Of a stretch of DNA of 32,078 nt, positions 1 to 32,078 are shown in pieces. The position numbers and the translations under genes were made by a program. The stretch spans positions 1 through 32,078 of the IMG/VR virus record IMGVR_UViG_3300032177_003245; one strand, written 5' to 3'. This stretch comes from a virus. Within the stretch, counting starts at the first letter, position 1; each line of letters opens with the position of its first letter. Under the pieces are notes generated by a model. That model searched no databases and was not told where the DNA came from. It was given only the letters and a program-made list of their open reading frames with translations.

Positions 1-2310
1 GTGCGGGAGGCGGGTCCCGGCGCGGTCTTGCAGGATGGCGATTCGGCGCGCCGGCTTGCGCTCGAAGAGCGGCAGGTGGCTGCGCGGGGAGAGAAGCTTC
101 TCGTCAGACCCGATCTGCCCCCCTTCCTGCGAGTCGAGGCTCCGTCCGGGTTCTCCTATCGGATTCACTTGAGGGGAGGCGTAGGCGGTCCTCACTCCTG
201 CGACTGCCCGGATTTCGAGGCGAACCGACTGCACACGTGCAAGCACGTGGAACGCGTCCGCGCGTGGCTGGAATCAGCTCGATCGCGACTCCCGCTCGAG
301 CATCAGCGCGCGGCACGGAGGTCTCGCGTCTACCTTCACTTTGGCGACGTGGTGGAGCCCCGGCTTCTAGGACGCCCGCGGGGCCCGGGCGCGTCGGTCG
401 TGCAGGACGCGTTCGATGACGCGGGCCTCCCGCTCCGACCGCTTGCAGGGGACGAAGCGAAACTCCGCCGCTGGCTAGGCCCGTTCGTGGACCGCGTCGA
501 ACCCCAGGCACTCGACTGGCTCGACCGCCGCATCGAACGCCGCCCCATCCTGCCCGATCGGGACATCGCGAGCCTGTTGCCCACGCTTGGGCTCAAGCCC
601 TACCCGTATCAGTGGAAGGGCGCGGAGTTCCTCGCCCGGACGGGTCGTGCGTTGCTCGCCGACGAGATGGGGCTTGGAAAGACGGTTCAGGCCATTCTCG
701 CGGCCACCGTGATGAGGCGGGCGTCGCGGCCCGCGCTCAGCGTGACGATCGTCTGCCCCGCCAGCTTGCGCGGAGGCTGGGCGGAGGAGATTCAGCGGTG
801 TATCGGGGAGGCTGCGGTGTTGCTTGAAGGGATGTCCGATGAGCGCGCCCGGACGATCGCCGCCCGCCCCGCGTGGCTCGTGACCCACTACGAGCAGGTC
901 CTCCGTGATCACCGGCATCACGCAGACCATCCTCCGGATCTGCTCATCATCGACGAGGCGCAGCGGGCGAAGGGGCTGTGGACGCGCACGGCGCGCGTCT
1001 TGAAGGCGATCGGCGCCCGGTACGTCTTCGCCCTCACGGGAACGCCGCTCGAGAACCGTCTCGAGGAAGCGTATGCGATCGCCCAGCTGATCGATCAGAG
1101 ACTCCTTCCTCCGCTCTGGCAGCTCGACCGCGACCACTTCGTGCGGAACCCCGACGGGCGACGTGTCGTCCTCTACCGCGGCCTCGGGGCCCTGCGCTCG
1201 CGGCTGGCCCCCGCGTTCCTGCGTCGCCGCAAGGAAGATGTCGCACTCGATCTGCCCGAGCGGGTGCGCTTCACCGCCATGCTCCCGATGCACGAGGCGG
1301 TCACGCCCACCTACGACGACGTCCTCGCCCAGGTCGCGCGGATCGCCAGCAAGAAGGTGCTCCTCCCCGTGGACCTCGAGCGCATGCAGCGCCTGCTCGT
1401 GATCGCGCGACGATGCTGCAACGGACCTCACATGCTGGGGCATGAGGTGGAAGACCGGAAGGTGCCCAAACTCGAGGAGCTCGATCAAGCGCTGCGCGAT
1501 CTGTGCCTGGGGGAGGGTCGCAAGGCGGTGGTCTTCTCGGAATGGACGGACATGACCGACCGGGCCGAGGCGCTGTGCCGCAGGCTCCGGCTGCCGGTGT
1601 TCCACCTGCACGGGGGTGTTTCCGTCCACTCGCGGCCAGCGCTGTTGCGCGCCTTCATCGAGCAGAAGGGGCCCGCCGTGTTCGTGAGCACCGACGCCGG
1701 AGGCGTCGGCCTCAACCTTCAGGTGGCGGATGTGGTCATCAATCTCGACCTGCCCTGGAACCCAGCCCGGCTCGAGCAACGGATCGCCCGCGTGCACCGG
1801 ATCGGGTCAAAGCGCGCGGTGCAGGAGTTGCTCCTCGTGACGAAGGACAGTATTGAGGAGCGCATCCTTCGCCTTCACGATACCAAGCGAGACGTCCTCG
1901 CCAACATCTGGGACAAGGGTGACCGGGACACGATCGCTGCGCCGGGAGGGAGCGGCGCGTTCCGGGAGATGATTGCCTCGCTCCTGAGGGCCGGGTCAGC
2001 GCAGGTCCCGGCGGCGGAGTTGACACCGGAACCGTCGGCGGATTCTCCCTTGGACTTGGTCGCCACGCCAGAAGCCGCGGCGGCTGAGCCGTCCGACTTC
2101 GCCGATGTCACCTCAGCGGATCCCGCTTCGGTTTCCTCCAATCCCACTGTCGTCGCCGGCAGCGAAGTGCCATCGACCACCGGTATCGCCGTCGATCCCG
2201 TTGCGTTGCTGGCAGCGGTCTCAGCAATCGCCCCGGCGCTGCCGCCCGACCACCGGAAGTCGCTGGCCGCCGTCCTGCGCGTGCTGGCGGAGGGGCTCGA
2301 GTCGGCGTGA
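1..2310 (+). CDS. SWIM zinc-finger SNF2-family helicase (5' end may be cut by window)
   Basis: A 769-residue Swi2/Snf2 ATPase expected to translocate on double-stranded DNA. An N-terminal SWIM zinc finger is visible at about residues 67-82 (C67, C69, C80, H82). The ATPase core follows: Walker A DEMGLGKT at 221-228, DEAQ box at 318-321, an LTGTPLEN motif near 345, and a second RecA-like domain ending with the STDAGGVGLNLQ and QRIARVHRIG motifs. The last 110 residues are a Pro/Ala/Ser-rich linker and a short helical tail. The first codon is GTG at base 1, so this could be the true start or an internal codon of a longer gene. A strong terminator follows, so it is probably host chromosome rather than phage. 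Family call is firm; the cellular role is unknown. Confidence 0.9.
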   Translation: MREAGPGAVLQDGDSARRLALEERQVAARGEKLLVRPDLPPFLRVEAPSGFSYRIHLRGGVGGPHSCDCPDFEANRLHTCKHVERVRAWLESARSRLPLEHQRAARRSRVYLHFGDVVEPRLLGRPRGPGASVVQDAFDDAGLPLRPLAGDEAKLRRWLGPFVDRVEPQALDWLDRRIERRPILPDRDIASLLPTLGLKPYPYQWKGAEFLARTGRALLADEMGLGKTVQAILAATVMRRASRPALSVTIVCPASLRGGWAEEIQRCIGEAAVLLEGMSDERARTIAARPAWLVTHYEQVLRDHRHHADHPPDLLIIDEAQRAKGLWTRTARVLKAIGARYVFALTGTPLENRLEEAYAIAQLIDQRLLPPLWQLDRDHFVRNPDGRRVVLYRGLGALRSRLAPAFLRRRKEDVALDLPERVRFTAMLPMHEAVTPTYDDVLAQVARIASKKVLLPVDLERMQRLLVIARRCCNGPHMLGHEVEDRKVPKLEELDQALRDLCLGEGRKAVVFSEWTDMTDRAEALCRRLRLPVFHLHGGVSVHSRPALLRAFIEQKGPAVFVSTDAGGVGLNLQVADVVINLDLPWNPARLEQRIARVHRIGSKRAVQELLLVTKDSIEERILRLHDTKRDVLANIWDKGDRDTIAAPGGSGAFREMIASLLRAGSAQVPAAELTPEPSADSPLDLVATPEAAAAEPSDFADVTSADPASVSSNPTVVAGSEVPSTTGIAVDPVALLAAVSAIAPALPPDHRKSLAAVLRVLAEGLESA

Positions 2311-2320
2311 TCACGGCCCG

Positions 2321-2346
2321 GCTCCTTCGCGCGAAGGAGCATTTTC
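2321..2346 (+). terminator. Rho-independent terminator of the SNF2 gene
   Basis: A perfect 20-base palindrome (GCTCCTTCGC / GCGAAGGAGC) begins 11 bases after the stop codon and is followed by ATTTTC. It ends the helicase transcript and separates it from the tRNA gene. Confidence 0.8.
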
Positions 2347-2385
2347 GAGAATGGCACCCGTGTTCCGAGCGTCCAAGGAGTCCGG

Positions 2386-2414
2386 TTGCAGCAGGTGGGG
2401 GTTGATGTTACAAA
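2386..2414 (+). promoter_or_regulatory. Predicted sigma70-like promoter of tRNA-Ser
   Basis: TTGCAG at 2386-2391 and TACAAA at 2409-2414 are separated by 17 bases, each matching 4 of 6 consensus positions. The -10 element ends 7 bases before the mature tRNA, which fits transcription starting at its 5' end. It lies in the only noncoding stretch between the upstream terminator and the tRNA. Confidence 0.5.
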
Positions 2415-2421
2415 CGCGGGC

Positions 2422-2512
<91 letters not shown>

Positions 2513-2536
2513 CCTTAAGGGCGCAGCGCCCTAAGG
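2513..2536 (+). terminator. Hairpin directly after tRNA-Ser
   Basis: CCTTA-(A)-GGGCG pairs with CGCCC-TAAGG around a three-base loop with one bulged A, starting two bases after the CCA. No T-tract follows, so it may be a weak terminator or a 3' processing signal. Confidence 0.5.
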
Positions 2537-2582
2537 GATAGGCCGAGGGCCAGCGGCAGGCGGTCTCCGAAAGGAGATCGCA

Positions 2583-2969
2583 GTGAGCGCAGCCCCCGCA
2601 CCCGCCCGCGGCGCCGACGGCGCCGCCCCCGCCTCTTCCCACCTCTCCCTTCATCCGGTCGACCTGGTCTGGCGTCGTGGCTGGCGCATGGCCCATCGGG
2701 ACCGGGGGGACGGCCGCACTCGATGCGGCAGACTGCTCCTCGCCGCCCAGCGGCTGGACACGACGGGCGCGCCCAGGATCTGCGCCCTGTGCCGGCGCGA
2801 ACGCAAGGCGGCTCCGACAGCCGATCTCGGTGTCTTCTGCATGCGCTGCGGACGCCACGAGGGTCTGTCACCCGTTCTCTGGCAGCGCCGCATGGAGATC
2901 GTGCGATTCCGGAGCGAGCACTCCACCTGTGACGGGACGGCCCTGGCCGTCAGGGGGGCCGTCCGATGA
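2583..2969 (+). CDS. Small putative zinc-ribbon protein
   Basis: A 128-residue protein of unknown function. The GTG start is preceded by GAAAGGAG at good distance. The C-terminal half has paired cysteines, RICALCRRE and VFCMRCGRH, with a further Cys in RTRCGR, suggesting one structural zinc site; the N-terminus is Ala/Pro-rich. It is the first gene after the tRNA and overlaps the next start by an ATGA junction, so it opens the early phage operon. Alternatives are a nucleic-acid-binding adaptor or simply a phage hypothetical. Confidence 0.6.
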   Translation: MSAAPAPARGADGAAPASSHLSLHPVDLVWRRGWRMAHRDRGDGRTRCGRLLLAAQRLDTTGAPRICALCRRERKAAPTADLGVFCMRCGRHEGLSPVLWQRRMEIVRFRSEHSTCDGTALAVRGAVR

Positions 2970-3181
2970 TCGCGCCGCGCGTCACCCTGACTGACCTCAT
3001 CGGCGCCATCGTCAAGGACGCCTACGAGGAAGGGGAGGTCCTCCACCTGGCCCTCAAGGGCCGTCAGGGGCTCTCCGTCCACGTCACTGTCATGCGGGAC
3101 CCGGAGGGTAACGGTCCGGGCTCGCTCCACGTCTACGACAGCAACGCCGGGACATTCCTCGGCTGCCTCGGAGGCCGGTGA
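2966..3181 (+). CDS. Hypothetical protein, 71 residues
   Basis: A small soluble, probably alpha/beta protein with no motif I recognise. It starts in an ATGA overlap with the upstream stop and its own stop overlaps the next start, so it is translationally coupled on both sides. A hydrophobic-charged alternating pattern in the middle suggests beta strands. Function unknown; the call as a gene rests on operon packing and codon bias. Confidence 0.6.
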   Translation: MIAPRVTLTDLIGAIVKDAYEEGEVLHLALKGRQGLSVHVTVMRDPEGNGPGSLHVYDSNAGTFLGCLGGR

Positions 3182-3510
3182 TGACCTTCCGCCCGGTAGA
3201 CCTCGACCAGGCGCTATCACATGCCAGTCCCGAGCTTCGGGCGATTCTGAGGAAGCCGACCTCGGTCGGCTTCCGGAGCGGGATGACCCGCTTCGAGCGA
3301 CTGGACATGCTGGCGTGGGGAATCCCGCAGCAGACCAACGAGATTCGGAAGATCCTCGAGGAGTGCAGTTTCGCGGGCATCGAGGCAAACTCGCCTCTCT
3401 TCGCGCTCGTCCGTGTGCTCATCCTGCTCGAGCTCACGGAGACGGTTCTCGGCATGTTTTTCCAGACGCTGCAGGCGTCGAGGGCTGTGGGCCCGGGGAG
3501 GCTCAATTGA
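3181..3510 (+). CDS. Hypothetical protein, 109 residues
   Basis: ATG at 3181 directly follows an in-frame GTG at 3178; I chose the ATG because it overlaps the upstream TGA. The protein is mainly helical, with a hydrophobic C-terminal helix (near ALVRVLILLELTETVLGMFF) that could be membrane-associated or a packing helix. No catalytic motif seen. The stop overlaps the TTG start of the next gene. Confidence 0.55.
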   Translation: MTFRPVDLDQALSHASPELRAILRKPTSVGFRSGMTRFERLDMLAWGIPQQTNEIRKILEECSFAGIEANSPLFALVRVLILLELTETVLGMFFQTLQASRAVGPGRLN

Positions 3511-3638
3511 CCGCCCGTCTCCGCGATGCCTTCTCCGAGGGTCGTCCCCTCTGGTACGTGGCCGCCTTCCTGCTCGTGATCGTCGCGCCCGCGGCGCTCT
3601 TCTGGGTCCTGCTCGTCATCGCGGGAGGCCCACGATGA
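3507..3638 (+). CDS. Short single-span membrane protein, 43 residues
   Basis: A TTG start overlaps the upstream TGA (TTGA) and is preceded by GGGGAGG. The product has a short basic/acidic N-terminus and one hydrophobic segment of about 20 residues (from WYVAAFLLVIV) ending in GGPR. It overlaps the next gene by ATGA, and this coupling on both sides is the best support for such a short ORF. Role unknown; many phages carry such small early membrane peptides. Confidence 0.5.
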   Translation: MTARLRDAFSEGRPLWYVAAFLLVIVAPAALFWVLLVIAGGPR

Positions 3639-3973
3639 TCACTCAGACCACCGTCACCCGACGCCAGATCATCACCCCCACCTCACCCACGGAGCGCCAG
3701 GTCTTCACGCAGGTATCCGTGGGGCCGGAAGGCGCCAGGCTCCTGCTACGGATCCTGGTCGCCAGTAATCCGCTGGCGCTCGCCATCGTCTCGAGCGCCC
3801 AGGCCGCCGTGCTCGAGGGACTCGCCCGGATGGTCAAGAACCAACTGCGCGAGCAGGAGCAGGCCAACCTCACCCACCCGAACGTCGATGATGCAGGGGC
3901 GGAGCCTGCCTTCGCCCCGGTCACCAGGGAGGCTCAGGGATGCGCTCCGACGACCGCAATGCCCGGATCGTGA
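3635..3973 (+). CDS. Hypothetical protein, 112 residues
   Basis: The start is an ATGA overlap with the upstream gene. The N-terminal 25 residues are Thr-rich (repeated T-x-T), followed by a helical region around RLLLRILVASNPLALAIV and a charged helix. No family recognised. Its last 34 bases overlap the next short gene in another frame. A phage early hypothetical; could associate with membrane through its central helix. Confidence 0.5.
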   Translation: MITQTTVTRRQIITPTSPTERQVFTQVSVGPEGARLLLRILVASNPLALAIVSSAQAAVLEGLARMVKNQLREQEQANLTHPNVDDAGAEPAFAPVTREAQGCAPTTAMPGS

Positions 3974-4071
3974 AGGTCACGCTCGAGATCAAGCGCCTGC
4001 AGGCGGAGAAGCGCCGGCTTCTGGCCGAGGCCGCGGAGCGGCTGCGGCCTCCGGCGCGGAAGCGGGGTTGA
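3940..4071 (+). CDS. Short basic coiled-coil peptide, 43 residues
   Basis: ATG at 3940 follows a purine-rich GGGAGGCTCAGGG stretch. The product is a single highly charged helix with heptad spacing of Leu/Ile (VTLEIKRLQAEKRRLLAEA) and a basic end (PPARKRG). It could bind nucleic acid or another phage protein. Support is a good ribosome binding site and strong third-position GC; length limits confidence. Confidence 0.45.
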   Translation: MRSDDRNARIVKVTLEIKRLQAEKRRLLAEAAERLRPPARKRG

Positions 4072-4176
4072 GATGGATGCGGCGCGCGAAAGGTTCGTGT
4101 CATCGGGGGCCACGGGCCGAGTAGCGCGCCGCACGACAGCGTGAGAAGCGATGGGCAGGTTCCCCAGGAGATCACG

Positions 4177-4506
4177 ATGATCACCCGCCAGCGCCTGCAG
4201 GCCTGGATCGAAGAGTACGACGTGCAGCTCACCCCGGAGGCGGTCGACGCCCTTCTGGCGCTCGGCCACGATGTCGCGTGCGGTCCGGACGCTCAGCGCC
4301 AGGCTCTTGCCCGGTGCGGAGCCTTGGAGGTCCTTCGCCCGCTGGCGCTCGTATTCCGGGCCGCGGTCCGCTACCGCGATTGCTGGACCCCGAACGCCAT
4401 GATGAGCGTGAGCCAGGCCTCCCGCGAGCTGACGGACGCAGTACGTCAGGCCGAGGAGATGATCAGAACTGACAGGGATGTCGATGGCCGCCGCCCACCC
4501 AACTGA
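4177..4506 (+). CDS. Hypothetical helical protein, 109 residues
   Basis: ATG at 4177 was chosen over an in-frame upstream GTG (4141) because CAGGAG lies six bases before it. The protein is mostly helical, beginning MITRQRLQAWIEEYD, and has no motif I recognise. About 105 bases before it, after the previous short gene, appear noncoding except for a possible 23-codon ORF at 4073-4144 that I do not call. It overlaps the next gene by 29 bases. Confidence 0.55.
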   Translation: MITRQRLQAWIEEYDVQLTPEAVDALLALGHDVACGPDAQRQALARCGALEVLRPLALVFRAAVRYRDCWTPNAMMSVSQASRELTDAVRQAEEMIRTDRDVDGRRPPN

Positions 4507-4813
4507 GTCGGGGTGCGTCCCGCTCGAGCGCGCGCCCGCGAACGGCGTCTACCGCGGCCGCCTCCATGTCCGCACGCTCTCGCCCGGTGTGAGCGGGGAG
4601 GACCTCCGCGCTGCCCCGCCGGCGCGCAGCCGCACGCAGGCGCCGGCACAACCGGCGAAGGACCGCCTCTGCGCTCATGCCGGCTGCAAGAACCGTCGGG
4701 TCCCGGGCGCCACGGTCTGCGCCGCGCATGCCGCCCGGCGGAAGGGCGCCAGCCGCTGTGGCCTGTGCGGTGAGCTGGGGCACACCCAGCGCACCTGCCG
4801 GAGGGCCCGCTGA
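4478..4813 (+). CDS. Two-site zinc protein with a CCHC zinc knuckle
   Basis: A 111-residue protein with a disordered basic N-terminal half and two C-terminal metal sites: C65, C70, C81, H84, and a perfect retroviral-type knuckle C-x2-C-x4-H-x4-C at C94, C97, H102, C107. CCHC knuckles of this spacing typically bind single-stranded nucleic acid. The start overlaps the upstream gene, and the stop overlaps the nuclease start by one base, so it may act with that nuclease on DNA or RNA. The motif is certain; partner and role are inference. Confidence 0.65.
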   Translation: MSMAAAHPTESGCVPLERAPANGVYRGRLHVRTLSPGVSGEDLRAAPPARSRTQAPAQPAKDRLCAHAGCKNRRVPGATVCAAHAARRKGASRCGLCGELGHTQRTCRRAR

Positions 4814-5253
4814 TGCCGACCGGGACCCCACGGCCGCTCTCGCTCCTACGTGCCGGGGGCTGGCTTGCGAAGCCCAAGGTCTACGACGGCTACCGCTACC
4901 GCAGCACCGCCGAAGCGAACTACGCCGCGCGCCTCGACCTGCTAGTGGACTCGGGGAAGATCCTCGACTGGCGGCGCGCGACCTTCTACCGGATCGAGGT
5001 CAACGGGATCTACTGCGGCCGCTACACCCCGGATTTCGTCATCGTATACCTCGACGGCAGCGAGGAGTTGATCGAGGTGAAGGGCTGGGCGGCCCGGGAC
5101 TTTCTCTTCCGCTACAACGTCTTCCGCGCCTCGAGGCCGGACCTGAAGATCACGGTCGTAGACGGCGACGGCCAGCCCTACGACCCGAACCAGCGCAGGC
5201 GCGGCAGCGACGCCGCGGTGCGCAAGCTGGTACGCGAAGGGCGGGCTCGGTGA
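4813..5253 (+). CDS. DUF1064-like PD-(D/E)XK nuclease
   Basis: A 146-residue protein matching the phage DUF1064 pattern. Catalytic-type residues are E34 in TAEAN, D74 in YTPDF, and E88/K90 in IEVKGW, the ordered E...D...ExK set of the restriction-endonuclease fold. Length is typical for the family. Proteins of this group are thought to act as phage structure-specific nucleases, possibly Holliday-junction resolution in place of RusA; that role is inferred. Starts at the last base of the upstream stop and overlaps the next gene by GTGA. Confidence 0.8.
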   Translation: MPTGTPRPLSLLRAGGWLAKPKVYDGYRYRSTAEANYAARLDLLVDSGKILDWRRATFYRIEVNGIYCGRYTPDFVIVYLDGSEELIEVKGWAARDFLFRYNVFRASRPDLKITVVDGDGQPYDPNQRRRGSDAAVRKLVREGRAR

Positions 5254-5696
5254 TCGATCTCAGCCCGCGCCAGCGACAGACCTTGGAGTGGGTGAGGGAG
5301 TTCATCCAAGACCACGGGATGCCGCCGACGGTCCGGGAGATTGGCGCCGCGTTCGGGACCAAGAGCTCGACGGTGCACCAGCAGCTGAAGGCGATCCAGC
5401 GAAAGGGCTACCTCGCCCGCCGCGATCGGAGCGCCCGATCTCTCATCCTCCAGAGGATGACGATCTGCCCGACGTGCGGTGGCATTGGCCGGATCCCGCG
5501 CTCAGACTCCAGGATCCCCTGTTACCAGTGCCATGGGCTCTACGAAGCTGAGCGCCGGCCCAGCCCGAACCGCAGAAACTTCTGCCCCTCCTGTCGTGAA
5601 CGCGGAATTCCCGTGGCCTACGCCAAGGCGGATCTCCTGGAGCGCCGGCGGGAGGACATCCTCGAGACCCTGCTCATCCGCCCGAGGCAGCCATGA
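5250..5696 (+). CDS. LexA-type winged helix joined to CxxC zinc fingers
   Basis: A 148-residue protein, GTG start overlapping the upstream TGA. Residues 4-66 closely follow the LexA DNA-binding domain (LSPRQRQTL..., PPTVREIGAAFG..SSTVHQQLKA). LexA would continue with an autoproteolytic S24 peptidase domain. Here the chain instead carries three CxxC pairs (C73/C76, C91/C94, C112/C115), the first two resembling DnaJ-type Cys-rich fingers, then a charged helix. It can therefore bind DNA but cannot self-cleave. It may regulate early phage genes or occupy host SOS operators; this is inference. Confidence 0.75.
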   Translation: MIDLSPRQRQTLEWVREFIQDHGMPPTVREIGAAFGTKSSTVHQQLKAIQRKGYLARRDRSARSLILQRMTICPTCGGIGRIPRSDSRIPCYQCHGLYEAERRPSPNRRNFCPSCRERGIPVAYAKADLLERRREDILETLLIRPRQP

Positions 5697-5712
5697 GCCA
5701 GGAGGCCGCCTG

Positions 5713-6036
5713 ATGCCTGCCTGTGCGTCTCGTCGACGGGCGCTCAGCCTTGCCAGCCGTTGCTGCGGCGCGCTCAGCGCGTGGGGCTTCCGCGGCGTGA
5801 TCGCCCAGCGGCCGAGCCGGGATCGAGAGCCCTGGGGTGCCGGGATCGCCGTCGTCATCGCCCTGGTCCACTGCCGGGTGCTCGTCATCGAGTGCCGGCC
5901 TGGGCGCTCCAACCGCCGCAAGGCCCTCTCGGACTTCCTGCGCCAGGCCCTGCGGGAGGGCCACCAGTCTTTTGCGGTCCGCAACGCCGAAGAGCTCGAG
6001 CTCGTGATGTCCGCGCGCGGCTACATCGCGCCGTAG
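5713..6036 (+). CDS. VRR-NUC-like protein with altered catalytic residues
   Basis: A 107-residue basic protein. The C-terminal 55 residues follow the VRR-NUC layout: a strand ending VLVIECRPG, a helix, G-H-x-x-F-A-V-R strand, then NAEELELVM. The usual ExK is replaced by ECR and the following Gln by Lys, so nuclease activity is doubtful unless other residues compensate. The ATG lies in TGATG and is preceded by AGGAGG. It closes the early nuclease/regulator cluster. Alternative: a structural phage hypothetical that resembles VRR-NUC by chance. Confidence 0.45.
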   Translation: MPACASRRRALSLASRCCGALSAWGFRGVIAQRPSRDREPWGAGIAVVIALVHCRVLVIECRPGRSNRRKALSDFLRQALREGHQSFAVRNAEELELVMSARGYIAP

Positions 6037-6047
6037 CCGACAGATCA

Positions 6048-6084
6048 GGGGGAAGGCATGTCTAACCGCCACATCGACGCCGCC
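6048..6084 (+). repeat. Duplicated translation-start region, copy 1
   Basis: Thirty-seven bases containing GGGGGAAGGC and the first nine codons after ATG (MSNRHIDAA) match 6311-6347 at 32 of 37 positions. Copy 2 is the start of the replication initiator gene. Confidence 0.8.
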
Positions 6085-6195
6085 TGGCAAGTGGATCCGC
6101 TGAGTGTCGACCTCAATGCGAAGGCCGGCGGCTCATCGCCGCCGGCCACGCAGTCGGCAAGGTCATCACGGGGACAGGCGGGGAACCGTGGCTAG
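6058..6195 (+). CDS. Short ORF duplicating the initiator N-terminus, 45 residues
   Basis: Starts MSNRHIDAAWQ, nearly the same as the replication initiator start MSNRHINATLE at 6321, and shares the upstream bases. After nine residues it diverges into a low-complexity Ala/Ser/Gly sequence. A strong 10-bp hairpin sits inside it at 6123-6147. It may be a remnant of a duplicated gene start, or a translated leader that controls the initiator. I doubt that the peptide itself has a function. Confidence 0.4.
   Translation: MSNRHIDAAWQVDPLSVDLNAKAGGSSPPATQSARSSRGQAGNRG
6123..6147 (+). promoter_or_regulatory. Strong stem-loop upstream of the replication initiator
   Basis: A perfect 10-bp stem (GGCCGGCGGC / GCCGCCGGCC) with loop TCATC. 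No T-tract follows, so it is not a standard terminator. Its place in a leader ORF before the initiator suggests attenuation or mRNA stability control. Confidence 0.5.
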
Positions 6196-6310
6196 CGATA
6201 GGGCCCCTACCGGGCATGACCACCACGGGTCGGATGACGCCGCCCTCACACCGGGCCGCGCTAGGCGCGGTCCGCATGTCGACAGCCGGACCGTACTCCT
6301 TCGCAGGGAT

Positions 6311-6347
6311 GGGGGCAAGCATGTCTAACCGGCACATCAACGCCACC
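6311..6347 (+). repeat. Duplicated translation-start region, copy 2
   Basis: Matches 6048-6084 at 32 of 37 positions and contains the chosen start of the replication initiator. The shared upstream bases support ATG 6321 over the in-frame ATG at 6216. Confidence 0.8.
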
Positions 6348-7139
6348 CTGGAGCTGAAGCTGGCGCCACGCCAGAAGCTCCTCCTCCTCGTGCTGGCGAA
6401 CCATGCCTGCGATGACTGCGGGCTGGCCTGGCCGGGAGTCTCCTGCCTGGCCCGGGAGACGGGACTGGGCGCCACGTCGCTCCGGGAGGACCTCCAGGCG
6501 CTCACAGACGCTGGCCTGCTCGAGATCCGGCGCTACCCCAGGGGAGGAGCTGGGAGGGCGACCGAGTACATCGTGCTGGGCAGCCTCATCGAGTTGGGCC
6601 ACGCGCCGTGCGCAACCTGCGCCGAGAACCTCGCCGCTCCCCGTCCGCGAAGAACCCACCACACGGGTGATGGGAAAGGCTCGCGGCTACCCACCACCCG
6701 GGTGGTGGGTTCGCCTGTGGAGAACGCCGGAGTTATCCACATACCCACCGGAAAAGGGCCGTCAACCCACCACCCGGGTGGTGACCAACCCTCAGTAGAA
6801 CCAGAACCCACAGCGCGCGCGCACACGCGCACGCGCGAGAGGCAGGCGGTCGCGGCTCCGCCGCACGCTCGGAGCCGCCCACCCACCGCACCGGCCTCGG
6901 TCGGCGACACGCTCCGCAGCCTCTTGCCGGGCCTCACCGTCAGCGGAGCGCTGGATGCGATCCCCATCGGTCCCGCGGTCGCCGCAACCCCCGCCGACAG
7001 GGAAGAACCGCAAGGCGCGCGCCAGCACCAGGCCGGCGCCGGTGGCTGTCGCAGTCCGGGTGACCCTCCAGGCCGCGGGGAGACGGGCGAGACGATGGCG
7101 TGGGCAGCGAGCGCACCGAAGCGGGAGGGAGGGACATGA
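6321..7139 (+). CDS. Helix-turn-helix phage replication initiator (lambda O-like role)
   Basis: A 272-residue protein. Residues 14-85 form a winged helix of the HTH_36 type seen at the N-terminus of phage replication proteins (APRQKLLLLVLANHA, WPGVSCLARETGLG, SLREDLQALTDAGLLE, GRATEYIV). The rest is low-complexity, Pro/Ala/Arg-rich and probably disordered. Repeated palindromes and DnaA boxes lie inside the gene, as the lambda origin lies inside O, which supports an initiator role. Start chosen from the duplicated start region. No helicase-loader or helicase gene follows where lambda P would be. The stop overlaps the next ATG. Confidence 0.7.
   Translation: MSNRHINATLELKLAPRQKLLLLVLANHACDDCGLAWPGVSCLARETGLGATSLREDLQALTDAGLLEIRRYPRGGAGRATEYIVLGSLIELGHAPCATCAENLAAPRPRRTHHTGDGKGSRLPTTRVVGSPVENAGVIHIPTGKGPSTHHPGGDQPSVEPEPTARAHTRTRERQAVAAPPHARSRPPTAPASVGDTLRSLLPGLTVSGALDAIPIGPAVAATPADREEPQGARQHQAGAGGCRSPGDPPGRGETGETMAWAASAPKREGGT
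6716..6741 (+). promoter_or_regulatory. Inverted pair of DnaA boxes
   Basis: TTATCCACA on the + strand (6733-6741) equals the high-affinity DnaA consensus; TTCTCCACA on the - strand (6716-6724) differs at one base. They face each other across 8 bases between iterons 2 and 3. Confidence 0.6.
6813..6837. repeat. Alternating purine-pyrimidine tract
   Basis: Twenty-five bases of alternating GC/AC dinucleotides within the initiator gene, next to the candidate origin. Such tracts can form Z-DNA under negative supercoiling. In protein they encode an Arg/Thr/His-rich linker. Confidence 0.6.
6852..6878 (+). repeat. Inverted repeat beside the candidate origin
   Basis: GCGGCTCCG and CGGAGCCGC form a perfect 9-bp stem around a 9-base spacer, between the alternating tract and the last ACCCACC half-site. 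Could be part of the origin or simply GC-rich coding sequence. Confidence 0.4.
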
Positions 7140-7279
7140 TCGCGATCCTGGTCGCCACGGTCTTCTGCTTCACCACGCCCGCCTTCAACGCGGCGCCCGA
7201 CTCCTGCGGCCCCGGGATCGTTCCGCTCGGCGATCTCGCCCTCGTGCGGCTGTACGGGCAGCCACAGGGGGAGCGGTGA
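7136..7279 (+). CDS. Small secreted or membrane peptide, 47 residues
   Basis: The ATG overlaps the initiator stop (ATGA) and follows GGGAGGGAGGG. The product begins MIAILVATVFCFTTPAFNAAP, resembling a short signal peptide with a possible cleavage near AFNAA, and ends in a short polar tail. Unknown function. After it, 179 bases up to the next chosen start hold no gene I can support. Confidence 0.4.
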   Translation: MIAILVATVFCFTTPAFNAAPDSCGPGIVPLGDLALVRLYGQPQGER

Positions 7280-7458
7280 CGCGTTCCTCGCCAAGCATGG
7301 CGCCGGCGCACCTAGCGCGCGCGACGTCCATTGACGTGCGTCGGCTCCTGAGCCTCTGGGTCGGTATTTGGCTCTTCGGGGGCAGGGGGAACTGTGGTAA
7401 TCCTAGATGGACTCCACGATGCCCTGACGCCGTCCCTCTCTCAACAGGGGTGAAGAGA

Positions 7459-8304
7459 GTGCGCCGACTCTGGCGGAACCGAGCCTTCCGGCTGTTGACC
7501 TTCATCCAATGGTCCAGTGCGCTGGCTGTCGTGGGCCTGGGGGCTATTCCCAAAGGCGATCTAAGCCGACTAAGCATCAAACTCCCGACTCTAGTTATCT
7601 CGGCGCTAACAATAGGGCAGGACTGGGCCTTGCTCGTGATCCCCCTCGCCGTCCTGGCTGGCGTCTCGAAACTACTCCGCGAAAGGCTAGGAGCTCCTTG
7701 GGCATGGGAACTGGTGAAGGATGTCCTCGACTCCATCCGGAACCTGACCTTCGCGGGGGAACCACCCCACGACCCCGCCGAGTTTCACCGTGCCACCTTG
7801 TTCAAGCGTCAAAGGATCTGCTTCACGAAGGCGTGCTTGGCTCTCCGGAGGTGGCCATGGAGCGGTTGGCTTGTGTCAGTCGAGAGGTCAGGGCACTTCA
7901 CTTTGAAGCGGCGCGTGGCCTTCTACGCCCCTGACAAGGCCGCGATCGCTCATGGGGTGGCAGGGAGGACGTTGGCCTGCGGCAACATCCTGCCGATAAT
8001 CAATCTGCCGGACCCGGAGGACGAAAGTCAGCATGAGGAATATGCGCGGCGGACCTTCGTGACTGCTTCCTGGGTGAAGGAGACCGGGATCCGAGCGCGG
8101 TCCTTCTTCGGAATCCCCGTGGAGGTGCGCGGGAAGCCTTGGGGTGTCATCGTGATTGACAGCCGCGACCCATGTCCTCCGACAGTGGTAGAGGACATCA
8201 ATGGCCATCTTGAGTTGAACGATAGGGGAAGGACATTGTTCTTGGCGATTGCTGGGGTAATGAGCAAGGTGCTGACGAGGATCAAGCCATGGGCGATTGG
8301 ATAG
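7459..8304 (+). CDS. Two-transmembrane protein with GAF-like domain
   Basis: A 281-residue protein with TM segments near residues 11-31 and 56-73 and a cytosolic domain from about 110 to 275. The latter follows GAF-domain layout, ending in the characteristic SFFGIPVEVRGKPWGVIVIDS segment and a final helix (FLAIAGVMSKVL). GAF domains bind small ligands such as nucleotides or act as sensors. GTG 7459 chosen for AGGGG eight bases upstream; GTG 7450 or a longer start is possible. Codons such as CTA, AGG and ATA and lower GC set it apart from its neighbours. The stop overlaps the partner gene. A membrane sensor/effector role is inference. Confidence 0.6.
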   Translation: MRRLWRNRAFRLLTFIQWSSALAVVGLGAIPKGDLSRLSIKLPTLVISALTIGQDWALLVIPLAVLAGVSKLLRERLGAPWAWELVKDVLDSIRNLTFAGEPPHDPAEFHRATLFKRQRICFTKACLALRRWPWSGWLVSVERSGHFTLKRRVAFYAPDKAAIAHGVAGRTLACGNILPIINLPDPEDESQHEEYARRTFVTASWVKETGIRARSFFGIPVEVRGKPWGVIVIDSRDPCPPTVVEDINGHLELNDRGRTLFLAIAGVMSKVLTRIKPWAIG

Positions 8305-8741
8305 GGCTCGATCTAGGGCGACTGAACCGGCCCTGGATAGAACGTGTCGGCCAGGTTGAATTGTCGGTCCTGCCTTCTCCCTTTGACGTCCCGGAGGCAG
8401 TGAGATTCGCGGTCCAGCGCAGAGCCTGGTGGGGCCACGACCGGCAGGTCATCGAATTTGCATACATCGGCAACGAGCCACTCCGGGAGGTGCGTCTCAG
8501 CGGCGGGGTTGAGTTCCTGCTCGGGCGTTTCAGCGGCAGGCTTCATCAGATCGCCTTCGATCCAGAGGATGTACCTGCGTGGGCGCGGTCATCACCGGTC
8601 AACGCCCTGCAGTTCGTGGCGAGTACTATCCACTCTCTGGTCGAGACATCACCTCGCCCACGCCGTTCACGGAACTACCAGCTCGCCCAAGAAGCCCTAC
8701 AGATGCAAGGCGATCAAGTGTTCAGCGCCTTCGTAGGCTAG
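8289..8741 (+). CDS. Small partner protein of the GAF-like membrane protein
   Basis: A 150-residue soluble protein I do not recognise. Its ATG lies 16 bases inside the upstream gene, so the two are translationally coupled. It has an acidic-aromatic N-terminal half with predicted strands, a Gly/Arg patch (GGVEFLLGRFSGRL) and a helical C-terminus. Base composition matches the upstream gene rather than the phage. Likely acts with the two-TM protein as an accessory pair; defence or immunity is only a possibility. Confidence 0.55.
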   Translation: MGDWIGLDLGRLNRPWIERVGQVELSVLPSPFDVPEAVRFAVQRRAWWGHDRQVIEFAYIGNEPLREVRLSGGVEFLLGRFSGRLHQIAFDPEDVPAWARSSPVNALQFVASTIHSLVETSPRPRRSRNYQLAQEALQMQGDQVFSAFVG

Positions 8742-8785
8742 GGACGCTGCCTCGCCCAGAACTTGCCACAAGGGAGGGAGCCGCG

Positions 8786-10474
8786 ATGCCCGCCGAGAAC
8801 GTGCTCTACTACGGTGACAACCTCGACGTCCTGCGCCGGCACGTGAAGGACGAGACGGTGGATCTCGTGTACCTGGACCCGCCGTTCAATTCCAACGCCA
8901 GCTACAACGTCCTGTTCGCGGAGCGGCCGGGCACGAAGTCCGCTGCGCAGATCCATGCCTTCGAGGACACGTGGCACTGGGACCAGGGCGCGGCGGCGGC
9001 ATGCCAGGAGATCATCGAGCAAGGCGGGCGCGTCTCCGAGGCTATGCATGCGTTCCGCACCTTCCTCGGCGAATCGGACATGATGGCCTACCTGGCGATG
9101 ATGGCGCCTCGCCTAGTCGAGCTGCGTCGCGTCCTCACGGCCACCGGCAGCCTCTACCTGCACTGCGACCCGACGGCGAGCCACTACCTGAAGATGCTCA
9201 TGGACGCGATCTTCAAGCCGCAGAACTTCAGGGCCGAGATCATCTGGAAGCGCAGCAGTGCGCACAGCGACACCAAGCAGGGCCGCAAGCAGCACGGCCG
9301 CATCCACGACGTCCTGCTCTTCTACACGAAGGGGGACGATTGGACGTGGAATCCGCAGTACACGACCTACGATCCGGAGTATGTCGAGCAGTTCTACCGG
9401 CACGAGGAGCCGGGGACTGGCCGCCTGTACCGGCTCGGCGATCTCACGGGGCCCGGTGGAGCGGCGAAGGGGAACCCGAACTACGAAGTCATGGGCGTGA
9501 CCCGCTACTGGCGGTTCAGCAAGGCGAAGATGGAGCAGCTCATCCGCGAGGGTCGCGTCATTCAGACGAACCCCGGCGCGGTCCCGGCCTACAAGCGATA
9601 CCTCGACGAAATGTCGGGCGTTCCGCTGCAGGACATGTGGACCGATCTCAGACCCATCGGCGCCCAGGCCGCCGAGCGCCTCGGCTACCCGACCCAGAAG
9701 CCCGAATCGCTCCTGGAGCGGATCATCCTCACGAGCAGCAATGAGGGCGACCTGGTCCTGGACCCGTTCTGCGGCTGCGGGACGACCATCGCTGTGGCCC
9801 AGCGGCTGAAGCGTCACTGGATCGGGGTGGACGTCACCCATCTCGCCGTGGGGCTCATGAAGGCACGTCTGACGGACGCCTTCGGAGGTCGTGCGGAGTA
9901 CCAGGTGATCGGGGAACCCACGGATCTGGCCGGCGCTGAACATCTGGCGGCCGAGGACAAGTTCCAATTTGAGTGCTGGGCGCTCGGCCTTGTGGGGGCC
10001 CGACATTCCGAGCACAAGAAGGGCGCCGATCGCGGGATCGATGGGCGTCTCCTCTTCCATGACGAGGGCTCCGCCGGAGGCACAAAGCAGGTCATCCTCT
10101 CTGTGAAGGGGGGTGGCACAAGCTCGCCGCACGTCCGCGATCTTGTTGGCGTGCTTGATCGAGAGAAGGCGCAGATCGGCGTGCTCCTCAGCCTGCACGA
10201 GCCGACGCGTGACATGCGCAAGGAGGCCGCGACCGCGGGCTTCTACCGCTCGCCTTACACAGACCGGAACCACCCACGCGTCCAGCTGCTCACGATCAAG
10301 GAGTTGCTCGAGGGGAAAGGAATCGACTACCCGGGGCAGGCTTCCAACGTGACGCTCAAGCGCGCGCCGGCGGTCCGCTCTCAAGGCGCGGAGAACCTCA
10401 CGCTCTTCGGCTCGGGATCTGCCCCATCGCATGCCGGCTCCTCGAAGAAGCCCCCCAGGCGGACCAAGCGCTGA
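8786..10474 (+). CDS. Beta-class DNA methyltransferase fused to Mrr-like endonuclease domain
   Basis: A 562-residue protein. The N-terminal part is an amino (N4-cytosine or N6-adenine) methyltransferase with permuted order: DPPF at 31-34, a central variable target-recognition region (about 150-285), YPTQKP at 301-306 and the AdoMet motif DPFCGCGTT at 326-334. Residues 390-520 look like an Mrr-type PD-(D/E)XK domain: GADRGIDGRLLF at 413-424 and LSVKGG at 438-443, then an RDLVGVLDRE helix. The protein could modify and cut in one chain, or the nuclease fold may be structural. ATG 8786 has GGGAGGGAG upstream. No separate specificity subunit is seen. Confidence 0.85.
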   Translation: MPAENVLYYGDNLDVLRRHVKDETVDLVYLDPPFNSNASYNVLFAERPGTKSAAQIHAFEDTWHWDQGAAAACQEIIEQGGRVSEAMHAFRTFLGESDMMAYLAMMAPRLVELRRVLTATGSLYLHCDPTASHYLKMLMDAIFKPQNFRAEIIWKRSSAHSDTKQGRKQHGRIHDVLLFYTKGDDWTWNPQYTTYDPEYVEQFYRHEEPGTGRLYRLGDLTGPGGAAKGNPNYEVMGVTRYWRFSKAKMEQLIREGRVIQTNPGAVPAYKRYLDEMSGVPLQDMWTDLRPIGAQAAERLGYPTQKPESLLERIILTSSNEGDLVLDPFCGCGTTIAVAQRLKRHWIGVDVTHLAVGLMKARLTDAFGGRAEYQVIGEPTDLAGAEHLAAEDKFQFECWALGLVGARHSEHKKGADRGIDGRLLFHDEGSAGGTKQVILSVKGGGTSSPHVRDLVGVLDREKAQIGVLLSLHEPTRDMRKEAATAGFYRSPYTDRNHPRVQLLTIKELLEGKGIDYPGQASNVTLKRAPAVRSQGAENLTLFGSGSAPSHAGSSKKPPRRTKR

Positions 10475-10518
10475 CGAAGTGGCAGTCGGTGAGTTTGAGC
10501 GCAGGAAGGAGGGGGGGG

Positions 10519-11007
10519 ATGGTCGCCGAATCAGCCGCTCCGCTTTGGATTTCCACCGGCAGTCTCATGATCTCAGGGGTGGCTCTGGGCTGGAACATCT
10601 ACCGCGATGCCATCGATCGCGGGAAGCTGCGTGTGAGCTGCTACATCAGCCAGGCCCGGCAGCTGGGTAGGGGAGTCGTGGCTGACAATCTGTTGGTGTG
10701 GGCAGTGACGAACGTGGGGAGGAAGCCTGTGATGCTCCATCACATCGGGGGCCAGCGGGGGAAGAAGCACGAGGACTGGATCGTCACTGCTCCGAGGGGC
10801 GGGCAGCTCCCAAAGATGCTCAGGCCCGGCGACTACTACATGGGGTGCCAGGACAACCTTCAAGGCATCGGGCCTGATCTGAGGAGCCTCTGGGCCTACG
10901 ACACGCTGGGCCGGAGGTATTACGCTTCGAAGAAGCAGGTGCGGGCCGTGATCATGGGCGTCGCTCAGAAGCGGGCTGCAGGCGAGTTGGAAGAGCAGGT
11001 GCGTTAG
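10519..11007 (+). CDS. Membrane-anchored hypothetical protein
   Basis: A 162-residue protein with one N-terminal hydrophobic segment (about residues 8-26) and a soluble, strand-rich domain of about 100 residues. ATG 10519 was chosen because AAGGAGG lies six bases upstream; an in-frame GTG at 10489 is weaker. No family I can name. It sits after the methyltransferase in an accessory position, just before the 210-base gap where terminase genes would be expected. Confidence 0.6.
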   Translation: MVAESAAPLWISTGSLMISGVALGWNIYRDAIDRGKLRVSCYISQARQLGRGVVADNLLVWAVTNVGRKPVMLHHIGGQRGKKHEDWIVTAPRGGQLPKMLRPGDYYMGCQDNLQGIGPDLRSLWAYDTLGRRYYASKKQVRAVIMGVAQKRAAGELEEQVR

Positions 11008-11158
11008 TAGTCACCGATCCGCCAGACCCCCGCATGCCGGGCGATCTGCAGGTCCCTACCGCTGACTGACGACGGTTTCTCGCCATCCTCTGGCAGGATC
11101 GAAGCCCCCGCCTAGTCGGGGTCCCGCGCAGTGTCTTGATCGCGTCCCCGAGCCCTCC

Positions 11159-11194
11159 CCGCATTCTACTGAAAGAAGAATGGACAGAGTCGAT
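11159..11194 (+). repeat. 36-base dyad repeat, copy 1 (before connector gene)
   Basis: Matches 14436-14471 at 35 of 36 bases. It contains a 6-bp inverted repeat CATTCT-N9-AGAATG (11162-11182) whose right arm overlaps an ATG followed by codons MDRVD. Both copies sit just upstream of a virion gene. It is AT-rich against its surroundings. Candidates: operator for a phage late regulator, or an RNA hairpin that hides a start site. The bases before it (11008-11158) hold no gene; a weak CCCCG/CGGGG hairpin is at 11106-11121. Confidence 0.8.
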
Positions 11195-11217
11195 TCGGGC
11201 GGTATCTATGCTTCCCG

Positions 11218-11784
11218 ATGGGCACGCTCACTGCACTTCCCCCGACCTTCGCGGCCGGCACCACGGTCCGCTACCGGCGCTACTACGCCGACTACCCGGC
11301 GAGCGCCGGCTGGGCGCTGAAGCTCCACCTCAACGGCGAAAAGAGCGTTGCGCACATCGACGCCGTCGCTGATGGCGACGACTTCATCCTCACGCTGAGC
11401 GCGACCGCCACGGCCGCGCTCGAGCCCGGCGCCTACCGCTGGGTCGAGTGGGTCACGAAGAGCGGCGGCGACACGTTCGACCCCGCGAGGGGTGAGGTCG
11501 CCGTCACGTTGAACTTCGCGACCGCGGTTGCCGGCGCGGCGATGAGTTGGGCGCGTCGCGAGCTCGCGATCATCCAGAAGATCAAGGAAGGCCGCATCGA
11601 CGCGGACGTCGAGGCCTACGCGATCGATGGCCGCTCGTGGCAGAGGATCCCGATGGAGAGGGTCTGGGCGCGCGAGGCCTACCTGCTACGCGTCATTGCC
11701 GCAGAGGAGCGCGGCAGCGTTATCGGCTCGATCCCGGTGGCCTTCCTGCCATCGTGGGGCTCGCCCCTGGGGGGTTGGCGATGA
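11218..11784 (+). CDS. Long gpW-like head-tail connector protein
   Basis: A 188-residue protein directly before the portal gene, the place of lambda gpW. The N-terminal 105 residues look like a beta-sandwich. The C-terminal part (from SWARRELAIIQKIKEG to AYAIDGRSWQRIP and a final helix) fits the small gpW helix-strand-helix fold that joins the portal to the tail. Long versions with an added N-terminal domain are common in prophages. The ribosome binding site is weak (GGGCGG). Stop overlaps the portal start (ATGA). Confidence 0.65.
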   Translation: MGTLTALPPTFAAGTTVRYRRYYADYPASAGWALKLHLNGEKSVAHIDAVADGDDFILTLSATATAALEPGAYRWVEWVTKSGGDTFDPARGEVAVTLNFATAVAGAAMSWARRELAIIQKIKEGRIDADVEAYAIDGRSWQRIPMERVWAREAYLLRVIAAEERGSVIGSIPVAFLPSWGSPLGGWR

Positions 11785-13412
11785 GCCGCCGCCCGCTGCG
11801 CGCGCGCGTCGCCCGCGCCGTCCGCGAGCTCATGGGTGGCATGACCGACCCCACGTGGAAGGGCGCCGAGGTCAGTCCCATGACCATGGACTGGCGCGTG
11901 GCGCTGCGGAACCCGAACGAGGAGCTGCGGCCCACGCTCCACCGGCTGCGCGCTCGCGGCCGAGATCTGCGCCGCAATGACCCCTACGCCCGGCAGTTCC
12001 TGAACCTCTTCGGCACGAACGTTGTGGGCCACCGCGGCTTCAAGCACCAGGCCCAGATCCGCGGGCCTGCCGGGGAGCTCCTCGAGGACCTGAACGGCCG
12101 CCTCGAGGCCGCCTGGCGGGACTTCTCCTCGGCTCCGGTCACGACTGACCGCCGGCTGACGCTCGTGGAGGCGGAGTACCTCCGCCTCGAGACTCTGGCC
12201 ACCGACGGCGAGGTCTTCATCCGCTTCTTCAACGGTTACCCGAACCGCTACGGCTTCGCCCTGCAGTTCATCGACGCCGACCAGATCGACCACGAGTTCA
12301 ACCGCGAGGCCCGCCCGGGGCAGAACGAGATCCGCATGGGCGTCGAGGTCGACGCCTACGGCGCTCCGGTGGGCTACTGGGTCCTGGACCAGCCCTACGG
12401 CTACGGCTTCAACTACGGCGGCCGGCGCGAGCGCTACTTCGTCCCGGCCTACGACCCGCGGACCGGGCTGGGGGAGATGCTCCACGACTTCATCCCGCTC
12501 AGGGCGAACCAGGCCCGCGGGCTCACCTGGTTCGCGCCCATTCTCCTCACCGCCAAGATGCGCATGGGGATGCTCGAGGCCGAGCTCTACGCCTCGCGAC
12601 TCTCGGCGGCGAAGCCGATCGCGCTGCAGGTCCGCGACGGCGCGACTGACATCACGATCACGGGCGAGAACGACCCCGAGAAGCCGCCGCCGGTCTTCAA
12701 CGCCAACCCTGGCGAGATCCCGGCGCTGCCCCCTGGCTACGAGCTGGTGGGGGTGAACACCGACCACCCCTCGGCTGCGTTCCCGAACTTCATGATCACG
12801 ATCCTGCGCGAGTACGCGACGGCGCTCGGGGTCTCCTACAACGCTCTGTGCAACGACCTGCAGACCGTGAACTTCTCGAGCATGAAGACCGGGCTCCTGG
12901 CCGAGCGCGGCCTGTGGCGGAAGCTCCAAGAGCGCGAAGTCCGCGCCTTCCTGCAGCCGGTTCGCGACGCCTGGCTCCGCTCAGCGCTCCTGCGCGGGGC
13001 GGCCACGGGCGGAGCGGAGGGGCTGGTCCTCGACTCGCTCGACTGGCGCCGCTACCGCGAGGCCCGCTTCGCCCCACTCGGCTGGCCCTGGCCGGAGCCC
13101 CTGAAGGACGCCCAGGCCTCGCAGCTCTGGATCCAGCTCGGACTTGCCTCTCGCGCGGACCTGGCCGCCGAGGAGGGCAAGGACTGGGACGAGATCCTGG
13201 AGCAACTCGCGCGGGAGGAGGCGCGGGCCAAGGAACTCGGGATCTCGATCATGCCCTCTACCGCCTCCGCTGACGCTGCGAAGACCACCGCCGATGAGGA
13301 AGCCGCTGCCCAGGCGGCCGAGGCCGCCAAGACCGGGGAGGGGCCCAATGGCAACGGCCGGGCGCTCCCCGCGGCACTCGCCGAGCGGCTCCTCCCATCC
13401 GCTGTCCACTGA
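11781..13412 (+). CDS. Phage portal protein, lambda family
   Basis: A 543-residue portal, the dodecameric ring at the capsid vertex through which DNA passes. Visible hallmarks are the N-terminal RRNDPYARQFLNLFGTNVVG segment, the DADQIDHEFN region, a conserved YGFNYGG stretch and the helical wing. The C-terminal 90 residues are Ala/Glu/Lys-rich. Length matches lambda gpB-type portals (about 530). No terminase gene precedes it, which is unusual. The overlap with the connector gene shows co-translation. Confidence 0.9.
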   Translation: MSRRPLRARVARAVRELMGGMTDPTWKGAEVSPMTMDWRVALRNPNEELRPTLHRLRARGRDLRRNDPYARQFLNLFGTNVVGHRGFKHQAQIRGPAGELLEDLNGRLEAAWRDFSSAPVTTDRRLTLVEAEYLRLETLATDGEVFIRFFNGYPNRYGFALQFIDADQIDHEFNREARPGQNEIRMGVEVDAYGAPVGYWVLDQPYGYGFNYGGRRERYFVPAYDPRTGLGEMLHDFIPLRANQARGLTWFAPILLTAKMRMGMLEAELYASRLSAAKPIALQVRDGATDITITGENDPEKPPPVFNANPGEIPALPPGYELVGVNTDHPSAAFPNFMITILREYATALGVSYNALCNDLQTVNFSSMKTGLLAERGLWRKLQEREVRAFLQPVRDAWLRSALLRGAATGGAEGLVLDSLDWRRYREARFAPLGWPWPEPLKDAQASQLWIQLGLASRADLAAEEGKDWDEILEQLAREEARAKELGISIMPSTASADAAKTTADEEAAAQAAEAAKTGEGPNGNGRALPAALAERLLPSAVH

Positions 13413-13429
13413 CCCTGTAGGAGGTCACC

Positions 13430-13705
13430 ATGCCGCCCGAAGATCGTTACCAGCACCTCGCGGATCCGGTCTCCCCGCCGGCCGATTCCTCGCTCGAGCG
13501 CTTCGCTGCGGTGACCAAGAGCGATAGCGCCGACCTCGCCTTCCGCACTCGCGCCCTCATCCTCAGCGCGGACGGCGTGGTCAAGATCACGGACCGCTTC
13601 GGCACCGCCATCCCGCTGACGCTCACCAAGGGCATCAACTGGGTGCGCGTGGACCGGGTCTGGTCCACCGGCACCGACGCCATCACCGTGGTCGCGGCGG
13701 ACTGA
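13430..13705 (+). CDS. Small beta-rich virion protein, possible spike-base type
   Basis: A 91-residue protein with an ideal ribosome binding site (TAGGAGGTCACC before ATG). The pattern SADLAFRTRALILSADGVV...ITLGIN-like strands...RVDRVWSTGTDA resembles the small 'spike base' proteins found with gene transfer agents and related phages; the match is by eye only. Its place between portal and capsid suggests a head decoration or connector-adjacent part. Confidence 0.5.
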   Translation: MPPEDRYQHLADPVSPPADSSLERFAAVTKSDSADLAFRTRALILSADGVVKITDRFGTAIPLTLTKGINWVRVDRVWSTGTDAITVVAAD

Positions 13706-13707
13706 CC

Positions 13708-14430
13708 ATGGGCGTCGTCCTGCACGACCACAGGCCCTCCGCCTCCGCTCCGCCAGCCGAGACCGTCGTGCGTACGGCCCGTGGCACGTCCCATGAGTTG
13801 GGGCAGGGTGACATCCAAGAGCACACGATGTCGGGCGTGAACGTGGATGCCGGGACGTGGCTGCTCGTGGGGATCGCATACGACCACGACAGCGCACCGG
13901 GAGACATAGCAGTCTCCGGAGTCTCGCTCGCGGGGGTGTCGCTGACCCAACTTGCCACAGAGACCTACGCCGACGATTACAGGCAACTGGCAATGTTCGG
14001 TGCGTACTTCGAGAACGCGGTGACCAACGGCAACCTCACGGCAACCTTCTCGCCCGGGTGGGTGAGTGCAGCCGGCATGGTGGCGACACAGGTTGCTGGG
14101 CTGCTGCCCTCCTCCGCTCTGGACCGGACCGCGACTGCCGCAGGGGGCAGTGCCACGCCCTCCAGCGGGGCGACCGCCACGCCCTCTCAGGCACACGAGT
14201 TCGTGTGGGGGCTGGTCGGGACGGACGGACCGCCGGCTGATGATGCGGGGACGTGGACGAACAATCTCTCCAACGGACAGCGAGTGGGTGAGGGCTCAGG
14301 CGGTGACCACCTGACAATCCACGAAGGCTACCGCGTGGCCACGGCACAGGAGGCGCAAACCGCCTCCAAGACCGGTATGACGGCCCGGGCCTGGGGGGCG
14401 ATCTGCGCGACGTTCAAGGGTGCGGCCTGA
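13708..14430 (+). CDS. Beta-rich virion protein, unknown
   Basis: A 240-residue, Gly/Ala/Thr-rich protein with regular strand-like alternation throughout and no charged helices, resembling phage capsid fibre or decoration proteins with jelly-roll folds. Starts two bases after the upstream stop. Composition and place between portal and capsid point to a structural component exposed on the head; no family recognised. The 36-base repeat begins six bases after its stop. Confidence 0.5.
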   Translation: MGVVLHDHRPSASAPPAETVVRTARGTSHELGQGDIQEHTMSGVNVDAGTWLLVGIAYDHDSAPGDIAVSGVSLAGVSLTQLATETYADDYRQLAMFGAYFENAVTNGNLTATFSPGWVSAAGMVATQVAGLLPSSALDRTATAAGGSATPSSGATATPSQAHEFVWGLVGTDGPPADDAGTWTNNLSNGQRVGEGSGGDHLTIHEGYRVATAQEAQTASKTGMTARAWGAICATFKGAA

Positions 14431-14435
14431 CGTCG

Positions 14436-14471
14436 CCGCATTCTACTGAAAGAAGAATGGACAAAGTCGAT
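14436..14471 (+). repeat. 36-base dyad repeat, copy 2 (before capsid gene)
   Basis: Second copy of the element at 11159-11194 (one mismatch). The CATTCT-N9-AGAATG dyad lies at 14439-14459 and its right arm overlaps the ATG of a 20-residue leader ORF that ends just before the capsid gene. Confidence 0.8.
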
Positions 14472-14519
14472 CTTCTTGCCACCTTGGGCACGGAAGCAGT
14501 CGAGATCACGGGGGTCTGA
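14457..14519 (+). CDS. Possible 20-residue leader peptide before capsid gene
   Basis: ATG inside the 36-base repeat opens MDKVDLLATLGTEAVEITGV and stops two bases before the capsid ATG. The GAAAGAAG upstream is a weak ribosome site partly paired in the dyad hairpin. If translated, it could couple or control capsid expression. The counterpart at 11180 starts MDRVD but runs on in another frame, so peptide conservation stops after five codons. Confidence 0.3.
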   Translation: MDKVDLLATLGTEAVEITGV

Positions 14520-14521
14520 CG

Positions 14522-16462
14522 ATGCCGATCACGAAGAAGAAGATCACGTCGCGACTCCACCCGCAGCTGATCACGCTCGAGGCGCTCGAGCGCGCTGAGG
14601 GCCAGGAGTGGACGCTCTACCGGATCGCCGCCTCGAGCGAGGAGCCGGTCCAGCGCTGGTACGGCACCGAGATCCTCTCGCACAAGCGCGGCGCGGTGGA
14701 CCTCGCGCGCTTCAAGCTCGGGGCCTCGGTCCGCAACGAGCACGACGGCCCGGTCGTGGGCGTGATCGAGCGCGCGAGCGTGGACGAGGACAAGGTGCTG
14801 CGCGTCGACATCCGCTTCTCGCGCAGCGTCGATGGCCAGGCGTTCGAGCGCGACGTCGTGGACGGCATCCGCCGCCTGGTCTCGATCCGCTACCTGCCGC
14901 TGGACGAGCGGACGCTGAGCAAGGACCAGAACGGGGTCGAGACCCGCGAGATCACCCGCTGGCAGCCTGTGCACCTGGCATTCGTCGCCGACCCCGCGGA
15001 CTTCCGCAAGGCCGGCGTGGGCCGCGAGGCCGATCTGGATCGCGAGTACGAAGTCGAAGTCGAGGAACCGGAAACCATCGGGGAGAAGGAGAGAGCGATG
15101 AGCGAGCAGGTGATCGAGAAGCCCACGCCGGCCGCGAGCCCCGCGGACGCGCGTGCCACCGACGGCGGTACCCAAGTCGCCGACCGGAACAAGGAGGTGG
15201 AGAAGATCCTGCAGCTCGCCGCCTCCCACAGCGTGCCCGCCGACAAGGCGACCGGCATGATCGCCCGCGGCCTCTCGCTGCAGGAGGCCGGGCTCGAGAT
15301 CCTCGAGCTCACGAAGACCCCGGCGCGCGCCCAGCCCGCGGCGGACCCCACCCAGAGCCTGAGTAAGCAGGATCGGAAGGATCGCCTGGGCTACAGCTAC
15401 CGCCGGGCCCTGGCCATGGGTGCGAACCTGCGGATGGGCGGGAAGCTCGACGGTGTGGAGGGTGAGCTCCACACGGAGCTCGAGCGCAACCTACCGAACT
15501 GCGTGAAGCGCAGCGAGGGGCTGGGGATCCTCGTGCCCCTGCGGCTCCTGCCGGAGCCGGAGCCCGGGGCGCGCAGCCGCACCATGGGCACCGACGTCGC
15601 CGGCGCCGGCGGGGAGTGGGTCTTCGACTCCCAGCCGCGCGAGCTGCTGGAGATCCTCCGGGCGCGCACCATCGCGCTGCGGATGGGTGCCACACTCCTC
15701 ACCGGGCTCACCGGGCCGGTGCCGTTCCCGAAGCTGACCTCGGACCCGACCGTCTACTGGCGGGGCGAGAACCCGAGCTCGGACACCCCCGAGAGCGACC
15801 TCGGGACGGACATCCTGTGGCTCAACCCCAAGACGCTGCAGGGGAACGTCAAGATCCCCAAGCAGCTGCTGACGATCAGCAACTTCGACATCGAGACCCG
15901 GGTCCGCCGGATCCTCGGCATCGGCCACGGCCAGGCCATCGACCGCGGCTGCCTCTTCGGCAAGGGCTCGGAGTTCGAGCCGCTGGGGGTCTGGAACACC
16001 CCCGGGGTGGGCGTGGTCGCGATCGGCGGGGTCCCGGCCTACGGGAAGCTCGTGGACATGACCACCGCGCTCGCCTCCGCGAACGCCGACATCGGCGCCC
16101 TGGGCTTCGCCAGCACGCCCGAGATCGCCGGCAAGCTCCGCCAGACCCTGGAGTTCTCCGCGGCCGGGTCCACGAAGATCTGGAGCGGCGACAACGAGAA
16201 CGGCCAGGTCGCGGGCTACCGCGCGACCGCCAGCAACCTGGTCCGCAAGAACCTGGGCTCGGGTGCGAACGAGCACGGGCTGCTCTTCGGCAACTGGGAG
16301 GACGAGGTCATCGGCATGTTCGGCGACGCCCTCGAGATCCTGGTCGACCCCTACGTGCTCGCCGCGAAGGGGCAGGTCCGGGTGCTCACCTTCCAGATGG
16401 CCGATTCGCTCACCCAGCGGCCGGAGTCCTTCTGCAAGGGCACCGGCGCCACGCTGGCGTAG
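14522..16462 (+). CDS. HK97 prohead protease-major capsid protein fusion
   Basis: A 646-residue fusion. Residues 1-190 are an HK97-type prohead protease (HPQLITLEAL, catalytic-type H74 in NEHDG, S121 in LVSIRYLP, then WQPVHLAFV). Residues 190-320 are a charged delta/scaffold-like linker, and 320-646 the HK97-fold capsid (N-arm, then GGEWVFDSQPRELLE, DPTVYWRGEN, LTISNFDIE, and C-terminal DPYVLAAKGQVRV). Protease and capsid are separate genes in HK97 but fused in some prophages. An internal ATG at residue 193 has a strong ribosome site, so capsid can also be made alone. The start at 14522 has a weak site (GGGGG). Confidence 0.9.
   Translation: MPITKKKITSRLHPQLITLEALERAEGQEWTLYRIAASSEEPVQRWYGTEILSHKRGAVDLARFKLGASVRNEHDGPVVGVIERASVDEDKVLRVDIRFSRSVDGQAFERDVVDGIRRLVSIRYLPLDERTLSKDQNGVETREITRWQPVHLAFVADPADFRKAGVGREADLDREYEVEVEEPETIGEKERAMSEQVIEKPTPAASPADARATDGGTQVADRNKEVEKILQLAASHSVPADKATGMIARGLSLQEAGLEILELTKTPARAQPAADPTQSLSKQDRKDRLGYSYRRALAMGANLRMGGKLDGVEGELHTELERNLPNCVKRSEGLGILVPLRLLPEPEPGARSRTMGTDVAGAGGEWVFDSQPRELLEILRARTIALRMGATLLTGLTGPVPFPKLTSDPTVYWRGENPSSDTPESDLGTDILWLNPKTLQGNVKIPKQLLTISNFDIETRVRRILGIGHGQAIDRGCLFGKGSEFEPLGVWNTPGVGVVAIGGVPAYGKLVDMTTALASANADIGALGFASTPEIAGKLRQTLEFSAAGSTKIWSGDNENGQVAGYRATASNLVRKNLGSGANEHGLLFGNWEDEVIGMFGDALEILVDPYVLAAKGQVRVLTFQMADSLTQRPESFCKGTGATLA
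15086..15100 (+). promoter_or_regulatory. Internal ribosome binding site and start in the capsid fusion gene
   Basis: AAGGAG at 15086-15091 lies six bases before an in-frame ATG (15098), encoding MSEQVIEK. It is a better site than that of the full-length gene. The product would be a 454-residue scaffold-plus-capsid protein without the protease domain. Confidence 0.6.
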
Positions 16463-16470
16463 GAGAACCG

Positions 16471-16728
16471 ATGCGCTTCCGCGTCCTGCGCTCGTTCTGC
16501 CTGAAGCCCGGGCAGGACGTCTACGAGGGCGACCTCCTCGAGCTGGAGGACGCCCCCGGCCGGCGCTGGGAGCGTCTGGGATACCTGGCGTCCGTCCGGG
16601 AGTCGGAGTCCCTCCCTGAGACTGCGGCCCCGGCGGCGCCAGGTGCTGCACGCGACGCCCTGCCCGAGGGCGCCCGTGACACTGACATCCCCACCGAGGG
16701 CGGGCGCCGCCGGCGCCGGCCCTCCTGA
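16471..16728 (+). CDS. Small virion-region hypothetical protein, 85 residues
   Basis: Begins MRFRVLRSFCLKPGQDVYEGDLLELE, a short strand-rich domain as found in many small proteins next to phage capsid genes, then a Pro/Ala/Glu linker and a basic RRRRRPS end. TAGGAGAACCG before the ATG overlaps the capsid stop. Probably assembly-related; no function assigned. Confidence 0.6.
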   Translation: MRFRVLRSFCLKPGQDVYEGDLLELEDAPGRRWERLGYLASVRESESLPETAAPAAPGAARDALPEGARDTDIPTEGGRRRRRPS

Positions 16729-16739
16729 AGGAGAAGACC

Positions 16740-17129
16740 ATGACCGCCTTCCTCAATGCCCTCTCGCGGCTGCTCGTCACGCTCGTGGCGCTGCCCGCCG
16801 CGCGCACCACGACCTTCACGAGTGCCGCCATCGACCTCTCCGTCTACGACGGCGAGCTCGGCATGCTGGTCAACTCGGCCAAGGCCTCGGCCGGCACCAC
16901 CCCGACCCTGGACTTCAAGATCCAGCACTGCGACACCTCCGGCGGGACCTACGCCGATGCGGGGATCACCTTCACCCAGATCACCGACGCGGCCGACTCG
17001 CTCCAGCTCAAGCTCTTCCAGAAGTCGGCGGTCAAGCAGTACATCAAGCTCGTGGGCACGATCGCCGGAGCGAATGCGAGCTTCAACTTCGGCGCCTCGG
17101 TCGTTGGCCTTAAGCGCTCGCTGAGCTGA
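16740..17129 (+). CDS. Putative capsid decoration or head-region protein
   Basis: A 129-residue beta-rich protein preceded by AAGGAG. After a hydrophobic N-terminal stretch, alternating strands (TLDFKIQHCDTSGG, YIKLVGTIAG) resemble the small Ig-like head or tail-tube-adjacent proteins common after capsid genes in siphophage prophages. Position between capsid and head-tail joining gene supports a head decoration role, by inference. Confidence 0.5.
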   Translation: MTAFLNALSRLLVTLVALPAARTTTFTSAAIDLSVYDGELGMLVNSAKASAGTTPTLDFKIQHCDTSGGTYADAGITFTQITDAADSLQLKLFQKSAVKQYIKLVGTIAGANASFNFGASVVGLKRSLS

Positions 17130-17131
17130 TC

Positions 17132-17437
17132 GTGACCTTCGAGGCTCTCGCCGCGGCCGACCTGGCCTACGCCCTGCGGACCACCGGGGTGAAGGTGACC
17201 CTGGGGGCCCTGGAGACGTATGGCCTGGTCCGCCACGGTGGCGTGGAGGTCCTCGAGGACCCGCAAGGCCGCGAGCTGTCCAGCCGCTCGGTCACCGTGC
17301 TGATCGCCACCGACTCGCTGCCCGGCCTCGAGGCGGGGGCGACGATCGTGGCGGGCGGGACCACCTACCTGGTCCGGGAGCACGCCGAGGAGTCCGCCGG
17401 AGGGCTCACCCGGATCTACTGCGTGAAGGAACGATGA
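17132..17437 (+). CDS. Head-tail joining protein (lambda FII-like)
   Basis: A 101-residue protein with GTG start two bases after the upstream stop. The layout of a V-T-L-G strand, a spacer, then L-x-G-A-T-I-V-A-G-G-T-T-Y-L-V-R-E and a final strand matches the FII-type joining proteins, which bind the gpW-closed portal and receive the tail. Order (capsid, FII-like, tail completion, tube) is the standard siphovirus order. Overlaps the next gene by ATGA. Confidence 0.65.
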   Translation: MTFEALAAADLAYALRTTGVKVTLGALETYGLVRHGGVEVLEDPQGRELSSRSVTVLIATDSLPGLEAGATIVAGGTTYLVREHAEESAGGLTRIYCVKER

Positions 17438-17886
17438 CCGAGCTCGAGGCCGTGGCTGATGCCGTGCTGGCCGCCCACAACACCGGGCGGCCCGCCGGCG
17501 TTCCCGCGCTCGCCGAGTGGAGTGGCATCGCAGTCGAGGCCGACGACCTGCCCGTCGCGACCCTGGTCTGGGGCGACGAGGCGGTGAAGCGGGTCGGGGG
17601 CAGCGAAGGGCCGCTCGCGCACCGGGCGATCCGCCTCCGGGTCGAGTACCTGACCCGCGCGGTCAAGGGGCCGCCTGCCGTCTCGGCGCAGCGCGCCGCG
17701 GAGCCTCTGCGGGCCTGGTGCGTGAAGGCCCTGGCCGGGAACCTCCTGGGCGGGCTCGCCGTCGACCTCGCTGAAGTCGGCAGCTCCCGCAAGCTCGAGC
17801 AGGCCGAGATGCCGTTCGCGCGCACGGTGATCGAGTTCGACCTGGTCTACACGTCCACCTACAACGACCTGGAGCGGTTGGTCTAG
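17434..17886 (+). CDS. Tail completion / minor tail protein (gpU-like position)
   Basis: A 150-residue protein located between the joining protein and the tail tube, the place of lambda gpU or gpZ. Alternating strands (AIRLRVEYLTRAV, TVIEFDLVYTSTYND) and a central helix fit the tail-terminator fold, which caps the tail tube before joining to the head. Call relies mostly on gene order and size. Confidence 0.6.
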   Translation: MTELEAVADAVLAAHNTGRPAGVPALAEWSGIAVEADDLPVATLVWGDEAVKRVGGSEGPLAHRAIRLRVEYLTRAVKGPPAVSAQRAAEPLRAWCVKALAGNLLGGLAVDLAEVGSSRKLEQAEMPFARTVIEFDLVYTSTYNDLERLV

Positions 17887-17908
17887 CCGCTCGGGCAAGG
17901 AGAACACG

Positions 17909-18670
17909 ATGGGATTCGTCTCCGATGGAGCCAAGGTCTACCTGGGGAAGGGCAAGGTCTTCCTCGGCGTGCTGGCGAGCGGCGTCAACACGGGGGAGCG
18001 CTACGTCGGCAGCTGCGACACGCTCACCGTCACCCCCACGGTCGAGACCAAGGAGAAGAAGGACTTCTCCCTGCCGGCCGCGCCGCTGCTGGACCGCGCG
18101 GTGACCGGCATCAATGCCGAGATCGCGCTCGCGCTCTCCGAGTGGGACAAGGACAACCTCGCCGTGGCGCTGCTCGGCAGCTCGGCCGCCGCCAACCAGA
18201 CCAGTGGCACGGTGATCGCCGAGGCCATGAACGACGTCGTCATTGGCCTCTCCTACAAGACCGCGAAGCGCAAGATCAGCAGCGTCGTGCTCAAGAAGGG
18301 CGCCACCACCTACGTCCTGGGCACAGACTACGACATCGCCGACGCCACCGTGGGCCTGATCTACATCCGCGAGGGCGGCTCGATCGTGTCGGGCGACGAC
18401 CTGACCATCGACTACTCCTACGCCGCCGAGACGGCGTGGAAGGTGCCGATCGCGGGCAGCCCGCAGAGCGAGTTCTTCCTGCGCTTCATCGGCAACCCGA
18501 CGCGCGGGAAGGTCCAGGAGCTCGAGGTCTGGCGCTGCACGCTCATGCCGGACGGCGGTCTCGACCTGATCGGTGAGGACTACGGCACGATCAAGCTCAA
18601 GGGCAGTGTGCTCGTGGACTCGGTCAACCACCCGACGGAGCCCTACGGGATCCTGCGCCAGCGGGCGTGA
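17909..18670 (+). CDS. Major tail tube protein
   Basis: A 253-residue protein with a strong ribosome site (AAGGAG). The start MGFVSDGAKVYLGKGKVFL and the CDTLTVTPTVETKEKKDF segment are typical of siphophage tube subunits. A two-strand insertion (YVLGTDYDIADATVGLIYIREG...DLTIDYSYAAE) resembles an inserted Ig-like domain. Tube subunits stack as hexamers round the tape measure. The following 190 bases (18671-18860) are GC-rich and hold no gene I can support. Confidence 0.8.
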   Translation: MGFVSDGAKVYLGKGKVFLGVLASGVNTGERYVGSCDTLTVTPTVETKEKKDFSLPAAPLLDRAVTGINAEIALALSEWDKDNLAVALLGSSAAANQTSGTVIAEAMNDVVIGLSYKTAKRKISSVVLKKGATTYVLGTDYDIADATVGLIYIREGGSIVSGDDLTIDYSYAAETAWKVPIAGSPQSEFFLRFIGNPTRGKVQELEVWRCTLMPDGGLDLIGEDYGTIKLKGSVLVDSVNHPTEPYGILRQRA

Positions 18671-18860
18671 CGACGAACCCCCGGCCGGTGGGCCGTGAGG
18701 CGCCAGACGCCCGGTCGAGCGACGGCCCGGCCTGCCGCCGGGGGACACAAAGACAGACGCGGGGCCGCCAGTGCGGAGCCGGGCCTCATACACCCGGAAG
18801 GGCCGGGGCAGCACCGGCACCCGCTACCACTCCCACCGCCCCCGCGATCAGGGAGGAAGC

Positions 18861-19307
18861 ATGGAGAGGAAGGACTCGAAGCCTGCGCCGCTGCGCATGG
18901 TGGCCAAGGCTCGCCGGGCATCCAACGAGGTCGTCACGCTCCGGGGGCGCATGTTCGCGGTCCTGCCCGACTGCACCATCGAGGGGCGGCCGCACTGGGC
19001 GCGCTGCCTGCGCAAGGGCGGGCTCGCGACGCTCGCGCCATTCGAAGATGAGACGGCCGAGCAGTTCGCCAGCCGGGTCCGGGGGCGCGTCATCGAGAGC
19101 GGAGTCGCCTACCGCCTCATGGCCGCGCGACTCGCCCCGCGTCAGGATTCTTGGAGCGCGGAAAAGGCCGGCCTGACGGCCTACTGCCCGGACGAGACGA
19201 CCGTCGAGTTCCTCAGCCGTCTCACCGAACCCGACGATCTGGCCGCCGTCGAGCAACTGCTTCAGCGCATCGTGCGGGCCATCGTCGCCGAGGCGGTGAC
19301 GCCATGA
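18861..19307 (+). CDS. Tail assembly chaperone paralogue A
   Basis: A 148-residue member of a tandem family of three. It aligns by eye with the next two through V-T-L-x-G-R-x-F, then DETAEQFASRV and ESGVAYRLM. The N-terminus carries an extra 22 basic residues. ATG follows GGGAGGAAG. Tail chaperones of the lambda G type bind the tape measure before tube polymerisation. It overlaps paralogue B by ATGA. Divergent compared with B and C, so it may have a changed role. Confidence 0.55.
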   Translation: MERKDSKPAPLRMVAKARRASNEVVTLRGRMFAVLPDCTIEGRPHWARCLRKGGLATLAPFEDETAEQFASRVRGRVIESGVAYRLMAARLAPRQDSWSAEKAGLTAYCPDETTVEFLSRLTEPDDLAAVEQLLQRIVRAIVAEAVTP

Positions 19308-19681
19308 GCGAGAAGATCACCCTGGACGGACGCTCCTTCGAGCTGGTCACCCACAAGACCATCGAGCGCGAGCTCTACGTCGCCAGCCTGGCCCGGCGCG
19401 CGGGGATCGACGCGATGCCGCCCGACCCCGGTGAGACCAGAGATCAGTTTTCGTGGCGGCTCTACTTCCGGATGCTCGAACAGGGCGTACTCCTGCCCTT
19501 GCTCGCGAGTCAGATTACCCCGGCGGGGACGGAATGGAGCGTCGAAGAGGCGCCCGCGACCACCCGACTCCTCGGGAAGGTCTTCCAGGGCGCGGACCGG
19601 CGCCGTGTGCAGAGTCTCCTCGCGTTGGTTGCCGCGGAGTTCGTCGAGACCGGCGTGCTCCGGCCCTGGGGTGCTCCATGA
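19304..19681 (+). CDS. Tail assembly chaperone paralogue B
   Basis: A 125-residue protein starting MSEKITLDGR, nearly the same as paralogue C (MSEKITIGGR). Shared blocks are LxRRAGx, PGETxxQFSWRL and LExGxLLxLL. It sits between A and C with ATGA overlaps on both sides. No frameshift extension is evident at its 3' end. Presumably formed by tandem duplication of a G-type chaperone. Confidence 0.6.
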   Translation: MSEKITLDGRSFELVTHKTIERELYVASLARRAGIDAMPPDPGETRDQFSWRLYFRMLEQGVLLPLLASQITPAGTEWSVEEAPATTRLLGKVFQGADRRRVQSLLALVAAEFVETGVLRPWGAP

Positions 19682-20136
19682 GCGAGAAGATCACCATCGG
19701 CGGGCGCGTGTTCCGCGAGGTCACGCGGTCTACGTGTGCCCACGACACCTGGACCATGGGGCTCATCCGGCGCGCGGGGCTCGAGGGCGTCGACCTCGCG
19801 CCCGGCGAGACCATGGAGCAGTTCAGCTGGCGGGTGCTCGGGACCGTGCTCGAGAGTGGCCTGCTCTACGAGCTGCTCGGCGCCTTCGTCGTGCCCGAGG
19901 GCGTCGACGACCTGAACTGGACGCCCGATCTCGCGGTGGAGACCGGGCGCTTCGTCGGGAACCTGTATGAGCCCGGGGACAAGGCCGAGGTCCACCGGCT
20001 CGTGGCGGCGCTTCTGCTCCCTTTCGTGAGAGACGGGCTGGGGTCGCTGGTGACTTCCCTGCGCTCTTCAGCGCCCGGCCCGGGGGCGATAGCTGGGAGC
20101 GTGGGGACCTCGACTACGGCGAGTGGGGAGGGCTGA
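19678..20136 (+). CDS. Tail assembly chaperone paralogue C (zero-frame product)
   Basis: A 152-residue zero-frame product. The first 116 residues align with paralogue B; the last 35 (after LLLPF) are low-complexity Gly/Ser/Ala and look like the read-through of a frame that is normally left. CCCTTTC at 20019-20025 is in phase for a -1 slip. This equals lambda gpG, with the extension at 20025-20336 equal to the T part. Placed directly upstream of the tape measure apart from the inserted antisense gene. Confidence 0.7.
   Translation: MSEKITIGGRVFREVTRSTCAHDTWTMGLIRRAGLEGVDLAPGETMEQFSWRVLGTVLESGLLYELLGAFVVPEGVDDLNWTPDLAVETGRFVGNLYEPGDKAEVHRLVAALLLPFVRDGLGSLVTSLRSSAPGPGAIAGSVGTSTTASGEG
20019..20025 (+). 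promoter_or_regulatory. Predicted -1 frameshift slippery heptamer
   Basis: C CCT TTC has the X-XXY-YYZ form in the reading frame of chaperone C. The -1 frame then stays open for 103 codons. A GCGCT-CTTC-AGCGC hairpin lies 35 bases downstream (20061-20074), further than usual for a stimulator. Confidence 0.6.
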
Positions 20137-20336
20137 TCCGTGCGCTCGCGGGCGGGGACCCGGACCGGCAGCGCGCCGTCTTCACGCGCTGGCCGATCCG
20201 CGAGGCGCTCCTCGAGCTCGAGACCCTGCGGAGCCGGGAGGCGCTCGAGGACTTCCGGTTCCGGGTCCTGACCTGGCAACTCGGCGGCAAGGGGGAGGCG
20301 CCCCGGCCGCCGGAGATCCTCATGGAGAGGCGATGA
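20025..20336 (+). CDS. Frameshift extension (T domain) of the tail chaperone
   Basis: The -1 frame has no plausible start of its own but reads as a normal protein: a Gly/Asp-rich hinge, then GLIRALAGGDPDRQRAVF, REALLELETLRSREALEDF, RFRVLTWQLGGKG and ending ILMERR. The fused chain would be about 219 residues from 19678. In lambda the G-T product recruits the tube protein to the tape measure complex. It cannot be translated efficiently without the slip, which is the main evidence for frameshifting. Confidence 0.65.
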   Translation, partial: RERRAGVAGDFPALFSARPGGDSWERGDLDYGEWGGLIRALAGGDPDRQRAVFTRWPIREALLELETLRSREALEDFRFRVLTWQLGGKGEAPRPPEILMERR

Positions 20337-20353
20337 CCGCTGCGGACTTCAGG

Positions 20354-20704
20354 TTAGGTGAGCTTCGCGCCGCAGTTGCGGCAGAAGGAGAGTGTTCCGT
20401 CGCGGCGCTTGCCGCACTGGGGGCAGAACTCGGCGACCGTCCGCGGCTCGGCCGGCACGGTGGTGGCCACGGCGGCCTGCTGCCCTGCGGCCCCGGGTTG
20501 CACGTTCACCACCACTTGCTGCGGGGCCGACGGGGGAGAGGTGAGGGACCACACGAGGGCGCCTACCCAGCCGATGACAGTCCATCCCAGGAAGAAGTTG
20601 AGCGCGAAGATGGCCCCCTCGTTGTGGTGCTTCCGCAGCATCGCCACACCTGTCGGGAGAAGGTAGATCGTAAAGCAGAGGACAATCCCCAAGAACGTTC
20701 GCAT
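20354..20704 (-). CDS. Superinfection immunity protein with zinc ribbon
   Basis: A 116-residue protein on the strand opposite to all other phage genes. Two TM helices (residues 3-22 and 31-53) with GIVLCFTIYLLPTGVAMLR and NFFLGWTVIGWVGALVWSL match the Imm-like superinfection immunity family (T4 Imm: blocks DNA entry of related phages). A Val/Pro/Gln linker then leads to a zinc ribbon, C94-x2-C97 and C108-x2-C111. ATG has GGGAGG six bases upstream. Sits between chaperone and tape measure, so it is a moron-type insertion likely expressed from the prophage. Longer in-frame starts would run through the tape measure and are rejected. Confidence 0.85.
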   Translation of the reverse strand: MRTFLGIVLCFTIYLLPTGVAMLRKHHNEGAIFALNFFLGWTVIGWVGALVWSLTSPPSAPQQVVVNVQPGAAGQQAAVATTVPAEPRTVAEFCPQCGKRRDGTLSFCRNCGAKLT

Positions 20705-20780
20705 TCGCGGCCTCCCTTCCCAACCAGTATGCCCGGCCGCCGGCATTCTATCCAGCCCAACAATCCCCGAGGTGAAACCC

Positions 20781-23411
20781 GTGCCAACGCCTGACGTTAG
20801 GGTCCGTCTCAGCGTCGAGGGGACCCCCGAGGTCTTGGCGGCGCTTCGCAAGGTCTCCGACGAGGCGAAGCGGACGAGTGCTTCAGCCGGCGGCGCGGTT
20901 GGCGGCTTCAAGTCGCTCAACGGCGTGCTGGCCGGGACCAAGGGGCTTCTCGCCGGGCTCGGGATCGCGGTTTCGGTCGGGGCCCTGACCGCGCTCGGGC
21001 GCCGCGCTGCGGGGACCGCTGACGAGATCGGCAAGATGTCCCAGCGGGTCGGGGCCTCGATTGCGAACATGTCGGCGCTGGCGCTGGCAGCCCGCGGGGC
21101 CGGCGTCGACGTAGGGACTCTCCAGACCGGCCTCGGGGCCTTCGCGCGCCGGCTCGCCGAGCTCGAGGGCGGCAGCGCCGAGGCCGTGCGTGCCTTCCGG
21201 GCCATCGGCCTGAGCGCTCGGGACTTCAAGGGCAAGGACACCGCCGAGCGCTTCGACGTCGTGGCGCGGAAGTTCGGCGCGATGCGCGACAGCTCGGAGA
21301 AGGCCGCGCTGGCGATGGCGGTCTTCGGGAAGAACGCGGCCTCGCTGATCCCCCTGATGAACGATCTGTCGAAGGGCGGCCTCGAGGCGGCGCGCGCCAA
21401 GGCAGAGGCCCTCGGGCTGCTCCTCAGCGACAAGATGGTCGCGGCGGTGACGCGCGTGAAAGACGACTTCGGCGAGATGGGCGCGGTGCTGCAGGGGGTC
21501 GCATTGCAGCTCGTGCAGGAATTGGCTCCGGCCATCCACCAGACCGCCCAGATCATGGAGGACTCCCTGCCTGCCTGGGTTGCCATGTGGAAGTGGTGGG
21601 GCGCCGCGATGAGCAATGTCATTCGGGCGCTGAACATCGCGCTCGTGATCTTCAACACCATCCTGGACGAGACCGTCACGAAGTGCATCTCGGCTTCGGA
21701 CGCGGTGAAGACCTTCGGCCTTGTGGTCCGGGAGGTGGCGCGCGGGAACGTCGCGGAGGCCGAGCGGATCTCCAAGGAGCATGTGAAGCGCGAGGAGAAG
21801 CGGCTCGCCGACCTTTCGGCGCGGAAGGCCAAACTCTGGAAGGACGCCTGGTCGACGCCGGAGCCGCCCACACTCAAGGGCGGCGGGGTCACCGATGTCG
21901 ACCTCACGCAGCTCTACCGCGAGCGCCAGGACGCCATCCGCGACGGCCTCGAGGCCGAGCAGAAGCTCACCGAGGCGAAGCTCAAGGCCCGCGAGGAGGC
22001 GGAGAAGCGCGCCTTTGAGCGCGGGCTGATCGGCGTCCGCGAGTACTTCCGGCGCCGGCGCGAGATCTTCCGGCTCGAGCAGGAGGCCGAGCTCAAGAAG
22101 CTCCGCGGCATGCTGGCCGCCGAGCAGGCGAACCCGAATCCCGACCAGGGCCAGCACGAGAAGGCGGTGCGCGGCTACCGCACGCAGATCCGGGTGCTCG
22201 AGGCGGGCCGGGCGGGCCGGGAGGCATCCTTCAGCGCCGAGGAGGAGACCGAGGTCGAGCGGCTCAACCAGACCTGGATCGCCGGCGAGCAGAAGATCAT
22301 GGAGGCGCAGGGGCAGCGCCACGAGGCCGAGATGCTCCGGATCACGCAGGAGGGCGAGGCCTGGGAGAAGGTGATCCTGCAGCGGACCGGCTCGCCCGAC
22401 CTCGCGGTCCTCCAGCGCCAGCGCCTCGAGGGGGCGCTCCGGGCCGCCGAGGACTTCCGCGTCGCCATGGAGCAGGCGGACGCGGCGCTTGCCGCCTACG
22501 AGGCTGAGCGCAGTCGGATCGAGCGCGACGCCCAGGCCCGGGGGCTCGACGAGCTCACCGTGAAGGCGCAGTTGCTGGCCCTCGAGCGCGAACGCCTGCC
22601 TGTGCTCCAGGCGTCCGCCGAGGCGGCCCTGGCGGCCGCGCGGGCTACGGGCGACGAGCGATTGATCGCGCAGGCGCAGGCCGCCGTGGAGGGGCTTCGG
22701 AACCTGGGCACGGAGGCCCGCGACACGGGCCAGTTGATGCGCTCCGCCATCGGTACGGTTGCCGACTTCTTCGCCAGTGGCATCAACCAGGTCAGGAGCT
22801 TTGGTGACGCGGTGCGCACGCTGGCAATCTCGCTCGCCCAGATGATCCAGCAGCTGATCGTCCAGATGGCGCAACTCGCACTCCTCAAGGCGATCTTCGG
22901 CGCGCCGGTGGGGATGGCCCAGGGCGGGCCGGTGCAGAAGAAAGCGACCGGTGGGCTCATCCGGGGCCCCGGCGGGCCGACCAGCGACTCGGTCCCCGCG
23001 CTCCTGTCGGCCGGGGAGTACGTGGTCCGCGCCCGCACCGTGGGCATGCCCGGGGTCTACCAGATCCTCGAGCAGATGAACCGGGCCAACTTCAAGCTCA
23101 GCCCGCAGACGCAGGCGATCTTGGCGCACCTCACGCTCGCGGACCTCGGGCCGATGAAGCCCCTCCACTTCCACATGCCCGACGCGCGTGACTACGCGGC
23201 CGGGTACGCCGAGGGTGGCCTGGTCCAGTCTCCCATGGCCGCGGCCGCGGCGCGGGGCGGCCGTGAGCTCGGCGGCTCGCTCACGCTCGAGCTGCCCGAG
23301 GGCGCGCGGATCCGCGACCAGAGGGTCTACCTGGAGTCCGCGGACGGTGCCCGGCAGATCATCAAGGTCATCTCCAAGCACCGCCGGGCCATCGGCCAGG
23401 CGCTGAGGTAG
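20781..23411 (+). CDS. Tail tape measure protein
   Basis: An 876-residue protein that sets tail length. N-terminal region has Ala/Gly-rich helices with a hydrophobic stretch (LLAGLGIAVSVGALTAL), then a domain typical of tape measures (KMSQRVGASIANMSALALAARGAGVD). A long charged coiled-coil covers about 370-680, and a Gly-rich C-terminus contains GGLIRGPGGPTSDSVPALLSAGEYVV, a conserved tape-measure end motif. GTG 20781 was chosen because GAGGTGA lies seven bases before it; GTG 20772 is possible. Confidence 0.92.
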   Translation: MPTPDVRVRLSVEGTPEVLAALRKVSDEAKRTSASAGGAVGGFKSLNGVLAGTKGLLAGLGIAVSVGALTALGRRAAGTADEIGKMSQRVGASIANMSALALAARGAGVDVGTLQTGLGAFARRLAELEGGSAEAVRAFRAIGLSARDFKGKDTAERFDVVARKFGAMRDSSEKAALAMAVFGKNAASLIPLMNDLSKGGLEAARAKAEALGLLLSDKMVAAVTRVKDDFGEMGAVLQGVALQLVQELAPAIHQTAQIMEDSLPAWVAMWKWWGAAMSNVIRALNIALVIFNTILDETVTKCISASDAVKTFGLVVREVARGNVAEAERISKEHVKREEKRLADLSARKAKLWKDAWSTPEPPTLKGGGVTDVDLTQLYRERQDAIRDGLEAEQKLTEAKLKAREEAEKRAFERGLIGVREYFRRRREIFRLEQEAELKKLRGMLAAEQANPNPDQGQHEKAVRGYRTQIRVLEAGRAGREASFSAEEETEVERLNQTWIAGEQKIMEAQGQRHEAEMLRITQEGEAWEKVILQRTGSPDLAVLQRQRLEGALRAAEDFRVAMEQADAALAAYEAERSRIERDAQARGLDELTVKAQLLALERERLPVLQASAEAALAAARATGDERLIAQAQAAVEGLRNLGTEARDTGQLMRSAIGTVADFFASGINQVRSFGDAVRTLAISLAQMIQQLIVQMAQLALLKAIFGAPVGMAQGGPVQKKATGGLIRGPGGPTSDSVPALLSAGEYVVRARTVGMPGVYQILEQMNRANFKLSPQTQAILAHLTLADLGPMKPLHFHMPDARDYAAGYAEGGLVQSPMAAAAARGGRELGGSLTLELPEGARIRDQRVYLESADGARQIIKVISKHRRAIGQALR

Positions 23412-23413
23412 CC

Positions 23414-25054
23414 ATGCTCAAGACCGGCACCGCCTCGGACTACCTGGACCTCCTGGCCAGGCTCGACGCCTGCCTGTGCGACCAGGGCAGCGCCTTCGCC
23501 GTGGCACCCGACGCCGGGAACACCGGGAACGGGACCCTGACCGGCCACCAGGGCGGGAGCGCCTCGGTCGCTGAGACGTGGGAGATCGAGTGCATTGAAA
23601 ATCAGAGCCCCGGTGATGAGGAGTGGCTTGTCACCGGCTCGGTGTCAGGGGAGCAGAGCGCGAGGGCGATGACCGGAGTGGCCTACACGGGCACGCTCGT
23701 GCAGTTCACCATCAATGCCGGCTCGACGGATTTCGCGCTCGGCGACAAGTTCATCCTGTGCACGGCGCCGCCCTGGACGCGGCTCACGGCGCCGGTCACC
23801 GCCTCCTCGACCCGCTGGCGCATCAGCGTCACGTCGGCCGGCAACCCGTCCTCCGGCCTTTACGTCGCGCGGCTCGAGATGGCCACCAGCATCGGCGGCG
23901 CCGACGAGTGCACCGGCGGCACGCCGAGCGCCTCGAGCGTCTATTCCTCGCACGTCGCGGCCGACGCCTTCGACTCCGGCAACTCGACCTACTGGCAGGC
24001 GAACGCGGTTCCGGCGTGGCTCGAGTACGAGTTCGCGACGGCGAAGGCGATCAAGGAGATCGCGATCACCTGTCCGACCACGGGGTCCTGGTCCGCCTGC
24101 CCCGGGGACTTCACCGTCGAGTACTGGGACGGCTCGCAGTGGGTCGTGGCCGGCACCTTCGTCCACGAGACCGGCTCGAGCGCCGGTGCCAGGCGCACCT
24201 ATCCGCTCAAGCAGTGCATCTGGAAGGCCCCGGGCAACGACGGGACCTCCGAGATCCTGGTGGGCGCGCAGCCGTTCCAGAACGCCGAGGCCGGCTGGTA
24301 CAACTGGCGCCTGCAGGGCTACACGGGCCACAGCGGTCCCACGGTGGGCTTCTTCTCGCACCCGGGCGCGATCGGGAACGCGCAGCACTACCAGCACGGT
24401 CCGGTGCTCCCGCTCTGGAACCAGGCGATGGACTACTGGTTCTGGATCAACGGCCGGCGCGTGATCGTCGTGGCCAAGGTCGGGGCGAGCTACCAGTCCG
24501 CCTACCTCGGCCTGATCCAGCCCTTCGCCTCGCCCGGGCAGTGGCCCTACCCGCTCGCGGTGGGCGGCGCGCTGGCGTTCTACGACGAGCCGAGCAGCGA
24601 CTCGACCACTTGGCGCTACTCGGGTGCCACCTGGGAGCACTCCAACTTCCCGATGAGCCGCAGCTCCCTGACCGGAACCTACCCCGGGGGCTACGACGGG
24701 CAGTCGAAGCTGCGCCTGCGCGGCCCGGACGGCACGTGGCTCGGGCTTCACGGCTACGACGACTACGAGTACTACATGGGGACCGTCGCCGGCAACACCA
24801 TCTGGCCGTACGCCTACGGGCTGCGGAACCTGCGCGCCAACCTCGATGGCTCGGTACCCATCTTCCCGGTCATGCTCAACCGCCGTGTGGCGCCGGTGAA
24901 CTACTTCGGCGTCCTGGACGGCGTCTTCGCCACTTCCGGGGCCGCGGGCTTGAACGCCGAGAGCGAGATCACGATCGGGTACGACCGCTACCTCGCGTTC
25001 CTGGACGGCAGCCGCTCGGGCGCGATGGACCTCTTCTGCGTGCGGGAGGACTGA
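23414..25054 (+). CDS. Tail protein with F5/8-type (discoidin-like) domain
   Basis: A 546-residue beta-rich protein starting two bases after the tape measure. Residues about 165-270 look like an F5/8 type C carbohydrate-binding domain (AADAFDSGNSTYWQA, WLEYEFATAKAIKEI, FTVEYWDGSQWV). The C-terminal half (about 290-546) contains aromatic-rich strands such as MDYWFWINGRRVIVVAKVG that resemble the next gene's product. Likely distal tail part that touches the host surface glycans; receptor role is inference. Confidence 0.7.
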   Translation: MLKTGTASDYLDLLARLDACLCDQGSAFAVAPDAGNTGNGTLTGHQGGSASVAETWEIECIENQSPGDEEWLVTGSVSGEQSARAMTGVAYTGTLVQFTINAGSTDFALGDKFILCTAPPWTRLTAPVTASSTRWRISVTSAGNPSSGLYVARLEMATSIGGADECTGGTPSASSVYSSHVAADAFDSGNSTYWQANAVPAWLEYEFATAKAIKEIAITCPTTGSWSACPGDFTVEYWDGSQWVVAGTFVHETGSSAGARRTYPLKQCIWKAPGNDGTSEILVGAQPFQNAEAGWYNWRLQGYTGHSGPTVGFFSHPGAIGNAQHYQHGPVLPLWNQAMDYWFWINGRRVIVVAKVGASYQSAYLGLIQPFASPGQWPYPLAVGGALAFYDEPSSDSTTWRYSGATWEHSNFPMSRSSLTGTYPGGYDGQSKLRLRGPDGTWLGLHGYDDYEYYMGTVAGNTIWPYAYGLRNLRANLDGSVPIFPVMLNRRVAPVNYFGVLDGVFATSGAAGLNAESEITIGYDRYLAFLDGSRSGAMDLFCVRED

Positions 25055-26052
25055 TGGCAGCGAGCTACCACACCGGCACCGCGGCGAACCCCACGGATCT
25101 GCTGCAGGGCATCGTCACCTGGCTCATCACTCAGGGCTGGACCCAGGACATGAGCCAGGCGGACGGCGACGGCTGGCGCGCGCACCTGCACAAGAGCGGG
25201 GTCTACGTGAACCTGCGCGCCACCGCCAACACCGTGATCTTCCCGTCCCTGGGTGCCGTCGCCGCTCCCGGCATCGGCCTGTACCTCGGGACCGGGTACG
25301 ACGCGGGGCAGGCCTGGAACCTCCAGCCCGGCCGCCCGCAGGGCTACGGCCAGAGCTACACCGTGGGCTCGTTCATGCGCCTGCCGTCGGGCGCGATCCT
25401 CGGCTGGCGCGGTTTCGACGACGGCGCCGACAACATCGTCGTGGTCGTGGAGCGCACCGGCGGGATCTTCACGCACCTGGGCTTCGGCCTGTCGGTCGAG
25501 AAGGTCGGGACCTGGACCGGCGGCCCCTACTTCTTCGCCGCGCTCGGCGCGCGCTACGGCGGGTGGGACGGCATGGCCGGCGATGCCGCCTCGAATGCTG
25601 CCTGCCCCTTCGGGGTGGTCCAGCGGGAGGACTACGGGATCTACTCCTCCTACGGCTACGCCGGATACGTGCGCGCCGACGTCGACTCGCACACCGGCGG
25701 CTGGGTCGGATTCTCGAATGACACGGCCAGCGCGCAGGAAGGCTACCCCGGTGTCGCCGGCGGCAGCGGGATCGATCTCTTCCCGGGCGCGGGCGGCTCC
25801 TACGACTGGAGCTTCCCCACCTACACCGGGCTGAGCTCCGTGCTCGTCTCCGACATGAACGAGCAGGCCGTGCTCCTGCCGGTCCACCTCTACGCCAAGC
25901 GCGATTCGGGCGGCTACTCGCTGATCGGCTCGCTGCGTCACGTCTACGATTGCGGCGCGGTGGGGCACGGCTTTCTGGCGGCGGCCACCTACACGATCGG
26001 GCCGAAGACCTTCATGCTGTTTCCGCACTTCGCGGTGCTGAAGGCCGCCTGA
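25054..26052 (+). CDS. Tail protein related to the preceding gene's C-terminal half
   Basis: A 332-residue Gly/Tyr/Trp-rich beta protein. Its middle (FDDGADNIVVVVERTGG..THLGFGL, GPYFFAALGARYGG) aligns loosely with the C-terminal half of the upstream protein, suggesting a duplicated virion domain. ATGA overlaps at both ends. Probably a tail-tip or fibre-base component; no enzymatic motif. Confidence 0.6.
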   Translation: MAASYHTGTAANPTDLLQGIVTWLITQGWTQDMSQADGDGWRAHLHKSGVYVNLRATANTVIFPSLGAVAAPGIGLYLGTGYDAGQAWNLQPGRPQGYGQSYTVGSFMRLPSGAILGWRGFDDGADNIVVVVERTGGIFTHLGFGLSVEKVGTWTGGPYFFAALGARYGGWDGMAGDAASNAACPFGVVQREDYGIYSSYGYAGYVRADVDSHTGGWVGFSNDTASAQEGYPGVAGGSGIDLFPGAGGSYDWSFPTYTGLSSVLVSDMNEQAVLLPVHLYAKRDSGGYSLIGSLRHVYDCGAVGHGFLAAATYTIGPKTFMLFPHFAVLKAA

Positions 26053-27104
26053 TGCCGGCCGGTCTCCTCGCCCCGGCGGCGCTCACGCTCCTGAACGAGC
26101 ACCGGATTGGAGCGCTCGACGCCCTCGAGCGCCCCGCGGGCCTCACCGCCGTCATGCTTGCGGCCGCTGCCCGCGGCCCGGCCAGCGCCGGCGGCCTGGT
26201 CCCGGTCACCATTGCCCGCACGGGCCGGCGCGCCAGGGTCTGGGATGAGCTCTTCTTCGAGGTCATCCACGTCATCCCGCGCGTCAAGGACGTGGGCAGC
26301 GTGCTCTCCACGACCAACTTCGAAGTCGAGGTCTGGGACGCGAACTACAACCCGCACTTCTGCGCGGGGCTCGCGATTGAGGGCACCTCTGGCGTCTCTG
26401 TGAGCGGGGGAATGGCGCTCCCCGGATGGTGGGCGCCCTTCGCCTCGGTCTTCTTCACGGTGACGGTGGAGGGCGTGGGCGACTCCACGGTGGACACCCT
26501 GCTCACCTGGGACTTCCCCGGCTTCACCGGCGCCGACTGCCGGGTCACCGGGCTGCGGGTCATCCTGTTCACCCCGAAGCCGAACGGCGACGGCGGCTTC
26601 GAGGAGGCCTACGGCTACCTCACCGACGTGATCGGCGCCTGGGACGGCTCCGAGCAGCGGATCCAGCTTCGCTCGACACCCTCGCGGGAGCTCCGCTTCC
26701 GCGCCACGCTCACCGACGCCGCCTCTGCGGCCGAGGTCATGGCCCGGCTCTTCGCCACCGGCAAGTTCGTCTTCTCCGTGCCCCTGTGGCCCGACGCGGT
26801 CGAGCCCACGGGCCCCGTGGCCCTGGACGCCACCGAGATCTCCGTCCAGACCGCAGGGCGCGGTTTCGAGGCGGGCGCGAACTGCATGCTGTGGCGCAGC
26901 CAGTGGACCTGGGAGGCCTTCGTGATCGACACGGTGGAGGCCTCGCGGCTCACGCTGCGCTCGGCCGCCACGCGCGCCTGGCCGCAGGCGGGGACCCTGT
27001 GCGTGCCGCTGCTGCCCGCCCGGCTGCTCGAGGCGGCGCCCCTGCGGCGCTTGAGCGGCCCGGTGGCCGAGATCGAAGCCGCCTTCAGCGTGGAGGCCGC
27101 GTGA
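26052..27104 (+). CDS. Minor tail protein
   Basis: A 350-residue protein with strand-rich segments throughout (ELFFEVIHVIPRV, NFEVEVWDANYNPHF) and a C-terminal third in which hydrophobic turns alternate with Arg. It is linked by ATGA/GTGA overlaps to genes on both sides. Placed between the fibre-like proteins and the hub module, so a distal tail role is likely. I recognise no named domain. Confidence 0.6.
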   Translation: MPAGLLAPAALTLLNEHRIGALDALERPAGLTAVMLAAAARGPASAGGLVPVTIARTGRRARVWDELFFEVIHVIPRVKDVGSVLSTTNFEVEVWDANYNPHFCAGLAIEGTSGVSVSGGMALPGWWAPFASVFFTVTVEGVGDSTVDTLLTWDFPGFTGADCRVTGLRVILFTPKPNGDGGFEEAYGYLTDVIGAWDGSEQRIQLRSTPSRELRFRATLTDAASAAEVMARLFATGKFVFSVPLWPDAVEPTGPVALDATEISVQTAGRGFEAGANCMLWRSQWTWEAFVIDTVEASRLTLRSAATRAWPQAGTLCVPLLPARLLEAAPLRRLSGPVAEIEAAFSVEAA

Positions 27105-27712
27105 CGTACCTCGGCTACGACGTGCTCGAGGTCACCCACAACATGGGGGAGGCGATCGCCGAGGCCTTCGGCCGCCAGGGGGAGCTCTTGGAGAACCCCG
27201 CCGGCCGTCGGGCCTTCGATGACCACGCCGGCATCCCGCTGCCCCAGCGCTCGTTCTCCTGGTTCGCCCCCGACCGCGAGGCCGTGGTCGCCCTGCGGGC
27301 CTTCCTGGTGGCCCGCAAGGGCCGCCTCACGCCCTTCTGGACTCCGACCTTTGCCTGGGATCTCGTGCTCGCTGCCAATGCCCTGGCCGCCCACACGCAG
27401 ATCACGGTCCGGCGCACCGGCTACGGGCAGTTCCTCTACTCGAGCCCGGCGCGGCGCCACCTGGCCATCGTCCCGCCGGGGGGGCCGCGCCTTGCGCGCA
27501 AGGTCACAGGCCTGACGGACCCCGGCAACGGCACTGAGATCCTGCAGCTCGACTCTGCCCACGGGGTGGACCTGTCGGCCGCCGGCACCGTGATCTCGTT
27601 CCTGGTCCTCTGCCGGCTGGCCGAGGACCTGACCCGCATCCGGTGGTGGGGGACCGATGGGGCCGAAGCGGACCTCACCTTCCAGGAGCTCCCCCGTGAG
27701 GTCCCGGCATGA
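27101..27712 (+). CDS. Minor tail protein, possible distal-tail type
   Basis: A 203-residue protein, GTG start overlapping the upstream TGA. Features include FSWFAPDREAVVALRAFLVARKGRLTPFWTP, where the W-F-Y and FW residues resemble the DUF2460/distal tail proteins that precede DUF2163 hubs in gene transfer agents. The order here (this gene, DUF2163, large tip protein) matches RcGTA g12-g13-g15 without the g14 peptidase. Family call is by eye. Confidence 0.55.
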   Translation: MTYLGYDVLEVTHNMGEAIAEAFGRQGELLENPAGRRAFDDHAGIPLPQRSFSWFAPDREAVVALRAFLVARKGRLTPFWTPTFAWDLVLAANALAAHTQITVRRTGYGQFLYSSPARRHLAIVPPGGPRLARKVTGLTDPGNGTEILQLDSAHGVDLSAAGTVISFLVLCRLAEDLTRIRWWGTDGAEADLTFQELPREVPA

Positions 27713-28503
27713 CCTTCGACGCGAAGGAGCGCTCGAGGGCTGCCGGGGCCCCGGTGGAGCTCTACCGCTTTGCCTGCGGCACCGGTGTCTGGACCCAGAC
27801 CAGCGGGGACGCCGAGCAGGTCTTCCAGAACGAGACCTACCAGCGCGAGACCGTCGTCCGCGGCGAGATCGACCAGAACGGGGAGGACGAGCAGGGGCAG
27901 CTCGAGCTCACGCTGGCGCGCACCAACCCGGTGGCTGGGCTCTTCATCGCCGACCTGCCGGTGCGTCCGGTCACGGTTCAGGCCTTCCGCCTCCACCGCG
28001 GCGACCCCGAGGTCCTGTGCTTCTTCTCTGGCGAGGTCGCCTCGGCCGAGTTCGCGGGCTCCAGGGTGAAGCTCGCCTGTCTGCCGGCGAGCTCAGCGTT
28101 CCGCCGGCGGATCCCGACCAACACCTACCAGAGCCAGTGCAACTGGGCCCTCTACTCGGGGCCGTGCGGGCTGAACAAGGAGTCCTACCGGGTGGCGGCC
28201 CAGGTCTCGGCGATCGAGGGCCTCACCATCCAGGCCTCCGCCTTCGGCGCCCACAGCAATGGCTACTTCACCGCCGGCTGGGTGGAGAGCGAGTCCGGCG
28301 AGACCCACTGGGTGACGGCGCATGCCGGGGGGACGCTCACGCTGATGACCCCGTTCCGCGAGCTCCGGCTCGGCGACCGGGTCTACGCCTTCCCAGGCTG
28401 CGACCGCACGATCGCGGCCTGCAAGGCCTTCGGGAACCTCGCGCACTTCTGCGGCTTCCCCTTCATTCCGACCAAGAACCCATTCGAAGTGGGGATCGGC
28501 TGA
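27709..28503 (+). CDS. DUF2163 / BR0599-type tail hub protein
   Basis: A 264-residue protein. The C-terminal signature (GCDRTIAACKAFGNL then FCGFPFIPTKNPFE) identifies the DUF2163/phage_BR0599 group. Cysteines C144, C153, C231 and C238 are spaced as in RcGTA hub and lambda gpL proteins that hold an Fe-S cluster, so a cluster is likely here too. Hubs link the tail tube with the tip. ATGA overlaps bind it to both neighbours. Confidence 0.8.
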   Translation: MTFDAKERSRAAGAPVELYRFACGTGVWTQTSGDAEQVFQNETYQRETVVRGEIDQNGEDEQGQLELTLARTNPVAGLFIADLPVRPVTVQAFRLHRGDPEVLCFFSGEVASAEFAGSRVKLACLPASSAFRRRIPTNTYQSQCNWALYSGPCGLNKESYRVAAQVSAIEGLTIQASAFGAHSNGYFTAGWVESESGETHWVTAHAGGTLTLMTPFRELRLGDRVYAFPGCDRTIAACKAFGNLAHFCGFPFIPTKNPFEVGIG

Positions 28504-30941
28504 TGGCCTGGTTCATCTGGCTCGCCCTCTACATCGCGAGCTTCTTCATCCAGCGGGCGCTCATGCCGAAGCCCGACAAGCCGCAGCCCAAGGGCCTCTC
28601 CGACTTCCAGTTCCCCACCGCCGATGCGAGCCGGGCCCTGCCGGTGGTCTTCGGCACGTGCAAAATCACGGGACCCAACGTGATCTGGTACGGCGACTAC
28701 AGCGCCTCGAGCTTCAAGATCGAGGGCCAGGACGCCGGGTTCTACTACCGCCTCGGCGTTGCGCTGGGTCTTTGCATGGGGCCGGTCGACGAGGTGACGG
28801 GCTGCACCTTCGACGAGAAGAGCGGAGGCTGGTCCCTCTACACCACCGAGGCCGACGGCCACAAGGTCTACAGCATCGACAACCCGATGCTCTTTGGCGG
28901 GAACAAGCAGGGTGGCGGCGTGGCAGGGCGGGTGCACGTCTACCTCGGCACGGACAGCCAGGTGGCGGATCCCTACATGGTCGCCAAGTGCAGCGCCGAC
29001 TGGCCCCCGCTGAAGAAGGTCTGCCTGGCGGTGTTCCGCAACGCGATCGAGGTCGGGACCCCGGGCTGGCCCACCGGCTTCTACTGGGGGACGAGCGAGT
29101 ACATCAGACCCGTGGCCATGATCGTCACGCGCTGTCCGAACACGCTGGGCCTCACGGGCGGGCGCCACCGCATGGCGATCGACGGGGGTTACGACGCGAA
29201 CCCGGCCTGCATGCTGTTTGAGATCCTGACCGACCCGGTCTGGGGCCTCGGGCTCGCCAGCTCGGCGATCGACGTGAGTAGCTTCCTCTCGGCTGGCGAG
29301 ACCCTCTACACCGAGTCCCTGGGGCTCGCCATGGTCTTCGACCAGCAGTCGGAGGCGAGCGATCTGCTCGCCGAGATTCTGCGGCACGTCGATGGGGACC
29401 TGTTCGTGGATCCCCAGACCGGCCTGCTCACGTTCGCGCTCACGCGCGCGGACTATGACCCGGACACGCTTCCGGTCCTCGACGAGGCCAACCTCGCAGA
29501 CGTGGAGCTGACGCGCGGCTCGTGGAGCGAGACCGCGAACGCGGCCAAGGTCACCTACACCTCGCGCCAGGACAACTTCTCGAGCCGGATCGCGCAGTGG
29601 CAGAACCAGGCGAACTTGCAGATCCGGGGCCAGCTCTCCGTCAGCGAGGTCGAGTTCCGCGGGATCTCGAACGCCCCGGCGGCAAGTCTCGTGGCCGGCC
29701 GGGTGCTGAAGACCGTCTCCTACCCGTTCGCCCGGCTGAAGCTCAAGGCCAACCGCTCAGCCTGGGCCCTGCGGCCCGGTTCGGTCTTCAAGCTCAACTG
29801 GTCTCCGCTCGGGATTGCCGGGATGGTGTGCCGGGTGACCCGGCCCGCCTACGGCGAGCTAACGAATGGCAAGATGACGCTCGAGGCCATCGAAGACGCC
29901 TTCAGCCTCTCGGGGACGGCCTACAGCGAACCGCCCTCGAGCGGGTGGGTCGATCCCATTGGGGATCCGACTCCGGTGGCCGCACAGGCCCTCCTCGAAG
30001 CACCCCACCAGCTTGTCGGCGGCGCCGAGCGCGAGGTCCTGGTCCTGGCCGCCCGCGGCACCGGGACGCTCCTCGGCTACCAGATCTGGAGCGACCCAGC
30101 CGGGGGCACCGCATTCTCCCAGACCAACGCGATCTCCGGATTCGCGGCGCTGGGCGAGCTGCAGGAGGAGATGCCCGCCTCCCGCCCGGCGATCGACGAT
30201 GCCGTGTGGCTGCTGGCTAACGCGCACGACTTGGACCTCCTCGCCTCGGTCAGCGAGGACGAGTTCCTTGCCGGCTTGAATCTCCTGATGATCGACCAGG
30301 AGATCATGGGCTGGCGCTACATCACCTGCCCCGACGGCGACTACCGGATCGGTCGGCTCATGCGGGGCGTGCTCGACACCGTCCCGGCCTGGCACTCGAG
30401 CAGCTCCGCGGTCTGGTTCCTGCCGCGCACCCTGCCCCTCGTCAACCCCTCCGCGCCCTACCAGAGCGACCTCACGGTGGCGGTGAAGGTGCTGCCCTAT
30501 AACGCGCGCCGCGTGCTGGCATTGAGCTCGGCCACGGCCATGTCGCTGACCACGACCAGCCGGGCCCTGAAGCCCCTGCCGCCAGGCAAGGTGCGGATCA
30601 ACGGCGCGGCCTATCCGGCAGACCCGTGGATCGTGACGGGCGACGCCGTCGTCACCTGGACGCACCGGCATCGGACCGTCCAGACCGCCGCCGGCGTCCT
30701 GGTCTCGCAGGACGCGGAGGACGTCGCGGCCGCACCCGAGGGCACCTACACGATCCAGGTCCGGGTTGCCGGGGTGCTCAAGCGCACCGTGACGGGGATC
30801 ACGGCCGCGGCCTGGACCTGGACCACGGCGATGCAGAGCGCGGACGGGGCCAGCTCCGGCTCGACCTGCGCGATCCGAATCATCCCGGTCAACGGATCGC
30901 TATCCGGGACCTACCAGGAGCGGGAGTTCCAGCTCGCATGA
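28503..30941 (+). CDS. Large tail tip protein (GTA megatron/gpJ-like)
   Basis: An 812-residue protein beginning with a hydrophobic segment (WFIWLALYIASFFIQ) and the sequence LPVVFGTCKITGPNVIWYGD, typical of gpJ/GTA tip proteins. Middle has LFEILTDPVWGLGL and ADYDPDTLPVLDEANL, seen in hub domains that form the tail tip channel. The C-terminal 350 residues are strand-rich domains, ending with an FN3-like Thr-rich part. It forms the tip that opens on contact with the host. Length is short compared with gpJ (about 1130). Confidence 0.8.
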   Translation: MAWFIWLALYIASFFIQRALMPKPDKPQPKGLSDFQFPTADASRALPVVFGTCKITGPNVIWYGDYSASSFKIEGQDAGFYYRLGVALGLCMGPVDEVTGCTFDEKSGGWSLYTTEADGHKVYSIDNPMLFGGNKQGGGVAGRVHVYLGTDSQVADPYMVAKCSADWPPLKKVCLAVFRNAIEVGTPGWPTGFYWGTSEYIRPVAMIVTRCPNTLGLTGGRHRMAIDGGYDANPACMLFEILTDPVWGLGLASSAIDVSSFLSAGETLYTESLGLAMVFDQQSEASDLLAEILRHVDGDLFVDPQTGLLTFALTRADYDPDTLPVLDEANLADVELTRGSWSETANAAKVTYTSRQDNFSSRIAQWQNQANLQIRGQLSVSEVEFRGISNAPAASLVAGRVLKTVSYPFARLKLKANRSAWALRPGSVFKLNWSPLGIAGMVCRVTRPAYGELTNGKMTLEAIEDAFSLSGTAYSEPPSSGWVDPIGDPTPVAAQALLEAPHQLVGGAEREVLVLAARGTGTLLGYQIWSDPAGGTAFSQTNAISGFAALGELQEEMPASRPAIDDAVWLLANAHDLDLLASVSEDEFLAGLNLLMIDQEIMGWRYITCPDGDYRIGRLMRGVLDTVPAWHSSSSAVWFLPRTLPLVNPSAPYQSDLTVAVKVLPYNARRVLALSSATAMSLTTTSRALKPLPPGKVRINGAAYPADPWIVTGDAVVTWTHRHRTVQTAAGVLVSQDAEDVAAAPEGTYTIQVRVAGVLKRTVTGITAAAWTWTTAMQSADGASSGSTCAIRIIPVNGSLSGTYQEREFQLA

Positions 30942-31450
30942 CCGACGACGACATCATCGACGGCATCCTCGAGCGGGAGGGCGGCTTCGTGAATCGCTCC
31001 GAGGACCGGGGCGGGCCCACGAAGTTCGGTGTCACCGCACGGACGCTTTCGTCCTGGCGAGGCCGCGTGGCGACCGTGGACGACGTTGCGGCGCTCACCG
31101 CCGAGGAAGCTCGTGCAATCTACTGGAGCCAGTTCTTTGCACGCCCGGGCCTGCGCGGAGTCTTGGACGTCCCCCTGCGCGCCCTCCTGCTCGACTGCGC
31201 CGTGAACCACGGCCCCGGGGACGCCATCCGATGGCTCCAGAGGGCCCTTGGCGTCGCGCCTGTGGATGGAGTGCTTGGGCCGCAGACACTTAACGCGCTG
31301 GATGCCTCCGACAAGAGACGGGTCTACCTCTCGGTCTGCGCCCAGCGGGTTCGCAGGTACGGGGACCTCATCACGCGGCAGCCCAGCCAGGCCATCTTCG
31401 CCTCCGGCTGGATGAACCGGGCGGCTGGCTTCATCGAGGCGGCGCCATGA
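30938..31450 (+). CDS. GH108 endolysin (N-acetylmuramidase)
   Basis: A 170-residue peptidoglycan hydrolase. The catalytic Glu (E14) is in EREGGFVNRSEDRGG, followed by TKFGVTARTL, which defines GH108. The C-terminal half has the short PG-binding helix bundle (AIRWLQRALGVAPVDGVLGPQTLNAL). No signal peptide, so it needs a holin, in line with the holin-like gene two genes downstream. Starts in an ATGA overlap with the tail tip gene. Confidence 0.9.
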   Translation: MTDDDIIDGILEREGGFVNRSEDRGGPTKFGVTARTLSSWRGRVATVDDVAALTAEEARAIYWSQFFARPGLRGVLDVPLRALLLDCAVNHGPGDAIRWLQRALGVAPVDGVLGPQTLNALDASDKRRVYLSVCAQRVRRYGDLITRQPSQAIFASGWMNRAAGFIEAAP

Positions 31451-31674
31451 CCGCCCACGGACCGGCGGGGTGGAATGGGACTTGCCTTCAGAAGGAGACA
31501 CCAGCGGGACAGGGGGACCTCCTGCATATCGTCCGTCGGCGCGACTACCCGATCGCCCTGTGCGGCCGGGTGGTCCACGACGAGTTCAACCCGCACCGGA
31601 CCGACACGGCCGGCCGGGACCGCTGCACTGACTGCCTCACCGTCCTCAGGGATCTGCGCAGGAGGGGAGCATGA
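31447..31674 (+). CDS. Small Cys/His protein in the lysis cassette
   Basis: A 75-residue protein with ALCGR, a His, and RCTDCL, forming a possible C-H-C-C zinc site. Overlaps both neighbours (ATGA). Small proteins of this kind occur beside phage lysis genes, but I know of no assigned role. It has no TM segment or spanin features. Confidence 0.55.
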   Translation: MTAHGPAGWNGTCLQKETPAGQGDLLHIVRRRDYPIALCGRVVHDEFNPHRTDTAGRDRCTDCLTVLRDLRRRGA

Positions 31675-32078
31675 GCACCACATGGAAGGGGATCGTGGGG
31701 ACGGTGGCGCCTGCCCTGGCGACCGCGCTCGGGGGCCCGCTCGCCGGCGTGGCGGTGCGCGCCATCGCGGAGAAGGTCCTGGGCAAGCCGGAGGCGAGCG
31801 AGGCGGACGTCGCGGCAGCGGTCGCGGGGGCGAGCCCCGAGCTCCTGCTCAAGCTCCGCCAGGCCGACCAGGACTTCGCGCGCGCCATGGAGGATGCCGG
31901 CATCAAGCTCGAGGAGATCGAGGCACAGGACCGGGCCAGCGCGCGGGCGCGGGAGATCGCCACGAAGGACTGGGTGCCAGCGGCGCTCGCGATCACGAAC
32001 GCGCTCGCGTTCTTCATCCTCCTCTTCCTGATGCTCTCGCACTCGATCCCCGAGACCAACAAGTCCGCCTTCGACATT
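31671..32078 (+). CDS. Holin-like membrane protein (3' end cut by window)
   Basis: 136 codons visible to the window edge. AGGAGGGGAGC precedes the ATG. An N-terminal hydrophobic region (VAPALATALGGPLAGVAV), an acidic central helix and a C-terminal TM segment (ALAITNALAFFILLFLMLSH) fit the Holin_3TM-type or related phage holins, which open the inner membrane for the endolysin. Placed after the GH108 gene. A further TM probably lies outside the window. Confidence 0.65.
   Translation, partial: MSTTWKGIVGTVAPALATALGGPLAGVAVRAIAEKVLGKPEASEADVAAAVAGASPELLLKLRQADQDFARAMEDAGIKLEEIEAQDRASARAREIATKDWVPAALAITNALAFFILLFLMLSHSIPETNKSAFDI

What the first reader, a model, noticed from the sequence alone, without database searches (positions are those of the whole stretch)
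6654..6887. Replication origin buried in the initiator gene
Three palindromic iterons, two ACCCACC half-sites, a perfect DnaA box (6733-6741) and an inverted near-perfect one (6716-6724) lie inside the coding sequence of the helix-turn-helix protein. This is the lambda O/ori arrangement in an unrelated, GC-rich phage. The iterons are exact palindromes around CCCGGG, unlike the longer lambda iterons. The disordered C-terminal part of the protein may exist mainly as a carrier of the origin.
Basis: partly seen in the sequence, partly recalled or inferred. Interest (0 to 1): 0.75.

Follow-up and report, generated by a model that had tools for sequence, protein, structure and literature searches.

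The report
Phage replication origin inside initiator gene
This bacterial virus most likely hides its DNA-copying start site inside the gene for the protein that starts the copying, an arrangement long known from phage lambda; the uncommon detail is a conserved landing site for the host's own starter protein, DnaA, inside that same site.

Summary
The gene at 6321-7139 encodes a winged-HTH (HTH_36) protein matching PHROG 'replication initiation/O-like' families. Just 3' of its HTH codons lie two perfect palindromes (22 and 16 bp), one imperfect copy, two ACCCACC half-sites and the only TTATCCACA in the 32-kb record.

Two tests support an intragenic origin. (1) A relative with 78% identical HTH (L058, binned as Ca. 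Eisenbacteria) keeps the repeat cores and a TTGTCCACA box: 4/69 bases changed, against 19/68 in the spacers (p=5e-4). (2) Among 25 HTH_36/O-like phage initiator genes (this one included), 22 carry at least 3 clustered repeats, nearly always just 3' of the HTH codons, with unrelated sequences, against 6/84 control ORFs. Copies are often read in different frames, so selection is on the DNA.

This is the known lambda/P22/SPP1 plan. What differs: a DnaA box, present in 3/3 clade members and in none of the other 24 initiators; no pronounced AT-rich element; no P, DnaB or DnaC gene found in the record. The 'carrier' idea fits the disordered middle of the protein, not the distal tail. Function is inferred; nothing was tested biochemically.

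The parts
6321..7139 (+). Replication-initiator-like gene: N-terminal winged HTH (HTH_36), disordered middle, conserved short tail. The longest ORF starts at 6216; 6321 ATG is preferred because L058 starts there.
   Evidence: PF13730 E=9e-7 over cut-off; PHROG replication initiation / O-like families E=2e-11 to 8e-7; relative L058 starts at the equivalent ATG
6321..6587 (+). HTH-coding segment
   Evidence: predicted helices and beta wing; differences to L058 by codon position 25/8/30
6654..6675 (.). Iteron 1, imperfect palindrome ACCCACCACACGGGTGATGGGA
   Evidence: 1 difference in L058
6689..6710 (.). Iteron 2, perfect 22-bp palindrome
   Evidence: 2 differences in L058, both in the outer arm
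6716..6724 (-). One-mismatch DnaA-box-like site TTCTCCACA; not conserved in L058, probably not functional
6733..6741 (+). DnaA box TTATCCACA; TTGTCCACA in L058; a perfect TTATCCACA is present in the same gene of L060
6743..6749 (+). Half-site ACCCACC, conserved in L058
6765..6783 (.). Iteron 3, ACC plus perfect 16-bp palindrome
   Evidence: 1 difference in L058
6813..6837 (.). 25-nt alternating purine-pyrimidine tract GCGCGCGCGCACACGCGCACGCGCG, 27 nt in L058; possible helix-destabilising or Z-prone element
   Evidence: next longest in window 13; 1 of 300 simulations reaches 25
6881..6887 (+). Half-site ACCCACC, conserved in L058
6887..7015 (+). Distal tail with coding-like substitutions (2/1/5 by codon position); possible partner-binding segment
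6058..6093 (+). Stub of a second initiator start (MSNRHIDAAWQV), matching L058's start rather than the intact gene; suggests that the HTH allele was replaced by recombination

Best explanation
6654-6887 is the phage's theta-type replication origin, carried inside its own initiator gene. Shown: an array of palindromic repeats just 3' of the HTH codons of an O-like initiator, conserved as DNA, with one conserved DnaA box. Inferred: dimers of the HTH protein bind the palindromes and half-sites and form an O-some-like complex. Host DnaA binds the box in the gap between iterons 2 and 3 and helps open the DNA and/or recruit host DnaB. The alternating purine-pyrimidine tract or the DnaA-box segment (44% AT at most) serves as the unwinding element in place of a lambda-like AT-rich block. 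Placing sites and protein in one gene keeps initiator and origin matched when modules recombine.
For: HTH_36 and PHROG replication-initiation/O-like matches. Iterons start 333 bp into the gene; annotated lambda iterons start 348 bp into O. 22 of 25 HTH_36/O-like initiators have at least 3 clustered 14-mers, against 6 of 84 control ORFs (Fisher 1e-14; at least 4 copies: 14/25 v 0/84). Copies stand in different reading frames here (0, 2, 0, 2) and in many relatives. Against L058, iteron cores plus box changed at 4/69 bases and spacers at 19/68, p=5e-4. Third-position bias is lost over 6654-6886 (12/13/6 differences by codon position) but not in the HTH (25/8/30), p=0.012. GC3 falls from 0.88 to 0.56-0.71 over 6624-6827. 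Residues 88-191 are predicted disordered. DnaA box in 3/3 clade members; the same box occurs in a pair just upstream of a dnaA-like gene in a genome of L058's phylum.
Against: No binding or replication data. Iteron spacing (35 and 76 bp) is wider and less regular than the 20-24 bp usual in relatives. No strong AT-rich DUE. No clear GC-skew switch. The DnaA role rests on three genomes, two of them closely related. The record may be a fragment, so a missing P, DnaB or DnaC gene is weak evidence. The disorder prediction comes from a single-sequence model. The spacer test rests on one relative.
Confidence: 0.85

Rival explanations
1. The palindromes are operators for autoregulation or repression (by the HTH protein itself or by the upstream LexA-like protein) and are not an origin.
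For: Perfect dyads are typical of dimeric repressors; a LexA-type DNA-binding domain is encoded just upstream.
Against: They lie over 330 bp inside the gene, occur nowhere else in 32 kb, including upstream of genes, and match the in-gene array position of 22/25 initiators; a DnaA box sits among them. Initiators may also autoregulate, so the two are not exclusive.
Confidence: 0.07
2. Low-complexity Pro/His/Gly-rich coding sequence with GC-rich codon bias gives repeats by chance or through protein-level selection.
For: The middle of the protein is low-complexity and predicted disordered.
Against: The same DNA is read in different frames (THHTG, PTTRVVG, THHPGG); synonymous shuffles of this gene reach at most 3 copies, mean 2.25, against 4 observed; third positions are not the fast ones.
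Confidence: 0.03
3. Origin as proposed, but the DnaA box is incidental: initiation works with HTH protein plus a phage or host helicase loader alone, as in lambda.
For: None of the other 24 surveyed initiator genes has a TTRTCCACA box, so the mechanism does not generally need one; only three genomes show it here.
Against: Expected 2.6e-4 in this segment; retained as TTGTCCACA in L058; independent perfect box in L060, where iteron sequence and tail have changed; no P, DnaB_C or DnaC-like gene found in the record.
Confidence: 0.35
4. The palindromes act as RNA hairpins (attenuator or terminator) in the initiator mRNA.
For: Long perfect inverted repeats can form stems.
Against: The palindromes have no loop and no T-run follows them; three copies plus half-sites fit protein sites better. 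No RNA-family or folding test was run on them.
Confidence: 0.03

Closest known systems
Phage lambda ori / O gene (PF04492 Phage_rep_O)
   Same: Iterons in the middle of the initiator gene, at nearly the same distance from the start codon (348 v 333 bp); O binds four iterons (PMC7466680, PMC8022706).
   Different: Protein does not match Phage_rep_O in Pfam; iteron sequence unrelated; no flanking AT-rich block; no lambda P gene found; DnaA box present.
P22 / phage L gene 18 and enterobacterial O-like initiators (SfII, LLS, mEp554 and others)
   Same: In-gene iterons; [quoted passage not shown] the survey here extends this to HTH_36/O-like initiators of many hosts.
   Different: Only distant HTH similarity; iterons mostly 20-24 bp apart; no DnaA box in the surveyed genes.
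SPP1 oriL within gene 38
   Same: Direct repeats bound by the origin-binding protein lie within its own gene (PMC6316719).
   Different: Protein family not compared; SPP1 has an AT-rich DUE, a second origin and its own helicase loader and DnaB-type helicase (PMC6316719).
Iteron plasmids with DnaA boxes (pSC101, P1, R6K, RK2; from general knowledge)
   Same: Iterons plus DnaA box, suggesting joint use of Rep and host DnaA.
   Different: There the iterons usually lie outside the rep gene and the Rep protein is of another family; no plasmid Rep family matched here.

Membership tests
HTH_36/O-like phage initiators with intragenic iterons | HTH_36 or PHROG O-like N-terminal domain | tested here: met
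   PF13730 29 bits over cut-off 25; PHROG 1032, 8540, 391
HTH_36/O-like phage initiators with intragenic iterons | At least 3 clustered repeats just 3' of the HTH codons | tested here: met
   4 copies at +333, +368, +444, +560 with HTH end at +267
HTH_36/O-like phage initiators with intragenic iterons | Protein binds the repeats and starts replication there | not testable with these tools
   needs footprinting and origin cloning
Lambda O family (PF04492) | Match to Phage_rep_O | tested here: not met
   Pfam scan gives only HTH_36 at E<=0.001
Lambda O family (PF04492) | Origin iterons inside the initiator gene | tested here: met
Lambda O family (PF04492) | Adjacent P-type helicase loader | tested here: not met
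   no PF06992, PF01695 or PF03796 match in the record; record may be a fragment
Lambda O family (PF04492) | AT-rich unwinding region beside the iterons | tested here: not met
   local 48-nt maximum 44% AT, at 6708; 58% AT is reached elsewhere in the record
DnaA-assisted iteron origin | DnaA box among iterons, conserved in the clade | tested here: met
   window, L058, L060
DnaA-assisted iteron origin | DnaA required for initiation | not testable with these tools
   needs binding and origin assays

The most novel reading that the evidence does not exclude
A hybrid origin class: a lambda-type in-gene iteron origin in which a built-in host DnaA box, and perhaps a Z-prone alternating purine-pyrimidine tract, replace the phage helicase loader and the AT-rich unwinding block. 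Iteron sequence and HTH diverge together within the clade, while the DnaA box is kept.
Probability: 0.35. Interest if true: 0.55.

Novelty: new variant of a known kind. Interest (0 to 1): 0.4.

Why it matters
It gives a sequence rule for predicting phage origins without experiment: look just 3' of the HTH codons of an HTH_36/O-like gene. It puts a predicted origin on a phage from a poorly sampled group, and it suggests that some in-gene origins recruit host DnaA directly, which can be tested with silent mutations.

Tried and rejected
Full-length protein searches in viral contigs and phage records, and the portal protein in viral contigs, found no close relatives; HTH-only genome contigs and phylum searches did. 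A scan for paired CACCCGGGTG palindromes in viral contigs gave 24 loci, none with an ORF matching the HTH, so the exact motif is not a general marker. HTH_36 (PF13730) hits in 47 genomes of L058's phylum gave no further relative carrying an array. GC skew was uninformative. Structure: mean pLDDT 45, PDB matches to generic winged helices, with DnaD N-domain at E=0.02; too weak to use beyond 'winged HTH'. The inverted DnaA box was rejected on conservation. Phage Kromp (L005) was dropped from the survey: its HTH lies at the C-terminus, so nothing follows it. Locus L009 was dropped because its ORF could not be read as an initiator. Survey exceptions: V039C (2 copies), Sansa (2 copies, no clear family) and SI8 (none).

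Full report
Observation. Sequence and repeat scans confirm the elements: a perfect 22-bp palindrome at 6689-6710 (longest in the record), a perfect 16-bp one at 6768-6783, an imperfect copy at 6654, half-sites at 6743 and 6881, and the only perfect DnaA box of the record at 6733. The motif occurs nowhere else in the 32 kb. G000 is a virus record of 32,078 bases, possibly a fragment.

The gene. ORF 6216-7139, most likely starting at 6321, carries an HTH_36 domain and matches several PHROG replication-initiation/O-like families. A single-sequence structure prediction shows helices and a beta wing in the first 87 residues and low confidence over residues 88-191, that is nt 6582-6893, which covers the array. 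The usual third-position GC bias (0.88 in the HTH segment) falls to 0.56-0.71 over 6624-6827.

Family survey. From tblastn searches for HTH relatives, 24 other initiator genes were taken from phages of Vibrio, Rhodobacter, Serratia, Klebsiella, Escherichia, Shigella, Rhizobium, Erwinia, Halomonas, Caulobacter, Acinetobacter, Parageobacillus, Pseudomonas, Stenotrophomonas and others. In 22 of 25 genes (window included) at least three 14-mers (up to 2 mismatches, within 250 bp) cluster, nearly always directly 3' of the HTH codons and usually 20-24 bp apart; control ORFs of the same loci reach this in 6 of 84 cases, and 4 or more copies occur in 14/25 v 0/84. The sequences are unrelated between most phages; about half show significant dyad symmetry. 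In many genes the copies fall in different reading frames, so the DNA, not the peptide, is repeated. Lambda's annotated iterons lie at the equivalent place in O. This is the pattern described for lambda, P22 and L (PMC8022706), Stx phages (PMC7466680) and SPP1 oriL (PMC6316719). Some sampled genes are closely related, so the 25 are not fully independent.

Close relatives. HTH-only searching found L058, a 4.3-kb contig of a MAG titled Candidatus Eisenbacteria, collinear with window 3193-7305 at 78-88% DNA identity, so a relative of this phage; the binning may be wrong. It keeps the three iterons, adds a fourth upstream, has TTGTCCACA for TTATCCACA, and a 27-nt alternating tract for the 25-nt one. 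Iteron cores plus box differ at 4/69 bases, spacers at 19/68 (p=5e-4). Codon-position counts are 25/8/30 in the HTH but 12/13/6 over 6654-6886 (p=0.012). A second relative, L060 (53% HTH identity, another genome of the same phylum), has a different recognition helix, different repeats (three GGCGACCCCTTTGC copies, one inverted) and a perfect TTATCCACA just after the HTH. So repeat and HTH diverge together while the DnaA box stays. None of the 24 other survey genes has such a box. In a third genome of that phylum two TTATCCACA copies sit just upstream of an ORF read here as DnaA, so the box is plausible for such hosts; the phage's own host is not established.

Mechanism. Best reading: dimers of the HTH protein assemble on the palindromes; DnaA binds the box in the gap between iterons 2 and 3 (76 bp start to start) and assists opening and helicase recruitment. 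Shown: anatomy and DNA-level conservation. Inferred: binding, opening, helicase loading. No lambda P, DnaB or DnaC-like gene was found in the record, consistent with use of the host pathway, but the record may be incomplete.

Recombination trace. At 6058 the window holds a stub (MSNRHIDAAWQV) identical to the start of L058's gene, followed by about 220 bp absent from L058 and a second start with an HTH segment only 78% identical in DNA, while flanks are 88%. This looks like replacement of the HTH segment by another allele; the recognition helix (GATSLREDLQALTD v GATTLREDLQALTD) and the iteron cores stayed matched.

Verdict. A conserved in-gene origin of a known kind is the best-supported reading, with a DnaA-box variant worth testing; interest moderate.

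Noticed in passing
6058-6320: Truncated duplicate start of the initiator gene (MSNRHIDAAWQV...), matching the relative L058 better than the intact downstream gene; likely trace of an HTH-allele swap.
   Followed up: partly
6813-6837: 25-nt alternating purine-pyrimidine tract beside the array; 27 nt in L058, where a CG to TA double change keeps the alternation. Possible unwinding or Z-DNA element.
   Followed up: partly
8579-10474: 631-aa protein with an N6/N4 DNA methylase domain and a C-terminal Mrr-like/restriction-endonuclease-like domain: methylase-nuclease fusion in a phage early region.
   Followed up: no
2321-2340: Perfect 20-bp palindrome GCTCCTTCGCGCGAAGGAGC 11 bp after the end of the SNF2-type helicase ORF; could be a terminator or a binding site.
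   Followed up: no
about 5250-5696: LexA-type DNA-binding domain without a recognised peptidase domain, encoded just upstream of the initiator region.
   Followed up: no
L020:2184-2224 and 4137-4174: Pairs of CCCACCCGGGTGGG palindromes in an AT-rich viral contig, with a TTATCCACA in the stretch between the two pairs; no HTH_36-like ORF found there. Possibly terminators or another origin type.
   Followed up: no
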